DNA of 64,000 nucleotides from Rhizobium sp. RU36D. GTDB taxonomy: Bacteria; Pseudomonadota; Alphaproteobacteria; Rhizobiales; Rhizobiaceae. A model generated the notes under the pieces. That model was not told the origin of the DNA and did not search any database. It was given only the letters and a program-made list of their open reading frames with translations. Below are positions 1 to 64,000 of the stretch, piece by piece. The position numbers were made by a program, and so were the translations under genes. Numbering within the stretch: the stretch's first letter is position 1; every line of letters starts with the position of its first letter. The stretch covers positions 1-64,000 of the forward strand of contig NZ_FWXU01000003.1 in assembly GCF_900176345.1 (NCBI RefSeq), in the 5' to 3' direction.

Positions 1-96
1 AGCCCACCGCGAAGGGTGCTCGGCTTCGTGATCCAACACCATACGAACGGCGCGTTGACGGACTTCAGCTGAAAACTTGTTCGTTGTCTTGCTCAA
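1..96 (-). CDS. IS3-family transposase OrfA, N-terminal fragment
   Basis: The frame starts at TTG 96..94, preceded by GGAG at a good distance, and reads [20 protein letters not shown] followed by [12 protein letters not shown] before leaving the window. This is the characteristic N-terminus of OrfA proteins of IS3-family elements, the helix-turn-helix subunit that is combined with OrfB (DDE integrase) by programmed frameshifting. OrfB would lie outside the window to the left, so whether the element is intact cannot be judged. Confidence 0.75.
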
Positions 97-149
97 AGTT
101 GCTCCAATTTCTCAGAAGTTGGAGCCTCCGGCAAACCCGGCGCGGTTCA
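1..149 (-). mobile_element. End of an IS3-family insertion sequence (partial)
   Basis: The minus strand from 149 begins TGAACCGCGCCGGGTTTGCC, which has the TGA start and GC-rich character of IS3-family terminal inverted repeats. About 50 bases inside it, a transposase OrfA reading frame opens and runs off the left window edge. Only one end is present, so the opposite repeat and the target-site duplication cannot be seen. The end falls inside a small reading frame on the same strand and interrupts it. IS subgroup assignment (IS51/IS407-like) is an inference from the OrfA N-terminus. Confidence 0.75.
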
Positions 150-424
150 ATGACTTCCTCGCTCTGATCGCACGCTGCACGGAGCTGGGCGACCTGGGAT
201 TCGAGATCAGCGATCAGGCGAACAGCGGTTAATGCCATCTGTTCCACGGTGCTTGCATGCTGACGTGCTGCACCAAGGACATCATAATATGCGTGCTCCC
301 GGCGGGCTTCACGGGCCGCATCCAGGCCGTCGAAGATGCCCTGAGCCAAGCTTGCTGCACCCGCACCGATTACCATCATCCCGCCGAGATTTGACATTGC
401 TGCCATGTCTGCAGGTGCTGACAT
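150..424 (-). pseudogene. Small hypothetical gene truncated by the IS element
   Basis: An ATG at 424, with GGAG six bases upstream, opens a frame of about 91 native codons. It then runs into the IS end at 149 and terminates inside it at 65-67. The retained part starts MSAPADMAAMSNLGGMM, has a Gly/Ala-rich stretch (VIGAGAASLAQG) and then a helical region with EAR/EQM/ESQ patterns that could be a short coiled coil. I do not recognise the family. The native C-terminus is lost in this window; the remainder, if it exists, would lie beyond the other IS end. Confidence 0.5.
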
Positions 425-901
425 GCTCCGCTCCAAGGTATGTTTCTACCGGCCAACACGTATGCCGGGCCCAACAGATCGAGGTAAGTCGGCATAAGCG
501 ACGTGGCGATCGATCCGTTAACGGAGCCCGTTGTGCCATTCAGAACCCGAAGTGAACTTGGTCGAAGCTATGGTGATCAAACCCTCGGGATCGGAAGCAG
601 CAGACAAACAATCATATGATGGCCTCCAGAAGCAGCGGCTGGAAACGCACACCAGGAACATGCGGGAGTTCGAGGAGCGAGGAAGAAATTCGCTTACAAC
701 TGACTTATCGAATCGAGGAATGGTACGCCCAGGAGCACCCGATCACCCCAGACGATCCCGGTTATCCACACCAATCCACAGGCGCAAAACAAGCGCAGAA
801 CTTCTATTCAAAAACAGCGTGTTACATCGAAAAGCGACAAAACAACCTGGAAAGTGACCAAGCCTCTGACACACAACCTTTTGATGGCTAAAGGTCAATG
901 A
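425..901. other. Accessory gap with decayed coding sequence, no intact gene recognised
   Basis: No convincing intact gene is seen. A plus-strand frame from ATG 570 reads MVIKPSGSEAADKQSYDG and on to MREFEERG. At about 675-682 the protein-like signal passes to the next frame, which reads EEEIRLQLTYRIEEWYAQEH and continues to about 860. A single-base frameshift in a roughly 95-residue gene would explain this, but it is weakly supported. The segment abuts the 3' end of a tRNA gene, a common integration boundary for mobile islands. Confidence 0.3.
570..891 (+). pseudogene. Possible frameshifted small hypothetical gene
   Basis: Two overlapping plus-strand frames give protein-like sequence only when joined. 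The first runs from ATG 570 to about 680 and ends near REFEERG. The second carries IRLQLTYRIEEWYAQEHPI, then TPDDPGYPHQSTGAKQAQ and NFYSKTACYIEKRQ, to the stop at 891. There is no good ribosome binding site before ATG 570. The family is unknown. The call rests only on where charged and aromatic residue composition looks natural, so it is tentative. Confidence 0.22.
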
Positions 902-977
<76 letters not shown>

Positions 978-1182
978 GCCTGCCCCGTCGCCGTGGCGTG
1001 ACCGGGCGTATAAACAGGATCGTCCACCTTGTCTATACGGCGCTTGCAAAATTCTTCGAGAAATCGCGAAAAACTTGATTTCATAGCGAAAAAGAAGGCG
1101 CCGAAAGACTGGCCCAAACGCCATATTCATCTTCCCAGCAAGCCATCGGGGCAGGATAGCGGCCAGGAGAAGGCGCGCTCCC

Positions 1183-2913
1183 TCAATACTCCAGCATGCC
1201 GGACGCCACGCGCACTGCCTGACCGCCGATGCGGGCGCGCAAGATATCGCCGTCCTTGGTATCGATATGCAGGTGGATATAGCTCGGCCGGCCCATCTCC
1301 ACCCCCTGTTCGATCATGAGGGGATAATGGCCGTCCGGCAGGTCGTCGAAGAAACGGATGGCGCCGGAGAGTGCGGCGACCGCGGACCCGGTGGCTGGAT
1401 CCTCGGCTATGCCCATGTGAGGCGAGAACATGCGGGCATGAAACTTGGCGGCATGGTGCATGCCGCCGCGGCAATAGACATAGGCCGAGACCAGCCCGCC
1501 TTGAACGAAGGGAGCCGCACGCTCCCACAGTTGCGGATCGAACTCGATTGCGCCCACGGCCGCCAGGTTATGCACGGGAACCAGCAGAAACGGCACACCG
1601 GCACTCCAGATCGAGGGCACGTGGTTTTCAAAACCGATGACACCGGGCGATATGCCAAGCGCGTCCGCCAGAGCTTCCGGATCAAGCGCCAGGTCGACGC
1701 GCGCCGATGTCTTGGGCAGGTCGAACTCAGCAAAGCTGACTTCACCCGGGCGCAACCGCACCGCACAGCGCACGGGACCGACATTCTCCTCCAGCACCGA
1801 GACCTGATCGATCTGCTGCGCATCCCCATGCTGGCGTTCCCCCAGGGCGACAGCAGCGCCAACGGTCGGATGGCCGGCAAAGGGCAGTTCGCGCCCCGGC
1901 GTGAAGATCCGCAGGCGGGCCGTATGGGCCGGGTTGGTCGGCGCCATGACAAAGACGGTTTCGGAGAGATTGAACTCCGCGGCGATCGCCTGCATTTCAC
2001 TGTCGTCAAGGCCCTCCGCCTCGAAGACCACCGCCAGCGGATTTCCCGCGAGTTTCCTGTTGGTGAAAACGTCATAGATGCAATAGGGCCGAGGCAATCG
2101 AATCTCCGCAGTCACACGATCGGACCGGCAGACTGCACGACCTTGGCAAAGCCTGCAAGCAACAGTATATGAGCCATGACGGGCGAAGTGCATCGCAAGA
2201 ATCGGCGCCATCGTCTTGCTATAGGGATGCGCCTGCGGATCGGGGCTTCGAATGGCGACACCGCCGGCGATTTCCTGCTCCGGGTCGGTCTTCATGTGCT
2301 CGGCTATGCGTTCCAGCATCTCGTCCGCCGTGAGGTCGAAATGGTAAAACCGGAAGATGCTGACGAACCTGCCCCAGCGCGTAGCGTACAGATTGGCATC
2401 GGCACGGGCTGATGTCAGGTCCAGGCCCGTCTCCTCCAGCACCTCCCGATGCATATTGCCATGGATATCGCAGACCCCGTCAGTCACGTCGTGCTCATCG
2501 AGCGATCCGGCGGCGCAATACACCATGCCGGGATTAGCCGTATGATCGGACATGCGAATGGCGATGATCGCGCCATCGCGAGAGACCGGCACCGCCATGC
2601 CGAAAAGATGACATGCACCTTCAGGCCCCGTCTGCCGGCGCCACCACAGATAGGTTGAAAACGGGATGACATGCGCCTCGGCCTTGATGGCCCCGTCGCT
2701 CAGAACAATCTTGCTGTGCAGCAACATGCGGCCGTCATAGAGGGCCGGATTGGCCGCCGCTTCCCTTTCCCAATTCAGCGCAATCGCCTCGCGGTTGGCG
2801 AGGTAGAGCGGATGATCGCCGGGCAAGACACTGATCTCAACCGAGTTTACCGGAAAGACGTTGAGATCCGCCGGCCAGGCGGAGGTGTCAAAGGCCAGAT
2901 TGTGTTCGGTCAT
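1183..2913 (-). CDS. NUDIX hydrolase / PhzF-family isomerase in one open frame
   Basis: This is a 576-residue open frame with two unrelated domains. Residues 1 to about 250 are NUDIX-like; the box is degenerate, with REVLEETGL intact but the upstream Gly and Glu positions not matching. Residues from about 275 are a complete PhzF-type epimerase/isomerase ([41 protein letters not shown]). The junction is suspicious: one frame over, the minus strand reads [19 protein letters not shown] and stops at 2112-2114, overlapping by four bases a GTG at 2115 that would start PhzF. The fusion is therefore probably a product of a one-base indel (real or a sequencing error) in two formerly overlapping genes. 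The start overlaps by four bases the stop of the upstream gene at 2910. Physiological substrates are unknown for both domains. Confidence 0.8.
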
Positions 2914-4019
2914 GCGATATCCAATGTCATCACCACCGGGCAGTGGTCCGAAGCTTTTGGTCGGTCCCAGCCCACGCGTGGATAGCGCTCCACCGCCTGC
3001 CCCGGCGGAAAGACGGTGCGAAACGGCTGCCCTGCCCTGACGATCTCCGGCAAGCGCCCGGCATTGGCCCGGGCGAGCGCTGGCGACAGCCAGATATAGT
3101 CGAGCTGGCAGAGATGCTGCTCCTCGGGGCCGCGGGCATGGTAGAGCGTCCAGCGGTCCATGACCTCGCGGCGCTGCATCGGATTTTCAACAAAGCCATC
3201 ATGGCTCAGCACATCGAGCGCGCTCGGCAAGTCCCCGACAGGCTGAAAGCGGTAGCCGCTGCGGCGATCCCCGATGACATCCACCCGTTCCTGATAGTCG
3301 TTCATGTCGCCGCAGATGGCAAAGCGCTTGTCCGCCGTGTGGCCCTTGCCAAAGCGGTTCTCGATGATGTGACGCAGCGCCTTCACCTCCGCCGTGCGAA
3401 CCGGCATGGTCGCTGTACGGCCATCCATGCCGTCGCGCGGGCTGCTCATGGACTTCAGATGCACCACGTAGAGCGTGAACGGCTTGCCGCCGATGCGCAG
3501 GTCCATTTCCAGGCAGTCACGCTTGAAGATCTTGTCGTCGGCCTGGTTGGTTGCCTCAAGCTCGCGGTTGAACAGTCCCAGGTCGCGATAGGTCAATGCT
3601 GCATGGCTCTTGATATCGACGACCTCGATCTTCTGGCCATCCCGCGTTTCCTCGCGCATCATCACGGCCACGTCGATGCCCCGGCTATCATTTCCCTCGA
3701 CGAGATATTTCTGCCGATAGCCATGCCCGACCATACGAAACAGATAGCCGTATTCGAAGGCGGACAGCGCCGCCATGTTATCGACCTCCTGCAGGCACAG
3801 GATATCCGCATCGGCATCGGCAATCGCCAGTGCCGAATGCTGGCGGGTGTCATCGGTCGAGGCCACCACGCGGGCCGCCTCCAGCCGTTTGTAGTCCTCC
3901 TCGTTCGCCACCTCGAACAGCTTCAGCACCCGATCCTGGCGCAACTGGTTGCGGAACCCGGTGAAATCGAAGCGCATCATGAGGTTTTCGACATTGAAGG
4001 TGGCAAGCCGCAAGGACAT
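2910..4019 (-). CDS. Endonuclease/exonuclease/phosphatase-fold protein
   Basis: The 369-residue protein begins MSLRLATFNVENLMMRFDF, the classic ATFNVENL start of the EEP superfamily. It continues with LCLQEVDN (metal-binding Glu), an internal HLKS, ICGDMNDY (catalytic Asp/Asn) and a C-terminal SDHCPVV (catalytic Asp-His), so all hallmark residues of the DNase I-like fold are present. No signal peptide is visible, suggesting a cytoplasmic phosphodiesterase or nuclease of unknown substrate. Its stop overlaps the NUDIX/PhzF start (ATGA), so the genes are translationally coupled. Confidence 0.9.
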   Translation of the reverse strand: MSLRLATFNVENLMMRFDFTGFRNQLRQDRVLKLFEVANEEDYKRLEAARVVASTDDTRQHSALAIADADADILCLQEVDNMAALSAFEYGYLFRMVGHGYRQKYLVEGNDSRGIDVAVMMREETRDGQKIEVVDIKSHAALTYRDLGLFNRELEATNQADDKIFKRDCLEMDLRIGGKPFTLYVVHLKSMSSPRDGMDGRTATMPVRTAEVKALRHIIENRFGKGHTADKRFAICGDMNDYQERVDVIGDRRSGYRFQPVGDLPSALDVLSHDGFVENPMQRREVMDRWTLYHARGPEEQHLCQLDYIWLSPALARANAGRLPEIVRAGQPFRTVFPPGQAVERYPRVGWDRPKASDHCPVVMTLDIA

Positions 4020-4194
4020 GGGGATTTCAGCCTTTCCTGCCTGCCGAGCCTAGCGAAGGAAGCGTGCCACAGCAGGTGCTTAAGCATTTATCTCGGGAGT
4101 TGTGGCACGGCAAAGGGTATCGCTCGAATGTCTGTATATTATTCTCTCCGACCTCAATAACATGGCGAAAAGCAAAGATGGAGGAGAGCCTGAC

Positions 4195-4572
4195 ATGCTG
4201 CGTCAAACGAGCGTTCTGGTCAGTTGCATGCTGGCGTTTTTCATGGTGATTCCGCCAGCGACCGCTCGGGCTGACAGCTATGGCGCCATAGCCTATTCAC
4301 CCCGAACCGGCTCGACCGGGTGGTCCTACTCGTTCGATACGCGTGTCGGCGCGGAACGGCGGGCGATGCAGGGATGCACCTCCCATGCGCGCGACTGCCG
4401 GATTGCGATCTGGTTCGTCAATGCATGCGGCGCGCTGTCTGTCGGCTCAAGCGGTTGGGGCTCGGGATGGGGCAGCGATCGCGCTCGCGCGGAATATGAA
4501 GCCAACCGCTCCTGCAGCGGTCAGACCCGCGGCTGCCGCGTCATACGCTGGCAGTGCTCAGGCGCCCGGTGA
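4195..4572 (+). CDS. DUF4189-type secreted protein
   Basis: The start is ATG 4195, seven bases after a strong GGAGGAGA. Longer versions of the frame lack a binding site and would bury the signal peptide. The 125-residue product has a signal sequence (MLRQTSVLVSCMLAFFMV to about ARA). The mature domain has a GAIAYSPRTGSTGWSYS start and paired Cys (CTSHARDC, NACGAL, CSGQTRGC, QCS), matching DUF4189. It is predicted to be exported and disulphide-bonded. The function of the family is not established. It converges with the ABC operon, with only four bases between the stops. Confidence 0.8.
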   Translation: MLRQTSVLVSCMLAFFMVIPPATARADSYGAIAYSPRTGSTGWSYSFDTRVGAERRAMQGCTSHARDCRIAIWFVNACGALSVGSSGWGSGWGSDRARAEYEANRSCSGQTRGCRVIRWQCSGAR

Positions 4573-4576
4573 GCCG

Positions 4577-5608
4577 TCACAACCGCCAGCCTCGGTTGAT
4601 CGCCACATGGAGGCGGTCGCCCACCTGAACCTTGTCGCGGGCATAGGCCCGTAGGGCCTGGCCGTCAGCAAGCTCGAGGCGCAGTGCATATCGCTCTCCC
4701 TCGAACAGGGCGGAGGCCACACGGACCGGCAGCCCCTCGGCACAAAGCGCGACATCCTGCGGCCGCACAAGAACATCCATCCTCGGCTGGTTCAGCACCG
4801 AATGCCTGGCGATCATGGTTTCAAGCCGCTGCCTGTCGAAAAGCCGATCGTTGACGCCATCGTCGGGCAGCGAGAGAATGGAGCCCTGCCCGATCAGGGC
4901 GCCCACCTGCCTGCCTTCGGGTCGGGCATAGATCTCGTCCGGCGGCGCGACCTGCAGCAAGCGCCCCTCCGCCATGACGCCGACATCGGTGGCGAGCGCC
5001 ATCGCTTCGGCCTGGTCATGGGTGACATAGACGATGGTGGCACCGGAGCGGATGTGAAAATCCCGAAACGCCTCCTCCATCTCCTGTCGCAGATGGCGAT
5101 CGAGATTGGCCAGTGGCTCATCCAGCAGCACCACGTCAGGCGATGTGACCAGGCACCGTGCAAGCGCCACGCGCTGGCGCTGGCCGCCGGAGAGATCGGC
5201 CGGCCGACGATCGGCATAGCTTTCCAGCCGGACGGAGGCCAGCGCCTCCCGCACCTTGGCTTGAGCCGCAGCACCACTCGATCCGCGCACCTTCAGGGGA
5301 TAGCCGACATTCTCTGCAACCGTCATATGCGGCCAGAGCGCATAGGACTGGAACACCATCGCCATGTTTCGCCGCTCCGGCGGTACCACAGCCGTGGCAT
5401 CCGACAGCACCCGGCTCCCCAACAGGACAGCGCCGTCAGTCGGCGCCTCGAAGCCGGCGATCATGCGCAACACCGTGGTCTTGCCGCAACCGGACGGGCC
5501 TAAAAGCGCCAGAAAGCCGCGTTCCCGAATGTCGAGCGTGACATCGCTGACGGCAGGACGCCCGGTACCAAAATCCTTGCAGAGGTTACGAAGGGTCAGT
5601 TGCGCCAT
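4577..5608 (-). CDS. ABC importer ATPase, Fe3+/AfuC-FbpC type
   Basis: The 343-residue ATPase has Walker A GPSGCGKTT (37-45), signature LSGGQRQ (139-145) and Walker B VVLLDEP (159-165) with DEPLANLD and a switch His in YVTHDQAEA. The C-terminal about 110 residues are a TOBE-like regulatory extension, as in the CUT1/FbpC/PotA group. It is the last gene of the minus-strand operon (binding protein, permease, ATPase) and its start overlaps the permease stop by 13 bases. Substrate assignment as ferric iron is by family resemblance; phosphonate- or thiamine-type importers are alternatives. Confidence 0.9.
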   Translation of the reverse strand: MAQLTLRNLCKDFGTGRPAVSDVTLDIRERGFLALLGPSGCGKTTVLRMIAGFEAPTDGAVLLGSRVLSDATAVVPPERRNMAMVFQSYALWPHMTVAENVGYPLKVRGSSGAAAQAKVREALASVRLESYADRRPADLSGGQRQRVALARCLVTSPDVVLLDEPLANLDRHLRQEMEEAFRDFHIRSGATIVYVTHDQAEAMALATDVGVMAEGRLLQVAPPDEIYARPEGRQVGALIGQGSILSLPDDGVNDRLFDRQRLETMIARHSVLNQPRMDVLVRPQDVALCAEGLPVRVASALFEGERYALRLELADGQALRAYARDKVQVGDRLHVAINRGWRL

Positions 5609-7290
5609 GGTACGACACCTCTCGGCAGCCGTGCCGCCATCAGTTCCAGCAGCAGCATCAGGATAACGACCAAGATCACCACCAGCACCGAAAGCGCCGA
5701 GGCAAGATCGTAGGAGCCGCTGTCATCGAGATTGTAAATCGCAACGCCCAGCGTCTGGGTACCGGCGGACCACAACAGGGCTGACACGGTCAGCTCGTTG
5801 CAGGCGATCAGGAAGACCAGGATGACGGAAGCGCCGGCAGCGGGCGCGATCAGCGGCACGACGATATCGCGAAGCCGCCGCTGAAATCCGGCCCCTGCCA
5901 GTCGCGCCGCCTCTTCCAAGGCCGGATCGAGCTGCCGCATGGCGCTGATGACGGGCTTCAGCCCAACGGCGAAGAAACTGGAGAGATAGGCTGCGAGAAT
6001 GATCCAGATGGTGCCGTAGATCGTCACGTTCACGACCGGCAGCGGCGCTGCGAAGACCAGGATGAAGGCCACCGACAGCACAATACCGGGCAAGGCATAG
6101 GGTATCTCGATCAGTCCCATGACAAGGCGCGCAAAGCGGCCGGGGCGGCGGGTGACCGCATAGGCCGTCAGCACCGATATCACCAGGAGCCCTGCGGCCG
6201 TCGCGGAAGCGAGAAAGATCGAATTGGCAAACGCCGTTCTTGTCACGGTCTGCCGCAGCAGGATCTCTTCATAGGCAGACAGCGACAGCGTCTTCCATGA
6301 CAGCGCCACCCCATAGGCTGGCACCAGGGACGCCGACAAGAGGGCAAGAAACGGCGCGAGCAGAATGGCAAACAGGATAGCCCACAACAGTGCCTCCAGC
6401 GGCAGCCTGAGCCGTCCAAGCGTGAATGTCGTGGTGGCGCCGGAGAGGCCGATGATGCGGTAGTCCCTGCCCTTCAGCGCCATTTCCTGCACCTGCAGAC
6501 CTGCGACCGCCATCAGGCCGATCATCGCGGAAAGCATGGAAATATCGCCGAACGTGCTGGTGCCGAAGCTGGCAAAGCGGGAATAGATCAGCGTCGGCAG
6601 GGTATGGATCGAAGCGGGAATGCCGAGGATGGCCGGAATGCCAAAATTGCCCACACCAGAGACGAAGGCAATGGCGGCACCGGCAATCAGACCGGGGGCG
6701 GACAGAGGCAGCACGATGTGCCTCAGCACCTGTCCCGGCGATCCGCCCGACAGCCGGGCGGCCTCAATGCCATCGCGCGGCAGGGCCAGCAGCCCCGCTC
6801 GCAGCGCCAGATAAACCAGCGGCGCATGCTGCACACCATAGAGAAGCGCGATGCCGGCGATGGAATAAAGCGGCTGCGGGCTGCCGAGCGGCGGCGCGAG
6901 CCCCAAGGATTTCAGAAGCGGGCTCGATGGTCCCGACATGCCGATCCAGGCGAGCGCGGTAACCTGCGGCGGGATCATCATCGGCAACATGAAGAGGAAG
7001 CTCAGCAGCCATTTCGACCTGATATCCGCCAGTGTCAGGGAAAATGCGAACAAGGCGCCGATGGCGACCGCAAGGACCATGCCCAGCAGCGAGGTGACCA
7101 GCGTGTTATAGACCGCCGCCCAGACCGTCGCTTCCGACAGCAGTGCCCAGACGCCACCCGACAGGGCCGACGTCACCCCGGCCGCCAACAGCCTGACCAG
7201 CGGCAGCGCGCAAAGGCAAAGGGTCGTCGCCAGGACAAACGGAAACAGCCAGCGGGGCTGGCTGTTTGATATGCTAAGGGAATGCGACAT
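5596..7290 (-). CDS. ABC importer permease, duplicated FbpB type
   Basis: The 564-residue membrane protein consists of two tandem permease units of about six segments each. Each unit carries an EAA-loop motif that contacts the ATPase: EAARLSGGSPGQVLRHIVLP in the first half and EEAARLAGAGFQRRLRDIVV in the second. A single fused permease is typical of ferric-ion (SfuB/FbpB) and related importers. It begins 12 bases after the binding-protein gene and overlaps the ATPase gene. The inner-membrane location is clear; the transported substrate is not. Confidence 0.9.
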   Translation of the reverse strand: MSHSLSISNSQPRWLFPFVLATTLCLCALPLVRLLAAGVTSALSGGVWALLSEATVWAAVYNTLVTSLLGMVLAVAIGALFAFSLTLADIRSKWLLSFLFMLPMMIPPQVTALAWIGMSGPSSPLLKSLGLAPPLGSPQPLYSIAGIALLYGVQHAPLVYLALRAGLLALPRDGIEAARLSGGSPGQVLRHIVLPLSAPGLIAGAAIAFVSGVGNFGIPAILGIPASIHTLPTLIYSRFASFGTSTFGDISMLSAMIGLMAVAGLQVQEMALKGRDYRIIGLSGATTTFTLGRLRLPLEALLWAILFAILLAPFLALLSASLVPAYGVALSWKTLSLSAYEEILLRQTVTRTAFANSIFLASATAAGLLVISVLTAYAVTRRPGRFARLVMGLIEIPYALPGIVLSVAFILVFAAPLPVVNVTIYGTIWIILAAYLSSFFAVGLKPVISAMRQLDPALEEAARLAGAGFQRRLRDIVVPLIAPAAGASVILVFLIACNELTVSALLWSAGTQTLGVAIYNLDDSGSYDLASALSVLVVILVVILMLLLELMAARLPRGVVPWRN

Positions 7291-7302
7291 AGAACCTGTC
7301 GA

Positions 7303-8283
7303 TCAGTTCGTGCCGAAGATGCCGGAGAAGGTCTTCAGATCCGCTTCGGTGGCCTTGAGCGCCGCAGCAGCGTCGATCGGCAGGACCTTGATCGTGTCGC
7401 GCGCCGGGAAGCCTGCCGGAACCGGCATGCCATTGCGAGCCGGGATATAGCCAAGCTTCAGGAAGCCTTCCTGGCCCTTTTCCGACAGGACGTAGTCGAC
7501 GAACTTCTTGGCGGCTTCGGCATTTTTGGTGGTGGAGAGGATGGCCACCGGTTCGGTCACGGCCGAAACACCTTCTGCCGGGAAGACAAACTCGACCGGC
7601 GCGCCCTTGGCCTTTTCGCGGATCGGCATGTAGTCCACGACCACGCCATAGGCCTTTTCGCCTGATGCGACCGACTTCAGGACAGCGCCGTTGCCGCCTG
7701 AGGCGATCGCGCCATTGGCCTGCAGCGCCTTGTAGTAATCCCAGCCGAGGCCCGGTACGGCCGCTAGCGTCTGCGCATGAATGAGCGCTGCACCCGAGGT
7801 CAGCGGGCTCGGCATGGTGACGAGGCCCTTGGCTTCCGGCTTGGCCAGATCGGCCCAACTCGTCGGCTTCATGGCGGCAGCCGTGTTGTAAATGATGCCG
7901 GTCGTGATCAGCTTGGTCGAGTAGTAGGCACCATCCGCATCATAGAGGCTCTTGTCGTAGTTGGCGGCCTCCGCAGACTTGTAGGCCATCAGCTGTCCGG
8001 CCTGCTTCATGCGCTCCAGCGTCACGGTGTCGGCAATCAGCAGCAGGTCAGCGACAGGGTTGCCGGCCTCGATCTCGGCCATCAGCTTTGCCATGATCTT
8101 CGGCGTACCGTCGCGCACCCAGTCGACCTTGATATCCGGATTGGCGGCCATGAAGCCGTCGACGGTCGCCTGCGCATCTTCATTCGGCTGGCTGGTATAG
8201 AGCACCAGATTGGCCGCACCGGCCCCAGAGGCGGCCAGCGTGAGCGCCATGGCGGATGCAAGCGTGGCAAGAATGTTCTTCAT
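7303..8283 (-). CDS. ABC importer periplasmic substrate-binding protein, AfuA-like
   Basis: The 326-residue protein has a signal peptide (MKNILATLASAMALTLAASG to AGA) and the extracellular binding fold of the Fe3+/putrescine/phosphonate group (LVLYTSQPNEDAQATVDGF, TKLITTGIIYNT, GYIPARNGMPVP). The ligand-coordinating Tyr pair common in ferric-binding proteins cannot be assigned securely by eye, so iron is a hypothesis. It is the first gene of the operon and is preceded by a GAGGG binding site. The leader holds a GGACCC/GGGTCC inverted repeat at about 8290-8314. Confidence 0.88.
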   Translation of the reverse strand: MKNILATLASAMALTLAASGAGAANLVLYTSQPNEDAQATVDGFMAANPDIKVDWVRDGTPKIMAKLMAEIEAGNPVADLLLIADTVTLERMKQAGQLMAYKSAEAANYDKSLYDADGAYYSTKLITTGIIYNTAAAMKPTSWADLAKPEAKGLVTMPSPLTSGAALIHAQTLAAVPGLGWDYYKALQANGAIASGGNGAVLKSVASGEKAYGVVVDYMPIREKAKGAPVEFVFPAEGVSAVTEPVAILSTTKNAEAAKKFVDYVLSEKGQEGFLKLGYIPARNGMPVPAGFPARDTIKVLPIDAAAALKATEADLKTFSGIFGTN

Positions 8284-8553
8284 GATCGGACCCTCATTGA
8301 TATGGGGTCCCTCTACGCCGGGCGCTTAACAGTGATATGACAATCATCAAGCACGCCAAGACGTCATGAGGGCGATAAACCGGCGCGGCAAGATGAAGAC
8401 GAAGGTGCAGACGGATGTTTTTGCCGGCTTTTTTGCCGCCGGCTATCAGATGACATGGCGGCGCGGTTACCAAAGGGCAATTAATCCCGGATAGAAACGA
8501 TCCTAACCTGCCGATCCACCCCCGGCTTGGCAAACGTCTCGTTTGTCATGGCC
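8284..8553. other. Divergent intergenic region between the ABC operon and the channel gene
   Basis: No gene is seen. The region holds the leader of the substrate-binding protein on the minus strand and a perfect CAAACG-TCT-CGTTTG palindrome at 8531-8545 just upstream of the plus-strand promoter candidate. This could be an operator, but no cognate regulator lies next to it. Confidence 0.4.
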
Positions 8554-8581
8554 TTGGGGACAAGGACGCAGAAACTATAAT
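8554..8581 (+). promoter_or_regulatory. Sigma70-type promoter candidate for the channel gene
   Basis: A perfect TATAAT lies at 8576-8581, with TTGGGG at 8554-8559 and a 16-base spacer. The predicted start is near 8588, giving a leader of about 70 bases before ATG 8662. A 15-base palindrome lies just upstream at 8531-8545. Confidence 0.45.
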
Positions 8582-8661
8582 TGGGACGAAGGCTGACGGT
8601 CTTGCACCTCGCGGGGAGAGGTGTAACCGATATAGCAACAAGGATGGGGACACCACTCGAC

Positions 8662-10563
8662 ATGAAGACACGCGACGATTGGCGCGCGCATCTCAGATAC
8701 GCGTTCGACAAGAGCATGGCCGGCGGAGCTATGGCCCTCATTGGCTGGCTGGCGCTGATCTCGCTGATTGTGATCACGCTGGCCGGCGCTTTCCTGGCGA
8801 TCACCGGGATTGCGCCAGCAGGCGGCGAACCTGTCAGTTTCATCGAAGGCACCTGGGAATCCCTGATGCGCACCTTCGATGCCGGCACCATGGGCGGTGA
8901 CCAGGGCTGGGGCTTCCGCCTCGTGGCGCTCGTGGTCACGCTGGCCGGCATCTTCGTCTTCTCGGCCTTGATCGGCGTTATCAGCTCGGGCCTGGAAGAC
9001 AAGCTCGACGAATTGCGCAAAGGCCGCTCGCGTGTGCTTGAAGTCGATCACACCATCATCCTGAACTGGTCGCCGTCGATCTTCGACGTCATTTCGGAAC
9101 TTGTCATCGCCAATCGCAGCCGCAAGCATCCGCGCATCGTCATCATGTCCGGCCGCGACAAGGTGGAGATGGAGGAAGAGATTGCCGCCAAGATCGAGGA
9201 TCTCGGCAATACCAAGATCATCTGCCGCAGCGGCGACCCGACCGATCTCTTCGACCTCTCGATCGTCAATCCGCAAACATCCCGTTCGATCATCGTGCTA
9301 TCGCCCGAGGGTGATGACGCAGACTCACAGGTGATCAAGACCGTTCTGGCGCTGGTGAACGACCCGAAGCGCCGGCCCGCCCCCTATATGATCGCCGCCG
9401 AAATCCGCAGCGCCAGCAATGCCGACGTCGCCCGCATCGTCGGCGGCCCCGAGTTGCAACTGGTGCTCGCCGACGACCTGATTTCGCGCATCGTCGTCCA
9501 TACCAGCCGCCAGTCCGGCTTGAGCGCCGTCTATTCCGAACTGCTCGATTTCGACGGCTGCGAAATCTATACGCTCGAACAGACCACCCTTGTCGGCAAG
9601 CCCTTCGTCGCTGGTGCCATGTCCTATGAGAATTGCACCCTGATTGGCGTATGCGACACGGATGGCAAGATCCATCTCAATCCACATCCCACGCGCGTCT
9701 TCCAGGAGAGCGAGCGTGCCGTGATCATCGCGGAGGACGACGACTCCATCCGCCCATGGACCAACGAGATCCAGTTGTCCAAGGAAGCGATCCGCCCGCC
9801 GCAGCCGCGTCCCGTCGGCCCGGAACGCACGCTCATTCTCGGCTGGAACCGCCGCGGTCCGATCATCGCCACGGAACTCTGCCGCTATGTCGCACCCGGT
9901 TCGCACCTGACCATCGCCGCCGACACGCCCGAGCTCGAGGCGGATATCGCCGGCCTCGTCTTCCCCAACGGCAATATGTCGCTGGATTATCGCATTATCG
10001 ACACCAGCAGCCGCGCGGCGCTCGATACGCTCGGCATCGTGGCCTATGACCATGTTCTGGTCCTTGGCTATTCCGACCACATGACCATGCAGTCGGCGGA
10101 CACGCGAACGCTGATAACGCTGCTACATCTGCGCAAGATCGCGGAAACTGAGGGCACCCGGATCAATGTCGTCAGCGAAATGACCGATGTCCGGAACCGA
10201 GAACTGGCCGAGGTCACCCGCGCCGATGACTTCGTCGTCAGCAACAAGCTGGTCAGTCTGATGCTCGCCCAGGCCTCGGAAAACCAGTACATGGCAGCGA
10301 TCTTCGGCGAATTGCTCGATGAGAATGGCTCGGAGATCTACATGCGGCCGATGCGCGACTACGTCGCCATCGATGCACCGGTCAATTTCTTCACCGTGGC
10401 GCTGGCGGCCTTGCGGCGCGGAGAACTGGCAATCGGCTATCGACGCCAGAACGAGCCCGATGTCGATGGTCGCAGGCTGGGTGGTGTGACCGTCAACCCC
10501 TCCCGCTCAGAGATGGTGCAGTATACCGAAGAGGATATGGTCATCGTCCTGGCGCGCGACTGA
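8662..10563 (+). CDS. CASTOR/POLLUX-like ion channel with RCK/TrkA-N domains
   Basis: The protein is 633 residues from ATG 8662; an in-frame ATG at 8644 is possible. Two or three hydrophobic helices (GAMALIGWLALISLIVITLA, and LVALVVTLAGIFVFSALIGV followed by ISSGLEDKLDELRKG) flank a pore-like segment. The cytoplasmic part then carries TrkA-N/RCK-type nucleotide-binding units (VDHTIILNWSPSIFDVISEL and RTLILGWNRRGPIIATEL). This domain order matches the CASTOR/POLLUX/DMI1 family, known in plants as nuclear-envelope cation channels needed for symbiotic signalling. Bacterial homologues are not well characterised. It is predicted to be an inner-membrane K+ or Ca2+ channel; selectivity is unknown. 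Confidence 0.85.
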   Translation: MKTRDDWRAHLRYAFDKSMAGGAMALIGWLALISLIVITLAGAFLAITGIAPAGGEPVSFIEGTWESLMRTFDAGTMGGDQGWGFRLVALVVTLAGIFVFSALIGVISSGLEDKLDELRKGRSRVLEVDHTIILNWSPSIFDVISELVIANRSRKHPRIVIMSGRDKVEMEEEIAAKIEDLGNTKIICRSGDPTDLFDLSIVNPQTSRSIIVLSPEGDDADSQVIKTVLALVNDPKRRPAPYMIAAEIRSASNADVARIVGGPELQLVLADDLISRIVVHTSRQSGLSAVYSELLDFDGCEIYTLEQTTLVGKPFVAGAMSYENCTLIGVCDTDGKIHLNPHPTRVFQESERAVIIAEDDDSIRPWTNEIQLSKEAIRPPQPRPVGPERTLILGWNRRGPIIATELCRYVAPGSHLTIAADTPELEADIAGLVFPNGNMSLDYRIIDTSSRAALDTLGIVAYDHVLVLGYSDHMTMQSADTRTLITLLHLRKIAETEGTRINVVSEMTDVRNRELAEVTRADDFVVSNKLVSLMLAQASENQYMAAIFGELLDENGSEIYMRPMRDYVAIDAPVNFFTVALAALRRGELAIGYRRQNEPDVDGRRLGGVTVNPSRSEMVQYTEEDMVIVLARD

Positions 10564-10585
10564 CCAGGCGATACCAGACAAAAAA

Positions 10586-10616
10586 ATGCCCGCTGGTGAC
10601 GGCGGGCATTTTCGTT
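10586..10616 (+). terminator. Rho-independent terminator after the channel gene
   Basis: Stem ATGCCCGC (10586-10593) pairs with GCGGGCAT (10602-10609), followed by TTTTC. An A-run precedes the stem, so it can also terminate the converging aminotransferase transcript. Confidence 0.85.
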
Positions 10617-10635
10617 TTCATTCCAGGCACGAGGC

Positions 10636-11862
10636 TCAGGCGGCCGCAGCCAACGCCCCGCCGATCAGGCGTCCAAGCCGCTTGATGCCCTCGTCGATCA
10701 TCTCTTCATTGGCGCAGGAGAAGGACAGCCGCAGCGTATTGGCATTCGACCGGTCGGCAAAGAAGGCCTGCCCCGGAACGAAGGCCACCTTCTCAGTTTC
10801 AACCGAGCGCGCCAAGAGGTCGGCACCGTCCATGCCCTCCGGCAGTGTCACCCAGACAAACATCCCGCCTTCCGGCTTGGTCCAGACTGTCCCGGCCGGC
10901 ATGTATTTCTCAAGGGCTGCCAGCATGGCATTGCGCCGCGCGCTATAAGCCGCCTTGATCTTGGCCACCTGCTCAGGGAAGTGGCGTTCCGCGACATGGG
11001 TAATGGCCATCTGGTTGATTGTGGAGGAGTGCAGGTCTGCGGCCTGCTTCATCAGGACCAGCTTGCGGATAACCGGCATGGCGGCAACCACGAAGCCGAC
11101 GCGCAGGCCTGGAGCGAGCGTCTTGGAGAAACTGCCAGAATAGATCGTCCTGGTGTCTTCGATCGAGCCTTTCTCGGCAATCTCAAGCGCCAGGATCGGC
11201 GGGATCGCCTCGCCGTCATAGCGCAGCGACTGGTACGCAGCGTCTTCGATGATCGCAATATCCATCTCGTCAGCGAGCTTCAGCAGCCGCTTGCGCTGGT
11301 TGAGATCAACGGTTTCCCCGGTCGGGTTGGAGAAATCGGCGGAGAGATAGGCGAACTTGACGGCACCACCGAGGTTTTCGGCCGCAACCTTGTAGCTTTC
11401 GGGCGTACGGTTGCCGTTCAGCGTAAGCTGGTCGTAATTCGGTTCATAGGCGTTGAAGGCCTGCAAGGCGCCGAGATAGGTCGGCCAGCCGACGAGCGCC
11501 GTGTCCTTCGGCGACAGGAACAGCTTGCCGAGGTAATCGAGCGCCTGCTGCGAGCCTGAGGTGATGAAGATGTTGTCGACGGAGCAGGGAATGCCGAGCT
11601 TCTCCATCTCGCCTTTCAGCCATTCCCGCAACGGCTTGTACCCTTCGCTGACGGAATACTGCAGAGCCGCGCCAACCTGGTCGCTGGAGAAGATGTCGGA
11701 ATAGGCCGTCTTGAACGCCTCGTCCGGAAACAGCTTGGGATCTGGAATGCCGCCGGCAAACGAAATGATATCGGGCCGTTCCAGCAGCTTCAGCAGTTCG
11801 CGAATTTCCGAAGCGCGCATACGCGACGAACGGGTTGCAAAGATATGATCCCAGTTCAACAT
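10636..11862 (-). CDS. PLP-dependent aminotransferase, class I/II (LysN-like)
   Basis: The 408-residue fold-type I aminotransferase has NPTG at 179-182, the PLP-binding Asp in IIEDAAY (about 207) and the Schiff-base Lys247 in SGSFSKTLAPGLRVGFV. The N-terminal RMRASEIRELLKLLERPDIIS and FAGGIPDPKLFP are typical of the 2-aminoadipate/aromatic aminotransferase group related to MocR C-terminal domains. The donor and acceptor cannot be fixed from sequence. It appears to be a single transcription unit and is flanked downstream by the shared terminator at 10586-10616. Confidence 0.88.
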   Translation of the reverse strand: MLNWDHIFATRSSRMRASEIRELLKLLERPDIISFAGGIPDPKLFPDEAFKTAYSDIFSSDQVGAALQYSVSEGYKPLREWLKGEMEKLGIPCSVDNIFITSGSQQALDYLGKLFLSPKDTALVGWPTYLGALQAFNAYEPNYDQLTLNGNRTPESYKVAAENLGGAVKFAYLSADFSNPTGETVDLNQRKRLLKLADEMDIAIIEDAAYQSLRYDGEAIPPILALEIAEKGSIEDTRTIYSGSFSKTLAPGLRVGFVVAAMPVIRKLVLMKQAADLHSSTINQMAITHVAERHFPEQVAKIKAAYSARRNAMLAALEKYMPAGTVWTKPEGGMFVWVTLPEGMDGADLLARSVETEKVAFVPGQAFFADRSNANTLRLSFSCANEEMIDEGIKRLGRLIGGALAAAA

Positions 11863-12350
11863 GGGGGTTTCCTCGATTATCTTTTTGGATGATTCAACAG
11901 ACCACGAAATTTGAGATAAGTCAACAATGCTGACCTATCGCTTTTCGACAAATTACCCGGCGATGCTGCAGCGCGAAATAAATGCAAAGCATGCCTGAAC
12001 ATCGCGCAAGATTTGACCGCGCGGCCTCAGACCAGCATAAAGATGCGCTCCATAGGAAGCACCTGATATGATACGTCGCGATTGCTCAGCACGAGCAAAC
12101 GGTCTGAAGACACGGAAACACCCGAAAAGGGTGCAACTTTTGGACACAATACGTCATTTCTCCCCTTGAGCTTGACAAACAACAAGACATACTCCCGCCC
12201 GGACACGCCTCGGCTCAAGAGGCTCTGGTCCCGGTGCTGAGGGGCGCCGCAGCACCGCCATTCGTCTTAGCATTGTTCTGCATGAAGCCATTTAACCTTT
12301 TGCCGGCGACCGGGGGACGGTTCGTCGCGAACGATCACGGGGAGAACCGC
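11863..12350. other. Intergenic region without a recognised gene
   Basis: Short minus-strand frames exist but lack binding sites and familiar sequence. The visible structure is a strong hairpin at 12232-12257, with CGGTGCTG pairing CAGCACCG across ten bases. It lacks a T-run, so it may be a leader structure of the gene at 12351 rather than a terminator. The remainder should contain the promoters of both divergent neighbours, but I could not fix their elements. Confidence 0.4.
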
Positions 12351-12725
12351 ATGCGCGGTCTAGCTTTTATCTGTCTTGTCACAGCCAGTCTTTATGCCCT
12401 TGTCGGCATGGCCGGCGGCATTTTTATGGGTATTACCCATGACCATACCCTGAGCCCTGCCCATGCGCATCTCAACCTTGTCGGTTGGGCCTCCATCGCG
12501 CTGTTCGGCCTCTATTATCACGTCGTGCCCGCCGCCGCCGCGTCTCGCCTGGCAAAACTACAGGTAGCAGCGGCCACGCTCGGCGTTCTTTGCCTCGCGC
12601 CGGGGATAGGACTGTCCGTGCTGGGAATGAACCCGGCGCTCGCCATCGTCGGCTCGCTGATCACCTTTGTGTCGATGCTGCTGTTCGTCACCGTGGTCGT
12701 ATCCAGCCGCGCCAGCAACGCCTGA
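12351..12725 (+). CDS. Small four-helix membrane protein, cytochrome oxidase subunit I-like motif
   Basis: The start is ATG 12351, after GGGGAG at 12339-12344; the longer open frame upstream has no binding site. The 124-residue product has four hydrophobic segments. The second region has PAHAHLNLVGWASIALFGLY followed by YHVVP, the HAHLNLxGW signature found in proteins related to the heme-copper oxidase subunit I/NnrS group. The His residues could bind heme or metal. There is no companion gene indicating a pathway, so the function is unknown. Confidence 0.7.
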   Translation: MRGLAFICLVTASLYALVGMAGGIFMGITHDHTLSPAHAHLNLVGWASIALFGLYYHVVPAAAASRLAKLQVAAATLGVLCLAPGIGLSVLGMNPALAIVGSLITFVSMLLFVTVVVSSRASNA

Positions 12726-12791
12726 CAAGGGTCGAACAACCACACCGGTCGCGACCCCCAGAGATTGCGGCCGGCGCCTCAACTGCATGGA

Positions 12792-13211
12792 CTACTTTTT
12801 CGGCTCCATATTGACGACGCCCTTTGGCGCCTGGTCAATCACGAGCAATTTCAATGCCTCGGTGCCGGGGTTTTCGCCATAGTGCCACTGGCCAAGCGCT
12901 TCCACGATGAAGCCACCGACACCGAGATCCGTAACACTGCCCGTATCCATATTGGTGACGCGCAGCTTGCCGGACAGGACGTAGCCGTATCGCGGATACT
13001 GGTGGCGATGCTGCGACAGTTTTGCTCCGGGCGGAATTTCATACACTGAAACGGTAACTTCCGGATTGTCCGTCGGCAAGGCGATCGGCTGGCCCGACAC
13101 CGTAACGTCGGCTTTGGTCACGGGCGTCACCACCACCTGGGATTGCGCCTGCGCGCTGGAGATACTGAGCGCGAAGAGCCCCAGCATCCCCACAACCGAT
13201 TTCATCATCAT
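12792..13211 (-). CDS. Secreted single-domain cupin
   Basis: The start is ATG 13211, five bases after GGAGGAG (two further ATGs follow immediately). A signal peptide ends near SSAQA. The mature part is a beta-barrel cupin with motif 1-like GAKLSQHRHQYPRYGYVLSG, supplying His ligands, and motif 2-like GQWHYGENPG, so it probably binds one metal in the periplasm. Total length is 139 residues. There are no operon partners. Substrate is unknown; related proteins are annotated only as cupin-domain proteins. Confidence 0.8.
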   Translation of the reverse strand: MMMKSVVGMLGLFALSISSAQAQSQVVVTPVTKADVTVSGQPIALPTDNPEVTVSVYEIPPGAKLSQHRHQYPRYGYVLSGKLRVTNMDTGSVTDLGVGGFIVEALGQWHYGENPGTEALKLLVIDQAPKGVVNMEPKK

Positions 13212-13303
13212 TGGCTCCTCCACGATGGCGCACGACCGCCTGCGGCGATTCTCAACGCGAGGTTACAGCGAAACGGATATTGATGGTGAGCGCAACATGG
13301 AAA

Positions 13304-13329
13304 AGCCGGGAAGGTCTCCCTCCCCGGCT
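13304..13329 (-). terminator. Rho-independent terminator downstream of ilvC
   Basis: On the minus strand AGCCGGG/CCCGGCT, with an inner AGG/CCT pair, forms a hairpin followed by TTTT. It lies about 115 bases beyond the present ilvC stop but directly after the second copy of the ilvC 3' end, suggesting it belonged to that copy. Confidence 0.75.
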
Positions 13330-13357
13330 AATGCTTACATCCGTCTGGCGATGCTTG

Positions 13358-13395
13358 GTTGACAGCCTTGTCAACCAGCTTGTTCTTGCCGATCC
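13358..13395 (-). repeat. Diverged duplicate of the ilvC 3' end
   Basis: These 38 bases match the last codons of ilvC (13448-13485) with only two differences. Both differences are synonymous third-position changes (GCC to GCT, GTC to GTT), so the copy still encodes [12 protein letters not shown]. It then reads QASPDGCKH and stops just before the terminator at 13304-13329. The pattern suggests replacement or insertion at the 3' end of ilvC by recombination rather than slippage. Confidence 0.8.
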
Positions 13396-13444
13396 CCGCG
13401 ATGCCGAAGGCACGCGATCCTGAGGACCTGGAGCGGCAAGCCGA

Positions 13445-14530
<1,086 letters not shown>

Positions 14531-15169
14531 TCATTCCGTCGGTATTCTTGTCGTGCCGTAGAGCTTCAGGAATGACGCGACCGCCTTCCTGGCCCTGGCT
14601 GGAAATGTTTCCTTGCCCGGCCGGTCGCCGAGCAGCATGCGCACGTGAAGGTCCGAAACGATCAGGCCATAGAGCGATCGATAGGCCTCTTCCCCGTCAT
14701 TGAATCGCAAAAGCCCGTCCCGCTGCCCGGCATCCAGCAGCGCGCGTGCGCGGCGATCGATCTGCCGCCGCCCGCGCTCAAGCAGCAGCGTTCCGAGCTT
14801 CGATCCCTCGCGGCTGGTCTGGCCGATCGCCAGCCGGTTGAGCGCAAGCGACACATCACCTGCCAGAACCTCCAGCAGGTCCCGCGCGAACAATTCGAGA
14901 TGATCCACCAGCGTGTCCGGCGTCAGCCGCTCGCCGCTGCGCTCGAACGTCCTCACCTTGCTCGCCTGGTGCGAAATCATCGCAGACAGCAGACCATCGC
15001 GGTCGCCGAACCACTTGTAGAGGCTCTCCTTGGAGCAATTGGCAGCCCGCGCCAATCCGGCAGTCGTCAGCGCCTTGTCGCCACCATCGACAAGCAGACC
15101 CAGCGCCACGTCCAGAACCGCGTTCTGGCGTGGGGTGAAGTCGTGATCTGCAGTCGATTCGTGTTGCAC
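14531..15169 (-). CDS. TetR-family transcriptional regulator
   Basis: The N-terminal helix-turn-helix is clear: LTTAGLARAANCSKESLYKW followed by FGDRDGLL. A helical ligand-binding domain follows, and TetR-type C-terminal residues close the protein. I chose GTG 15169, because the longer open frame to 15301 has unnatural Arg/Cys-rich sequence; this gives 212 residues. A perfect ACCGTACGGT palindrome lies 26 bases upstream, suggesting autoregulation. It is followed on the same strand by ilvC after 66 bases, so read-through or local regulation is possible, though no direct link to branched-chain synthesis is shown. Confidence 0.85.
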   Translation of the reverse strand: MQHESTADHDFTPRQNAVLDVALGLLVDGGDKALTTAGLARAANCSKESLYKWFGDRDGLLSAMISHQASKVRTFERSGERLTPDTLVDHLELFARDLLEVLAGDVSLALNRLAIGQTSREGSKLGTLLLERGRRQIDRRARALLDAGQRDGLLRFNDGEEAYRSLYGLIVSDLHVRMLLGDRPGKETFPARARKAVASFLKLYGTTRIPTE

Positions 15170-15189
15170 TATCTTGCTCTCTGACGCGT

Positions 15190-15204
15190 ACCGTACCGTA
15201 CGGT
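15190..15204. promoter_or_regulatory. Probable TetR operator
   Basis: The sequence ACCGTACCGTACGGT contains the perfect palindrome ACCGTACGGT (15195-15204) and an extra CCGTA half-site. It lies just upstream of the TetR start and is a candidate autoregulatory site. Confidence 0.5.
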
Positions 15205-15429
15205 TCCTGCATTTTCTAAAGGCATCGCCCCTGCCCGTCAAGCCGAAAAAACGGGCACAACGAGGGTTTTCCAGCGGCCTGCAGCCCCCAACACGCCACA
15301 CTCACAGAAGCGTGACTACGTGGTGACAAAATAATTTTTTTATACAACAATTTTGGCTGCATGTAATTTACAAGCCACTGTTTTTGCATGCTAAATTTTT
15401 CAAGATCTCCAAAGAAAATCGATCAAATC

Positions 15430-15449
15430 ATCGAACCAAGCGGTTCGAT
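15430..15449. promoter_or_regulatory. Palindrome 1 upstream of the four-gene array
   Basis: ATCGAACC (15430-15437) and GGTTCGAT (15442-15449) are perfect arms around AAGC. The same 21-base sequence recurs at 15501 with one change. The region around it is AT-rich (about 15300-15420), with a TGTAATTTACA palindrome at 15362-15372. It is probably an operator for an unidentified regulator. Confidence 0.6.
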
Positions 15450-15500
15450 TGGCGCCTACCCCCTCTTGCCAAGCCGAAAAATTTGTCCCATTTCTAGCTC

Positions 15501-15520
15501 ATCGAACCAAGCAGTTCGAT
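15501..15520. promoter_or_regulatory. Palindrome 2 upstream of the four-gene array
   Basis: ATCGAAC (15501-15507) and GTTCGAT (15514-15520) flank CAAGCA. It is a near-identical copy of the site at 15430, centred 71 bases downstream, about seven helical turns. It ends 32 bases before the first start codon of the array, a position suited to repression or looping. Confidence 0.6.
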
Positions 15521-15552
15521 TGCATATCAACTAATCAACAGAGGCAATGACC

Positions 15553-15801
15553 ATGAAAAAGATCGCAGCAGCCACTCTCGTCGCCGTTCTCGCCGGCTCG
15601 TCCGCAGCCTTCGCCATCGAAGCCATTCCGGGCTCGCTCACCTACGGCGGCAGCAACGTTCAGCTTCAGAAGGCTCCGGCCGGTTCGAGCTTCGAACACG
15701 CCTTCATCACCAACAGCGGTGACCAGGCCATCGAGACCTACCGCGTCAACGCCGACAAGACCGTCACGCTGGTCACTCGCGACCACGTCGAAAACAACTA
15801 A
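15553..15801 (+). CDS. Small exported protein of unknown function, array copy 1
   Basis: The protein is 82 residues from ATG 15553. GAGG at 15541 is eight bases upstream, whereas the ATG at 15547 is too close, and the choice matches the lengths of the other copies. A signal peptide (KKIAAATLVAVLAGSSAAFA) is followed by a cysteine-free mature domain of about 61 residues: IEAIPGSLTYGG, NVQLQKAPAGSSFEHAFIT, IETYRVNADKTVTLVTR. It is the most divergent copy, with Ile-Glu-Ala after the signal and Asn-Ser at the variable site. It is first of four head-to-tail paralogues and lies directly after the paired palindromes. I do not recognise the family. Confidence 0.85.
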   Translation: MKKIAAATLVAVLAGSSAAFAIEAIPGSLTYGGSNVQLQKAPAGSSFEHAFITNSGDQAIETYRVNADKTVTLVTRDHVENN

Positions 15802-15834
15802 TGCCACTGGCACTCAAGTAAGGAGCATTTCCCC

Positions 15835-16083
15835 ATGAACAAGATCGCAGCAGCAACCCTCCTCGCCGTTCTCGCCGGCTCTTCCGCAGCCTTCGCTCTG
15901 GAACCCATCCCGGGCTCCCTGACCTACGGCGGCGCCAATGTCCAGCTTCAGAAGGCTCCCGCCGGCTCGAGCTTCGAACATGCCTTCATCACCAGCACCG
16001 GTGACCAGGCCGTCGAAACCTACCGCGTCAACGCCGACAAGACCGTCAGCCTCGTGACCCGCGCCCACGTCGAAAACAACTAA
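15835..16083 (+). CDS. Small exported protein of unknown function, array copy 2
   Basis: This is an 82-residue paralogue starting MNKIAAATLLAVLAGSSAAF. The mature part begins LEPIPGSLTYGGANVQLQKA and carries the invariant APAGSSFEHAFIT and ETYRVNADK motifs, ending RAHVENN. It starts 33 bases after copy 1, with AAGGAG before the ATG, so the array is probably one transcript. It shares the RAHVENN ending with copy 3, whereas copies 1 and 4 have RDH, indicating that duplication or gene conversion joined 2 and 3 most recently. Confidence 0.85.
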   Translation: MNKIAAATLLAVLAGSSAAFALEPIPGSLTYGGANVQLQKAPAGSSFEHAFITSTGDQAVETYRVNADKTVSLVTRAHVENN

Positions 16084-16114
16084 TCCCAACCTTCCCACAT
16101 AAGGAGACATCATC

Positions 16115-16363
16115 ATGAACAAGTTCGCAGCAGCCACCCTCCTCGCCGTTCTCGCCGGCTCGTCCGCAGCCTTCGCTCTGGAACCGATCCCAGGCTCGAT
16201 CACCTTCGGCGGCAACAACGTCCAGCTTCAGAAGGCCCCGGCCGGTTCGAGCTTCGAGCACGCCTTCATCACCAGCACCGGTGACCAGGCCGTCGAAACC
16301 TACCGCGTCAACGCCGACAAGTCCGTCAGCCTCGTCACCCGCGCCCACGTCGAAAACAACTAA
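16115..16363 (+). CDS. Small exported protein of unknown function, array copy 3
   Basis: This is an 82-residue paralogue preceded by AAGGAGACATCATC, the same leader block as copy 4 (AGGAGACATCATC). The signal peptide is nearly identical to copy 2. The mature region differs at SITFGGNN and DKSVS. Conservation of nucleotide as well as protein sequence between copies is high, consistent with recent duplication. It is predicted to be periplasmic or secreted; no catalytic motif or cysteine is visible. Confidence 0.85.
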   Translation: MNKFAAATLLAVLAGSSAAFALEPIPGSITFGGNNVQLQKAPAGSSFEHAFITSTGDQAVETYRVNADKSVSLVTRAHVENN

Positions 16364-16389
16364 TCCCCACACGAATAGGAGACATCATC

Positions 16390-16638
16390 ATGAACAAGTT
16401 CGCAGCAGCCACGCTGATCGCCGTCCTCGCCGGTTCGTCCGCAGCCTTCGCTCTGGAACCCATTCCGGGTTCGCTCACCTACGGCGGCGCCAACGTCCAG
16501 CTTCAGAAGGCTCCGGCCGGTTCGAGCTTCGAGCACGCCTTCATCACCAGCACCGGTGACCGCGCCATCGAAACCTACCGCGTCAACGCCGACAAGACCG
16601 TCACGCTGGTGACCCGCGATCATTCGGAATCCAACTGA
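16390..16638 (+). CDS. Small exported protein of unknown function, array copy 4
   Basis: This is an 82-residue paralogue, the last in the array, ending RDHSESN. It starts 26 bases after copy 3 with the same AGGAGACATCATC leader. TGDRAIETYRV replaces TGDQAVETYRV of copies 2 and 3, closer to copy 1. A strong terminator follows 32 bases downstream of its stop, closing the array. Confidence 0.85.
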   Translation: MNKFAAATLIAVLAGSSAAFALEPIPGSLTYGGANVQLQKAPAGSSFEHAFITSTGDRAIETYRVNADKTVTLVTRDHSESN

Positions 16639-16670
16639 TATTTCTCAGTTTTCGGACTTCCCGACCCAAG

Positions 16671-16702
16671 GCCCCGGAGTTTATCCGGGGCTTAAATTTT
16701 TT
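16671..16702 (+). terminator. Rho-independent terminator of the four-gene array
   Basis: GCCCCGGA (16671-16678) pairs with TCCGGGGC (16684-16691), followed by TTAAATTTTTT. Confidence 0.93.
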
Positions 16703-16793
16703 CTGTGCCTGGACCCAGTTTTGGCGCTTCATCCGGCTCATCGCGATCGATATGATCACGCAATTACCCACCTAGAGCCTGGATTGAAATACA

Positions 16794-17165
16794 ATGTCGA
16801 AGCGTCTCATCGCCCTCGCCGCCCTCGGTCTTGCCCTGATCGGCAGCCCTGCACTTTCAGCCGAAAACCGCTGCGGCTGGCTTCATAATCCCACCCCAGG
16901 CAATCTCTGGCTCGATGACAGCGAAAGCACCTGGATCCTGATGTCCCAGGGCATGCCGGACGAGGCGCTGGGCATGGAGAACATCCCTGATTTTTCCGAG
17001 CGCGACTATGTGCGCACCAATGGCAATTACGGCTATGCCTGCGCCTGCATCGAAGTCGATACCGAGAGCCGTGATGGCATCGATCGCGTCGTCGCAGTCT
17101 ACTCCTTCAAGCAACTGAAGCTGTCGAAGTGCGAAAACGATCGCAACCTACCGAAGCCCGAATAA
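16794..17165 (+). CDS. DUF4087-family exported protein
   Basis: The 123-residue protein has a signal peptide ending SPALSA. The mature domain opens with ENRCGWLHNPTPGNLWLDDS and has STWILMSQG, YGYACACIEVD and a late Cys in LKLSKCENDR. The pattern matches DUF4087, whose function is unknown, and the cysteines suggest periplasmic disulphides. It stands alone between a terminator and the MarR-GNAT gene. Confidence 0.82.
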   Translation: MSKRLIALAALGLALIGSPALSAENRCGWLHNPTPGNLWLDDSESTWILMSQGMPDEALGMENIPDFSERDYVRTNGNYGYACACIEVDTESRDGIDRVVAVYSFKQLKLSKCENDRNLPKPE

Positions 17166-17175
17166 GTCGATTTAG

Positions 17176-17209
17176 TGGACCTGGTCCATTAATTGATTGA
17201 CCTGATCCG
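17176..17209. promoter_or_regulatory. Probable MarR operator pair
   Basis: TGGAC-CTG-GTCCA (17176-17188) is a perfect palindrome. A related GACCTGATCC lies at about 17200-17209, repeating the GACCTGGTCC core 21-22 bases later. Both are just upstream of the MarR-GNAT gene and are likely autoregulatory. Confidence 0.55.
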
Positions 17210-17251
17210 TTTTCCATCCTTATGCTCCTGACGAGGCGCAGGGAGTTCGAT

Positions 17252-18178
17252 ATGGAATCAACGGATCTGGAGACTGTGGAAGCGATGCGAGCCTTCAACC
17301 GCTTTTACACCAATCGGCTTGGTGTTCTGGGCCAGGGTTATCTCGGCAGCGGATACAATCTGACGGAGGCTCGCATCCTCTACGAAATTGGCGCCCGGCG
17401 CAGTGTGGCGGCGGTCGCACTGATCCGTGAATTGCAGCTGGATGCGGCCTATCTGAGCCGCATCATCAAGCGGTTTCGTGCCGCCGGCCTGATCGAAACG
17501 ACGCCGGACCCCCAGGACAAGCGCAGCCAGATCATCACCCCCACGGACCACGGCATCAAAGAATTCGAAAAGCTTGGCGCGGCATCGAGGGTTGAGCTTG
17601 CCGCCATGGTCGACAACCTTGGCCAGTCCGACCGGGAGAGGTTGAAGGCGGCCTTTTCCACCATCCGCCTGCTTCTGGATCCGTCAGCAAGCCGCAACGA
17701 GCCTGCCGTCCTTAGGCCACACAGGCCGGGCGATCTCGGCTGGATCGTTCAGTCCCAAGCAGAGTTCTATACGGCCGCTTTCGGCTGGAACAGCCGTTTC
17801 GAAGCCCTCGTCGCCGAGATCGCAGGCAAGTTCCTGGCCAATTTCGATCCGGCACGGGAGTTCTGCTGGATCGCCGAACGCGGCGGCACGCGCGTCGGGT
17901 CGGCGCTGATCATGGATGGCGGCGAAGGAATCGCCAAGCTTCGCCTGCTCTATGTCGACGAGCAGGCCCGCGGTCTTGGTCTCGGGCGCCTGTTGGTTGA
18001 GGAATGCATCCGCTTTTCACGCGCGTCCGGTTATCGAAAACTGACGCTCTGGACCAACGACATCCTGCATGCGGCGCGGCATATCTATGTGAAGGCCGGC
18101 TTCGTGCTGGAAGCGGAAGAACCGCATACGCTGTTCGGCCCACAGGAAAACGGCCAGACATGGACCCTTACCCTGTGA
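17252..18178 (+). CDS. MarR regulator fused to a GNAT acetyltransferase
   Basis: The 308-residue protein starts at ATG 17252 after AGGGAG. Residues 1 to about 140 are a MarR winged helix (LTEARILYEIGARR, LDAAYLSRIIKRFRAAGLIE, PDPQDKRSQIITPTDHG). Residues from about 155 to the end are a GNAT domain with the acetyl-CoA loop in RLLYVDEQARGLGLGRLLVE and the C-terminal LWTNDILHAARHIYVKAGF. Such MarR-GNAT fusions are a known architecture; the acetylated substrate is usually unknown. A palindromic site pair lies in its promoter. Confidence 0.9.
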   Translation: MESTDLETVEAMRAFNRFYTNRLGVLGQGYLGSGYNLTEARILYEIGARRSVAAVALIRELQLDAAYLSRIIKRFRAAGLIETTPDPQDKRSQIITPTDHGIKEFEKLGAASRVELAAMVDNLGQSDRERLKAAFSTIRLLLDPSASRNEPAVLRPHRPGDLGWIVQSQAEFYTAAFGWNSRFEALVAEIAGKFLANFDPAREFCWIAERGGTRVGSALIMDGGEGIAKLRLLYVDEQARGLGLGRLLVEECIRFSRASGYRKLTLWTNDILHAARHIYVKAGFVLEAEEPHTLFGPQENGQTWTLTL

Positions 18179-18191
18179 TGCGGTCATCACC

Positions 18192-18602
18192 TCAGGCGCT
18201 GAGCGCTTCTTCCTGATCGTAGCGCTGCCGCGCGTCGCGGACCGCCGGGAAATTTGCCTCGGCCCATTCCATCAGCGCCGACAGCGACACGAACAGCGAG
18301 CGGCCGAGCGGCGTCAGGCAGTATTCCACGCTTGGCGGCTTGGTGGGAAACACCGTGCGGTCGACATAGCCATCCCGCTGCAGGTCTCGCAATGTCTGGG
18401 TCAGCATGCGCTGGGAAATATCCGGCACCAGGCGGCGCAACTCCCCAAAACGATAGGGCTTTTCCGCCAGCGCCAGCAGCAGCAGCGTCGACCACTTGCC
18501 ACCGATCGGCGCCATGACCGAGCGGATCGGGCAATTCTCCAGGCCCGTTCCATCGTCATACTCGGACAGTTTATCCTCGAAGATGGTCGCAACGCGTTTC
18601 AT
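18192..18602 (-). CDS. HxlR-family winged-helix regulator
   Basis: The protein is 136 residues from ATG 18602, after AAGGGAA; the longer frame adds unrelated sequence. The HxlR core is evident: [40 protein letters not shown], and [20 protein letters not shown] followed by VEYCLTPLG. The Cys at the start of the core is a typical redox-sensing position in this family. It is divergent from an NmrA/QorB-type reductase gene with a perfect palindrome between them, a classic HxlR-type regulator/target pair responding to quinones or electrophiles. Confidence 0.9.
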
Positions 18603-18675
18603 GGTGGTTCCCTTTAGGTAACGATGGTCTGAAAAACTGCCTTCTTTACAGATCACAGGCAATTCCTATTTTAGC

Positions 18676-18698
18676 GTAACTCTCATTTAGAGAGTTAC
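18676..18698. promoter_or_regulatory. HxlR operator between hxlR-type gene and reductase
   Basis: Perfect nine-base arms GTAACTCTC (18676-18684) and GAGAGTTAC (18690-18698) flank ATTTA, centrally placed in the divergent promoter region. Confidence 0.7.
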
Positions 18699-18743
18699 AG
18701 CGACATTTGGAAGCCCCAACGGTTTCCCTTGGAAAGGACCATT

Positions 18744-19625
18744 ATGAGCAAGATCCTCGTCACCGGCGCCTCTGGCCACCTCGGCAGCCTCGTGATTGCA
18801 AACCTGCTGGAACGCGGCGTTCCGGCCTCAGACATTATCGCGGGCAGCCGCGATCCGGCCAAGCTCTCCGCACTCGCCGCCAAGGGCATTGCCGCCCGCA
18901 AGGTTGATTTCGATGACGCGAGCACGCTTGCCGCCGCCTTTGCCGGCATTGATCGGCTGCTGATCATCTCCACCGACGAGCTTGGCACGCCGGGCAAGCG
19001 GCTGGAGCAGCACAAGGCCGCGGTTGCCGCTGCCAAGTCAGCCTCGGTCGGCCGCGTCTTCTACACCTCGCTGCCGAAGGCCGAAAGCTCGGCCGTTTCC
19101 TTCGCGCCTGACCATTTCGGCACGGAAGAAGCAATCAAGGCCTCCGGCCTGCCCTACACCATCTTCCGCAACAGCTGGTACATGGAAAACCTGTTCATGA
19201 GCCTGCCGAACGCACTCGCCTCCGGCCAGTGGTTCACCGCTGCCGGTGATGGCAAGACGTCGCATGTCTCCCGCGCCGACATCGCCAAGGCAATCGCCGG
19301 CGGCCTGATCTCGCCGCCAGCCGAAAACAAGATCTACACCCTGACCGGCGAAGCGGCCTACAGCAATGCCGAAATTGCAGCCCTCGTCAGCGAAGCGACC
19401 GGCAAGCCGCTCGCCGTGGTGAACCTGACGGACGCGCAGCTTGCCGAAGGCATGGCCGCACACGGCGTGCCGGCACCCTTCATCCCGACCCTCGTGTCGT
19501 TTGATACGGCGATCCGCGCTGGCGATCTCGGCATGGTCACGACGGATGCAGCCGATCTGGCGGGCGGCAAGCTCGTGACGCTCAAGGACTTCATCGCCGC
19601 CAACAAGGCCAGCCTCGGCGCTTGA
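18744..19625 (+). CDS. NmrA/QorB-like NAD(P)-binding reductase
   Basis: The protein is 293 residues from ATG 18744, with GGAAAGGA upstream. The Rossmann start MSKILVTGASGHLGSLVI has the GxxGxxG nucleotide-binding loop. The family pattern continues with DFDDASTLAAAFAGIDRLLI, an FYTSLPKAE stretch and TIFRNSWYMENL. This is the NmrA-like group that includes NADPH:quinone oxidoreductase QorB. It is probably a quinone or aldehyde reductase induced through the divergent HxlR regulator; the substrate is not determined. Confidence 0.88.
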   Translation: MSKILVTGASGHLGSLVIANLLERGVPASDIIAGSRDPAKLSALAAKGIAARKVDFDDASTLAAAFAGIDRLLIISTDELGTPGKRLEQHKAAVAAAKSASVGRVFYTSLPKAESSAVSFAPDHFGTEEAIKASGLPYTIFRNSWYMENLFMSLPNALASGQWFTAAGDGKTSHVSRADIAKAIAGGLISPPAENKIYTLTGEAAYSNAEIAALVSEATGKPLAVVNLTDAQLAEGMAAHGVPAPFIPTLVSFDTAIRAGDLGMVTTDAADLAGGKLVTLKDFIAANKASLGA

Positions 19626-19649
19626 TCCGACTGCAGATAAAACGAATAA

Positions 19650-19676
19650 GCCCGCCAAGTCATCATCCTGGCGGGC
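19650..19676. terminator. Shared hairpin between converging genes
   Basis: GCCCGCCA (19650-19657) pairs with TGGCGGGC (19669-19676). The following T-run is weak (CTCTCC), so efficiency is uncertain. It lies between the reductase and pdxJ stops. Confidence 0.6.
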
Positions 19677-19717
19677 CTCTCCGTGCATGATTGGCGTGGT
19701 CTATCCGGTCTTGGCTA

Positions 19718-20470
19718 TCAAACCGCCTGGCCACAGGCCCTGCGGAAACGACGCACGGTCTCGGCCATTCCATATTCCAGGGCATCGGCTGTCAGTCCGT
19801 GGCCGATCGAAACCTCGGCCAGCGCGGGAATGCGCTTCACCAGCGCCGGCAGGTTCGCCACCGTCAGGTCATGGCCGGCATTGATTCCCAGTCCATGGGC
19901 CAGCGCGGCATCGGCGGTTAGGCCCAGACGCTCGATCTCAGCCTTGGCCCGATCCGGATCGTCGAAACACCCGCCATAAGGTCCGGTATAGAGCTCGATA
20001 CGGTCCGTGCCGGTTGCTACGGCGGCCTTGACGGCGGCCTCGCTGCCATCGCCATCGGCAAAGAGCGAAACGCGCATGCCCTTGCCCTTTAGCCGCGCAA
20101 CCACGCCCTTCAGGAAATCCTGATGCTGCGCAAAGTCCCAACCATGGTCAGACGTCGCCTGGGACGGATCGTCGGGAACGAGCGTCACCTGTTCCGGCTC
20201 GGTCGCCTCGCACAGGGCGAGAAAGTCTTCCGTCGGATAACCCTCGATATTGAATTCGGCCTGCGGAAATTCGTCGTCGATCAGCGCGCGCAGCACCGGA
20301 AGATCGGTAAAGCGGATATGCCGTTGGTCGGGACGCGGATGAACGGTCAGGCCGCTCGCCCCGGCCTTCAGGGCAATCCGGCCGAGATGCGCAACATCGG
20401 GCCACGGCAGATCGCGTCGATTGCGCAGCATGGCGACGGCATTCAGATTGACGGAAAGCTGTGTGGTCAT
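19718..20470 (-). CDS. pdxJ: Pyridoxine 5'-phosphate synthase
   Basis: The 250-residue TIM-barrel enzyme condenses 1-deoxyxylulose 5-phosphate with 3-amino-2-oxopropyl phosphate, the last ring-closing step of DXP-dependent vitamin B6 synthesis. Hallmarks are [13 protein letters not shown], the early [48 protein letters not shown] and the C-terminal [17 protein letters not shown]. Length is typical. No partner B6 gene is adjacent; pdxA and others must lie elsewhere. Confidence 0.97.
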
Positions 20471-21009
20471 GTCAGGTCCATGAAAAACGTCGGGCTCGGT
20501 TCGCTTTTAGACCGATGTCTCCACAAATTCCAACGAGTTGCTCGAATGATTTCATGCGCTTCGCTGATGGAAGCCCGAAAATGTGCCCTGAACTGGCACG
20601 CTCTCGGCATCGTCGGTAGGAATTCGACAAGCAGTGAAAGCGATATCCCGCTCGCTTCGTTGCACCGGAACGACAAGTGCTGGTAAGCGGAGACCGGCGC
20701 TGAATGCGCCTGTGATCCCCAAAATAGAGGGCTTTGATTGCCATTAGCGACAATTGTAGCCTTTGGGACGGGATATCGAGAAGGAGCGGACCTTGTCGTG
20801 CGGACATCGGCAGTTATTAACGGTTTGCAAATGCCCATACCGACGCCTATTCTGTCCGTTCATGGTCCTTCATCGCATGCCGGCCGGCAAAGTGGGACAC
20901 GCAAGACGCCGGCAAGCAGCATGGTGATGTATAAAAGGCGGAAAACCGCCAGGACCGAAAGCCCATGACCGGTCGGCGCACGACACGCCCTGGGCGAAAG
21001 GGGGGAAAC
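20471..21009. other. Intergenic region without a recognised gene
   Basis: Overlapping open frames on both strands lack binding sites and familiar domains. Base composition is less GC-rich towards 20740-20840. The region presumably holds the pdxJ promoter and the promoter of the MerR-type gene at 21010. A TGGCAC-N5-CGGCA at about 20596 resembles a sigma54 -24/-12 element but has two mismatches and no suitable target. Confidence 0.4.
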
Positions 21010-21702
21010 ATGGCGGATCAACCGAAACATCCGCGCGGCAGCTCGATGGCCCAAGGCGGATCGCCAGCCCGATCTCGCTATCTGCCGAGCAATATCCTGC
21101 CCAACGAGCCTCCAAAAGAGCCGGTGACGATCGGCGACATGGCAAACATGTTTGGCGTGACGCACCGAACCCTGCATTTCTACGAGGAAAAAGGGCTTCT
21201 CTCGGCCGGCCGTGTCGGTCTGATGCGCGTCTACAATCAGGATGACGTCGGTCGCATGGCCCTGATCAACGCCTGCCGCGAAGTCGGCATGCCCGTCGCC
21301 GTGATCCAGGAACTCCTGGATGAACTGGATCAGGCACAATCCCAGGCCGAGGCCGAGGCGATCTTCAACGATGCCCTGACGATCCGTAAGCGAGAATTGA
21401 CGGCCGCACTGTCGACCATCCGACGACAGATGCAGCAAATCGCAAACCTCCTGTCCGGGGATGAGGAGCATGCCGCGGCGGCGAAAACCGATGCACGCGA
21501 CAGCATCGAACTCAGCGATCTGGAGCGCCGCTGCATTGGATTGATGGCGGAAGGCTATGCGCCGATGCGTATTGCCCGGGCGCTGGACCTGAAGAATGAT
21601 GAACTGGTGGAACTGGAAAACACCATTATCCGCAAGTTCGACGCCAACAACCGCTTCCAGGCCGTGGCCAAGGCCGTGCTGCTCGGCATCGTCGCGTCCT
21701 GA
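21010..21702 (+). CDS. MerR regulator with a LuxR-like C-terminal HTH
   Basis: The protein is 230 residues from ATG 21010, preceded by GGGGGAAA. Residues about 35-105 form a MerR winged helix (VTIGDMANMFGVTHRTLHFY, EEKGLLSAGRVGLMRVY). A coiled-coil dimerisation segment follows (about 105-165). The final 60 residues resemble a LuxR/GerE helix-turn-helix (LSDLERRCIGLMAEGYAPMR, NNRFQAVAKAVLLGI). Two DNA-binding-type domains in one regulator is uncommon. It converges with the PAS-CPBP gene, with 15 bases between stops. Ligand unknown. Confidence 0.82.
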   Translation: MADQPKHPRGSSMAQGGSPARSRYLPSNILPNEPPKEPVTIGDMANMFGVTHRTLHFYEEKGLLSAGRVGLMRVYNQDDVGRMALINACREVGMPVAVIQELLDELDQAQSQAEAEAIFNDALTIRKRELTAALSTIRRQMQQIANLLSGDEEHAAAAKTDARDSIELSDLERRCIGLMAEGYAPMRIARALDLKNDELVELENTIIRKFDANNRFQAVAKAVLLGIVAS

Positions 21703-21717
21703 GACAAGGCGCGCGCC

Positions 21718-22770
21718 TCAGAGAATTCCAAGCTGGAACGCGGCAATACCGGCTGCGACATGCAGAATGGTGACGCCGATCAGGTTGCCATGGCGCATAT
21801 AGAGCGCGCCCATCACTACCCCTGACACAGCCGTCACCGCAACCGCCATCAGCCCGAAATGGCTGTGGAACAGACCGAAGATCAGCGAGGCGACAAGAAG
21901 CGACCGCACGCCGCTTTGATCGTCAAGCAGACGACGCAGGGATGTCTGTAGCACGCCCCGCGCCATCACTTCCTGGATCAGGCTATGCAGCGCATAGCCG
22001 CAGCGGCTGAGGATCACCATGCCCACTGACATGGTGGACATCGCCGCCTGTTCGCCCGGCACTGTGTCGTCATGCAACAGATGGCTCAGCGCATAGATCA
22101 CGGCGATGGCAATAACGGACGCGGCCGCGCCCTCGATCACCGCGCGTCGCCACCCCTTCACAGTCAGTCCGATCTGCGACGGCGCGAGCTTCAGGTGCCA
22201 GACGGTGAAGGCCACCGGCAGCGTGATCAGGATCAGATAGGCCCAGGCAAAACCGGTCGAATAGACATTGAACCAGTCATAGGTCTGGACGAACAGTGTA
22301 ACGATATTGGCAAGCCCGAGCAGCCCGATGAAGAGAACCACGAGATGGCCAAACTCGATGCGCTCGCGCAAGCTCCGCATCTTCTCGGAGACATCGCTGA
22401 GGATCACCACGACACCCAGCGGCTGACCGCTGCCTTCGTCGCGCAACATGGATGTGCGAACGACCACATGCCGTTCTTCGCGACCGATCCGGAAGGTGAC
22501 ATCGCGGGTCACAACATTATTGGCGGCATACATGGAATCAACGATCGCCTCGTTGATCTCCCAAAGCTCGTCGCGCATCAGCACCATCTCGGCGAAGGTG
22601 CCAGCCAGTTGGGAAGGATCATCGAAGCCCAACATCTCGCAGACCGGATGATTGGCCGTGATGAGGTTGCCGTTTTTGTCGAACGCCAGGACCCCATCGC
22701 GCATGTTTTCCACGATCGCGGGGAACAGCATGTCGCGGGGCGGTTTTTGCGGCGCGATCGTTGCGGTCAT
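21718..22770 (-). CDS. PAS domain fused to a CPBP-type intramembrane protease
   Basis: The 350-residue protein has an N-terminal PAS domain (about 15-135: AIVENMRDGVLAFDKNGNLI, NHPVCEMLGFDDP, LGVVVILSDVSE). About eight membrane helices with CPBP/Abi (Rce1-like) motifs follow: motif 1 is altered to QEVMARGVLQ (Gln in place of the first Glu of EExxxR), motif 2 is FGLFHSHFG and motif 3 is ILHVAAG. It is predicted to be an inner-membrane protein whose glutamic-type protease or scaffold domain is gated by a sensed signal. Whether it is catalytically active is open because of the first-Glu substitution. Confidence 0.82.
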   Translation of the reverse strand: MTATIAPQKPPRDMLFPAIVENMRDGVLAFDKNGNLITANHPVCEMLGFDDPSQLAGTFAEMVLMRDELWEINEAIVDSMYAANNVVTRDVTFRIGREERHVVVRTSMLRDEGSGQPLGVVVILSDVSEKMRSLRERIEFGHLVVLFIGLLGLANIVTLFVQTYDWFNVYSTGFAWAYLILITLPVAFTVWHLKLAPSQIGLTVKGWRRAVIEGAAASVIAIAVIYALSHLLHDDTVPGEQAAMSTMSVGMVILSRCGYALHSLIQEVMARGVLQTSLRRLLDDQSGVRSLLVASLIFGLFHSHFGLMAVAVTAVSGVVMGALYMRHGNLIGVTILHVAAGIAAFQLGIL

Positions 22771-22907
22771 ACCCTAGCCCTCCGAGCAAGCCGCTTCAGC
22801 AAGCGGCGACGATTCGCGCCTTCTGCCACAGGGTTTCACCGTAAGAAACCACCAACCGATTGCATCTCAGGTCATTATTGGGGGCAATCTTTGGATTGGA
22901 CCAACGA

Positions 22908-23012
22908 CTAGAGTATGTCGCGCAAAAGTGCGCCGCGGTTTTGCAATTACGACATGCTGAAAACCAGAGGACAAGCGTGGCAAGCGAATCCGAAAGATCG
23001 CGACACGCTTTA
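22908..23012. repeat. RIME-like intergenic repeat, copy 1
   Basis: These 105 bases are closely matched by 52966-53072: both begin CTAGAG(T/C)ATG, contain GCGCAAAAGTG and GCGGTTTTGC, and end GATCGCGACACGCT. Internal inverted segments (GCGCAAAAG/GCGGTTTTGC, AAGCGTG/CACGCT) give hairpin potential. They resemble the RIME mosaic elements known from rhizobia. This copy overlaps the 3' end of the helicase gene by a few bases. Confidence 0.75.
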
Positions 23013-24137
23013 GCGGACGATGGTCAGTGTCTCCGCTGCCCGCGTGACCGCTGTATAGAGCCAGCGCTCACGGGTATCACGGAAGGCCCAGCTCTCATCG
23101 AACAGCACGACATCGTTCCATTGAGAGCCCTGCGCTTTGTGCACCGTCAAGGCATAGCCATAGTCGAACTCGTCATAGCGCTTGCGGGTCGCCCAGGGGA
23201 TCTCGGTTTCGATGTCCTCGAAGGCCGCCTTCAGCAGCTTTATCTTCGCCGCCCCACGATCCATGTCGTCGTCTTCGGGCTTGATCAGCAGGTTGATGCC
23301 AGGCTTGACCGTCTCGCGCGACGAGGTCATCACCTGCCACAGGGAGCCGTTCAGCAATCCCTTGACCTGGTCATTGCGCAGGCACACCAGCTTGTCGCCG
23401 GCTTGCGGATACTCGACATTGAAGCCTTTCAGCTCCCTGAGCCGCTTGTTGTAGCGCCGACGCGTCTTGTTTGTGCCGACCAGCACCTGGTCCGCACCCA
23501 GCACCAGATCCTGGGTCACCTCGTTCTTGGAGATGACCTTGGCCGTACCATAGTTGCCATACATCAGTTCACGGCCCTCACGCACTTGCATGGCGAGCGT
23601 GATGATGGGATTGTCGCGCGCCTGCCGATGGATCTCGGTCAGGAGATAGTCTGGCTCCTGCTCGGTGAAGAAACCGCCGCCCGATACCGGCGGCAACTGG
23701 CCCGGGTCCCCCAATACCAGGATCGGCGTGCCGAAGCTCATCAGGTCCTTGCCAAGCTGCTCGTCCACCATCGAGCACTCATCGATGACGATCAGCGCTG
23801 CCTTGGCCAGCGGGCTCTGCCGGTTGATGGAAAACATCGGCGAGATCGAGGTCTTGCCGGTTTCCTCGTCCTCCACCTCCTCCTCGCCGCGCGGACGGTA
23901 GATCAGCGAATGAATCGTCCGGGCATTGGTGGCACCACGCGAACGAAGCACCTGCGCGGCCTTGCCGGTGAAGGCCGCAAACAGCACGTCACCATCGACA
24001 TTCTCGGCAAAATGCCGGGCCAATGTCGTCTTGCCGGTGCCGGCATAACCAAACAGGCGGAATACGGGCTGGCGCCCGTCCTTCAGCCATTTCGAGACCG
24101 CCTTGAGCGCCTCGTCCTGTTGCGGTGAAAACTGCAT
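23010..24137 (-). CDS. RecD/Dda-like SF1B DNA helicase
   Basis: The protein is 375 residues from ATG 24137; the longer frame is not natural. It starts MQFSPQQDEALKAVSKWLKD, with Walker A GYAGTGKTT at 30-38, FTGKAAQVLR (motif Ia), IVIDECSMVD (motif II), LGDPGQLPPV (motif III) and the C-terminal UvrD_C_2 motif ALTVHKAQGSQW plus LYTAVTRA. It is a compact 5'-3' helicase like phage Dda, without RecBC partners. It is probably involved in DNA repair or replication restart. It lies downstream of the nitrile hydratase operon but is separated by 87 bases. Confidence 0.9.
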   Translation of the reverse strand: MQFSPQQDEALKAVSKWLKDGRQPVFRLFGYAGTGKTTLARHFAENVDGDVLFAAFTGKAAQVLRSRGATNARTIHSLIYRPRGEEEVEDEETGKTSISPMFSINRQSPLAKAALIVIDECSMVDEQLGKDLMSFGTPILVLGDPGQLPPVSGGGFFTEQEPDYLLTEIHRQARDNPIITLAMQVREGRELMYGNYGTAKVISKNEVTQDLVLGADQVLVGTNKTRRRYNKRLRELKGFNVEYPQAGDKLVCLRNDQVKGLLNGSLWQVMTSSRETVKPGINLLIKPEDDDMDRGAAKIKLLKAAFEDIETEIPWATRKRYDEFDYGYALTVHKAQGSQWNDVVLFDESWAFRDTRERWLYTAVTRAAETLTIVR

Positions 24138-24224
24138 CGTCAGGACTTGCGCGGATTCGCCTGCAAAGGCAAGGCGCGGCCCGCATAGACCCACCCTTCT
24201 CCCGGCTTTAGGCGATCTGCTTTG

Positions 24225-24620
24225 TCAGGCGCCCCGCAAAGGATCATTGGTCAACTCGATCGGCTGACCATGCGGGGTCGCCTCGGCGGCTCTTTTCCAG
24301 CTGTCCTGCAGAGCCAGAACGGTGTCTTCCTCGGCAATGCCCTTGGCGACGAGCAACCGCGTCAGCGCCGCCACCCAGCCGTCGAAATAATCGCTACCGT
24401 CCTCGGCACGGCCAGGCTTGTGCAACTCGCCGGACAGGGTTTCGGCCCATTCCGCCCAGGAAAACAGGCCCTGCCGATGCAGATGCACGGTCATGGCAAA
24501 GGCCTGCGCCTGCCAGGGCTCAGCGAACACCGGATCACCCTCGCTGGAGACCGGCAAGCCGGGGGAAGCCGAAAGCTGCGATCGGACCTCACAGGAGCTC
24601 AAGATAGCTCTCCCAGGCAT
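24225..24620 (-). CDS. Nitrile hydratase accessory protein
   Basis: The 131-residue protein has FAEPWQAQAFAMTVHLHRQG LFSW-type sequence (residues about 32-55) and a C-terminal DYFDGWVAALTRLLVAKG plus DTVLALQDSWKRAAEATPHG, the pattern of nitrile hydratase activators (P14K/NthE) that help metal insertion into the alpha subunit. Its ATG overlaps the beta-subunit gene by 32 bases; no shorter start with a good site is evident. It is the third gene of the operon. Confidence 0.88.
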   Translation of the reverse strand: MPGRAILSSCEVRSQLSASPGLPVSSEGDPVFAEPWQAQAFAMTVHLHRQGLFSWAEWAETLSGELHKPGRAEDGSDYFDGWVAALTRLLVAKGIAEEDTVLALQDSWKRAAEATPHGQPIELTNDPLRGA

Positions 24621-25248
24621 CGATGGAGACCGTCAGGGTAGGGTCGCAGCCCTCGCCCCAGATCTCCGCCGCATCGAACACCACGGTATATACCCATTGC
24701 GGGTTTTCGCCTTTCCCATGGGCGTTGTCGTCGGGAAAGACGAAACTGCCCTGCACAGCCTCGATCGTGCCGACCTTGGCGCGCGCGTAGCGCGGCAGCC
24801 GCGTATGGGTCTCCGGATGGAAATTGCGCGTCCGCACCATGTCGCCGGGGGCAAAACGCGGCTCGGTCCTGACCGGACGGTCGCAAGGCCCGCCTCTGGC
24901 CAACACGCCCGCCACCATATCGGCCTTCAGCACGCGCTTGGGCACCGCGCCCTCGACACGGTGGTGGCCCCCGACCAGTTCCTCCCGCGTGGCAAAGCCA
25001 TGACGCTCCAGCAAGACGTCCACCGCCCGGATCCAGATCTCGTAATAGCTTGCCGCCAGATATTTGGCTGGCGGGATGCTTTCGCGCGCATGTCGGCTTT
25101 CATCAATGGTCCAGGCTCCGAAGGCCCCGCAGGACAAGGTAATTCCGAGCGCCCGCTTTTCCCATTCCGCATGGAAATACGGCTCGTCTTTTTCCGGAGC
25201 AACGGGGCCGAAACCCATCTGGCCGCCAAGATCGTGGGGACCGTTCAT
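24589..25248 (-). CDS. nthB: Nitrile hydratase subunit beta
   Basis: The 219-residue subunit starts [20 protein letters not shown], the standard N-terminus of beta subunits. It continues with [20 protein letters not shown] and the C-terminal SH3-like barrel ([33 protein letters not shown]). It pairs with alpha to hydrate nitriles to amides. The start overlaps the alpha-subunit stop by four bases (ATGA). Confidence 0.95.
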
Positions 25249-25913
25249 CCGCGATCTCCGGGGGAAAGGGCAAGCCCAGTGCCTATCATCGAGTCCCGGG
25301 TCACAAGATCAGCCAGTGCATCGGCATCAAGGCCTTCGGTTCCCTCGGGTCGCTCAGGCACTACAAGATAGCGCAGTTCCGCTGTCGAGTCCCAGACCCT
25401 GATCTTCGTCTCTGCCGGAAGCTCGACACCAAATTCCGCCAGGACCGCACGGGGATTGATGACCGCTCGCGATCGATAGGCCGGCGCCTTGTACCACACC
25501 GGCGGCAGGCCGAGCACCGACCACGGATAGCAGGAGCACAGGGTGCAGACGACCATGTTATGCGTATCGGACGTGTTGAACACGGCGCGCATATGCTCGC
25601 CCTGCCGCCCTGTGAAGCCGAGGCTTGCAATGGCTGCCGTCGCATCCGCCTTCAGCCACTCGGCAAATGCCGGCTCTGTCCAGGCCTTTGCCACCACCTT
25701 GGCGCCGTTGCGCGGGCCGATCTTGGTTTCATAGGTCTCGACGATCTCGTCGATTGCCGCCGGATCGATCAGCCCCTTTTCCGTCAGCAGCGTCTCGAGC
25801 GCGCGCACCCTGGCCTGCATGTCCGTATATTGGTTGTCATGGTCATGGCCATGATCATGACTATGATCATGATGGTGGTGATGATCATGGGAATGATCGT
25901 GATCGGCGCTCAC
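25245..25913 (-). CDS. nthA: Nitrile hydratase subunit alpha, cobalt type, His-rich N-terminus
   Basis: The metal centre VCTLCSC (Cys 123, 126, 128 from the chosen start) has Thr at the position that marks cobalt-type enzymes (iron types have VCSLCSC). I chose GTG 25913 because AGGAG sits seven bases upstream; the longer frame to 25970 has no site. This gives 222 residues. Directly after the start come about 22 residues with 13 His alternating with Asp/Ser, resembling the metal-storage tracts of cobalt/nickel chaperones. The operon is alpha, beta, activator. It is predicted to be cytoplasmic and to convert nitriles to amides; no amidase gene is in the window. Confidence 0.94.
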
Positions 25914-26008
25914 GGCAGGGCTCCTCAAAACAGGTGCAAGACTTTTAGGCGCGACAAAGGTGTTCGCCAAGCCCTATTCGAAACCGAGACCTCCTATAGG
26001 CTGTGGGC

Positions 26009-27289
26009 ATGAAGATACTGATTCTTGGCGCCAGCGGTTTCATCGGCGCGACCGTTCTGCAACGGCTGATCTCAGACGGCCATCACGTCACCGGACTGGC
26101 CCGTGATGTAGCGCGCGCCGCCAATCGCCATGGCCATGCCGCATGGGTCAAGGCAGACCTTTCGGCGATGACGAAACCGGAAGATTGGCTACCGCTACTG
26201 CAAGACCATGAGGCGGTGATCAACTGCGCCGGTGCGCTGCAGGATGGCTTGAGCGACAATGTCGCCGCGACCCAGGAAACCGCCATGCTGGCGCTTTACA
26301 CGGCGGCAAGGCAAAGCGGCGGCAAGCGCATTATCCAGATTTCCGCCGGGGTGGAGGGCGGGGGCGCCGACCTGCCCTTCCTGGCAACCAAGCGACGCGC
26401 CGATGCAGAACTCTCACGGTCCGGCCTGGATTCCACCATCCTGCGGCCGGCCCTGGTCGTCGGCCGCAACGCCCATGGCGGGACCGCCCTGCTCAGGGCC
26501 CTCGCTGCGATGCCGATGGTCCTGCCGCTCGTCTATGCCGCAAGCCCGATGGAAACCGTGTCCGTGGACGATGTGGCGGAGGCGGTCTCACGCGCGGTAA
26601 CCGGCTCCATTTCCGGCGACATCACGCTGGCGGCGCCTGGCATCTTGACCCTGGGCGATGCCGTCGCCCTGCACCGTGCCTGGCTCGGGCTACGCCCCGC
26701 ACCGCGGATCGACCTGCCGCCATGGTGCGCCCGCCCCGTGACCATCGTGGCAGACCTCGCCGGTCGCCTCGGCTGGCGCTCGCCGCTGCGCTCCACGGCC
26801 ATGGCCGTCATGTCGGAGGGCGTGATTGGCGAACAGGACCGCCCGGCCCCACCTTTCCCCCTGCGGTCGCTGCGGCAAACTCTTTCGTCCCATCCCGCCG
26901 GCGTGCAGGATCTCTGGTTTGCCCGCCTCTATCTGCTGAAGGCGCCTGTTATCGTCACGCTTTCGCTTTTCTGGCTGCTCTCGGGCCTCATTCCCTTGGC
27001 GGAACCCGCGCGCGCTGCAGCGCATTTTCAGCCTTTGCTGCCGCCCGCCGGTGCGCTGGCCATGCTGTTGTTCACCTGCGCGCTCGATGTCGCCTTGGGC
27101 CTTGCCGTTCTGGTCCGGCCTTTCGCGCGGCGAGCCCTCATCGGCATGCTGCTGTTGAGCGCTGGCTATCTCCTGTCCGCCACCCTGGTCGAACCGGCCC
27201 TCTGGGCCGATCCGCTCGGCCCCCTGGTCAAGGTGCTGCCGTCGATCCTGCTGACCTTGGTGGCGCTTGCCACGCTGGATGAGCGCTGA
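26009..27289 (+). CDS. SDR-type NAD-binding protein fused to a DoxX-like membrane domain
   Basis: The 426-residue protein starts at ATG 26009. The N-terminal 290 residues are an extended/atypical SDR with MKILILGASGFIGATVLQRL (nucleotide loop GASGFIG) and TILRPALVVG. The last about 130 residues contain four hydrophobic helices (LLKAPVIVTLSLFWLLSGLI, ALAMLLFTCALDVALGLAVL) of DoxX-like type. Such fusions occur in proteobacteria as quinone- or respiratory-related oxidoreductases of undefined substrate. It is translationally coupled to the DUF2269 gene (stop and start share a base) and is divergent from the nitrile hydratase operon. Confidence 0.85.
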   Translation: MKILILGASGFIGATVLQRLISDGHHVTGLARDVARAANRHGHAAWVKADLSAMTKPEDWLPLLQDHEAVINCAGALQDGLSDNVAATQETAMLALYTAARQSGGKRIIQISAGVEGGGADLPFLATKRRADAELSRSGLDSTILRPALVVGRNAHGGTALLRALAAMPMVLPLVYAASPMETVSVDDVAEAVSRAVTGSISGDITLAAPGILTLGDAVALHRAWLGLRPAPRIDLPPWCARPVTIVADLAGRLGWRSPLRSTAMAVMSEGVIGEQDRPAPPFPLRSLRQTLSSHPAGVQDLWFARLYLLKAPVIVTLSLFWLLSGLIPLAEPARAAAHFQPLLPPAGALAMLLFTCALDVALGLAVLVRPFARRALIGMLLLSAGYLLSATLVEPALWADPLGPLVKVLPSILLTLVALATLDER

Positions 27290-27768
27290 TGGCCTACGAG
27301 GAAATCCTCCGTCTCATTCATGTGGTCGGCGCGACCGTGCTCCTGGGAACCGGCGCCGGTATCGCCTTCTTCATGGTCATGGCGGTCAGGACCCGCAATG
27401 CCGCGCTGATCGCACACGTCGCGAGCACCGTCGTCATCGCGGACACCCTGTTCACGGCGACAGCGGTCATTCTTCAGCCAATATCGGGCGCCTTGCTGGC
27501 TGAGGCCGTGGGGTGGTCGCTGTGGGACGGCTGGATTGTCCTGTCGCTGTTGCTCTACGTTTTTACAGGCGTATTCTGGCTGCCGGTCGTCTGGATCCAG
27601 ATCCGCTTGCGCGATATCGCCCGGGAAAGTGCCGCCTCTGGTGCGCCGCTACCCAAACACTTCTTCACGCTCTATCGCATCTGGTTTGCCTGCGGCTTCC
27701 CGGCCTTCTTCGCGGTGATTGCGATCTTCTGGCTGATGCTGAACAAGCCGGATATCGCGCTATTTTAG
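27289..27768 (+). CDS. DUF2269-family membrane protein
   Basis: The 159-residue protein has four membrane helices. MAYEEILRLIHVVGATVLLG and RLIHVVGA, together with IAFFMVMAVRT, HVASTVVIADTLFT and the YRIWFACGFPAF segment, match DUF2269, often encoded with DoxX-like proteins as here. It overlaps the upstream fusion gene by one base. Its 3' end overlaps the converging LysE gene by nine bases. Confidence 0.85.
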   Translation: MAYEEILRLIHVVGATVLLGTGAGIAFFMVMAVRTRNAALIAHVASTVVIADTLFTATAVILQPISGALLAEAVGWSLWDGWIVLSLLLYVFTGVFWLPVVWIQIRLRDIARESAASGAPLPKHFFTLYRIWFACGFPAFFAVIAIFWLMLNKPDIALF

Positions 27769-28356
27769 CATCGGCCAGAGACTGAGAACCAGAAGCACCG
27801 CCATGGTGATGTTGAACCATTTGAGCCGCGCCGGCACGGCCAACCAGTCACGCAGGACTGAGCCAAATCCCGCCCAGGTCGAGACCGAGGGCACGTTGAC
27901 GGCGGCAAACACCAGTCCAACGACAAACACGCTGAACAGGTAGCGTGCCGGATCGGTATAGGTGGCCATGGCCGCGACAGCCATCACCCAGGCTTTTGGA
28001 TTGACCCATTGGAACGAGGCCGCCGCCAGGAAACTCATCGGCTTTGCCGTATCGCCATTACCTTCGCCAAGGCTTCGCGAGCTCGCAAGCTTCCAGGCGA
28101 TCCAGAGGAGATAGAGCCCACCGGCGATCTTCAATGCGATGAAGAGTGGTGGGAATGCCGCAAGCACGGCGCCGAGGCCAAGCCCAACGCCGAGCAGCAG
28201 CGACAGGAAGCCTGCGCCAATGCCCACCATATGCGGCACCGTCCGGCGAAAGCCAAAGTTCACGCCGGAGGCGAACAGCATCATGTTGTTCGGTCCGGGC
28301 GTGATCGAGGTGGCAAAGGCAAAGCCGATCAGGGCCAGCAGGGTTTCCAGGGGCAT
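27760..28356 (-). CDS. LysE/RhtB-family amino acid exporter
   Basis: The protein is 198 residues from ATG 28356 (an ATG two codons earlier, 28362, is possible). [20 protein letters not shown] and [20 protein letters not shown] are the family signature. Six helices and the conserved [15 protein letters not shown] follow. It is an inner-membrane exporter of amino acids or analogues; the substrate is unknown. The 336-residue open frame extends much further upstream only as non-coding shadow. It converges on the DUF2269 gene, with a nine-base overlap of coding ends. Confidence 0.9.
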
Positions 28357-28525
28357 GCTCATTCTCTCGATCTCAAGGGCTGCCGAAAATAGTCTACCCG
28401 CAGCCGCAGGACCAATGCCACTTGCTGATGCGCCCAGCAAAACAATTGATCCATCAACGTTGAAACAGCCGCTGGCTCGGATAAGGTCGCCTTGGGATTG
28501 TGAACGAACTGCGGACGAATCAGAC

Positions 28526-29371
28526 ATGCATGACAGCATACCGACAGTGACCCTGCGCAACGGCGTCGAAGTTCCGTCGATCGGTCTCGGCACCTGGAAG
28601 ATGGGCGAGAACCGGAGTCGTGCCAGCGAGGAAATCGACAGTCTGCGGCTCGGACTTGATCTCGGCATGACCCTGGTGGACACCGCGGAAATGTATGGGG
28701 ATGGCGGCGCCGAGAAGGTCGTCGGCAAAGCACTTGAAGATCGCCGCGACGATGTTTTCCTAGTGAGCAAGGTCTATCCGTGGAATGCAAGCTTCGACAA
28801 GACGATCGCCGCTTGCGACCAAAGCCTCTCCCGGCTCGGCACCGACAGGCTGGACCTTTACCTGTTGCATTGGCGGGGCGACTATCCGCTCGCCGAAACC
28901 GTGGCGGCGTTCGAGGAACTGAAGCGCCAGGGAAAGATCGGCGCCTGGGGCGTCTCCAACTTCGACACCGATGACATGGAAGAGCTTTGGCGCGTGCCCG
29001 ATGGCGACAAGTGCGCGGCCAATCAGGTGCTCTACAATCTGGCCCGGCGCGGCATCGAGTATGATCTCCTGCCGTGGTGTCAGCAGCGGGGCGTCGCCGT
29101 CATGGCCTATTCCCCGATCGATCAGGGGCGGATCCTGAAAAACCCCGATCTCATTCATCTCGCCAAGACCTATCAGGCCACGCCGGCCCAAGTGGCACTT
29201 GCCTTTCTTCTGGAGCGCGATGGCGTGATCGTCATTCCGAAATCCGCCAATCTGCGTCGCGTGCGGGAAAACCGCGATACCGTCGACCTCGATATCAGCG
29301 ACGAGGATTGGGCAATCCTGGACACCGCCTTCCCGCCGCCGGACAGAAAAAAGCCGCTGGAAATGATCTGA
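28526..29371 (+). CDS. Aldo/keto reductase
   Basis: The protein is 281 residues from ATG 28526, where [20 protein letters not shown] begins. The AKR tetrad can be seen: Asp and Tyr in [13 protein letters not shown], Lys in VFLVSKVYP and His in LLHWRGD. NADPH-binding elements ([13 protein letters not shown]) are near the end. It is a cytoplasmic (alpha/beta)8 oxidoreductase of 2,5-didehydrogluconate reductase-like type; the substrate is undefined. The hairpin covering its stop serves the opposite strand. Confidence 0.92.
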
Positions 29372-29383
29372 TTTCCAACGGCT
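29346..29383 (-). terminator. Terminator for the minus-strand small-protein/desaturase unit
   Basis: On the minus strand AGCCGTTGGAAAT pairs with ATTTCCAGCGGCT (one mismatch), followed by TTTTTT at 29351-29346. It overlaps the last codons of the aldo/keto reductase on the other strand. Confidence 0.85.
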
Positions 29384-29408
29384 CGACTGACAACGATGTA
29401 GGGCATTA

Positions 29409-29648
29409 TTACTGGCGGACCACCTCAAGGCTTGCGACCTGTGGCAGGACCACCCGCTCCGCCTTGGCGACTTGAGCGCTTGGAAAGTTTGCGAGATCAG
29501 GGCTGCTCGTCGGCAGGCTACCGGCAACGGCGTAAACCACACCGATCGCCACCACGGCAGTTACAAGAAGCGCCTTTTTCGGAGAGTTGCGCTCAGCCCG
29601 AGCGCCATCTTCACGATCATCGATATAAGGACCAACACACCGCATCAT
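29409..29648 (-). CDS. Small single-pass membrane protein of unknown function
   Basis: ATG 29648 follows a very strong AAGGAGGG; the extra 15 codons upstream are excluded on that basis. The 79-residue product has a charged N-terminus (DDREDGARAERNSPKK), one membrane helix (ALLVTAVVAIGVVYAVAGSL) and an exported tail rich in Ser, Ala and Val (SAQVAKAERVVLPQVAS). It is the last gene before the terminator and probably belongs to the transcription unit of the desaturase. No family recognised. Confidence 0.7.
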   Translation of the reverse strand: MMRCVGPYIDDREDGARAERNSPKKALLVTAVVAIGVVYAVAGSLPTSSPDLANFPSAQVAKAERVVLPQVASLEVVRQ

Positions 29649-29702
29649 GGGTGAACCCTCCTTGGGTGAAACGGCATCGAGCCGCGACATCATGTCTGGA
29701 CT

Positions 29703-29984
29703 TTAAGACGGCATGCAGCTGTTGAGCTGCGCGACATCAGGTGAAACGCCATCAGGACCGAACTGGTCGTAACAATCGATGACCCACTCGACGGTCATCT
29801 CCTCGTCTTCCTCGGCCAAAATGGCCTGGGGCACCACTCTGGAAGACTTACCTATAACCGCCTGCTGGAACTCGGCCGGGGCAAAGGCTGGAAGACTAGC
29901 CGAAGCAACCCCGGTTTCATGCGCTGCAAATGCAGCACCGAGAAAAATGAGACTTGCTGCTGTGACGATCGCTGACCTGTTCAT
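29703..29984 (-). CDS. Small secreted protein with a CYxxFGP motif, paralogue 1
   Basis: The 93-residue product has AAAGGAG upstream of ATG 29984 and a signal peptide (MNRSAIVTAASLIFLGAAF to AAHE). The C-terminal 28 residues read EWVIDCYDQFGPDG followed by VSPDVAQLNSCMPS, with two cysteines. The same arrangement, EEW-x3-CYAEFGP-x4-HPDAALLEKC, ends the protein at 31736, so the two are related despite unrelated middles. It sits between the desaturase gene and the small membrane protein gene. Function unknown; predicted periplasmic with one disulphide. Confidence 0.75.
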   Translation of the reverse strand: MNRSAIVTAASLIFLGAAFAAHETGVASASLPAFAPAEFQQAVIGKSSRVVPQAILAEEDEEMTVEWVIDCYDQFGPDGVSPDVAQLNSCMPS

Positions 29985-30075
29985 GACGCGCTCCTTTCGA
30001 TGATGGAAACGCGCGATCTGGCGATTTGTTCAAATCCGCTCCTGTCAAGCGACAATCACATTTTCTTTACAGCTT

Positions 30076-31029
30076 TTACACGCGTGTTGCGCTGATGCCA
30101 TAGCCTGGCGTGCGTTGGTGCGCGTGGGGCTTGGCTACTAGCCGCAGTCCTTCGCGATGGGGCACGCTATCGGGCAACTTGATCCCGCTAGCGAGACCTT
30201 GTCGTTCGAGCAGCTTGATGAACCACCAACCCAGGTCGATTTCACCCGACTGCAGACCGAGGCGTGCAGATTGCGGGAACGCGTGATGGTTGCCGTGAAA
30301 ACTCTCACCGAACGTGACGAGGCCAAACCGGTTGAGATTAAAGCCTTGCACCGCGACGTCATCGACACTCCAGGTCTGCTGACCTGACCGATGGGCAAAA
30401 TGCCCGATCAGCCAATGGCCTGTCAGCGAGACGCTCACTCTCACGGCAACCCCCCAGACAACCCAAGACACACCGCCGAAAGCGAAGAGAAGCAGCGCCA
30501 TCGGCAACTGCTGCCACATCCACGTCGCTTCCAGGAAACGGTAGACCTTATCTCGAGCAACCCGGTCTTCGATGACGAAAACCGGAGGATGCCGCAGTTC
30601 GACCGCGCAATGCATTTGCCAGAACGCATCCTGGAAAAACGATCGGCGATGAGCGAACAGGTCATGGCACACGCGCTGCCGCTGCGCCCAATCCCTGATG
30701 TCATGGGCGTAGATCATCCCGAATGGTCCGGCCATACCGACAAGCGTCCCGAGATAGACCAGAATATACTCCAGCCACATCGGAATGGCGAAGGAACGGT
30801 GGATGAGCAGCCGATGCATCCCGACCGAATGGCCAAGACAGATCGTAGTGGCGGTCAAGCAAGCGAAAACGGCCACCGCATCCCAGGATATTGTGAGGGG
30901 ACCAGCAACCAGAGCCACGATTATCATCATGGAGGTCCAAAGAGATTTCGGAGCCACCCATACGACGTTGCCTATCACGGCATCACTGGCCGGGCCGGCG
31001 CGCATACGTTCCGTCGACACCGCTGCCAT
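30076..31029 (-). CDS. Membrane fatty acid desaturase
   Basis: The 317-residue protein has His clusters of the membrane-bound di-iron desaturase family: GHSVGMHRLLIH, HDIRDWAQRQRVCHDLFAHR (first His altered relative to the usual HxxHH) and GNHHAFP. Several hydrophobic helices lie between them (LWTSMMIIVALVAGPLTISW, LEYILVYLGTLVGMAG). It probably introduces a double bond into acyl chains of membrane lipids; regiospecificity is unknown. The divergent ArsR gene and two operators immediately upstream indicate regulated expression. Two small exported proteins follow on the same strand. Confidence 0.85.
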   Translation of the reverse strand: MAAVSTERMRAGPASDAVIGNVVWVAPKSLWTSMMIIVALVAGPLTISWDAVAVFACLTATTICLGHSVGMHRLLIHRSFAIPMWLEYILVYLGTLVGMAGPFGMIYAHDIRDWAQRQRVCHDLFAHRRSFFQDAFWQMHCAVELRHPPVFVIEDRVARDKVYRFLEATWMWQQLPMALLLFAFGGVSWVVWGVAVRVSVSLTGHWLIGHFAHRSGQQTWSVDDVAVQGFNLNRFGLVTFGESFHGNHHAFPQSARLGLQSGEIDLGWWFIKLLERQGLASGIKLPDSVPHREGLRLVAKPHAHQRTPGYGISATRV

Positions 31030-31042
31030 GTAGCACCCCGCA

Positions 31043-31070
31043 TGGTGATTAGGAAATTACCTAATCACCA
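31043..31070. promoter_or_regulatory. ArsR-type operator 1 in the desaturase/ArsR divergon
   Basis: Perfect 11-base arms TGGTGATTAGG (31043-31053) and CCTAATCACCA (31060-31070) flank AAATTA. The site ends 14 bases upstream of the desaturase start codon and would block its transcription when bound. Confidence 0.75.
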
Positions 31071-31087
31071 AATAGCACAATTTAAAA

Positions 31088-31105
31088 TTTAGGCAATTAT
31101 CTAAT
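31088..31105. promoter_or_regulatory. ArsR-type operator 2 in the desaturase/ArsR divergon
   Basis: TTTAGG-CAATTA-TCTAAT repeats the ATTAGG-N6-CCTAAT core of operator 1 with two changes. It is centred exactly 40 bases from it (about four helical turns), nearer to the ArsR gene. Confidence 0.65.
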
Positions 31106-31176
31106 TAACAAACAGCCAGATTGCATCGATGTCAGAGATCGCTTACAGCTGTCGGCATGAAGGCGGTTTCTGTTGC

Positions 31177-31581
31177 ATGAGTGAAAAGGCCGATGATGAT
31201 GCCGAGGAAAGTGGCGCAAGCCGCTCGGCTCAGCGTGTCTTCAATGCGCTGGCCTCCGCACCGCGTCGCAAAATCCTGGCGTATCTCTCCGCGTCAGGCC
31301 TGACGGCCGGCGAGATCGCAGCGCGTTTCGACATGACCAAGCCATCGGTCTCGCAACATCTCTCCATCCTGGAAGAGGCCGGGCTGATTACTCGGAAGAA
31401 GCGCGGCCAGTTCGTTCACTATTCGCTGGTTCCGAACAACCTGGTGAACACGCTGACCGGCTTTGTCCAGGAGGTCTGCCCTGTCGGCAGGCCGCTGAAG
31501 AAAGAAAGCAGGGCAAAGGCTAAAAAGTCCGAGGCGGTCGCGCAAATGTCAATGCCGCTGGACGAAGCTCATAGACGGTAA
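31177..31581 (+). CDS. ArsR/SmtB-family winged-helix repressor
   Basis: The protein is 134 residues from ATG 31177; an earlier in-frame ATG at 31129 lacks a binding site. The core is AQRVFNALASAPRRKILAYL, LTAGEIAARFDMTKPSVSQH, LSILEEAGLITRKKRGQFVH. It lacks the CxC metal motif of SmtB/ArsR metal sensors and is closer to the SdpR-like group. The two near-identical palindromes between it and the divergent desaturase make both genes likely targets. The ligand or stress is unknown. Confidence 0.88.
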   Translation: MSEKADDDAEESGASRSAQRVFNALASAPRRKILAYLSASGLTAGEIAARFDMTKPSVSQHLSILEEAGLITRKKRGQFVHYSLVPNNLVNTLTGFVQEVCPVGRPLKKESRAKAKKSEAVAQMSMPLDEAHRR

Positions 31582-31735
31582 CCCCCGCCCCAGTCACGTT
31601 TCATGAATGCCCCGCTGCGAGCCGTTACGGTTAACGTCGCATGAACAGCCCGTTCGCCGCCAGTTCAGGGGCGGTCCTCTAGAACTGGATCATCGCAAGG
31701 ACGCGATAATCCAGACAGCGAGAGAGGACAAGACA

Positions 31736-31993
31736 ATGATGAAGACCGCAGTGACCGCCGCCGTGATGACGATGGCGACCATATCCATGAGCTCGCAGGC
31801 CGGTGCTGAAACCCGCGTGCCGCTGAAAACAACATCCGTCGCCAGCGTCAAGGGCGACAAGATTGCAGCCCCGAAGGGTCAGGCAACCATGCGCGAGAAT
31901 GTCGCCGAGGAATGGACACTGGCCTGCTACGCGGAGTTCGGCCCGAACGCGACGCATCCCGATGCCGCGCTTCTGGAAAAGTGCCTCAATTGA
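31736..31993 (+). CDS. Small secreted protein with a CYxxFGP motif, paralogue 2
   Basis: The protein is 85 residues from ATG 31736, with GAGAGGA upstream. A signal peptide (MMKTAVTAAVMTMATISMSS to AGA) is followed by a variable basic middle and the C-terminal EEWTLACYAEFGPNATHPDA, ALLEKCLN. It shares the Trp, two Cys and FGP core with the protein encoded at 29703-29984 on the other side of the desaturase/ArsR divergon. It is downstream of the ArsR gene after 154 bases. Function unknown. Confidence 0.72.
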   Translation: MMKTAVTAAVMTMATISMSSQAGAETRVPLKTTSVASVKGDKIAAPKGQATMRENVAEEWTLACYAEFGPNATHPDAALLEKCLN

Positions 31994-32074
31994 TCGACAC
32001 CGCAGCGGTCAATCGCTTGGCCAGCACGGCACAGCACGCCGTAAACAGCCAGACTTTAGCCTTCCGCAGACTAA

Positions 32075-32097
32075 GCAGGCGGTGCGCCACCGCCTGC
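32075..32097. terminator. Strong hairpin after ilvH
   Basis: Perfect ten-base arms GCAGGCGGTG (32075-32084) and CACCGCCTGC (32088-32097) enclose CGC. No T-run follows on either strand, so it may stabilise or weakly terminate the ilvIH and small-gene transcripts. Confidence 0.5.
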
Positions 32098-32117
32098 TGC
32101 TACCGATTTAGAAATCG

Positions 32118-32690
32118 TTACATGCCCTGCGAGCCGCGGTTCATGGCGGCGATGCCGGTGCGGCAGATTTCGTTGAGACCGAGCGGCTTCATCACCGCGA
32201 CGAACTGGTCGATCTTCGAGGACTTGCCGGTGATCTCGAAGATGAAATGCTCCACCGTCGCATCGACGACCTTGGCATGGAACGCATCCGCCAGACGCAG
32301 GGTTTCAGCGCGGGTCTCGCCGGTGCCGCGGACTTTCACCAGCGCAACCTCACGCTCGATCGGCCGCTCCTGGCCAAGTTCGCGCGCCCGCACCGTCAGG
32401 TCCACCACCCGGTGAACCGGAACGATGCGCTCGAGCTGGGCCTTGATCTGCTCCAGCACGCCCGGCGTGCCCCGGGTGACGATGGTGATGCGCGACAGAT
32501 GCGCCTCATGCTCGGTTTCCGAGACCGTCAGGCTCTCGATGTTGTAGCCCCGACCGGAAAACAAGCCGATGACGCGCGCCAGAACCCCCGGCTCGTTGGT
32601 GACCAGCACCGAAAGCGTGTGGCTTTCGGCGGGATTGGTTTCCGGGGTGATGAAGTAGGCGGAGCCCGTGGGCTGAAGATGTGCGTTCAT
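32118..32690 (-). CDS. ilvH: Acetolactate synthase small (regulatory) subunit
   Basis: The 190-residue protein has an N-terminal ACT domain (about 24-95: HTLSVLVTNEPGVLARVIGL, FSGRGYNIESLTVSETE) that binds valine for feedback inhibition, and a C-terminal ALS_ss_C domain with FHAKVVDATVEHFIFEITGK. It activates and regulates the large subunit encoded 17 bases upstream. Expression should follow ilvI through the attenuator ahead of it. Confidence 0.97.
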   Translation of the reverse strand: MNAHLQPTGSAYFITPETNPAESHTLSVLVTNEPGVLARVIGLFSGRGYNIESLTVSETEHEAHLSRITIVTRGTPGVLEQIKAQLERIVPVHRVVDLTVRARELGQERPIEREVALVKVRGTGETRAETLRLADAFHAKVVDATVEHFIFEITGKSSKIDQFVAVMKPLGLNEICRTGIAAMNRGSQGM

Positions 32691-32707
32691 GTCTGGTTCT
32701 CCCCTGA

Positions 32708-34486
32708 TCAGACCAACTGGCGGCCCTTGGCGTCGATGGCGGTGGCGACGACCTCGTCGGTTGCCTCGTCCGGCAGCAGCATCTCGTTATGTGCCTTGCC
32801 CGATGGGATCATCGGGAAGCAGTTGGCGAGATTGGCCACGCGGCAATCGAAGATGACCGGCTTCTTGACGTTGATCATCTCCTCGATCGCGGCATCAAGA
32901 TCAGCGGGATGTTCGCAGCGCAGGCCCACGGCACCATAGGCCTCCGCCAGCTTGACGAAGTCAGGCATGGCGTCGGTATAGGAATGCGACAGGCGGTTAC
33001 CATGCAGCAGCTGCTGCCACTGGCGGACCATGCCCATATACTGGTTGTTCAGGATGAAGATCTTGACCGGCAGCTCATACTGCACGGCGCAGGACATTTC
33101 CTGAATGCACATCTGGATCGACGCATCGCCGGCAATGTCGATGACCAGGCTCTCGGGATGGGCAACCTGGACGCCGATGGCGGCCGGGAAGCCATAACCC
33201 ATGGTGCCGAGACCGCCCGAGGTCATCCAATGATTGGGCTCTTCGAAGCCGAAGAACTGGGCGGCCCACATCTGGTGCTGACCAACCTCAGTGGTGATAT
33301 AGGTATCACGTCCCTGGGTTAGCGCCGCCAGCCGCTCGATCGCATATTGCGGCATGATGACGTCCTTGGACGGGGTGTAAGCGAAGGACTTACGGGCCCG
33401 CCAGCGTTCGATGCTGGCCTTCCACTCGGCCGTCTGCTGGGTTTCGGGACGCCTGGTGAGCGCCTTCCATTCCGCAACCATCACGTCGAGAACGCGGCCG
33501 ACGTCACCGGGAATGCCGATATCGACGCGGACATTCTTGTTGATCGACGAGGTATCGATGTCGATATGGATCTTCTTCGAGCCCGGCGAAAACGCATTGA
33601 GCCGCCCGGTGATACGGTCATCGAAGCGTGCGCCGATGCAGACCATGACGTCGCAGTCGTGCATCGCCATGTTGGCTTCATAGGACCCGTGCATGCCCAG
33701 CATGCCGAGCCAGTTCTTGCCCGAGGCCGGATAGGCGCCGAGGCCCATCAGGGTCGAGGTGATCGGGAAATCCGTCAATTCGACCAGTTCCCGCAGCAGC
33801 CGAGTGGCTTCGGGTCCGGAATTGATGACGCCGCCGCCGGTATAGAGGATCGGCCGGCGCGCTGATGCCATCAGCTCGACAGCGGCCTTGATCGCATGGC
33901 GGTCGCCATCCATGCGCGGCTGATAGCTCTTCTCGATGATATCGGCGCTCGGCGGCGTATAGGTGCCGGTCGCGAACTGGATATCCTTGGGGATATCGAC
34001 AACGACGGGACCCGGCCGGCCCGACTTGGCGATCCGGAAAGCCTCGTGGATGATCCGGGCGAGATCGTTGACGTCCTTGACCAGCCAGTTGTGCTTGGTG
34101 CAGGGCCGGGTGATACCGACGGTATCGCATTCCTGGAAGGCGTCTGAGCCGATCAGCGAGGTCGGAACCTGGCCGGTCAGGCAGACGAGCGGAACGCTGT
34201 CCATCAGGGCATCCTGCAGGGGGGTGACGGCATTGGTGGCACCGGGACCGGAGGTCACCAGCATGACGCCGACCTTGCCGGTGGAGCGGGCATACCCTTC
34301 CGCGGCATGGCCGGCGCCCTGCTCATGGCGCACCAGGATGTGCTGGATGTCGTCCTGCTGGAAGATCTCGTCATAGATCGGCAGAACCGCGCCGCCGGGA
34401 TAGCCGAAGATATGCTCGACCCCGTTGTCCTTCAGCGCCCGCAAAACGATCTCGGCGCCCGTCATCTTCATCTCTGTACCCGTCAT
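32708..34486 (-). CDS. ilvI: Acetolactate synthase large (catalytic) subunit
   Basis: This is a 592-residue thiamine-diphosphate enzyme, the first common step of branched-chain amino acid synthesis. The catalytic Glu55 is in ILVRHEQGAGHAAEGYAR, the FAD/structural region PLVCLTGQVPTSLIGSDAFQ is present, and the ThDP motif starts GDASIQMCIQEMS and ends NNQYMG. Length is standard. It is co-transcribed with ilvH. A leader peptide and terminator upstream indicate attenuation by branched-chain amino acid supply. Confidence 0.97.
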   Translation of the reverse strand: MTGTEMKMTGAEIVLRALKDNGVEHIFGYPGGAVLPIYDEIFQQDDIQHILVRHEQGAGHAAEGYARSTGKVGVMLVTSGPGATNAVTPLQDALMDSVPLVCLTGQVPTSLIGSDAFQECDTVGITRPCTKHNWLVKDVNDLARIIHEAFRIAKSGRPGPVVVDIPKDIQFATGTYTPPSADIIEKSYQPRMDGDRHAIKAAVELMASARRPILYTGGGVINSGPEATRLLRELVELTDFPITSTLMGLGAYPASGKNWLGMLGMHGSYEANMAMHDCDVMVCIGARFDDRITGRLNAFSPGSKKIHIDIDTSSINKNVRVDIGIPGDVGRVLDVMVAEWKALTRRPETQQTAEWKASIERWRARKSFAYTPSKDVIMPQYAIERLAALTQGRDTYITTEVGQHQMWAAQFFGFEEPNHWMTSGGLGTMGYGFPAAIGVQVAHPESLVIDIAGDASIQMCIQEMSCAVQYELPVKIFILNNQYMGMVRQWQQLLHGNRLSHSYTDAMPDFVKLAEAYGAVGLRCEHPADLDAAIEEMINVKKPVIFDCRVANLANCFPMIPSGKAHNEMLLPDEATDEVVATAIDAKGRQLV

Positions 34487-34547
34487 GCCTCTTCCCGTCC
34501 GTCATCCTGGATGTTTTGATGTGGGCTAATAGCCCGGTTCAGGCCAT

Positions 34548-34571
34548 AAAAAAAGGCTCCCTGGGGAGCCT
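34548..34571 (-). terminator. Attenuator terminator upstream of ilvI
   Basis: On the minus strand AGGCTCCC pairs with GGGAGCCT around CA, followed by seven T (34554-34548 region). It lies between the leader peptide and the ilvI start, as in translational-attenuation systems. Confidence 0.9.
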
Positions 34572-34605
34572 GTTTGTCTGCGCATGGGTGGCTATCGCCG
34601 GATGG

Positions 34606-34662
34606 TTACACCATCCTGCCCATGCGCCATCCCACCACGATAAGTGCCTTAAGATTTTTCAT
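34606..34662 (-). CDS. ilvI leader peptide (attenuator)
   Basis: The 18-codon frame MKNLKALIVVGWRMGRMV has Leu, Leu, Ile, Val, Val in codons 4-10 (Lys and Ala intervene) and a final Val. This clustering of branched-chain codons is expected of an ilv control peptide. Structures follow: GCGCATGGG within the leader pairs with CCCATGCGC at about 34577-34586, GGATGGT pairs with ACCATCC across the stop, and GATAGCCAC downstream can alternatively pair with GTGGCTATC upstream of the leader ATG. The terminator at 34548-34571 completes the device. Confidence 0.85.
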   Translation of the reverse strand: MKNLKALIVVGWRMGRMV

Positions 34663-34800
34663 GACGCTCTTGATAGCCACAAAGCGGCGATCCGTCAACG
34701 CAATTGGTCAAAAAAGCGTAACCTGCGGTCTCTCGCCATCATTCCTATACGCCTTGTTAACGCGCCAAACCTTAGGGTGGCCCGAGCAGGGAGTGTGAAT

Positions 34801-36936
34801 TTGCTGAACGACGACCTCCACAAGTCAGGTACGGCGGGCGAACAGGATCGCCGTGACCGTATGCATCCCGGCTATCGCATGCTCGGCCGTATCGTCGCCT
34901 GCAATGGTTCTCGCGCGACCATAGCTGCGACCGCCGAAGGTGGTAATACAGACCTTACAGAGCTCTGGTCCGTCGGACGGCTGATCTCCATCACCGTTGG
35001 CGAAAATCGCGTCGTCGCCCTCGCCTATTCCATGAAGACGGGCTCCAGCGCCTGGGGGGAGAACGAAGACAATACCTTCCTGATCGAGGTGGAGCTTCTG
35101 GGCGAGGTGCACAAGGGCCTGTCCGGGCGCGAGGAATTCTCGACCGGCATTTCTCGCTATCCCTATCTCGGCGCGATCGCTCATCGCATCCGCGCCGCCG
35201 ACCTCTTGCGCATTTATGACACCGGCAAGGGCGACACCTGCGTCATCGGCAAGCTGACCCAGGACGAATCGATCGACGCCACGATCCATATCCCCTCCAT
35301 GCTGTCGAAGCACTTCGCCATCGTCGGCTCCACGGGCGTCGGCAAGTCGACCGCCGTTTCCCTGCTGCTGCACAAGGCAATCGAGAGCGATCCGAAGCTG
35401 CGCGTGCTGATCCTCGATCCGCACAACGAATTCGCGGCCGCCTTCCCCAAACATGCCGTCGTGATCGACACGGACACGCTGGACCTGCCCTTCTGGCTTA
35501 TGAAGCTCGACGAATTCGCCGAGGTGCTGTTTCGCGGACGCCCGCCGGTGGCCGATGAACTGGATATCCTGCGCGACCTGATGCCCGAGGCCAAGCGCGC
35601 CTTCCGCGGCTCGGAATCGGCGCTGATGCGCCGCTCGAACGACAAGAGTTCCATCACCGCGGATACGCCGGTCCCCTACCGCGTCGCCGACCTGCTGGCA
35701 CTGATCGACGAGCGCATCGGCCGCCTGGAAGGCCGTGGCGAAAAGCCGTTCCTGCGGTCGTTGAAGATGCGCATCATGTCAGCCATCAACGACCCGCGCT
35801 ACCATTTCATGTTCTCCAACAACACGATCAGCGACACGATCATGGAGACCATCGCCCATATCTTCCGTATTCCCGGAGAAAACCGGCCGATCTCCACCTT
35901 CCAGCTCTCTGGCATCCCATCTGAAGTGGTGAACTCCGTCGCCTCGGTGCTCTGTCGCATGGCATTTGAGATCGCGCTGTGGTCCAATGGGGCGATCCAT
36001 ATGCTGGTGGTCTGCGAGGAGGCACACCGCTATGTGCCGGCCGATCCCAATCTCGGCTTCTTCCCAACGCGCCAGGCCATTGCCCGCATCGCCAAGGAAG
36101 GCCGCAAATACGGGGTTTCCCTCGGCGTGATTACCCAGCGCCCTGGCGAACTGGACCAGACGATCCTGTCCCAGTGCTCGACGCTGTTTGCCATGCGGCT
36201 CGCCAACGACAGGGACCAGGAGATCATTCGCTCGGCCATTCCCGACAGTTCGATCTCGACCACCAGCTTCATTTCGTCCATCGGCAATGGCGAGGCCATC
36301 GCCTTCGGTGAGGCCGTGGCGGTGCCGATGCGCATGCGCTTCTCGCGCGTCAGCGACCAATTGCTGCCCAAGGCCAATGGCGTCTCCGCGAAAGTGACGG
36401 ACGAAACGCCTGATACGGTCGATCTGCGCAGCGTCGTCAGCCGCATGCGCCAGATGGCAGGTCCTGACATCTCCGCCTTCCAGGCAAGTTTTGCGGCAAC
36501 GCAGGACGGTTTTACGGCCTCTGCGGGCCAGGAGGATGAGGACGACGTCGCCGATCCGCCAGTCGCACCGCGGGCGCTTGATCGCCGCGCAACCGACCTG
36601 CCGCGCCAACCGGTTACGCCCCCGCCGCTGGCGGCCCGGGATACGCCGCCGATCGAGCCTTACCGCCCCGACATGCTGCCGCGAGCAACCTCCGCTCCAC
36701 CACCGATAGAGCCATCCGGCATGCGGCGCGATGGATTTGCGGAACAGCGGCGCGACACACTGCGCGAACCGGTTGCCGCCCGCGAGGCACCTCCGTCTGC
36801 ACCGCCGCCGATCCAGCGCAGTTTCGGCGCAGATCCTCCGGCGCCGGCGGCATCGTCTATCCGCCGCGAACCCGGTACATCCCTGCGCGACAGCATCCTG
36901 AGGAAACCACTCTCCAGTCTCTACAACAAGGACTGA
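34801..36936 (+). CDS. HerA/DUF87-type ATP-binding protein
   Basis: The 711-residue product starts at TTG 34801, seven bases after GGGAG; the longer open frame covers the ilvI leader and is excluded. An N-terminal HAS-barrel-like region (about 25-150) is followed by Walker A GSTGVGKST (176-184), VLILDPHNEF, Walker B-like MLVVCEEAHRYVP and GVITQRPGELDQTILSQCST. The last about 130 residues are Pro/Arg-rich and probably disordered. HerA-like translocases pump DNA in repair or segregation; no NurA partner is adjacent, so the role is open. Confidence 0.88.
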   Translation: MLNDDLHKSGTAGEQDRRDRMHPGYRMLGRIVACNGSRATIAATAEGGNTDLTELWSVGRLISITVGENRVVALAYSMKTGSSAWGENEDNTFLIEVELLGEVHKGLSGREEFSTGISRYPYLGAIAHRIRAADLLRIYDTGKGDTCVIGKLTQDESIDATIHIPSMLSKHFAIVGSTGVGKSTAVSLLLHKAIESDPKLRVLILDPHNEFAAAFPKHAVVIDTDTLDLPFWLMKLDEFAEVLFRGRPPVADELDILRDLMPEAKRAFRGSESALMRRSNDKSSITADTPVPYRVADLLALIDERIGRLEGRGEKPFLRSLKMRIMSAINDPRYHFMFSNNTISDTIMETIAHIFRIPGENRPISTFQLSGIPSEVVNSVASVLCRMAFEIALWSNGAIHMLVVCEEAHRYVPADPNLGFFPTRQAIARIAKEGRKYGVSLGVITQRPGELDQTILSQCSTLFAMRLANDRDQEIIRSAIPDSSISTTSFISSIGNGEAIAFGEAVAVPMRMRFSRVSDQLLPKANGVSAKVTDETPDTVDLRSVVSRMRQMAGPDISAFQASFAATQDGFTASAGQEDEDDVADPPVAPRALDRRATDLPRQPVTPPPLAARDTPPIEPYRPDMLPRATSAPPPIEPSGMRRDGFAEQRRDTLREPVAAREAPPSAPPPIQRSFGADPPAPAASSIRREPGTSLRDSILRKPLSSLYNKD

Positions 36937-36966
36937 AACGACAGGCGGTGACATAAGGAGCCGGTG

Positions 36967-37860
36967 CTACGGCACCACCCGCTCCCACGTCTCGTCCATC
37001 TGGTTGCGAAACCAGGTCATCTGGCGCTTGGCATATTGACGCGTCGCCGCCGACGAGAGCGCGATGACCTCGGCCTTGCTGAGGGAGCCCTGCAGCATCG
37101 CGGCGATCTGGGAGACGCCGATTGCCTTCATGGCGGGCATTTCGGGAGCGAGATTTAATGCGAGCAAGGCCTCCACCTCCTCCACGGCGCCCTCGTCCAG
37201 CATCTTCGCAAACCGCCTGTTGATACGGTCATGCAGCAATGATCGCTCCGGCAGGACGACGATTTTCCGCGCCTTCAGGGGATCGACGACCACAGGCCCG
37301 GCCTTGCCCTGGAACGCCGATATCGACTGACCGGTGGCCTCCAGCACTTCCAATGCCCTGATAATCCGCTGGCCGTCTTCAACCGCGAGCCGGGCGGCAA
37401 TATCAGGATCACGCTCCGCCAAGATAGCATGCAGGTCGGTCGCCCCCTCGGCCAGCAGGCGTGACCGCCAATGCTCGCGAATCTCAGCCGGGATCTCGGG
37501 CATGTCCGAAAGCCCACCGGTGAGCGCCTTGAAATAGAGCCCCGTTCCCCCGACGATCACAGGCATCCGCCGCTGTGCCTTCAGTTCGGCCAGCAGCGAG
37601 GAGATCTCCCGCAACCACTCGCCGGTCGAGTAGCTGCGCCGCGGATCGACATGGCCGTAGAGATGATGCGGCACGCCATCCATCTCGTCCTGGGATGGGC
37701 GGGCGGTCAGCACCCGCAGCACGCCATAGACCTGCATGCTGTCGGCATTGATCACGACACCGTCATACTGGCGGGCAAGCGACAGCGCCAGCGCGGACTT
37801 GCCGCTGGCGGTCGGCCCGGTTATCAGGATCGCATCCATTTGTTGATCGGGGTTCTTCAT
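36967..37860 (-). CDS. miaA: tRNA dimethylallyltransferase
   Basis: The protein is 297 residues from ATG 37860 (GAAGG five bases upstream; an ATG one codon earlier is possible). The P-loop GPTASGKS is at 15-22, with INADSMQVY at 36-44, GGTGLYFKAL and the C-terminal RQYAKRQMTWFRNQ. It transfers a dimethylallyl group to A37 of tRNAs reading UNN codons. It is head to head with serB, the two start codons being separated by one base, so promoters must lie inside the opposite gene. Confidence 0.95.
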   Translation of the reverse strand: MKNPDQQMDAILITGPTASGKSALALSLARQYDGVVINADSMQVYGVLRVLTARPSQDEMDGVPHHLYGHVDPRRSYSTGEWLREISSLLAELKAQRRMPVIVGGTGLYFKALTGGLSDMPEIPAEIREHWRSRLLAEGATDLHAILAERDPDIAARLAVEDGQRIIRALEVLEATGQSISAFQGKAGPVVVDPLKARKIVVLPERSLLHDRINRRFAKMLDEGAVEEVEALLALNLAPEMPAMKAIGVSQIAAMLQGSLSKAEVIALSSAATRQYAKRQMTWFRNQMDETWERVVP

Positions 37861-37861
37861 C

Positions 37862-38752
37862 ATGGCCTTCGTTGCCACGCTTATCGCCAATCCGTCAAAT
37901 CCTGTTCTCCTCCCCGCGCTTGGCGAACAGGCGGCGGCAGCCGTCAACGCCTCGGGTCTGTACTGGCTGGCGGACGGCATCGCCTGCGATATCGCCCTTC
38001 CCGATAGCAGCGACCCTGCTCTAGCCGAACAGCAATTGCGGGATCTGCTAGCGGGTCAGCCAATCGACGTGGCTGTCCAGGTGGCTGAGTCCCGCCGCAA
38101 GAAATTCCTGATCGCCGACATGGACTCGACCATGATCGGCCAGGAATGCATTGACGAACTGGCGGCCGAGGTCGGGCTGAAGGACAAGGTTGCAGCCATC
38201 ACCGCCCGCGCGATGAATGGCGAGATAGCGTTTGAGCCGGCGCTGCGGGAACGCGTGGCGCTGCTCAAGGGCCTGCCTTCTTCCGTGGTCGGCGAGGTCA
38301 TTGCCAAACGCATCACGTTGACACCGGGTGGTCTGGAACTGATCGCCACCATGAAGGCGAAGGGCTATTACACGGCGCTGGTGTCAGGCGGCTTCACCGT
38401 CTTCACCGGCCCGATCGGCAAGCGTCTCGGCTTTCATGAGGACCGTGCCAATATCCTGATCGAAGCGGACGGCAAGCTTGTCGGCGAAGTGGCCGAACCG
38501 ATCCTCGGCAAGCAGGCGAAGGTCGATGCACTGATCGACATCACCTCCCGGCTTGGCATTTCGCCGGAAGACACGATTGCTGTCGGTGATGGCGCCAACG
38601 ATCTCGGCATGCTGCAGCTTGCGGGCTCCGGCGTCGCCCTGCATGCAAAGCCGGTGGTCTCGGCGCAGGCGAAGCTCAGGCTGGATCATGCTGATCTGAC
38701 GGGCCTGCTCTATCTCCAAGGCTATCGGAAGACCGATTTCGTCTATCCCTGA
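37862..38752 (+). CDS. serB: Phosphoserine phosphatase
   Basis: The 296-residue HAD phosphatase catalyses the last step of serine synthesis. The nucleophile motif FLIADMDST has Asp86 and Asp88. TALVSGGFTVFTGPIGKRLG and the C-terminal VGDGANDLGML supply the other HAD motifs. The N-terminal about 80 residues are an ACT-like domain typical of proteobacterial SerB. The start faces miaA directly. There is only a weak GGGG binding site, inside miaA. Confidence 0.95.
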   Translation: MAFVATLIANPSNPVLLPALGEQAAAAVNASGLYWLADGIACDIALPDSSDPALAEQQLRDLLAGQPIDVAVQVAESRRKKFLIADMDSTMIGQECIDELAAEVGLKDKVAAITARAMNGEIAFEPALRERVALLKGLPSSVVGEVIAKRITLTPGGLELIATMKAKGYYTALVSGGFTVFTGPIGKRLGFHEDRANILIEADGKLVGEVAEPILGKQAKVDALIDITSRLGISPEDTIAVGDGANDLGMLQLAGSGVALHAKPVVSAQAKLRLDHADLTGLLYLQGYRKTDFVYP

Positions 38753-38769
38753 TCGAAGGAATGTAGTCC

Positions 38770-39330
38770 ATGATCTACCTGGAAACCCCGCGCCTCGTCC
38801 TGCGCAACTGGATTGACAGCGACAGGGACCTGTTCCGGGAAATCTTTTCCGATCCCAAGGTCATGGAATTTTTTCCCTATCGCCGCAGCCATGCGGAGGC
38901 GGACGAGACCTTGGACCGCGTGCGCGACATGATCGCCAAGAACGGCGTGGGCTTCTTCGCCACCGTATTGAAGGAAACCGACGAACCGATCGGCTTCTGC
39001 GGCTTGTCGCTGACCAATCTCGAGCCTGCATTGCCAAAGGACACCGTTGAGATCGGCTGGCGTATGGCGACCCGTTTCTGGGGCAATGGCTATGTAACGG
39101 AAGCCGCCCGCGCTCTTCTAGCCTTCGGCTTCGAGACCAAAGGATACGACGAAATCGTTTCCTTTGCGGTGGAAGGCAACCGTCGCTCGACCGCCGTGAT
39201 GCAGCGCATCGGCATGCATCGCGATCCCGCAGGCGATTTCGATCACCCTCGCGTGCCGGACAGCCATCCCCACCTGAAACGCCACGTTCTCTACAGGCTG
39301 TCTGCCTTGGATTGGCGGCAGCAATCCTGA
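38770..39330 (+). CDS. GNAT acetyltransferase (RimJ/RimL-like)
   Basis: The 186-residue protein has the ETPRLVLRNWIDSDRDLFRE start and PVMEFFP-like region of the RimJ/RimL group, then EIGWRMATRFWGNGYVTEAA (acetyl-CoA loop) and a C-terminal NRRSTAVMQRIGMHRDP. It is probably an N-terminal or small-molecule acetyltransferase. It follows serB by 17 bases and may be co-transcribed. Confidence 0.9.
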   Translation: MIYLETPRLVLRNWIDSDRDLFREIFSDPKVMEFFPYRRSHAEADETLDRVRDMIAKNGVGFFATVLKETDEPIGFCGLSLTNLEPALPKDTVEIGWRMATRFWGNGYVTEAARALLAFGFETKGYDEIVSFAVEGNRRSTAVMQRIGMHRDPAGDFDHPRVPDSHPHLKRHVLYRLSALDWRQQS

Positions 39331-39393
39331 CCGGACGAAAGCTGGACCTGCTCCCTTCTTCGAACAGATAGAGTGAATGCCACGCCTCGGATT

Positions 39394-39413
39394 CATTCGC
39401 CTTTAAGCGAATG
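39394..39413. promoter_or_regulatory. Palindrome upstream of the GGDEF-EAL gene
   Basis: CATTCGC (39394-39400) and GCGAATG (39407-39413) flank CTTTAA, 17 bases before ATG 39431. It is either a terminator remnant for the acetyltransferase (no T-run) or an operator or leader hairpin. Confidence 0.4.
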
Positions 39414-39430
39414 CAGCTATTCTAATATCC

Positions 39431-41824
39431 ATGAAGCTAGCAACCCTCTATGGCAATCTGTCGCTTCGCATGCGAGCGGCCGGGGATCGGTACCTGCGTC
39501 TGGGCGAAGAAGGCCAGACGGAGAGCGAGGCCGCGCGCATCCGTGCCATCCGGCTCTCGACCGTGCTGCGCAACACGCCATGGATGATGGCCGCCAATGT
39601 CGGCAATGCCATCGTCACGCTCGCTGCCTTCTGGAACAGCCCGATGTTCACGCTGGTGACCGTCTGGGCCGCGTTCATCTTCGCGCTTGCCGTGCTGACT
39701 GGCATCACCTGGTGGCGCACCCGCAACCGGCCCCAACGGGAAACAGCCTCCTTGCGCGGAACCCGCCATGCGGTGATCTATGCCGCCATATTGAGCGGCC
39801 TCTGGGCGATCCTCGACGCCGCCTTCTACATGCATGCCGACCACAACCAGCGACTGGTGCTCGTGGCCCTGACCGTGGGCATGGCCGGCGGCGGCGGCTT
39901 TGCATTGGCGACCGTTCCACCCGCCTCGCTGATCTTCAGCGTCTTCATGGGCATCGGTGCGGTGCTTGCCGTCAGTTCGACGCCGCAGATCATCGGCCTC
40001 AACCTGCTCATCCTCTATGCCATTTATGCCGTCATCATCACGCGCGCATCCCTCGCTCTCTGCGATAGCTTCACCCATCGCGTCCGGGCACAGATCGCCG
40101 CGGACGAGCAGCGCGATGTCATCGGCCTGCTGCTGAATGATTTCGAAGAGAATGCATCGGACTGGCTCTGGGGCACGGATGCCGACCACCGCATGCGCCG
40201 TGCCTCGCCACGCTATTTTGAACTGACGGGACTGTCGGAGGCGGAGACCTTCGGCAAGCCCTTGTGGACGCTTCTGCCCGGGGCGAACAGCACCGGCCCG
40301 ACCATGCAGCGACTGAGCGGCTTCGCCGCGCTGCGCCACCAGATGGAATCTCGCGACAGCTTCCGGGATTTCGAGATCAACATCGTGAAGGACGGCAAGC
40401 CCGGCGTATGGTCGCTCAGCGCCCGCCCGGTCTATGACAACAAGGGCAATTTCGCTGGCTATCGTGGTGTCGGGCGCGACGTCACCGCCGCCCAGGAGGC
40501 CCGTCGCCGCATCGAATACATGGCCCGCCACGATGCCCTGACCGATCTCGGCAATCGGGTGATGATGACGGAAGACTTCGCCCGCGCGATATCGCGGCTG
40601 GAGAGCATGAACGAGCGGTTCTCGGTGCTGCTGCTCGATCTCGATCGCTTCAAGCAGGTGAACGACAATCACGGCCACGGCGCCGGCGACGAACTCCTGA
40701 AGAAGGTCGCCCACTTGCTGAAGCAGCAAACGGGCGAACTCGATACCATCGCGCGCCTCGGCGGCGATGAGTTCGCCATCATCCAGTCCGGCGTCACCGA
40801 TGCGCGGCAATCCGCCGACCTCGCCGAACGCATCATCGCTGTGCTGTCGCGCCCCTTTTCCCTGTCGAGCGGAACGGCCCGCATCGGGGTGAGCATCGGC
40901 ATAGCCTGCGCGCCGCTGGACGGCCGGCAAGCCGACATGCTGATGCGCAATGCCGATCTGGCGCTCTACCGCGCCAAGGCGGATGGTCGCAACCGCTATC
41001 GCTTCTTCGACAAATCACTCGATTCGGCCGCGCGGCGCCGCAACCTGATCGAACAGGAATTGCGCAGTGCCGTGGCGCAGGAGGCGCTCAGCCTCAAGTT
41101 CCAGCCGCTTGTCGATGCCCGGAGCGGCGACGTCGTCTGCGTCGAGGCCCTGCTGCGCTGGGAGCATCCAGAACTCGGCACCATCAGCCCCGGCGAGTTC
41201 ATTCCGATCGCCGAAGACATTGGCCTGATTACGGAAATCGGTGCCTGGGTCATCCGGCACGGCTGCATGGAAGCAACCCGCTGGCCGGAAAGCGTACGGA
41301 TCGCGATCAACCTGTCGCCCAGGCAGTTCAGCACGCTTGGCCTGTTCCAGACCATCCGCATGGCCTTGCAGGAGACAAGGCTGCCGGCGGCGCGGCTGGA
41401 ATTCGAAGTGACGGAATCGCTTCTGCTGAACAGCAACAGCGTAGTCGAATCAACGCTGATCGCGGTCAAGAATCTTGGCGTGCGCATAGCGCTGGACGAT
41501 TTCGGCACCGGCTATTCGTCGCTGAGTTATCTGCGCAAATACCGCTTCGACAAGCTCAAGATCGACCAGTCCTTCATTTCCGATATCGAGCACAATGCCA
41601 ACAGCCGCGCCATCGTCGATGCGGTCATCAGACTCGGCCATGACCTGAACCTGACCCTGGTCGCCGAAGGGGTAGAGACCGAAGGACAGTTCAACACCCT
41701 GCGCGAGATGGGCTGCAAGGAATTGCAAGGCTACTTCGTGGCCCGGCCAATGGACCCTCAGTCCCTGCTCGACTTCCTGGCGCAAACAACCAGTTCGGAG
41801 CCGACCGACCGCATCCGCGCCTGA
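39431..41824 (+). CDS. Membrane-anchored PAS-GGDEF-EAL protein (c-di-GMP turnover)
   Basis: The 797-residue protein has several N-terminal membrane helices (about 48-215), a PAS domain (about 240-350: DWLWGTDADHRMRRASPRYF), a GGDEF domain with intact GGDEF at 444-448 and DALTDLGNR before it, and an EAL domain with EALLRWEHP at 572. Catalytic EAL residues such as NLSPRQF, DDFGTGYSSL, KIDQSFI and AEGVET are present. Both synthesis and hydrolysis of c-di-GMP look possible; which dominates depends on the sensed signal. Confidence 0.95.
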   Translation: MKLATLYGNLSLRMRAAGDRYLRLGEEGQTESEAARIRAIRLSTVLRNTPWMMAANVGNAIVTLAAFWNSPMFTLVTVWAAFIFALAVLTGITWWRTRNRPQRETASLRGTRHAVIYAAILSGLWAILDAAFYMHADHNQRLVLVALTVGMAGGGGFALATVPPASLIFSVFMGIGAVLAVSSTPQIIGLNLLILYAIYAVIITRASLALCDSFTHRVRAQIAADEQRDVIGLLLNDFEENASDWLWGTDADHRMRRASPRYFELTGLSEAETFGKPLWTLLPGANSTGPTMQRLSGFAALRHQMESRDSFRDFEINIVKDGKPGVWSLSARPVYDNKGNFAGYRGVGRDVTAAQEARRRIEYMARHDALTDLGNRVMMTEDFARAISRLESMNERFSVLLLDLDRFKQVNDNHGHGAGDELLKKVAHLLKQQTGELDTIARLGGDEFAIIQSGVTDARQSADLAERIIAVLSRPFSLSSGTARIGVSIGIACAPLDGRQADMLMRNADLALYRAKADGRNRYRFFDKSLDSAARRRNLIEQELRSAVAQEALSLKFQPLVDARSGDVVCVEALLRWEHPELGTISPGEFIPIAEDIGLITEIGAWVIRHGCMEATRWPESVRIAINLSPRQFSTLGLFQTIRMALQETRLPAARLEFEVTESLLLNSNSVVESTLIAVKNLGVRIALDDFGTGYSSLSYLRKYRFDKLKIDQSFISDIEHNANSRAIVDAVIRLGHDLNLTLVAEGVETEGQFNTLREMGCKELQGYFVARPMDPQSLLDFLAQTTSSEPTDRIRA

Positions 41825-41858
41825 CGGCTTGAACTGGCGTCGCCATCCAGGAACGATA

Positions 41859-43487
41859 TCACTCCAAAGGCACGGCGACGAAGCGAAGATCCCCGGCAGG
41901 GTTTGCGATCATCAGATGCGCGCTGCGCCGGCCCTCGCTCTTGAGCGACTTGACCGTCTCGGCGACATCCTGAGGCGTCTGCATGAATTCCTGCGACACC
42001 TCGACGATCACCTCGCCGACCTTCAGGCCCTTCTCCGCGGCAGCGGATCCCGCAGCGACCTCGGTGATGACAACCCCTTCGACGCTCTCCACGATGGAGA
42101 ATTGGGCACGTTTCTCGTCATCGAGGGCTGACAAGGTCATGCCAAGGGTAGAAGCCGGAACGGCCGCGTCAGGCGACTGCTGCTCTTCGGCGCCGGGCGT
42201 CTCCTGGCTGTCCGTGCTATCATCCTCGGCGACGGGCGGTTCGACCGTGCCGTCAGACGCAGCCGCATCGTTTTCAGCCACGTCACTGTCCTCGAGACGA
42301 CCAAGTGTCACCTTCACCGTCTGCTCCTTGCCGTCGCGGACGATCACCACGTCGAGCTCCGCGCCGATCGCACTTTCCGCCACCACGCGCACCAGGTCGC
42401 GGGTGTCGTTCACCGCCTTGCCGTCGAACTTGACGATCACGTCGCCGGCGACCAGAGGCCCGTTCTCCACCGGGCCGCCCTTGATGATGCCGCTGACAAG
42501 CGCACCCTTGGCGCCATCGAGCCCGACGCTCTTGGCCAGGTCATCCGTAACAGGCTGAATGCGAACACCGAGCCAGCCACGGCGGGTCTCGCCGAATTCG
42601 ATCAGCTGCTTGACGATATTCTCGGCCAGTTCCGTCGGCACGGCAAAGCCGATGCCGATCGATCCGCCGCTCGGTGAAATGATGGCCGTGTTGATGCCGA
42701 TCACCTCGCCATTCATGTTGAACAGCGGTCCGCCGGAATTGCCCTTGTTGATCGCCGCATCGGTCTGGATGAAATTGTCATAGGGGCCGGCATTGATGTT
42801 TCGGCCACGGGCGGAAATGATCCCGAGGGTCACCGAACCGCCAAGGCCGAAGGGATTGCCGATCGCAATCACCCAGTCGCCGATGCGCATGCGCCGGGAA
42901 TCGCCGAACTTGACCGCCTTAAGCGGCTTGGGCGGCTCGACCTTCAACACCGACAAGTCGGTCTTGGTGTCGGTTCCGATCAGCGTCGCTTTCAGCTTCG
43001 ACCCATCGGGGAACACGGCCTCGATGTCGTCGGCATTTTCAATGACGTGGTTGTTCGTGACGATGAAGCCGGAGGGGTCGATCACGAAACCGGAGCCAAG
43101 CGAGTTGACCTTCTGGTTGCCCTCGCCGCCATTGCGGTTCTTGAAGAAATCCTCGAAAAACTCCTGGAAGGGCGAGCCTTCCGGAATCTGCGGCAACGGC
43201 CCCTCGCCTTCCTCCTTCACGCTCTGCGACGTCGAAATGTTCACGACGGCATCCAGCAGCCCTCCGGCAAGATCGGCCACGGATTGCGGACCGAGCACTG
43301 GCGCGGGGACCGGAGCCGGTGTGGCGGGCGCAGGCGGGGCTGGAGCGGGCGGGACCGGCGGCGCCGGCATCGAGGATTGCTGCGCTCTGGCTGCGGTAAG
43401 CCCGACAGGCGACAGCGCCATGACCAGCGCGCTGCCGGTTGCCATCAGGAACCGGAAGGCAGAGTTTTGTTTCGCAGGCAGGTTCAT
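41859..43487 (-). CDS. degP: DegP/HtrA-type periplasmic serine protease (Do-like)
   Basis: The 542-residue protein has a signal peptide (ending about TAARA), a Pro/Ala-rich linker (40-66) and a trypsin-like domain with His147 (TNNHVIENADD), Asp177 (TKTDLSVL) and Ser251 (GNSGGPLF). Two PDZ domains follow, with an acidic spacer (about 400-440) between them. It degrades or refolds damaged envelope proteins. It lies downstream of hflK-hflC-DUF2065, with 107 bases before its start. Confidence 0.94.
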   Translation of the reverse strand: MNLPAKQNSAFRFLMATGSALVMALSPVGLTAARAQQSSMPAPPVPPAPAPPAPATPAPVPAPVLGPQSVADLAGGLLDAVVNISTSQSVKEEGEGPLPQIPEGSPFQEFFEDFFKNRNGGEGNQKVNSLGSGFVIDPSGFIVTNNHVIENADDIEAVFPDGSKLKATLIGTDTKTDLSVLKVEPPKPLKAVKFGDSRRMRIGDWVIAIGNPFGLGGSVTLGIISARGRNINAGPYDNFIQTDAAINKGNSGGPLFNMNGEVIGINTAIISPSGGSIGIGFAVPTELAENIVKQLIEFGETRRGWLGVRIQPVTDDLAKSVGLDGAKGALVSGIIKGGPVENGPLVAGDVIVKFDGKAVNDTRDLVRVVAESAIGAELDVVIVRDGKEQTVKVTLGRLEDSDVAENDAAASDGTVEPPVAEDDSTDSQETPGAEEQQSPDAAVPASTLGMTLSALDDEKRAQFSIVESVEGVVITEVAAGSAAAEKGLKVGEVIVEVSQEFMQTPQDVAETVKSLKSEGRRSAHLMIANPAGDLRFVAVPLE

Positions 43488-43594
43488 CGGACGTCCTCAT
43501 GATGCGGAATCGCAGTCAACTTGTCGGAAGCATAAGGCGGAAACATGGAGGGGGAAATGGTCTTCGCCGTAAAGCTGTCGTGAACGACGCTTTC

Positions 43595-43780
43595 TCAGCC
43601 GCGCAGCAGCCAGACAAGCCCTACGCCGAGCGTCACAGCGACAAGGCCGCATAGGCGAAGGTGCTGCTCGGGGATCGACGGCAACATCTTTGCCATGTCG
43701 ACAAGAAAACGAGGGGCCAGTGCATAGACCAGCCCCTCGATGATCAGAAAGAATGCAATACCGGTCAGAAGATCCGACAT
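43595..43780 (-). CDS. DUF2065 small membrane protein
   Basis: The 61-residue protein has two membrane helices: MSDLLTGIAFFLIIEGLVYA and HLRLCGLVAVTLGVGLVWLL. This is the DUF2065 pattern, commonly encoded between hflC and degP as here. It may be a small partner of the HflKC complex, but that is unproven. It starts ten bases after the hflC stop. Confidence 0.88.
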   Translation of the reverse strand: MSDLLTGIAFFLIIEGLVYALAPRFLVDMAKMLPSIPEQHLRLCGLVAVTLGVGLVWLLRG

Positions 43781-43790
43781 TGCAGCCCGG

Positions 43791-44786
43791 TCAGTTTCCA
43801 GCGGCCGGTGCCGCAGGTGCGGCCGGGGCGGCAGGTGCCGTTGCGGGCGCAGCCGGTGCTACCGCATTGGCAGGCGTCTGAAGCGCACCCTGCGACCCGT
43901 TCGGCGCGCGACCGCCGGCGTTGTCGAAGAAGCGGAAGAAGTCCGAATTCGGCGACAACACCATGGTCGTGTTGGAATCTGCCAGCGACGATCCATAGGC
44001 CGCCATCGAGCGGTAGAACTCGAAGAAGGCGGGATCGCGCGAGAAGGCTTCACCGAAGATGCGGTTACGTTCCGCATCGCCCTCGCCTCGCAGGATTTCC
44101 GAATCCCGGCGCGCTTCCGATTCGATCTCGACGACCTGACGGTCGGCAATCGCGCGACGGCGCTGGCCTTCTTCGTTACCGCGGGCGCGGATCAGTTCGG
44201 CTTCCGCCAAACGCTCGGCCTTCATGCGGTCGAAGGTCTGCTGCGAGACTTCCTGGGTCAGGTCGGTGCGACGGATACGGACGTCATCAATGGTGATACC
44301 AAGCGACTCGGCATCCACCCGAAGATCCTCGCGGACCTCCTGCATCATTGAGGAGCGCGCGTCGGAAAGTGCCGATTCGAAGCCCCGCAGACCGTAGACG
44401 CGACGCAGCGAGGCGTCGAGACGGGTCGTCAGACGGGATTCCGCAGCATCGCGGTCACCCGAAACGGTCTGGCGGAAACGCCGGGGATCGGTGATCTTGT
44501 AGACGACGAAGGCATCGACTTCATAGAACTTGCCGCCCGAGACCTGCACGCGGATATTGTCGAGATCAAAGCGCAGGGCCTGATCCTGGACATACTGAAC
44601 GCGATCCGCATCCATGAAGGCGAAGGGAAGCTTGAAGTACAGGCCCGGTTCGGAATGAACCGACTGGATTTGACCGAAGCGCACGACGACGGCCTGCTGG
44701 CGCTCGTTGACCACGAAGACCGAGGAGTAGACGAGCAGCAGGACGGCAGCGATGCCGATCAGGATGACTGGAAGACGATTGGACAT
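43791..44786 (-). CDS. hflC: HflC, SPFH-domain regulator of FtsH
   Basis: The protein is 331 residues from ATG 44786, where MSNRLPVILIGIAAVLLLVY gives the membrane anchor. The SPFH/Band 7 domain follows (FVVNERQQAVVVRFGQIQSV, VDAFVVYKITDPRRFRQTVS). The C-terminus is Pro/Ala-rich (about 300-331), longer than in E. coli. With HflK it forms the periplasmic HflKC cage around FtsH protease. The gene starts four bases after the hflK stop. Confidence 0.96.
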   Translation of the reverse strand: MSNRLPVILIGIAAVLLLVYSSVFVVNERQQAVVVRFGQIQSVHSEPGLYFKLPFAFMDADRVQYVQDQALRFDLDNIRVQVSGGKFYEVDAFVVYKITDPRRFRQTVSGDRDAAESRLTTRLDASLRRVYGLRGFESALSDARSSMMQEVREDLRVDAESLGITIDDVRIRRTDLTQEVSQQTFDRMKAERLAEAELIRARGNEEGQRRRAIADRQVVEIESEARRDSEILRGEGDAERNRIFGEAFSRDPAFFEFYRSMAAYGSSLADSNTTMVLSPNSDFFRFFDNAGGRAPNGSQGALQTPANAVAPAAPATAPAAPAAPAAPAAGN

Positions 44787-44790
44787 GATA

Positions 44791-45876
44791 TCAATTGCCT
44801 CCCTGCGTCGGACGGGCGATTTCATTCAGGGGCAGATAGGGCACGACGCCCTGCGCCTCGTCAATGATGACCTTCTTCGAGTTTTTCAGAACCTGCTCCA
44901 TGGTCTCGAGATAGAGACGCTGACGGGTGACCTCAGGCGCGGTCGTATACTGCTCGTAGATCGAAACGAAGCGCTGCGCCTCACCTTCGGCTTCGTTCAC
45001 GACGCGATCCTTGTAGGCGGACGCCTCTTCGCGGATCTGGGCCGCCTGGCCTCGCGCCTGACCGAGCTTCTGGTTGGCATAGCGGTTGGCTTCTTCAACG
45101 AAACGGTCTTCGTCCTGCTCGGCACGCTGCACTTCATCGAAGGCATCGGCCACTTCACGCGGCGGAGCGGCATCCTCGATGGCAACGGCGTTGATGGAAA
45201 TACCGGCGCCATAGGTGTCCATGGTGCCCTGGATGATGGCACGCACGTCGGTGGCGATTTCCTGACGGGCGTCGCGGAAAATATCCTGCGCCGGACGGCG
45301 GCCGACCACTTCGCGCATTGCGCTTTCGGAAACCTGCTGCAGGGTTTCGGCCGGGCTCTCGACGTTGAACAGGAAGGCCTTGGGATCACTGACGGTAAAC
45401 AGTACCGAGAACTGCACGTTGACGATGTTCTGGTCGCCGGTCAGCATCAGGCCGGCATTCGAATTCGAGGCGGCACGCGAACCGATATTCTGCTGCTGTT
45501 CGGTAACCTTGACGATCTCCACGGTTTCGAACGGCCAGATATGGAAGTGCAGGCCCGGCATCGAGACCTCTTCCTTCGGCTTGCCGAAGCGCAGTTCAAC
45601 GCCGCGCTCGTCAGGCTGAATGGTGTAGATCGACTGCATCAGGGCGAAGACCACAACCACGCCCAGCAGGATCAGCACGATCCCGCCATTGAAGCCACCG
45701 GGAACGAGGTTCTTCAGGCGATCCTGGCCGCGACGGATGATCTCGTCGAGATCCGGCGGTGTACCGCCCCCGCGTGGCCGGTTCGGCCCCTGGCCCCAGG
45801 GGCCCTGATTGTTACCTCCGCCACCGCCGCCGCCCCATGGACCGCCGCCGCCGCCGTTCTGATTGCTCCAGGGCAT
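44791..45876 (-). CDS. hflK: HflK, SPFH-domain regulator of FtsH
   Basis: The protein is 361 residues from ATG 45876, after AGAGGT. The N-terminus is Gly/Pro-rich (SNQNGGGGGPWGGGGGGG), typical of HflK. A single membrane helix (GIVLILLGVVVVFALMQSIY) precedes the SPFH domain with TIQPDERGVELRFGKPKEEV. It partners HflC encoded directly downstream. The folA gene lies upstream on the same strand, with a 155-base gap that could hold a promoter. Confidence 0.96.
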   Translation of the reverse strand: MPWSNQNGGGGGPWGGGGGGGNNQGPWGQGPNRPRGGGTPPDLDEIIRRGQDRLKNLVPGGFNGGIVLILLGVVVVFALMQSIYTIQPDERGVELRFGKPKEEVSMPGLHFHIWPFETVEIVKVTEQQQNIGSRAASNSNAGLMLTGDQNIVNVQFSVLFTVSDPKAFLFNVESPAETLQQVSESAMREVVGRRPAQDIFRDARQEIATDVRAIIQGTMDTYGAGISINAVAIEDAAPPREVADAFDEVQRAEQDEDRFVEEANRYANQKLGQARGQAAQIREEASAYKDRVVNEAEGEAQRFVSIYEQYTTAPEVTRQRLYLETMEQVLKNSKKVIIDEAQGVVPYLPLNEIARPTQGGN

Positions 45877-46031
45877 CAATACCTCTTTGTTCGTCTCATC
45901 CCGTGATTCCGCCTCCCCATCGCCCCGTGGCAACGAACGCGGAATTCCAGCACGTGTTATAGGTATGCAGGTGCACGCTTTCAACGCGTGGAAGGCAACT
46001 TCTTTCGCCCAAACATCAGGAAACGGTTAAC

Positions 46032-46562
46032 TTATCGCCTGAGGCGACGATACACCGCATACCGGGTTGGATGACTGTCCTTCTCGCCGGCAGTAACGGC
46101 GATCTCATCCACCTTCTCGAATGCCGCTTTGTCGATTTGCGGAAAATGCGTATCGCCCTCGATAACGGCCTCGACATGCGTCACATGCAATTCATCGGCA
46201 AGCGGCATCGCCTGCCTGTAGATCTCGCCCCCTCCGACAATGCAGACCGTGTCGCTGCCCATCTCATTTGCCAGGGTCTTGGCGCGCGTTAGCGCCGCCT
46301 CCAGGCTATGCGCCACCTCGACGCCTTCAGGTCGATAGTTCGTGTCGCGCGTGATGATGACATGCGGTCGCCCCGGTAGCGGCCGTTCCCCGATGGAAGC
46401 AAATGTCTTGCGCCCCATGACCAGCGGCTTGCCCATGGTCAGCGCCTTGAAGCGCTTGAGGTCCGTCGAAAGCTTCCACGGCATGTCGCCGTCGCGACCG
46501 ATGACGCCATTCTCCGCAACGGCGACCACGAGGATGATCTTGGCGTCTTGGGCCCCGGTCAT
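46032..46562 (-). CDS. folA: Dihydrofolate reductase
   Basis: The 176-residue enzyme reduces dihydrofolate to tetrahydrofolate. It shows [40 protein letters not shown] and GRKTFASIG, and the nucleotide-binding [20 protein letters not shown]. Asp/Glu positions of the folate pocket are standard. The start overlaps the thyA stop by four bases, coupling it to the enzyme that produces its substrate. Confidence 0.96.
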
Positions 46563-47353
46563 ACCGCGATCGGCGCCTTGATGTTTGAATCAGCTTCGTA
46601 GCCGACGAGAGTAAAGTCCTCGAACTTAAACGAAAACAGGTCCTTCACGTCGGGGTTCAACTGCATCACCGGCAGGCGCTTCGGCTGGCGCGAAAGTTGC
46701 AGCGTCGCCTGCTCGAAATGATTGGCATAGAGATGCGCATCGCCGAGCGTGTGCACGAAATCGCCCGGCTTCAGGCCGGTCACCTGCGCCACCATCATCG
46801 TGAGCAGCGCGTAGGACGCGATGTTGAAGGGCACGCCGAGAAAGATATCGGCCGAACGCTGGTAGAGCTGGCAGGACAGCTTGCCATCGGCGACATAGAA
46901 CTGGAACAGGCAGTGACAGGGCGGGAGCGCCATAGCGTCCACCTCCGCCGGGTTCCAGGCCGAGACGATATGCCTCCGCGAATTGGGGTTCTTGATGATC
47001 CCGTCCACAAGGTTGGCGATCTGGTCGATATGCTCGCCATTGGGCGCCGGCCATGACCGCCACTGCGATCCATAGACGGGTCCGAGATCGCCGTTTTCGT
47101 CGGCCCATTCGTCCCAGATCGTCACCCCATGCTGGTGCAGATAGGCAATGTTCGTATCACCGCGCAGGAACCACAGCAGTTCATGGATGATGGACTTAAG
47201 ATGCAGCTTCTTGGTCGTGGTGACCGGAAACCCCTCGGAGAGATCGAAGCGCATCTGGTATCCGAAGACCGAGCGGGTGCCCGTGCCGGTGCGGTCGCCC
47301 CGGTCACTGCCATTGTCCATCACATGCCTGAGGAGGTCGAGATACTGCTTCAT
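46559..47353 (-). CDS. thyA: Thymidylate synthase
   Basis: This 264-residue folate-dependent dUMP methylase has standard length and catalytic Cys146 in [33 protein letters not shown] and [20 protein letters not shown] are hallmark segments. It forms a translationally coupled pair with folA, recycling the dihydrofolate it generates. Confidence 0.98.
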
Positions 47354-47445
47354 GGTTCCGCCATCCGTTCCCTGAATTCAGCAGAGTACATACGGGAAGG
47401 CTCAGGCGGAACCAAGACAGGAGCAAGAGTTTTTCGCAGCTGCGT

Positions 47446-47754
47446 TCAGAGCGTGTCCAGTTTGCCGAGTTCCTTGGCCACCAGGTAATAGAAGGTCACC
47501 CGGGATTTCGTGCGATCCGCCGCCATGGCCTTGGCAGCCGCCGCGATGGCCGATTTCGCCTCCGGACCTGTGACGCCAAGCTTCTTGCCACACCATTTTT
47601 CTTCAACACGATCCAGCTCCGACTGGTCGGAGGCGGAGACCATGGAAGAATCGCGGTTGCGGAGCGCAATGCCCAGATGCTTGACAATCTTGCCAACAAC
47701 AGCGGCGTCGGCCGCCGCATCATATTTCTGAACGTCTGGTAGATAGTCCGTCAT
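47446..47754 (-). CDS. DUF2853-family protein
   Basis: The protein is 102 residues from ATG 47754, where MTDYLPDVQKYDAAADAAVV begins; seven extra codons upstream are excluded. The helical pattern with RNRDSSMVSASDQSELDRVE and EKWCGKKLGV matches DUF2853. It is a small cytoplasmic protein of unknown function, separated from thyA by 92 bases. Confidence 0.85.
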   Translation of the reverse strand: MTDYLPDVQKYDAAADAAVVGKIVKHLGIALRNRDSSMVSASDQSELDRVEEKWCGKKLGVTGPEAKSAIAAAAKAMAADRTKSRVTFYYLVAKELGKLDTL

Positions 47755-47945
47755 ATGCCATCCTCCTTGATCCACCCCGCAGATCTCAGTCTGCTAATGC
47801 AGGAGAATGTGATAGGTGCCTTGGGCCGTCAAGCGCCGGCGCGCACACAAAGATGTATGCGGCTTTTTGACTCGGCTGTGCCTTGGCAGGCGCGCAAATC
47901 CCGTGGATAATTTCGGTCGAGACAACTTTACCGCAGGTAGTATCG

Positions 47946-48659
47946 ATGATCGGCGCAGCAATTCTCCTCCGCTGGTTCGGTGCGCTAGGCGCCATCCTGG
48001 CAGTCTTCGCAGCCCTTCCCGGCACAGCCTCGGCGCAAGCCAATTATGTGGGCAACTGGACGGTCGATACCGGCAGCATGGCGGGAAGTTGCAAGCTTGA
48101 GCTTTCGCAGCAGGCCTTTGGCGGGCTGCCCAAGGCAACCACCTTCACCTGCCTCGGCCCGCTTGCCTTTGCACAAAACTGGCAGCCCAGCGGAAACGGC
48201 TTTACCGTCTACGGCCTCAACCGCATGCCGATTGCCAGTTTCTCGCCCGAGCGCGGCCGCATGGTGGGGCGGCTGTCCGACGGTTCGATTGCCACCCTGA
48301 CCCCCGGCAGCGGCCAGCAGTTCGGCTTTGCCCAAGGTGGCGGCTTCCAGTCCGGCGGCAAATGCATTCATCATCCCCAAAGCGGCTATTGCGCGCCGCC
48401 CGAGGACATGACTGTGCCGCGTCGGGCCACAAATGTGCTGGTTCTGCATCCCCTGGCGGTGCGCACGGACCAGGACCTCAACAGCAAGCAGATCGGCCTC
48501 GTGGAAAAAGGCCAGTGCGTGCGCATTGACGGCTGCCTCGATACCCGCTGGGGACCGCGCTGCCTGATCAAGCTCAACAACGGCACGGTGCAGGGCTACA
48601 TCAACAAGTTCTTCACACAGAAGGACACGACCTTTGTCGGCTTTTCCGTCGGCTGCTGA
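47946..48659 (+). CDS. Exported SH3-domain protein
   Basis: The protein is 237 residues from ATG 47946. A signal peptide ends near GTASA, followed by an AprI/Inh-like beta-barrel region (GNWTVDTGSMAGSCKLELSQ, TTFTCLGPLAFAQNW). The C-terminal bacterial SH3 domain reads NVLVLHPLAVRTDQDLNSKQ, IGLVEKGQCVRIDGCLD. The first part resembles protease-inhibitor or lipoprotein-type barrels by pattern only. Cysteine pairs suggest periplasmic folding. Confidence 0.75.
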   Translation: MIGAAILLRWFGALGAILAVFAALPGTASAQANYVGNWTVDTGSMAGSCKLELSQQAFGGLPKATTFTCLGPLAFAQNWQPSGNGFTVYGLNRMPIASFSPERGRMVGRLSDGSIATLTPGSGQQFGFAQGGGFQSGGKCIHHPQSGYCAPPEDMTVPRRATNVLVLHPLAVRTDQDLNSKQIGLVEKGQCVRIDGCLDTRWGPRCLIKLNNGTVQGYINKFFTQKDTTFVGFSVGC

Positions 48660-48729
48660 TGAGCGCCGCGGACCAGCCGGTAAAGGTTTCAAGACACCCC
48701 TTTTCATCCCTGCGCTAAACACCTATATG

Positions 48730-49075
48730 AGGAGTGCCGGGGCTTGCTCCGGCTATGGCAATAAACGGTCGGTGTAATAAACCTATTGGACCCGGGGGCG
48801 GTACCCGGCGCCTCCACCAAAAACCGGTCGGGCTTCTCGCATGGGATGACCGGCTTTTGATGGGGGCGAAATAGGATCGACAAGGGCGTAAAGATCGAAC
48901 TTTTGCTCGGCATGATACCGCCGTTATCGGGTCACAAGTGTAGTTGCAAACGACAACAACGCTAAGGAATACGCTCTCGCTGCCTAATGGCGGTGCGGGA
49001 ATTCCGCTCTAAGTCCTCTAGGTTAGCCCCTTGAGGCGGGGTCCGAAGGCACCTGGCAACAGAAGCCTTCACCTT
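48730..49075 (+). ncRNA. ssrA: tmRNA, two-piece permuted (alphaproteobacterial)
   Basis: The acceptor piece comes first and ends CGCCTCCACCA at 48819. The mRNA-like piece starts GGGGGCG at 48862, and these seven bases pair with CGCCTCC of the acceptor end, proving the permuted two-piece architecture. About 42 bases between are removed. The tag frame starts with GCA at 48946 and encodes ANDNNAKEYALAA to TAA at 48985-48987. Outer ends (48730 and 49075) are estimated; a GAAGGC/GCCTTC hairpin lies at 49046-49071. It rescues stalled ribosomes. Its adaptor gene sspB follows. Confidence 0.93.
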
Positions 49076-49232
49076 CCCTCTCCATCAAGTCTTCCTTCTG
49101 TCAAAGGTACTCCCTGGCGCAGAAATGATGTATCGTCGGCCTACATGACTCGTGGCCGGGGCTTTTCCCGAAACCGTCCTCATGGCATATAGCCATGAAA
49201 AAGACGCCACCGGATAAGAAAGACAGGATACG

Positions 49233-49742
49233 ATGGGGCAAGACCATATTCGCTACGACATTCTGGCACAGGACGCGTTGCGTGGTGTCATTCGGAAGGT
49301 TCTGTCAGAGGTCGCCGCTACCGGACGCCTTCCGGGCGAGCATCACTTCTTCATCACCTTCCTGACCGGCGCGCCGGGCGTGCGGATCTCCCAGCATCTC
49401 AAGGCGAAATATGCCGAGCAGATGACCATCGTCATCCAGCACCAGTTCTGGGACCTCAAGGTCACGGACAGCCTGTTCGAAATCGGCCTGTCCTTCTCCG
49501 ACACGCCGGAAAAACTGGTTATCCCGTTCAACGCGATTCGTGGCTTCTACGATCCTTCCGTCAATTTCGAGCTTGAATTCGACGTGCCGCTCGCCGACGA
49601 GGACGAGGGTTCCGCCGAGATCACCGCCTATCCGGTGGCAGCCGTCGAGAAGACGGAAGAAACCGACGAACCCAAGGCGGCGGGCGAAGAGAAGAAGGAG
49701 GGATCCGTCGTGTCCCTCGATGCCTTCCGCAAGAAGCAGTAG
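49233..49742 (+). CDS. sspB: SspB adaptor of ClpXP (alpha type)
   Basis: The 169-residue protein has HIRYDILAQDALRGVIRKVL, FFITFLTGAPGVRISQHLKA and the IPFNAIRGFYDPSVNFELEF core of alphaproteobacterial SspB. An acidic flexible linker and the C-terminal ClpX-binding peptide VVSLDAFRKKQ follow. It tethers ssrA-tagged proteins to ClpXP. Lying about 150 bases downstream of ssrA, the tag and its adaptor are neighbours. Confidence 0.94.
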   Translation: MGQDHIRYDILAQDALRGVIRKVLSEVAATGRLPGEHHFFITFLTGAPGVRISQHLKAKYAEQMTIVIQHQFWDLKVTDSLFEIGLSFSDTPEKLVIPFNAIRGFYDPSVNFELEFDVPLADEDEGSAEITAYPVAAVEKTEETDEPKAAGEEKKEGSVVSLDAFRKKQ

Positions 49743-49803
49743 ACCGTTACCCCGGCTTGGCGCCCTTCTGCTGGCGCCATTGGCCCTGCCGTCTGGGAAG
49801 CCC

Positions 49804-50001
49804 ATGAGCGCCGACATCATCAATCTGAGACAGGCCCGAAAGAGCAAGGCCCGCAGCGAAAAAGAAAAGCGGGCCGACCAGAATCGCATTAGCCACGGGC
49901 TCAGCAAAGCCGAAAAGACCCTGGCCAAGGCGCTGAATGAGCAGGCCGGAAAGCGCCTCGACCAGGGACGCATCGAAAAGCCCGAGCGGGACGACGAATA
50001 G
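49804..50001 (+). CDS. DUF4169-family small basic protein
   Basis: The protein is 65 residues from ATG 49804. SADIINLRQARKSKARSEKE is the family start, and the rest is charged and helical (RISHGLSKAEKTLAKALNEQ). It lies 61 bases after sspB and is probably in the same transcription unit. Function unknown. Confidence 0.85.
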   Translation: MSADIINLRQARKSKARSEKEKRADQNRISHGLSKAEKTLAKALNEQAGKRLDQGRIEKPERDDE

Positions 50002-50125
50002 TCCTACGTACATTAGCGATTGCGAACCATCAGCCAAAATCAAGGACATTGGCGCATCTGCGGATTCAATGTCCAAAGCCGTTGAATCAGGTCCTGAGCT
50101 GTCCAGGTTCGAAGGAATGCCCCGG

Positions 50126-50341
50126 ATGATTCGAAAGCACTCGGCAACCCTGCACGGTCATCGCACCAGTTTTTCGCTGGAAGACGCATTCCTGGCGGAA
50201 CTGAAGACCATCGCAGCCTCCCGATCCCTGTCCTTCGCCGCCCTGCTGGCCGAAATCGACGACGCCCGCCCCGCTGACAGCAACCTGTCCTCTGCCCTTC
50301 GCCTTTATGTGCTGGACTGGGTCAAATCCCATCGCGACTGA
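50126..50341 (+). CDS. Ribbon-helix-helix domain protein
   Basis: The protein is 71 residues from ATG 50126, with GAAGGA upstream; earlier in-frame ATGs lack usable spacing. RKHSATLHGHRTSFSLEDAF, LAELKTIAASRSLSFAALLA and EIDDARPADSNLSSALRLYV form an RHH-4 type DNA-binding fold frequent in alphaproteobacteria next to DUF4169. It may act as a dimeric DNA-binding protein; no target is evident. Confidence 0.88.
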   Translation: MIRKHSATLHGHRTSFSLEDAFLAELKTIAASRSLSFAALLAEIDDARPADSNLSSALRLYVLDWVKSHRD

Positions 50342-50352
50342 ACCCGCATCCG

Positions 50353-50964
50353 TCAACGGCGCGTCAGCGCCACCACATACTGCACAGGCTCCGGCCCCGG
50401 ATTGTAGAAGACACAATCGGAGGGCGCCCCGAGCTGAAGACAGTCCCCCTGCTCCAACACCTGCGCCCGCCCGCCCTCGGTGAAATCGAGCCGCCCGCTG
50501 AGCACCCAGATCTGCTGGTGCTGGAACGCAAAAGCGGACGCCGGATAGGGAACGCGCACGCCCGCCGGCAAGGTTACCTCCAGCAATTCCAGATGCCCGC
50601 CATTCTGCGGCGACACCGCCCGCCGGACATAACCCGTATCCGGATCGCACCAGACGGGTTGGCGGTCGCGCCTGAGCAGGCGCTCCTCCGCCCGTTCCGC
50701 CAGGGCCAGAAGCACCGATAGCGGCAGGCCAAAGGCGCCCGACAGGCGTCCGAGCACGGTGGCCGTCGGGCTTGCCTCGCAGCGCTCCACCTTGCTGATC
50801 ATCGCCTTGGACACGCCGGAGCGCTCCGCCAACTCCGCGAGCGACCATCGCCGGTTTTCCCGTTCCAGCCTGACCCTCCGGGCGATGGCCGCCGCCGTGT
50901 CGTCAGTGTCTCCGACGGCAGGTAAATCGATATCAGGGCTCTCGCCCGGCTTGTCTTTTTTCAA
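50353..50964 (-). CDS. XRE-cupin transcriptional regulator
   Basis: The 203-residue protein has an N-terminal XRE helix-turn-helix (about 28-82: WSLAELAERSGVSKAMISKV, ERCEASPTATVLGRLSGAFG) and a C-terminal cupin (LEVTLPAGVRVPYPASAFAF, QHQQIWVLSGRLDF) that probably senses a small ligand. It is divergent from the monooxygenase gene and likely controls the monooxygenase/flavin reductase/MFS group. Confidence 0.9.
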   Translation of the reverse strand: MKKDKPGESPDIDLPAVGDTDDTAAAIARRVRLERENRRWSLAELAERSGVSKAMISKVERCEASPTATVLGRLSGAFGLPLSVLLALAERAEERLLRRDRQPVWCDPDTGYVRRAVSPQNGGHLELLEVTLPAGVRVPYPASAFAFQHQQIWVLSGRLDFTEGGRAQVLEQGDCLQLGAPSDCVFYNPGPEPVQYVVALTRR

Positions 50965-51068
50965 GTCTTAGTCTTCTATAGTGGACGAAAGAACATCATA
51001 GGCGACGAACGTTGCAGCCAATGTCAGCGAACGCCTGATATCAAGCCACCGAACGGGAACAAAATCCA

Positions 51069-52439
51069 GTGCCGCGCCAAATCCGTTTCAATGCCTTCGA
51101 CATGAATTGCGTCGGTCATATCCAGCAGGGCCTCTGGGCTCATCCGCGTGACCGGTCCAGTGACTATGCCAGCCTGTCCTATTGGACCGACTATGCCCGG
51201 CGGCTGGAGGCCGGCCTGTTCGACGGAATCTTCCTGGCCGACGTGGTCGGCATCTATGATGTCCTCGGCGGCAGCTACGATGCAGCGGTGCGCGGCGCCG
51301 TCCAGGTGCCGGTCAACGACCCCTTGATGCTCGTCCCCGCCATGGCGGCGGTCACGAAGCACCTCGCCTTCGGCGTCACCGCAAACCTGACCTATGAACA
51401 GCCCTTCCTGTTTGCCCGCCGTATGTCGACGCTCGACCACCTGACGGGCGGCCGGATCGGCTGGAATATCGTGACGGGCTATCTCGACAGCGCCGCCCGC
51501 GCCATTGGCCTCGACGGCCAGATGGCCCATGACGACCGCTACGATCTCGCCGACGAATACATGGACGTGGTCTACAAGCTCTGGGAGGGCAGTTGGGAAG
51601 ACGGTGCCGTTTTGCGCGACCGGGCCAACCATCTCTATGCCGACCCCGCGAAAGTCCACCGCGTCGTCCATCAGGGCAAGCAATACCGTATGGATTCGGT
51701 GCATCTCTGCGAGCCGTCGCCGCAGCGCACGCCGGTTCTCTACCAGGCCGGCTCATCGCCGCGCGGTCGCGCCTTTGCCGCGACCCATGCGGAATGCGTA
51801 TTCGTCAACGGCCAGAAAAAGGAAGGCGTGACCGAGATCGTGTCCGATATCCGCGCCCGTGCCGTTGCCGGCGGCAGGCAGGCCGATGACATCAAGGTCT
51901 TCCTCGGCGCCACCATCGTCACCGGCCGCACGGATCAGGAAGCCCGCGACAAGTTCGAGGACTACAGGCGCTATGTCAGCTCGGAGGCAGCCTTGGTCCA
52001 CGCCGCCGCGTCCATGGGCATCGACTTCTCGAAATTCGATCTGGACGAACCGGTGGAGACCGGCAAGAGCCAGGCCATCACCTCCAACATCAAGGCGATG
52101 GACCGTGCAACGGGACCCCAGTGGACCAAGCGGAAGCTCTTGGAGCAGATGGTACTGGGCAGCCGCCAGCCACCAATGATCGGCGCCGCCGATGCGATTG
52201 CCGACAAACTGGTGGAATGGGTTGATGAGACCGGGGTGGATGGATTCAACCTGTCACGCACCGTGGTCCCCGAATGCTTCGATGACATCATCGAACACAT
52301 CGTGCCCCGCCTGCAGGAGCGCGGCCTTTACAAAACCGGTTACGACGAGGGACCGCTGCGGCAAAAGCTGTTCGGCGCGCCGCGCCTGCCGGATAGACAC
52401 ATCGCCGCCAGGAGCCGGAACCTGGGTTTGCACGTGTGA
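51069..52439 (+). CDS. NtaA/DmoA-type FMN-dependent monooxygenase
   Basis: The protein is 456 residues from GTG 51069. It is a bacterial luciferase-like (LLM class) enzyme of the NtaA/SnaA/DszA group: FNAFDMNCVGHIQQGLWAHP at the start, GGRIGWNIVTGYLDSAARAI, YLAGSSPRG-like VLYQAGSSPRGRAFAATHAE, and FNLSRTVVPE near the end. It uses reduced FMN supplied by a separate reductase, here encoded next with overlapping stop and start. Substrates of this group include chelators, sulphur compounds and pesticides; the one here is unknown. Confidence 0.92.
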   Translation: MPRQIRFNAFDMNCVGHIQQGLWAHPRDRSSDYASLSYWTDYARRLEAGLFDGIFLADVVGIYDVLGGSYDAAVRGAVQVPVNDPLMLVPAMAAVTKHLAFGVTANLTYEQPFLFARRMSTLDHLTGGRIGWNIVTGYLDSAARAIGLDGQMAHDDRYDLADEYMDVVYKLWEGSWEDGAVLRDRANHLYADPAKVHRVVHQGKQYRMDSVHLCEPSPQRTPVLYQAGSSPRGRAFAATHAECVFVNGQKKEGVTEIVSDIRARAVAGGRQADDIKVFLGATIVTGRTDQEARDKFEDYRRYVSSEAALVHAAASMGIDFSKFDLDEPVETGKSQAITSNIKAMDRATGPQWTKRKLLEQMVLGSRQPPMIGAADAIADKLVEWVDETGVDGFNLSRTVVPECFDDIIEHIVPRLQERGLYKTGYDEGPLRQKLFGAPRLPDRHIAARSRNLGLHV

Positions 52440-52969
52440 TGGATCAGCCCCATATCAAGCCGGCGGAGCCAGCCATCACCGCTTCAGCCGACAAGGTGGA
52501 GTTTCGCGATGCCATGGCGCAGCTCTGCGCCGGCGTCAGCATCATCACCACGGACGGTTCGGCCGGACGGGCGGGCTGCACGGCAACGGCCGTCTGCAGC
52601 GTTAGCGATGACCCACCCACCCTGCTGGTCTGCCTCAACCGATCAAGCCGCAACAACAGCGTGATTCGCGCCAACGGGCGCCTTTGCGTCAACATCCTCG
52701 CTGCGGAGCAGGAACCGTTGGCCCGGAGCTTCGCCGACGCCACGCTGAGCATGGACGAGCGCTTCGCCCGCGCGTCCTGGCGGCAGGACTTGCAACAGAG
52801 CCCCGCGCTGTCAGGCGCCACGGCCTCCCTCGATTGCGATATCGACGCCACGGAGGAAATCGGCAGCCATTCGGTATTTTTCTGCCGCATTCGCCATATC
52901 GAGAAGGGCGAAACCCGGTCCGGCCTTGCCTATTTTAACAGGGCATTTCACAAGCTTGGAAACGGCTAG
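52439..52969 (+). CDS. Flavin reductase, two-component monooxygenase partner
   Basis: The 176-residue protein starts at ATG 52439, sharing a base with the preceding stop. The HpaC/RutF-type domain is clear: FRDAMAQLCAGVSIITTDGS, GCTATAVCSVSDDPPTLLVC, LNRSSRNNSVI and the C-terminal GLAYFNRAFH. It supplies reduced flavin to the upstream monooxygenase. Immediate coupling supports a dedicated two-component system. Confidence 0.92.
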   Translation: MDQPHIKPAEPAITASADKVEFRDAMAQLCAGVSIITTDGSAGRAGCTATAVCSVSDDPPTLLVCLNRSSRNNSVIRANGRLCVNILAAEQEPLARSFADATLSMDERFARASWRQDLQQSPALSGATASLDCDIDATEEIGSHSVFFCRIRHIEKGETRSGLAYFNRAFHKLGNG

Positions 52970-53072
52970 AGCATGGCGCGCAAAAGTGTGCAGCGGTTTT
53001 GCGGTCACGACGAGCTGAAAAACAAGGAATGAAGCGTGGAAAGCGCATCTGAAAGATCGCGACACGCTATAG
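52966..53072. repeat. RIME-like intergenic repeat, copy 2
   Basis: These 107 bases match copy 1 at 22908-23012 in the same orientation over the whole length. It separates the flavin reductase and MFS genes, starting at the reductase stop. It may form a hairpin that lowers expression of downstream genes. Confidence 0.75.
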
Positions 53073-53088
53073 GTCTGGAGAAGCGATC

Positions 53089-54315
53089 GTGAGCGCAAGT
53101 CCTCAAGGCGTGGCGGCTGGAGCAACCACCACCTTGTCGCTGCTGTGTCTGGCGGTGGTGGCATCCATGACCGGCTGGTTCTCCGCGACCTCGGTCACGC
53201 CAGAGCTGGTCCGTCTCTGGTCGCTCTCTCCTTCCGATACCGCATGGATGACCAATGGCGTGCAGATCGGCTTCGTCAGCGGGGCGCTGCTGTCGAGCTT
53301 CGTCAACCTGCCCGATATCGTCAGGCTGAACCGGCTGATGGCGGTGTCCGCCTTCCTGGCAGCACTTGCCAATGCGGCGCTGCTGCTGGAGCCCTCACCG
53401 GGCATCGCCATTCTCTGCCGCATCGCCACCGGCATGGCCCTCGCCGGCGTCTATCCACCGGCGATGAAGCTGACCGCCACCTGGTTCATGAGAGGTCGCG
53501 GTCTGGCACTCGGCGCCGTCATTGCCGCGCTCACCACAGGATCCTCGCTGCCGCATCTGATGCGCGCGGCGACCGGTGGGCTGGACTGGCGCCTGGTGGT
53601 TGCCGGTGCGAGCCTCGCTACCGGCATCGGCGCGCTGATCTTTCTTCTGTTCGTGCGTGAGGGGCCTTACCCCTTCTCTCGCGCGGTGTTCCGGCTCGGC
53701 CAGATTGGCTCCGTCATCCGCGACAGGAACCTCCTGCTGGTCAACTTGGGCTATTTCGGCCACATGTGGGAGCTCTACGCCATGTGGGCCTGGCTCCTGA
53801 CCTATCTCGCCATGAGCCCTGTCGGCCAGCCACTGTCACCATCAGCAGGCTCCGCACTGACCTTTGCCGCCATCGCCGCCGGCGCCGTGGGCTGCATCGC
53901 CGGCGGGTTGCTCTCGGACCGCTATGGTCGCACCGCGACGACGGTGGGCATGATGACCGTCTCCTGCCTTTGCGCCCTGGTCATCGGTTTTGCCTTTGAT
54001 GGACCGCTCTGGCTGCTCGGGACCATCGTCATCATCTGGGGTATATCGATCGTCGGCGACAGCGCTCAGTTTTCGGCCGCCGCGACCGAAATCGCCGATA
54101 GCCGCTATGTTGGCACCGCGCTCTCCCTGCAGATGGCCATCGGTTTCGCTTTGACGGTGGTCGCCATCTGGCTGATGCCCCGCCTCGCGGAATGGCTTGG
54201 TGGCTGGCAGTGGTGCTTCCTGTTCCTCGCACCCGGCCCGCTGATTGGCACGCTTGCGATGCTTCGCCTGCGCCACCGCCCGGAATCCGCAAAATTGGCG
54301 GGCGGAAAACGTTAA
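53089..54315 (+). CDS. MFS transporter
   Basis: The protein is 408 residues from GTG 53089, six bases after GGAGAAG. Twelve predicted helices are present with the MFS loop GGLLSDRYGRTATTVGM in the second half, and RGRGLALGAVIAA and LGYFGHMWELYAMWAWL in the middle, as in CynX/NNP-like carriers. It is likely to import the monooxygenase substrate or export its product, given the neighbouring genes. Confidence 0.9.
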   Translation: MSASPQGVAAGATTTLSLLCLAVVASMTGWFSATSVTPELVRLWSLSPSDTAWMTNGVQIGFVSGALLSSFVNLPDIVRLNRLMAVSAFLAALANAALLLEPSPGIAILCRIATGMALAGVYPPAMKLTATWFMRGRGLALGAVIAALTTGSSLPHLMRAATGGLDWRLVVAGASLATGIGALIFLLFVREGPYPFSRAVFRLGQIGSVIRDRNLLLVNLGYFGHMWELYAMWAWLLTYLAMSPVGQPLSPSAGSALTFAAIAAGAVGCIAGGLLSDRYGRTATTVGMMTVSCLCALVIGFAFDGPLWLLGTIVIIWGISIVGDSAQFSAAATEIADSRYVGTALSLQMAIGFALTVVAIWLMPRLAEWLGGWQWCFLFLAPGPLIGTLAMLRLRHRPESAKLAGGKR

Positions 54316-54483
54316 TATCAGGCTGCAAAGGCCACGGAATTAACCAAACATTCACCATACCCTACTACGCCTGAATGCATAGTTCATATTTTGTATCGGC
54401 TCTGCCACGGCCATGGCGCCGGGCATCGGCCCCTCGTATTTCCGCATTTCATTCCCGCAACCCTTTTCTGACGAGAAACCATC

Positions 54484-54849
54484 ATGGTTACCGCAATTTC
54501 AGGCACGTCCACGTCACAGGCCGTTTCCACCCTTTCCTCCTCTTCGACAGGCTCGGCAAAGTCGCAGATCGCGGCCCTCCAGAGCCAGCTATCGGCCAAA
54601 CAGATAGAACTGTTCGAAGCCAAGGACGAAGAGAGCAAGAGCGAGATCCAGGAATCAATTGCCGATCTGAAGGCACAGATTACCGCACTCGAACTGCAGC
54701 AAAGCCAGGAGCAGCAGGCGAAACCGGCAAGCAAGCCTGCCAGCGATGAACAAACCGCGACCAAGCTTCTGTCCGGCGAGAGCGAAAGCATCGGCACCAA
54801 GAACTTTGACGAGGAAACGCCATTCGGCGACCGCTACACCATCGTTTAA
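54484..54849 (+). CDS. FlxA-like coiled-coil protein
   Basis: The 121-residue protein begins MVTAISGTSTSQAVSTLSSS and then has a strong coiled-coil segment (about 26-80: KSQIAALQSQLSAKQIELFE, EIQESIADLKAQITALELQQ), as in FlxA-like proteins. The rest is polar and disordered. FlxA is flagellum-regulated in enterics, but no flagellar gene is nearby, so the role is uncertain. A hairpin follows at 54877-54897. Confidence 0.75.
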   Translation: MVTAISGTSTSQAVSTLSSSSTGSAKSQIAALQSQLSAKQIELFEAKDEESKSEIQESIADLKAQITALELQQSQEQQAKPASKPASDEQTATKLLSGESESIGTKNFDEETPFGDRYTIV

Positions 54850-54876
54850 GGGCGCCCGCACGGCCGTTAAACCACC

Positions 54877-54897
54877 CTGCCCGAGATGATCGGGCAG
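54877..54897 (+). terminator. Hairpin after the FlxA-like gene
   Basis: CTGCCCGA (54877-54884) pairs with TCGGGCAG (54890-54897). No T-run follows, so it is a weak terminator candidate. Confidence 0.5.
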
Positions 54898-55105
54898 CGC
54901 CATCCTTGGCGGCAGATAACGCGGCGCAGCTCGAAAAAGACAGCGCTTTTATAAAATCCTTACGGTCGTGGCTCCACCGCCAAATCGAATTCTTATTTCG
55001 ATGTCGCCATATTTCACCGTGCAGGCGCCAGGCCGGCGGGAACGCACAGAGACAAGCAGCCTCCCGCATGTGGCTTTCAGCACGCCCTGAGCAGGAGTGA
55101 AATTC

Positions 55106-55267
55106 ATGTCCACTTTACCCTACCAGTCAAGCTATCAGTCGCAGCCCCGGATAACGATCCGCACTGTGGCAGCCTTCGCGGGCCCACTGCTTCTATGCCT
55201 CGTCGGTCTGGCAATCGCCGTCGGGATGCGCCTGATGTACGCCATGTCCGCGGTCAATTCGATCTAG
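55106..55267 (+). CDS. 53-residue membrane protein
   Basis: ATG 55106 follows GGAG after ten bases. The product is 53 residues with a polar N-terminus (STLPYQSSYQSQPRITIR) and one strong membrane helix (VAAFAGPLLLCLVGLAIAVG). No family recognised, but composition and the ribosome site make it a plausible gene. It lies between the FlxA-like gene and the converging AsmA-like gene. Confidence 0.55.
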   Translation: MSTLPYQSSYQSQPRITIRTVAAFAGPLLLCLVGLAIAVGMRLMYAMSAVNSI

Positions 55268-55345
55268 CGCTGGATCGCTGCTGACGGCTCGTCATCATGC
55301 TGCAAACCCAACTTGGATCACTCGATCCCTCAAAGGGCGCTCCCT

Positions 55346-58300
55346 TCACCTCACCCCCGGCAAGCCCTCGAATGTCAGCGGCACAGGCGGCAATGCACCG
55401 CCGCGCGTCACCTTCTCCCGCGGCGGGACAGGTACAGGTGGGTTGGGCACGCTTTGCGTCGTCGCGGGTTCCGGTGGCAAGGCGTTTTCGGCCGCATCGG
55501 GTACGACTGTACCTGCCGCCCCAGCTGCCGGAAGCGTAGGTGCGGCGCGCCGCGCCGCCTCTTCGTCCGCAAGCCGCTTGGCCGCTTCATCGGCGGCGCG
55601 CTGTTTTGCCTCTGCTTCCGCCGCCGCCTTGGCGGCCGCCTCGTCCTTCAACCGCTGCGCCTCATCGACCTTGGCGCGTTCTGCAGCCTGGGCCGCCTCT
55701 TCTGCCGCCCGCGCCGCGCGCTCGGCCTCCAGCCGCGCCTCCTCGGCCAGCCGGGCCTGCGCTTCGGCCTCCGCCTTCTCGCGCGCCGCCTGCCGTTGAC
55801 GCTCTTCAAACCGGTAAAGCGCCACTTCACGCCGCAGCCGCTGTTTCTCCAGCACATTGGCCTGCAGCGTCTCAACCCGGCGACGCTCTCGCTCAAAAGC
55901 CCGCAACGAGAGGAAATTGGTCAGTTCCGCAATGTCAAAGCTGCGCTGCGGCGATGTCACATCGCCCTTGAACAACATGCGGAAGCTCGGATCGGCACCC
56001 GCAAGGGCCTCTTCTCCAGCCGCCAGGTCAACCGTCACGGCTGCATCGACCTCACCGCTAGCGAGCGACAGCCTGACATCCGTCGAGGTTCGCGCACCCG
56101 CGTTACCGGCCACGATGTTTTGCGCGCGAGCCACGCCGGCGGAGATGTTGAAGGGGACCACGACATTCCCGAGTTCGGTTCGCCTGCCACCGATCAAGCC
56201 TGCCAGCATCGGCTCGACATTCTCCGGGGTGATCTCCTGTTGCAGGCGATCGGCTTCCGCCAGCAACGGTCCAAACAGATCCAGGTCGAGAGTGTTCACG
56301 CCGAGACCGTTGAGCCGCAGTTCCCCGGAGCCATTCACCGCGCCCAGCACCTCTCGGACCGTCTTTCCTGATCCTTCGATCGTCGAGATGAGATCGAAGC
56401 GGCCGGTTGCCACGGCAGTCTCGGCGGAGGGATAGAGGGTTGCGATGTCCCCGTTTGCGACCGACAGCCGTCCCTGCAGCAGGCCGCTTCCCTCGGCATT
56501 CACAAGTGAGAGCCGTCCGCTGACGGTTCCATCCCGCCATTTGCCCTTGGCATCTTCAAGAGCAACGGCGCCATCCTTGACGTTGAGCGTTCCTGTCAGA
56601 TCCGCAACCGTGCCCAGCGAGCCACCGTGAAAGCGCCGGGCGGTCAGATCGACATGGAAATCGGAGTTTGCCGGAACAACGGTGGGCAATTCCGTGGCCG
56701 ATAGCTCGCCGGTCGCAGGATCGGTCAACGGACCAAGAACAAGCTCGGCAAGCCATGCCAGATCGACATCATCCAATGCGATCGCCCCGTTCCCCTTGGT
56801 CAGGCCGGAGGCGCGGTCCAGTTTGATCTCACCTGAAATGGCGTTGCCGGCAGCGGTCGCAGCAAGATTTGCCACCGTCACGGTCTGCGCATCGGCGGAG
56901 ACATCGGCGGCCGCCTTGACCGAAAGGCCTGACCCCTGCTGCGGAAGCACGATGCCGTTCATCAGCAGATAGGGTTCGATGTCGGCGCTATCGACCGTCA
57001 CCTTGCCCGCGCCCTGCAGGAACTCGGTCGCGTCGAGCTTGATGTCGCCTTCGGCCGTGAGGGTGGTCATGCCGGTGGCGAAACTCAGCTGGCCACGCCC
57101 CGCGATACCGCCGCTTTCGTCCATACCACCAAGGCGATCCAGGGTCAGTATGAGGCGCCCCGCCCCGTCACCATCAAACGGCAGCGGCGAAAGCCCTGCC
57201 TGCCCCAAGAGGATGGACGGCGTGGGATTGTCGACCGCAAGCTCAAGCCTGGCGGCGCTGGTGCCCATCAGATCCACCAGGTCATCCTGGCGGAAGGTTG
57301 CGTCCACACGGCTACCATTGCTGGTGCCCTTGATACTGCCGCTCAAGCCTCCGCCCTGCTCTTCGCCAAACTGGATACGGCCGTTGAGGGCGGTATTGGT
57401 ATACCAGCCCGCATTCTGCTCCATGCGCTGCAACACCGGGTGGTCGCCGACGGATTTGCGAAGCATGGCGATGAAGGGTCCCGGATCGAAGGCACTGAAG
57501 GAAATGTCGCCGGCGCCGCTATAGGAAAGCAGCGCACCCTCTGCACGTCCCGATACCTTGATCGCCGCACCGGCGAGATCGCCGATATTGAGCTTGGTGA
57601 CCGACAAACCGCTTTCACCGATGCTGAAGACGGTATCGACGTCGCGCGCCTCGGTGCCGAAGGCGCTGAGCTTGCCGACCTTCAGCCGCGCGGCGATCTG
57701 GTGGTCGAACAGGCTGTCGCTGGCGTCCTCGCCGCTGAACAGGGTGGCGAGCGCCCGCATGGCGTTGATGTCGAGAGAGTTGCCGGTCAGGTCGAAGGAC
57801 AGGTTCGGCATGGCATTCGCAAAGGCCTGCCGCTCCACCCTTCCCTTCAACTGGTCGGCGCCGACGGACAGTTCCAGCTTTTCGAAGCGCTGCAATTCCG
57901 GTGTCAGGCTGACCAGCGCCGAGAAGCCGGCGGAATTCAACTGGCGTATGGCAGGATCGACCTGACCGGAGAGCCAAGCGGACAGGCCGGACGGCTGCGT
58001 GGAGGCGGCCAGCATCTCTCCGGAAAACGACGGTTCTCCCTGAAGATCAAGCCAACCCTTGGCTTCGACCTGCGTACGCCCGGGAAGGATGGCGACCGCG
58101 TTTTCGACGGTCCAGCCATTGCCCGCCGGTCTCACATCGAGCTTGATGTCGCGAATGACAGTGTCGCCGGCGACGATGGCCGGCAGGGAAAGGCTGGCAC
58201 GCCCCGGCACCTCGGGGATAGGAACAGCGGCTGCGAGGCTGATCAGTCGGTTCAGCCGTTGCCGGACGGAGACGGCGGGGTCGCGGCCGGTCTTGCCGTT

Positions 58301-59275
58301 CGTCCCGTCACTGTCGATCCTGTTGACATCGATCTGTTGTCCCTCTGCCGTCAGCAGAAATTCTGGCGCCCGCCCGGTATCGAGCGTCGCTTCGCCCGTC
58401 ACCGCATAGGGATTGTCGGGCGTCCCGAGCTCAAGCCGGTAGTCTGGAACTCGGATCCGGTCATTGGCAAGCTCGAACCCGCCTTTAATCGAGGGCGCTG
58501 GCTTCTTGGCGCCATCCGCCGGCGCGTCCATCGCTCCGGTCCACTGTGCCTGGAAATTGCCCTTGTAGCCCGGCCGCCCCTCGGCAATCGCGAGTTCGCC
58601 ATCCAGATCGAGCGTGAACGGCCGGGTATCCGGCAGGAGCCGAAGCTTCAGCGGCACCGCACCGGTCACCTCATTGGGCTGCAGGCTGGACAGATGAAAA
58701 CTGCCCGCTTCTCCATCGACCACCGCATTGCCGCTGGCGGTCCAGGGTCCCGCGAGCGAACCGGCAGACATGTCGGCATTGAGATTGGTGATGCGTCGCG
58801 TGCGGCGGCTCTGGTCGTCGATGAACTCGACAACGCCGCCGGTGACATGAACCTTTTCCAGAACGACGGTACGGGCGGGAATCTCGGGACGTCCGCCACG
58901 CATCCAGTCCAGCGTGCCATCGGGCAGCAGCCGGATCCGCACGCGCGGATCTTCGATGCGCATGTCGAAAATCCGCGCTTCGCCCGAAAGGAAGGGAGCA
59001 AGCTCGGCATCCATGGAAAACCGTTCGACATGGACGAGCGGCGAGCCGTCGTCGTCGCGTCCCACGGTCACGTCATGCAGGGTCACGGAGGGAAATGGCA
59101 GGATCCGGGCATCGACGCTGCCGATCACCGTCACCTTCTTGCCGAGGATACGGCTTGCCTGATCTTCAAAGTTGCGCCGGAAATCGGTCCAGTCGACAAA
59201 CAGCGGGGCCAGCAGTGCCGCAAACAACGCCACAACCACAATGCCGCCGAGAAATACCAGAAATCGTCCGACCAC
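55346..59275 (-). CDS. Large AsmA-like envelope protein
   Basis: The protein is about 1,309 residues from GTG 59275, ten bases after GGGAG (the open frame extends to 59332, also GTG). An N-terminal membrane anchor (RFLVFLGGIVVVALFAALLA) leads to an AsmA/BAM-type beta-rich region with the WTDFRRNFEDQASRILGKKV start. The AsmA_2-like C-terminal part includes NGSGELRLNGLGVNTLDL. A long EAR/Ala coiled coil and a Pro-rich tail (about residues 1,170-1,309) follow, recalling TolA. AsmA-like proteins are implicated in lipid transport between membranes. Confidence 0.9.
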   Translation of the reverse strand: MVGRFLVFLGGIVVVALFAALLAPLFVDWTDFRRNFEDQASRILGKKVTVIGSVDARILPFPSVTLHDVTVGRDDDGSPLVHVERFSMDAELAPFLSGEARIFDMRIEDPRVRIRLLPDGTLDWMRGGRPEIPARTVVLEKVHVTGGVVEFIDDQSRRTRRITNLNADMSAGSLAGPWTASGNAVVDGEAGSFHLSSLQPNEVTGAVPLKLRLLPDTRPFTLDLDGELAIAEGRPGYKGNFQAQWTGAMDAPADGAKKPAPSIKGGFELANDRIRVPDYRLELGTPDNPYAVTGEATLDTGRAPEFLLTAEGQQIDVNRIDSDGTNGKTGRDPAVSVRQRLNRLISLAAAVPIPEVPGRASLSLPAIVAGDTVIRDIKLDVRPAGNGWTVENAVAILPGRTQVEAKGWLDLQGEPSFSGEMLAASTQPSGLSAWLSGQVDPAIRQLNSAGFSALVSLTPELQRFEKLELSVGADQLKGRVERQAFANAMPNLSFDLTGNSLDINAMRALATLFSGEDASDSLFDHQIAARLKVGKLSAFGTEARDVDTVFSIGESGLSVTKLNIGDLAGAAIKVSGRAEGALLSYSGAGDISFSAFDPGPFIAMLRKSVGDHPVLQRMEQNAGWYTNTALNGRIQFGEEQGGGLSGSIKGTSNGSRVDATFRQDDLVDLMGTSAARLELAVDNPTPSILLGQAGLSPLPFDGDGAGRLILTLDRLGGMDESGGIAGRGQLSFATGMTTLTAEGDIKLDATEFLQGAGKVTVDSADIEPYLLMNGIVLPQQGSGLSVKAAADVSADAQTVTVANLAATAAGNAISGEIKLDRASGLTKGNGAIALDDVDLAWLAELVLGPLTDPATGELSATELPTVVPANSDFHVDLTARRFHGGSLGTVADLTGTLNVKDGAVALEDAKGKWRDGTVSGRLSLVNAEGSGLLQGRLSVANGDIATLYPSAETAVATGRFDLISTIEGSGKTVREVLGAVNGSGELRLNGLGVNTLDLDLFGPLLAEADRLQQEITPENVEPMLAGLIGGRRTELGNVVVPFNISAGVARAQNIVAGNAGARTSTDVRLSLASGEVDAAVTVDLAAGEEALAGADPSFRMLFKGDVTSPQRSFDIAELTNFLSLRAFERERRRVETLQANVLEKQRLRREVALYRFEERQRQAAREKAEAEAQARLAEEARLEAERAARAAEEAAQAAERAKVDEAQRLKDEAAAKAAAEAEAKQRAADEAAKRLADEEAARRAAPTLPAAGAAGTVVPDAAENALPPEPATTQSVPNPPVPVPPREKVTRGGALPPVPLTFEGLPGVR

Positions 59276-59468
59276 GCCTTGGCGACTCCCTCTGAGTAGA
59301 TCGACCTGCGCCCGGCTCCAAGCGCAAAGCACGATCTAATTTACTGATGCAGCACCAGAATAAGCGAAACACACTGAATTGTTCGTTGCTCCAGGCAAGA
59401 CTAACCCTTTACAGCGTTGCGACAAGACCGCAAGTGCACAATGCCGCGACCCAACACGAGCCTTTGAC

Positions 59469-60878
59469 TCACAATCGGAAGATCTTGCCCGGATTGAACA
59501 GGTTGTCGGGGTCGAGGCTCCGCTTGATATGACGCATAACGTCAAGTGCGGCCCCCAGTTCCTGCTCCAGATAACCCATCTTGCCCTGCCCCACGCCGTG
59601 CTCCCCGGTGCAGGTCCCATCCATCGCAAGCGCCCGCGCATTCAGCCGCGCCATGAAGGCCTCGGCCCGCTCCAGATCCTCGGCGTTCTTCTCATTGAAG
59701 AGCAGCAGCACGTGGAAATTGCCATCGCCTGCATGTCCGACGATCGGCGCCAGCAATCCGCTGTCGCGGACATCGGCCTGCGTCTCCGATACGCAATCCG
59801 CCAGTCGCGAGATCGGCACGCAGACATCAGTGGATAGCCCGTTGAGGTCAGGCGCCAGCGCCCGGCCCGCCCAATAGGCATTGTGACGCGCCTTCCACAA
59901 CTGGTTGCGCTCCTCCGCATTGGCCGTATAGCGGAACTCATCCGAACCGAATTCCGCGGCAATCTCACGGAACTGTTCGGCCTGCAGCGCGACCGTCTCC
60001 TCCGTTCCGTGGAACTCGACAAACAGGGTCGGTCTCTCGCTCAGCGTCAGCGCCGAATAGGCGTTCACGGCCTTGATCTGCATTTCGTCGAGCAATTCGA
60101 TCCGCGCGACCGGAATGCCCATCTGGATCGTCATGATGACCGCATCGCAGGCGGCCTTCAGACTGGGGAAGGCGCAGACACCGCCGCTAATCTTGGCGGG
60201 GATTCCCTGCAGCTTGAGCGTCACGGAGGTAATAATGCCAAGCGTTCCCTCGGCTCCAACGTAAAGCCGTGTCAGGTCGTATCCGGCGGATGACTTCCTG
60301 GCCCGGTGCGCGGTTCGGATCTCCTCGCCATTGGCCGTGACCACTGTCAGCGCCAGCACATTGTCCTTCATCGTGCCATAACGAACGGCATTGGTACCGG
60401 ACGCGCGCGTCGACGCCATGCCGCCGATCGAGGCATTCGCGCCGGGATCGATGGGGAAGAACAGGCCGGTATCGCGCAGATGGACGTTGAGCTCCTCGCG
60501 CGTGATGCCCGGCTCAACCGTGCAGTCCAGATCCTCCGCATTCACTTCCAGAACCCGATTCATGCGGCTGAAATCGATGGATATTCCGCCATAGGGCGCA
60601 TTCACATGGCCTTCCAGCGAGGAGCCCGTACCGAAGGGCACCATGGGCACTTTATGGGCGGCGCACAGTTTCACGACAGCTTTCACATCGTCGGAACTCT
60701 CGGCAAACAGCACGCCATCGGGCAGTTGCGCTGGAAGATAGGAGGTGGTGTGGCTATGCTGCTCCCGGTAGGAAAGCCCCGTCTGGAAGCGCTCGCCATA
60801 TCTCTGCTTGAGGATCCCGAGGACCGCCGCGATCCCCTCCTCGTTCCTCTGACCGGCAATGACATCCTTGATGGACAT
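59469..60878 (-). CDS. FAD-binding D-lactate dehydrogenase / glycolate oxidase-type enzyme
   Basis: The 469-residue FAD_oxidase_C family protein has the PCMH FAD fold with PMVPFGTGSSLEGHVNAP, PGANASIGGMASTRASGTNA and LYVGAEGTLGIITSVTLKLQ. The catalytic-domain motif VGHAGDGNFHVLLLF and the TGEHGVGQGK ending follow. It is probably a D-lactate dehydrogenase (cytochrome acceptor) or a related 2-hydroxyacid oxidase. It stands alone as a unit. Confidence 0.92.
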   Translation of the reverse strand: MSIKDVIAGQRNEEGIAAVLGILKQRYGERFQTGLSYREQHSHTTSYLPAQLPDGVLFAESSDDVKAVVKLCAAHKVPMVPFGTGSSLEGHVNAPYGGISIDFSRMNRVLEVNAEDLDCTVEPGITREELNVHLRDTGLFFPIDPGANASIGGMASTRASGTNAVRYGTMKDNVLALTVVTANGEEIRTAHRARKSSAGYDLTRLYVGAEGTLGIITSVTLKLQGIPAKISGGVCAFPSLKAACDAVIMTIQMGIPVARIELLDEMQIKAVNAYSALTLSERPTLFVEFHGTEETVALQAEQFREIAAEFGSDEFRYTANAEERNQLWKARHNAYWAGRALAPDLNGLSTDVCVPISRLADCVSETQADVRDSGLLAPIVGHAGDGNFHVLLLFNEKNAEDLERAEAFMARLNARALAMDGTCTGEHGVGQGKMGYLEQELGAALDVMRHIKRSLDPDNLFNPGKIFRL

Positions 60879-60953
60879 GGCACTTACCTCCTCTTTGTCT
60901 CCAACTGAAGCCGTCTACTTTTTCCGAGCTATGGGATAGCCGGTGCGCTTTGT

Positions 60954-61646
60954 CTACTGCGCCCCCATCGGCTGCGGGGCTTGCAGGACACCATAGACCC
61001 CGGCATTCACCGCCGCTGATCCAAAGTCGGAAACGGTATAGGCGGCGATCCGGTGGAAATGCGCCAAGGGGAACGTGCGTCGCCCGGGATCGCCGACCAG
61101 CACCAGAGTGCCCGTCTTTACCAGTGCATCGATAAGGACAAGTATGCGCTGCGCGAGGCGGGTGTCGTAGAAGAGATCACCGACCAGCACCACATCGGCT
61201 GGAGGAAGCGGCATGGCGGTGACATCGCCTTGCAGGAAAGACACGGCAATACCGTTCGCCTCCGCATTCAGCCGCGCCGCCGCAATCGCCCACGGGTCGC
61301 AGTCGCAACCGGTCACCTCTCTCGCGCCGGCACGAGCGGCCGCCAGGGCGACCAGCCCGTTGCCTGTGCCAAGGTCGAGGACATCAAGGCCTGCAACAGC
61401 ATGGGGATGGTCGGCGAGATAACGCGCAAGCGTCAGGCCACCCGCCCAGGAATGCGCCCAATAAGGTGCGACATCCCCCACAACTGCTGAGAGCCGGCTT
61501 GTGGGGGTAGCGGCATAGAGCAGCAAGTCTTCCCCTGCCGACCCGCCAAGGCCGGGGACCGCCTGCAAGGTCAGGCGATCACGGATGATCGTGCGACGCC
61601 TGGCGTCTTCGTCAGCGTCAGATGGTCTGGCGTCAGCCAGCCTCAC
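60954..61646 (-). CDS. Class I SAM-dependent methyltransferase (ETFB-lysine type)
   Basis: The protein is 230 residues from GTG 61646, whose GTGA overlaps the upstream stop, a usual coupling; the longer frame is not needed. Motif I VLDLGTGNGLVALAAARAGA, motif II-like VTGCDCDPWAIAAARLNAEA and the acidic VVLVGDLFYD active-site region match the ETFB lysine/L11-type methyltransferases. Its likely target is a protein lysine; which protein is not shown. Confidence 0.85.
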   Translation of the reverse strand: MRLADARPSDADEDARRRTIIRDRLTLQAVPGLGGSAGEDLLLYAATPTSRLSAVVGDVAPYWAHSWAGGLTLARYLADHPHAVAGLDVLDLGTGNGLVALAAARAGAREVTGCDCDPWAIAAARLNAEANGIAVSFLQGDVTAMPLPPADVVLVGDLFYDTRLAQRILVLIDALVKTGTLVLVGDPGRRTFPLAHFHRIAAYTVSDFGSAAVNAGVYGVLQAPQPMGAQ

Positions 61647-62377
61647 GTTGCCAGCGTCTCTGCGAAGTGGGAGAGCAGCCGGTTCCAATGCCGCTCGGCG
61701 CCGGTTTCATCATAGATCGCATGGTCGGGAACACACCAGCCATGCGCCATGCCAATGTAGTTCTCCAACGTGAAATCGACCTCGGCCCGACGAAACGACT
61801 CTACAAAGCGCGTCGATTGCTCCGGCGGGAAGGAGCCGTCGACGCCAGCCGTGCCGACATAGACCCGTGCCTTGATCGCCTCTGCCTTTAGATGGGGGCT
61901 GTCGGTTGCATCACTTGCAAGATTGCCGCCATGCAGGCTTGCCGCGAAGGCAATGCGATCCGGATAGGTGGCCGCCGCGGTGAGCGCCCGTCCGCCGCCC
62001 ATGCAATAGCCGACGGTGGCGATGGGACCATCGACGCCCGCTTTTTCCAGGGTGGAAATGAAGACCGCCGTGTCGGCAGCAGTCATCGCTTGGGTGGTCC
62101 CACCGATCATGCCGCGGATTTCCTTGGCAGTCTCTTCGGTCTTGAAGGCCGTCTTGGCATCATAGGGACCGTATTCGCCGAACCGGTAGAAGAGGTCCGG
62201 AACCAGCACGGCATAACCGTTGGCGACGATGCGCGCGGCCATATCGTAAAACGCCTGTCGCAGGCCGAAGGCGTCCATGTAGACAATCACGCCGGCAAGC
62301 TTGGCGCCCTGCTTTTTTTCCGGCATGGCGAGAAAACCTTTCGCCACGCCCTCTTCCATCTGCATTTCGATCGTCAT
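61643..62377 (-). CDS. Dienelactone hydrolase-family protein
   Basis: The protein is 244 residues from ATG 62377, after GAGGA. The alpha/beta hydrolase has Cys125 as nucleophile in TVGYCMGGGRALTAAATYPD. The late His in GMAHGWCVPDH and an Asp in AGVDGSFPPEQS complete the triad. It is probably a cytoplasmic lactone or ester hydrolase. It is coupled to the methyltransferase downstream. Confidence 0.92.
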   Translation of the reverse strand: MTIEMQMEEGVAKGFLAMPEKKQGAKLAGVIVYMDAFGLRQAFYDMAARIVANGYAVLVPDLFYRFGEYGPYDAKTAFKTEETAKEIRGMIGGTTQAMTAADTAVFISTLEKAGVDGPIATVGYCMGGGRALTAAATYPDRIAFAASLHGGNLASDATDSPHLKAEAIKARVYVGTAGVDGSFPPEQSTRFVESFRRAEVDFTLENYIGMAHGWCVPDHAIYDETGAERHWNRLLSHFAETLAT

Positions 62378-62418
62378 CGCGTCCTCGCCTGTCGCTTCCG
62401 TGTTCGGGAGGTATAGCC

Positions 62419-64000
62419 TCACTCGGCAGCGATCGGCAACGTATCCTGCTCATCGGCCGGCCGGCGCGCGGCTTGGGCGAGTTCCCTATGGAACCGCTGT
62501 TCCTCATGGGCATGCGGTTTGGCAAAGCGCGCAATCAGCAGATAGGCAACGGGCGTGATGTAGAGCGTGACCAGGGTTGCAACCCCGAGGCCACCGACAA
62601 TCACCCAACCGAGCGCAATGCGCGCCTCGGCACCCGCGCCCTGTGCCAGCACCAGCGGCAGACCGCCGATGACGGTGGCGATCATCGTCATCATGACGGG
62701 ACGCAGACGCAGGCGGCATGCCTTCTCGATCGCCTCGCGCACGTCCTCTCCCCGGTCGCGCAACTGGTTTGCGAACTCGACGATCAGGATGCCGTTCTTG
62801 GCCATGACCCCGACCAGCAGAACCAGGCCGATCTGGCTGTACACGTTGAGGCTGGAACCGGTGATCACGAGTGCGAAGACGGCGCAAGCCAGGCCAAGTG
62901 GCACGGTCGACATGATGATGATTGAGGACAGCACACTTTCGAACTGTGCCGCCAGCACCAGGAAGATGATGGCGATGGCAAATCCGAAGGTCAGCAGCAT
63001 GCCGTTGGAGTTTTCCTCCAGCGTTGCAGCCTCCGCCAGCGGCATCAGACGGGAACCGGGCGGCAGCAGAGGCTGGGCCATTTCCGTGACCGCTTCCACA
63101 GCCTCGCCCAGCGAAACGCCATTCTTGAGGTTTGCCGAGATCGAAACCGCAGCCATCTTCTGCTCGCGGTTCAGCTGCGGGGCAACGGCATTTTCCTGCA
63201 GCGTGGCAATGGTGGAGATCGGCACGATCCGCCCGTCACCGGCCTTCAGGAAGATGTTTTCGAGATCCGTGGGATCGTCGATCGGCCGCGTGGTCGATGT
63301 CAGCTTGACCGGAATGGCCTCGCCATCGACAAAGACATCCGTGACCGACCGTCCTTCCAGCAGCGATTGCAGGGCGGTCCCAAGCCCGGTGATGTTGATG
63401 CCGAGGTCCGACGCGCGCTCGCGGTCGACGGTCACGGAGACCTGGGCCTGTGTCGGCTCGTTCTGCAGGCGCGGCGTGTCGAAGAGATCGGAGCTTCCCA
63501 TCTGCTGCACCAGCTTGATGGCCGCTTCGGTCAGGTCGGCATGGTTGTTGCCGATCAGCGCCATCTGCAACCCGTTGCCGGCGCCGCGGATGCGCAGGCT
63601 GTTGGCCTGCATCGCAAAACCGCGCAATGCCGGAACCTTGGCAGCGGCGGCATTCACGTCACCGACGATTTCGTCCTGTGTGCGCTCTCTTTCGCTCCAG
63701 GGCGCCAGCGTCAGCACCATGAAGCCGCTATTGGTCGATCCGCCCATGCCGGAAATCGAGAAGATGTTCGTCACCTCGCCCGAATCCAGCAGTGGCTGGA
63801 GATTTTCCTCGACCCTCTGGATCTGATCCTGCGTGTAGCTCAAGCTCACGCCCTGCGGCGCCGAGAGCCGCATCATCACCATCGCCCGGTCTTCCTTGGG
63901 CGTGATCTCGCTCTTGACCAGACCGAAGGCGACATAGGCTGCACCGGAGAACATCACCGCAACGACGATCACCACAAAGGGCGCGTTCAGACAGAAGCGC
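62419..64000 (-). CDS. RND efflux pump permease, C-terminal part
   Basis: The frame is open across the right window edge (RFCLNAPF continues upstream), so the N-terminal half of this inner-membrane antiporter is missing. The visible 526 residues hold the second periplasmic domain (QMGSSDLFDTPRLQNEPTQAQ region) and the last six helices with IGLVLLVGVMAKNGILIVEF and AQGAGAEARIALGWVIVGGL. It is an AcrB/MexB-type drug or solvent exporter, or a relative. Its partners (adaptor, outer-membrane channel) must lie outside the window. The stop is 41 bases before the dienelactone hydrolase start. Confidence 0.93.
   Translation of the reverse strand, partial: RFCLNAPFVVIVVAVMFSGAAYVAFGLVKSEITPKEDRAMVMMRLSAPQGVSLSYTQDQIQRVEENLQPLLDSGEVTNIFSISGMGGSTNSGFMVLTLAPWSERERTQDEIVGDVNAAAAKVPALRGFAMQANSLRIRGAGNGLQMALIGNNHADLTEAAIKLVQQMGSSDLFDTPRLQNEPTQAQVSVTVDRERASDLGINITGLGTALQSLLEGRSVTDVFVDGEAIPVKLTSTTRPIDDPTDLENIFLKAGDGRIVPISTIATLQENAVAPQLNREQKMAAVSISANLKNGVSLGEAVEAVTEMAQPLLPPGSRLMPLAEAATLEENSNGMLLTFGFAIAIIFLVLAAQFESVLSSIIIMSTVPLGLACAVFALVITGSSLNVYSQIGLVLLVGVMAKNGILIVEFANQLRDRGEDVREAIEKACRLRLRPVMMTMIATVIGGLPLVLAQGAGAEARIALGWVIVGGLGVATLVTLYITPVAYLLIARFAKPHAHEEQRFHRELAQAARRPADEQDTLPIAAE

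What the first reader, a model, noticed from the sequence alone, without database searches (positions are those of the whole stretch)
15430..16702. Four tandem paralogous exported proteins behind two matching palindromes
Four 82-residue signal-peptide proteins with nearly identical 61-residue, cysteine-free mature domains lie head to tail (33, 31 and 26 bases apart) with one terminator. Upstream, a 21-base palindromic sequence occurs twice, 71 bases apart (about seven helical turns), the second copy 32 bases before the first start. I know no family with the core APAGSSFEHAFIT/ETYRVNADK. Dose amplification by tandem copying plus a dedicated operator suggests an inducible envelope or secreted factor.
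Basis: partly seen in the sequence, partly recalled or inferred. Interest (0 to 1): 0.8.

Follow-up and report, generated by a model that had tools for sequence, protein, structure and literature searches.

The report
Efflux-regulator-controlled tandem exported-protein array
A soil bacterium carries four near-identical genes for a small exported protein behind a two-operator promoter whose operators match those of a drug-efflux regulator (EmrR), so a protein of unknown function is probably made together with the pump when the cell meets plant-type toxins.

Summary
In detail: four tandem exported proteins, a terminator-like hairpin, two matching palindromes 71 bp apart. The protein ("FAM") matches no Pfam, NCBIfam or PADLOC model and no solved fold at E<=0.001. 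Its genome holds ten copies: this array, a second array of four without the palindromes, and two single genes. The palindrome pair is a conserved module: 27 of 63 genus genomes carry it, all 27 among the 43 with FAM. Of 36 module places 29 were examined; all 27 with usable downstream DNA have a FAM-type gene 23-203 bp downstream, some very diverged. The same ATCGAAC-N6-GTTCGAT element (at most 2 mismatches of 14) lies between emrA and a divergent TetR gene in 28 of 28 genomes read, the arrangement of luteolin-inducible EmrAB-EmrR of Sinorhizobium meliloti. The TetR beside the array has a different conserved operator. So the array is most likely EmrR-repressed and induced together with EmrAB by phenolic compounds. 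Arrays recur, also in single-contig genomes. What the protein does in the envelope is unknown; a protective role is inference.

The parts
15430..15449 (.). operator site A, ATCGAACC-N4-GGTTCGAT, ends 16 bases upstream of the inferred -35
   Evidence: a pair of such sites 70-72 bp apart in 23 of 109 upstream regions scored
15466..15494 (+). inferred promoter: TTGCCA-N17-CATTTC, bracketed by the two sites (relatives read TTGyaa-N17-CAAATA)
   Evidence: phylogenetic footprint; letters checked; not picked by the consensus scan, so inference
15501..15520 (.). operator site B, at the inferred transcription start
15553..15801 (+). FAM gene 1, 82 aa with signal peptide (alternative ATG at 15547)
15835..16083 (+). 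FAM gene 2, 82 aa
16115..16363 (+). FAM gene 3, 82 aa
16390..16638 (+). FAM gene 4, 82 aa
16669..16693 (+). terminator-like hairpin (10 pairs) followed by a T-run
14531..15169 (-). adjacent divergent TetR (AefR-like C-terminal domain); not the likely regulator of the array
15188..15206 (.). separate palindromic operator of the adjacent TetR (GTACCGTACCGTACGGTTC)
   Evidence: GTACCGTAC plus a GTACGG arm in 18 of 18 aligned tetR upstream regions, with one- or two-base variants in L057, L058, L082 and the window

Best explanation
The array is an output of the EmrR (TetR-family) efflux regulon. Two EmrR-type operators bracket the promoter, one upstream of -35 and one at the start site. EmrR bound to both blocks transcription. 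A pump substrate (in S. meliloti a flavonoid such as luteolin) releases EmrR, so the EmrAB pump and the four-gene transcript are made together. The four copies raise the dose of one exported, cysteine-free, small protein with a predicted beta-meander core. Shown here: array, module, its conservation, the shared element between emrA and emrR, recurrent amplification. Inferred: that EmrR itself binds, that it represses, the inducer, export by the Sec route, and that the protein protects the envelope or periplasm while toxic phenolics are pumped out (protective role about 0.35).
For: In 11 array-bearing genomes, 44 sites match ATCGAAC-N6-GTTCGAT with 0-1 mismatch: 30 at arrays, 1 at a contig end that looks like a cut array, 6 (in 5 genomes) beside the TetR gene of an emrAB locus, 7 elsewhere (sorted by me from coordinates). 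About 3.9 are expected by chance at 62% GC, an assumed value; the reversed control pattern gave 1. One EmrR-like TetR above the cut-off per genome in 12 of 12 (E<=1e-25) and 17 of 18 (E<=1e-35). In the 28 distinct genomes with it, emrA is divergent in 28 of 28 and the space between holds the element with at most 2 mismatches in 28 of 28 (first seen); chance per 340 bases about 0.001. In the window's own genome this is C30:342921-342945. Pump identity, own genome: EmrB TIGR00711 445 bits, cut-off 230; HlyD domains in EmrA, whose TIGR00998 score of 253 is below its 390.8 cut-off; TetR_N plus TetR_C_7. Genus: module in 27 of 63 genomes, all 27 among the 43 with FAM (Fisher 5e-7, ignoring relatedness). 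Adjacent TetR disfavoured by its own operator and by its presence next to ilvC in 14 of 14 genomes, six of which have neither FAM nor the box there. Literature (passages): SMc03167-SMc03169 respond to luteolin without nod boxes (PMC5793154); luteolin interferes with EmrR binding to the emrAB region (PMC6780985, citing Rossbach 2014).
Against: No binding or expression data. The S. meliloti EmrR sequence was not compared here; orthology rests on gene arrangement and the recalled equation EmrR = SMc03169. Sites at emrR are mostly compound (two overlapping sites offset 5 bp; exact form in 19 of 28), unlike the single palindromes at the array. Other arrays lack the sites: the second own array (L010), G061 (L028/L049), G081 (L048) and G045 (L037/L052), as do the own single genes, so EmrR control is not a general trait of the family. 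16 of 43 FAM genomes in the genus lack the strict module. Seven unexamined sites remain. Against a protective role: deleting emrAB did not change S. meliloti's sensitivity to several toxic compounds (PMC6780985 passage). No function is shown for the protein.
Confidence: 0.78

Rival explanations
1. The divergent TetR next door (14531-15169) is the regulator of the array.
For: Adjacent and divergent, the usual TetR layout; found beside FAM in 17 of the 80 genome-contig loci.
Against: Its own promoter carries a different conserved palindrome (18 of 18). It sits by ilvC in 14 of 14 genomes, of which six lack FAM and the box there. Second arrays at other loci (L060, L062, L074, L084) have the boxes without this TetR in the held DNA.
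Confidence: 0.06
2. EmrR activates the array (site A at about -60 from the inferred start) instead of repressing it, or one site does each.
For: Site A lies upstream of -35 where activators bind; two sites at a fixed 70-72 bp spacing.
Against: Site B covers the inferred start; efflux TetR proteins, including S. meliloti EmrR, are described as repressors (PMC6780985 passages).
Confidence: 0.1
3. The palindrome works as RNA: a 5' hairpin that stabilises the mRNA.
For: Site B would form a 7-pair hairpin at the 5' end of the transcript.
Against: Folding is not clearly better than shuffles (z -0.96; 33 of 200 fold as well). Site A lies upstream of the inferred promoter, and the same element sits between emrA and emrR.
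Confidence: 0.04
4. The exported proteins are secreted peptides acting on neighbours or hosts (antimicrobial or signalling) rather than envelope protectants, and EmrR only times their release.
For: Arrays under the same module carry strongly diverged cargo behind a similar signal peptide (L225, L233, L241, L240); copies are amplified.
Against: No cysteines in the window proteins; the FAM core is conserved across genera; some relatives carry lipoprotein signals (LPAM_1 in 3 of 46), which points to the envelope; no PADLOC match. No immunity gene was noticed, but none was searched for.
Confidence: 0.15
5. Tandem copies are an assembly artefact.
For: In 14 of the 80 genome-contig loci a FAM gene lies within 700 bases of a contig edge.
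Against: The window's copies differ by 8-15% in DNA from the second copy; single-contig genomes hold 11 and 10 copies in two arrays each (G663 and G707).
Confidence: 0.01

Closest known systems
EmrAB-EmrR flavonoid-inducible efflux system of Sinorhizobium meliloti (SMc03167-SMc03169)
   Same: MFS pump plus adaptor controlled by a TetR repressor; repression relieved by flavonoids in S. meliloti (PMC6780985 and PMC5793154 passages; Rossbach 2014 only as cited there)
   Different: No tandem exported-protein array is mentioned among its targets in the passages read; here the element also heads one or two arrays
RmrAB of Rhizobium etli and FrrA-FreCAB of Bradyrhizobium japonicum
   Same: Efflux pumps with TetR regulators and flavonoid response (passages)
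   Different: Other pumps or pump families; not tested for this box
Small periplasmic stress proteins of enterobacteria (DUF1471 family such as BhsA and YhcN; Spy) - recalled
   Same: Works-like comparison only: small exported proteins raised by envelope or xenobiotic stress
   Different: No DUF1471 match among the window proteins or 46 relatives; predicted beta strands, not the all-helical fold recalled for Spy

Membership tests
EmrR (TetR) regulon | TetR-type regulator divergent from emrA-emrB in the same genome | tested here: met
   Own genome L155: emrB, emrA, divergent TetR; Pfam and NCBIfam. EmrA is below its NCBIfam cut-off. emrA divergent in 28 of 28 genomes
EmrR (TetR) regulon | Target promoter carries the element found between emrA and emrR | tested here: met
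   ATCGAAC-N6-GTTCGAT at the array and, with at most 2 mismatches, between emrA and the TetR gene in 28 of 28
EmrR (TetR) regulon | Regulator protein binds the target and is released by flavonoids | not testable with these tools
   Needs gel shift and reporters
EmrR of S. meliloti (SMc03169) | Sequence orthology to the named protein | not tested
   S. meliloti chromosome not fetched; the locus tags are cited in PMC5793154 and PMC2912261
Regulon of the adjacent TetR | Its conserved operator occurs at the array promoter | tested here: not met
   GTACCGTACGGTAC lies at the tetR promoter, not at sites A and B
Known Pfam, NCBIfam or PADLOC family for the exported protein | Match above curated cut-off | tested here: not met
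   (only a lipoprotein attachment site, 3 of 46); PHROGs best E 0.041, unknown function
Known fold in the PDB | Significant structural match | tested here: inconclusive
   Model mean pLDDT 78 (blocks 82-92 from residue 21 to 80), three strands; 0 PDB matches at E<=0.001; small model

The most novel reading that the evidence does not exclude
The two-operator EmrR promoter is a portable expression cassette that repeatedly captures and tandemly amplifies small exported proteins, whose mature parts diverge while signal peptide and promoter stay. Copy number would then act as an evolvable dose control of a new periplasmic arm of plant-toxin resistance that works beside the EmrAB pump.
Probability: 0.35. 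Interest if true: 0.75.

Novelty: new variant of a known kind. Interest (0 to 1): 0.6.

Why it matters
Efflux regulons are usually read as pump plus regulator. Here comparative genomics ties an exported-protein family without a model, repeatedly amplified, to a flavonoid-type efflux regulator by a 71-bp two-operator promoter. That turns a gene of unknown function into a testable part of how rhizobia meet plant phenolics. Loss of S. meliloti EmrR is reported to weaken nodulation and root attachment while loss of the pump is not (passages in PMC6780985 and PMC12095868), which suggests outputs beyond the pump; arrays like this are candidates in the species that have them.

Tried and rejected
Profile and fold searches for the exported protein gave nothing usable: Pfam, NCBIfam, PADLOC and PHROGs, PDB sequences (best E 1.5), PDB folds.

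The adjacent TetR as regulator was taken seriously after and dropped. An RNA hairpin role was tested and not favoured. Assembly artefact was rejected.

The exact double palindrome was too strict for a survey: 1 of 297 family genomes. The relaxed form gave 3 of 394 and 27 of 63 in the genus.

Literature: nine text searches were aimed at EmrR and similar regulators. Only asked for a palindrome with EmrR and S. meliloti, and it found 0 papers. No text search was aimed at the exported family, which has no name; that it is undescribed rests on the profile searches alone. Passages were read in PMC6780985, PMC4990936, PMC12095868, PMC8581550, PMC4070704, PMC4136779, PMC5793154, PMC2912261 and PMC4486848; no paper was read whole. 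Rossbach 2014 and Santos 2014 themselves were not read, so whether they list such a target is unknown.

Selection to note: the 11 genomes were chosen because their arrays had an exact site. The 18 mixed genomes with and without one; one (G123) was already in the first set and one (G147) had no match. The search for related loci kept 80 of 101 loci. In one search, 3 of 112 loci had no upstream DNA, several others are cut inside arrays, and two places are held twice (L028/L049, L037/L052). One search used only modules with 71-bp spacing and left out L065, L082 and L088. Seven of 36 module places were not held and not examined. One search scored at most 22 candidates per genome, so its 3 of 249 is a lower bound. 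The seven other sites were not examined, nor were the upstream regions of the plasmid hits.

Full report
WHAT IS THERE. The four genes, spacings, terminator-like hairpin and two palindromes are as described. The first gene has a second in-frame ATG at 15547. The mature parts are 61 residues, acidic (predicted pI 5.0-5.5) and free of cysteine; the signal peptide was judged by eye. I call the family FAM.

THE FAMILY. No Pfam, NCBIfam or PADLOC model matches the window proteins above a cut-off, and none covers the family in 46 relatives (where 3 members match a lipoprotein attachment site). AlphaFold gives a three-strand beta meander, mean pLDDT 78, 82-92 per block from residue 21 to 80. Foldseek against the PDB gives no match at E<=0.001. 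FAM was found in 22 of 121 genomes of the family; in 3 of 249 genomes of the order, all three in the window's own family (at most 22 candidates scored per genome, so a lower bound); and in 156 plasmid records, all of Rhizobium, Ensifer, Sinorhizobium and related genera. A Chelativorans contig also carries one (L127). The own genome has ten copies: the window's four, four on C18 between a Ppx/GppA gene and a phytase-like gene, one on C54 and a lipoprotein-like one on C25.

TANDEM ARRAYS RECUR. Of 80 genome-contig loci, 26 hold two or more copies, up to seven head to tail (Peteryoungia aggregata, L062); several genomes have two arrays. In the genus FAM occurs in 43 of 63 genomes, with 11 copies in the one-contig genome G663 and 10 in the one-contig genome G707, in two arrays each. 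In 14 of 80 loci a FAM gene lies within 700 bases of a contig edge, so counts are minima. In a codon tree the window's four copies form one clade (support 0.998). In the Peteryoungia-Allorhizobium group the first gene is orthologous between arrays and species, while the downstream copies form a separate group in which copies of different arrays and genomes partly mix, with low supports. This fits repeated local amplification or gene conversion, but does not prove either.

THE MODULE. Of 109 upstream regions scored, 23 have a best match of at most 2 mismatches (of 14), and all 23 have their second-best match 70-72 bp away, 71 in 20 of them; the second match itself is weak in L111 (4 mismatches) and L088 (3). 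All other regions have 4 or more mismatches. Over 18 distinct modules with 71-bp spacing, half-sites are 92% and 94% identical, their 6-base centres 65% and 63%, the spacer 62%, the flanks 43% and 38%. The spacer keeps TTG...CCAAAT, read as -35 and -10; site A ends 16 bases upstream of -35 in the window and site B begins at the inferred start. A relaxed two-site pattern occurs in 3 of 394 family genomes, all of the own genus, and in 27 of 63 genus genomes at 36 places. All 27 genomes hold FAM. Twenty-nine of the 36 places were held: 27 with usable downstream DNA all have a FAM-type gene 23-203 bp downstream, on one side only; two are cut by contig ends. In three (L225, L233, L241) the match is weak and probably rests largely on the signal peptide; those arrays encode diverged exported proteins.

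THE REGULATOR. In 11 array genomes the 44 sites with 0-1 mismatch fall at arrays (30, plus 1 at a contig end), at one other recurring place (6, in 5 genomes) and elsewhere (7; about 3.9 expected at an assumed 62% GC). The recurring place lies between an EmrA-like gene, followed by an EmrB-like gene, and a divergent TetR gene. A search for that TetR protein found one match per genome in 12 of 12 and 17 of 18 genomes. In the 28 distinct genomes with it, emrA is divergent in 28 of 28 and the space between holds the element with at most 2 mismatches in 28 of 28. In 19 of 28 it is exactly TCGAACTGAACCGTTCGGTTCGAT, two overlapping sites offset by 5 bp, and in 10 of 28 there is a second site about 60 bp away. 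The own genome has it at C30:342921-342945.

THE NEIGHBOURING TETR IS NOT IT. The divergent TetR at 14531-15169 is found beside FAM in 17 of 80 loci, but its own promoter has a different conserved palindrome in 18 of 18 regions. It accompanies ilvC in 14 of 14 genomes. At that locus FAM and the box appear together in six (in two, G138 and G148, FAM lies further downstream, after other sequence), both are absent in six, one contig starts with only the boxes left, and one starts too close to tell.

LITERATURE. From passages only: S. [quoted passage not shown] an EmrR deletion also reduces motility, biofilm and root attachment (PMC12095868). SMc03167-SMc03169 respond to luteolin without nod boxes (PMC5793154). 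SMc03167 and SMc03168 rise about 41-fold in a tolC mutant (PMC2912261). In S. fredii a different TetR-efflux operon, said not to be orthologous, is repressed by genistein (PMC4990936). That EmrR is SMc03169 is recalled; the S. meliloti sequence was not compared.

MECHANISM. Most likely EmrR represses the array through both sites and is released by pump substrates, so pump and exported protein rise together. Regulation by this TetR is well supported by comparative evidence; repression, inducer and protective function are inference. The array proteins could be periplasmic buffers or shields against phenolics; secreted peptides remain possible.

VERDICT. Real and conserved; a new extension of a known kind of efflux regulon around a protein of unknown function that matches no curated family model searched.

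Noticed in passing
L010:3975-5086 (own genome C18, minus strand): A second tandem array of four FAM genes between a Ppx/GppA exopolyphosphatase gene and a phytase-like gene, without the EmrR-type sites; its regulator is unknown.
   Followed up: partly
window 14531-15206: TetR next to ilvC, with its own conserved palindrome GTACCGTACGGTAC, is present in all 14 genomes searched: an uncharacterised conserved regulator.
   Followed up: partly
L225, L233, L240, L241: Arrays under the same two-site module encode other exported protein types (EPTNGP... forms) with a similar signal peptide.
   Followed up: partly
L201:2421-2700: In G148 a single EmrR-type box precedes another short exported-looking reading frame, with a FAM gene next.
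   Followed up: no
G121:C2:249466 and G122:C17:112056: The same one-mismatch site (ATCGATCCGGCCCGTTCGAT) occurs in two related genomes away from arrays and emrR; a possible third target or conserved coding sequence.
   Followed up: no
L089: A FAM gene sits on a contig labelled as a Candidatus Roizmanbacteria MAG; probably a rhizobial contig in the wrong bin.
   Followed up: no
window 16794-17165: DUF4087 exported protein directly after the array terminator; a DUF4087 gene is found near FAM in 11 of 80 loci.
   Followed up: partly
window 17222-18178: MarR-type DNA-binding domain fused to a GNAT acetyltransferase domain.
   Followed up: no
window 34538-34660 and 48697-49073: Rfam matches: Atu_C8 sRNA (minus strand) and alphaproteobacterial tmRNA.
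   Followed up: no
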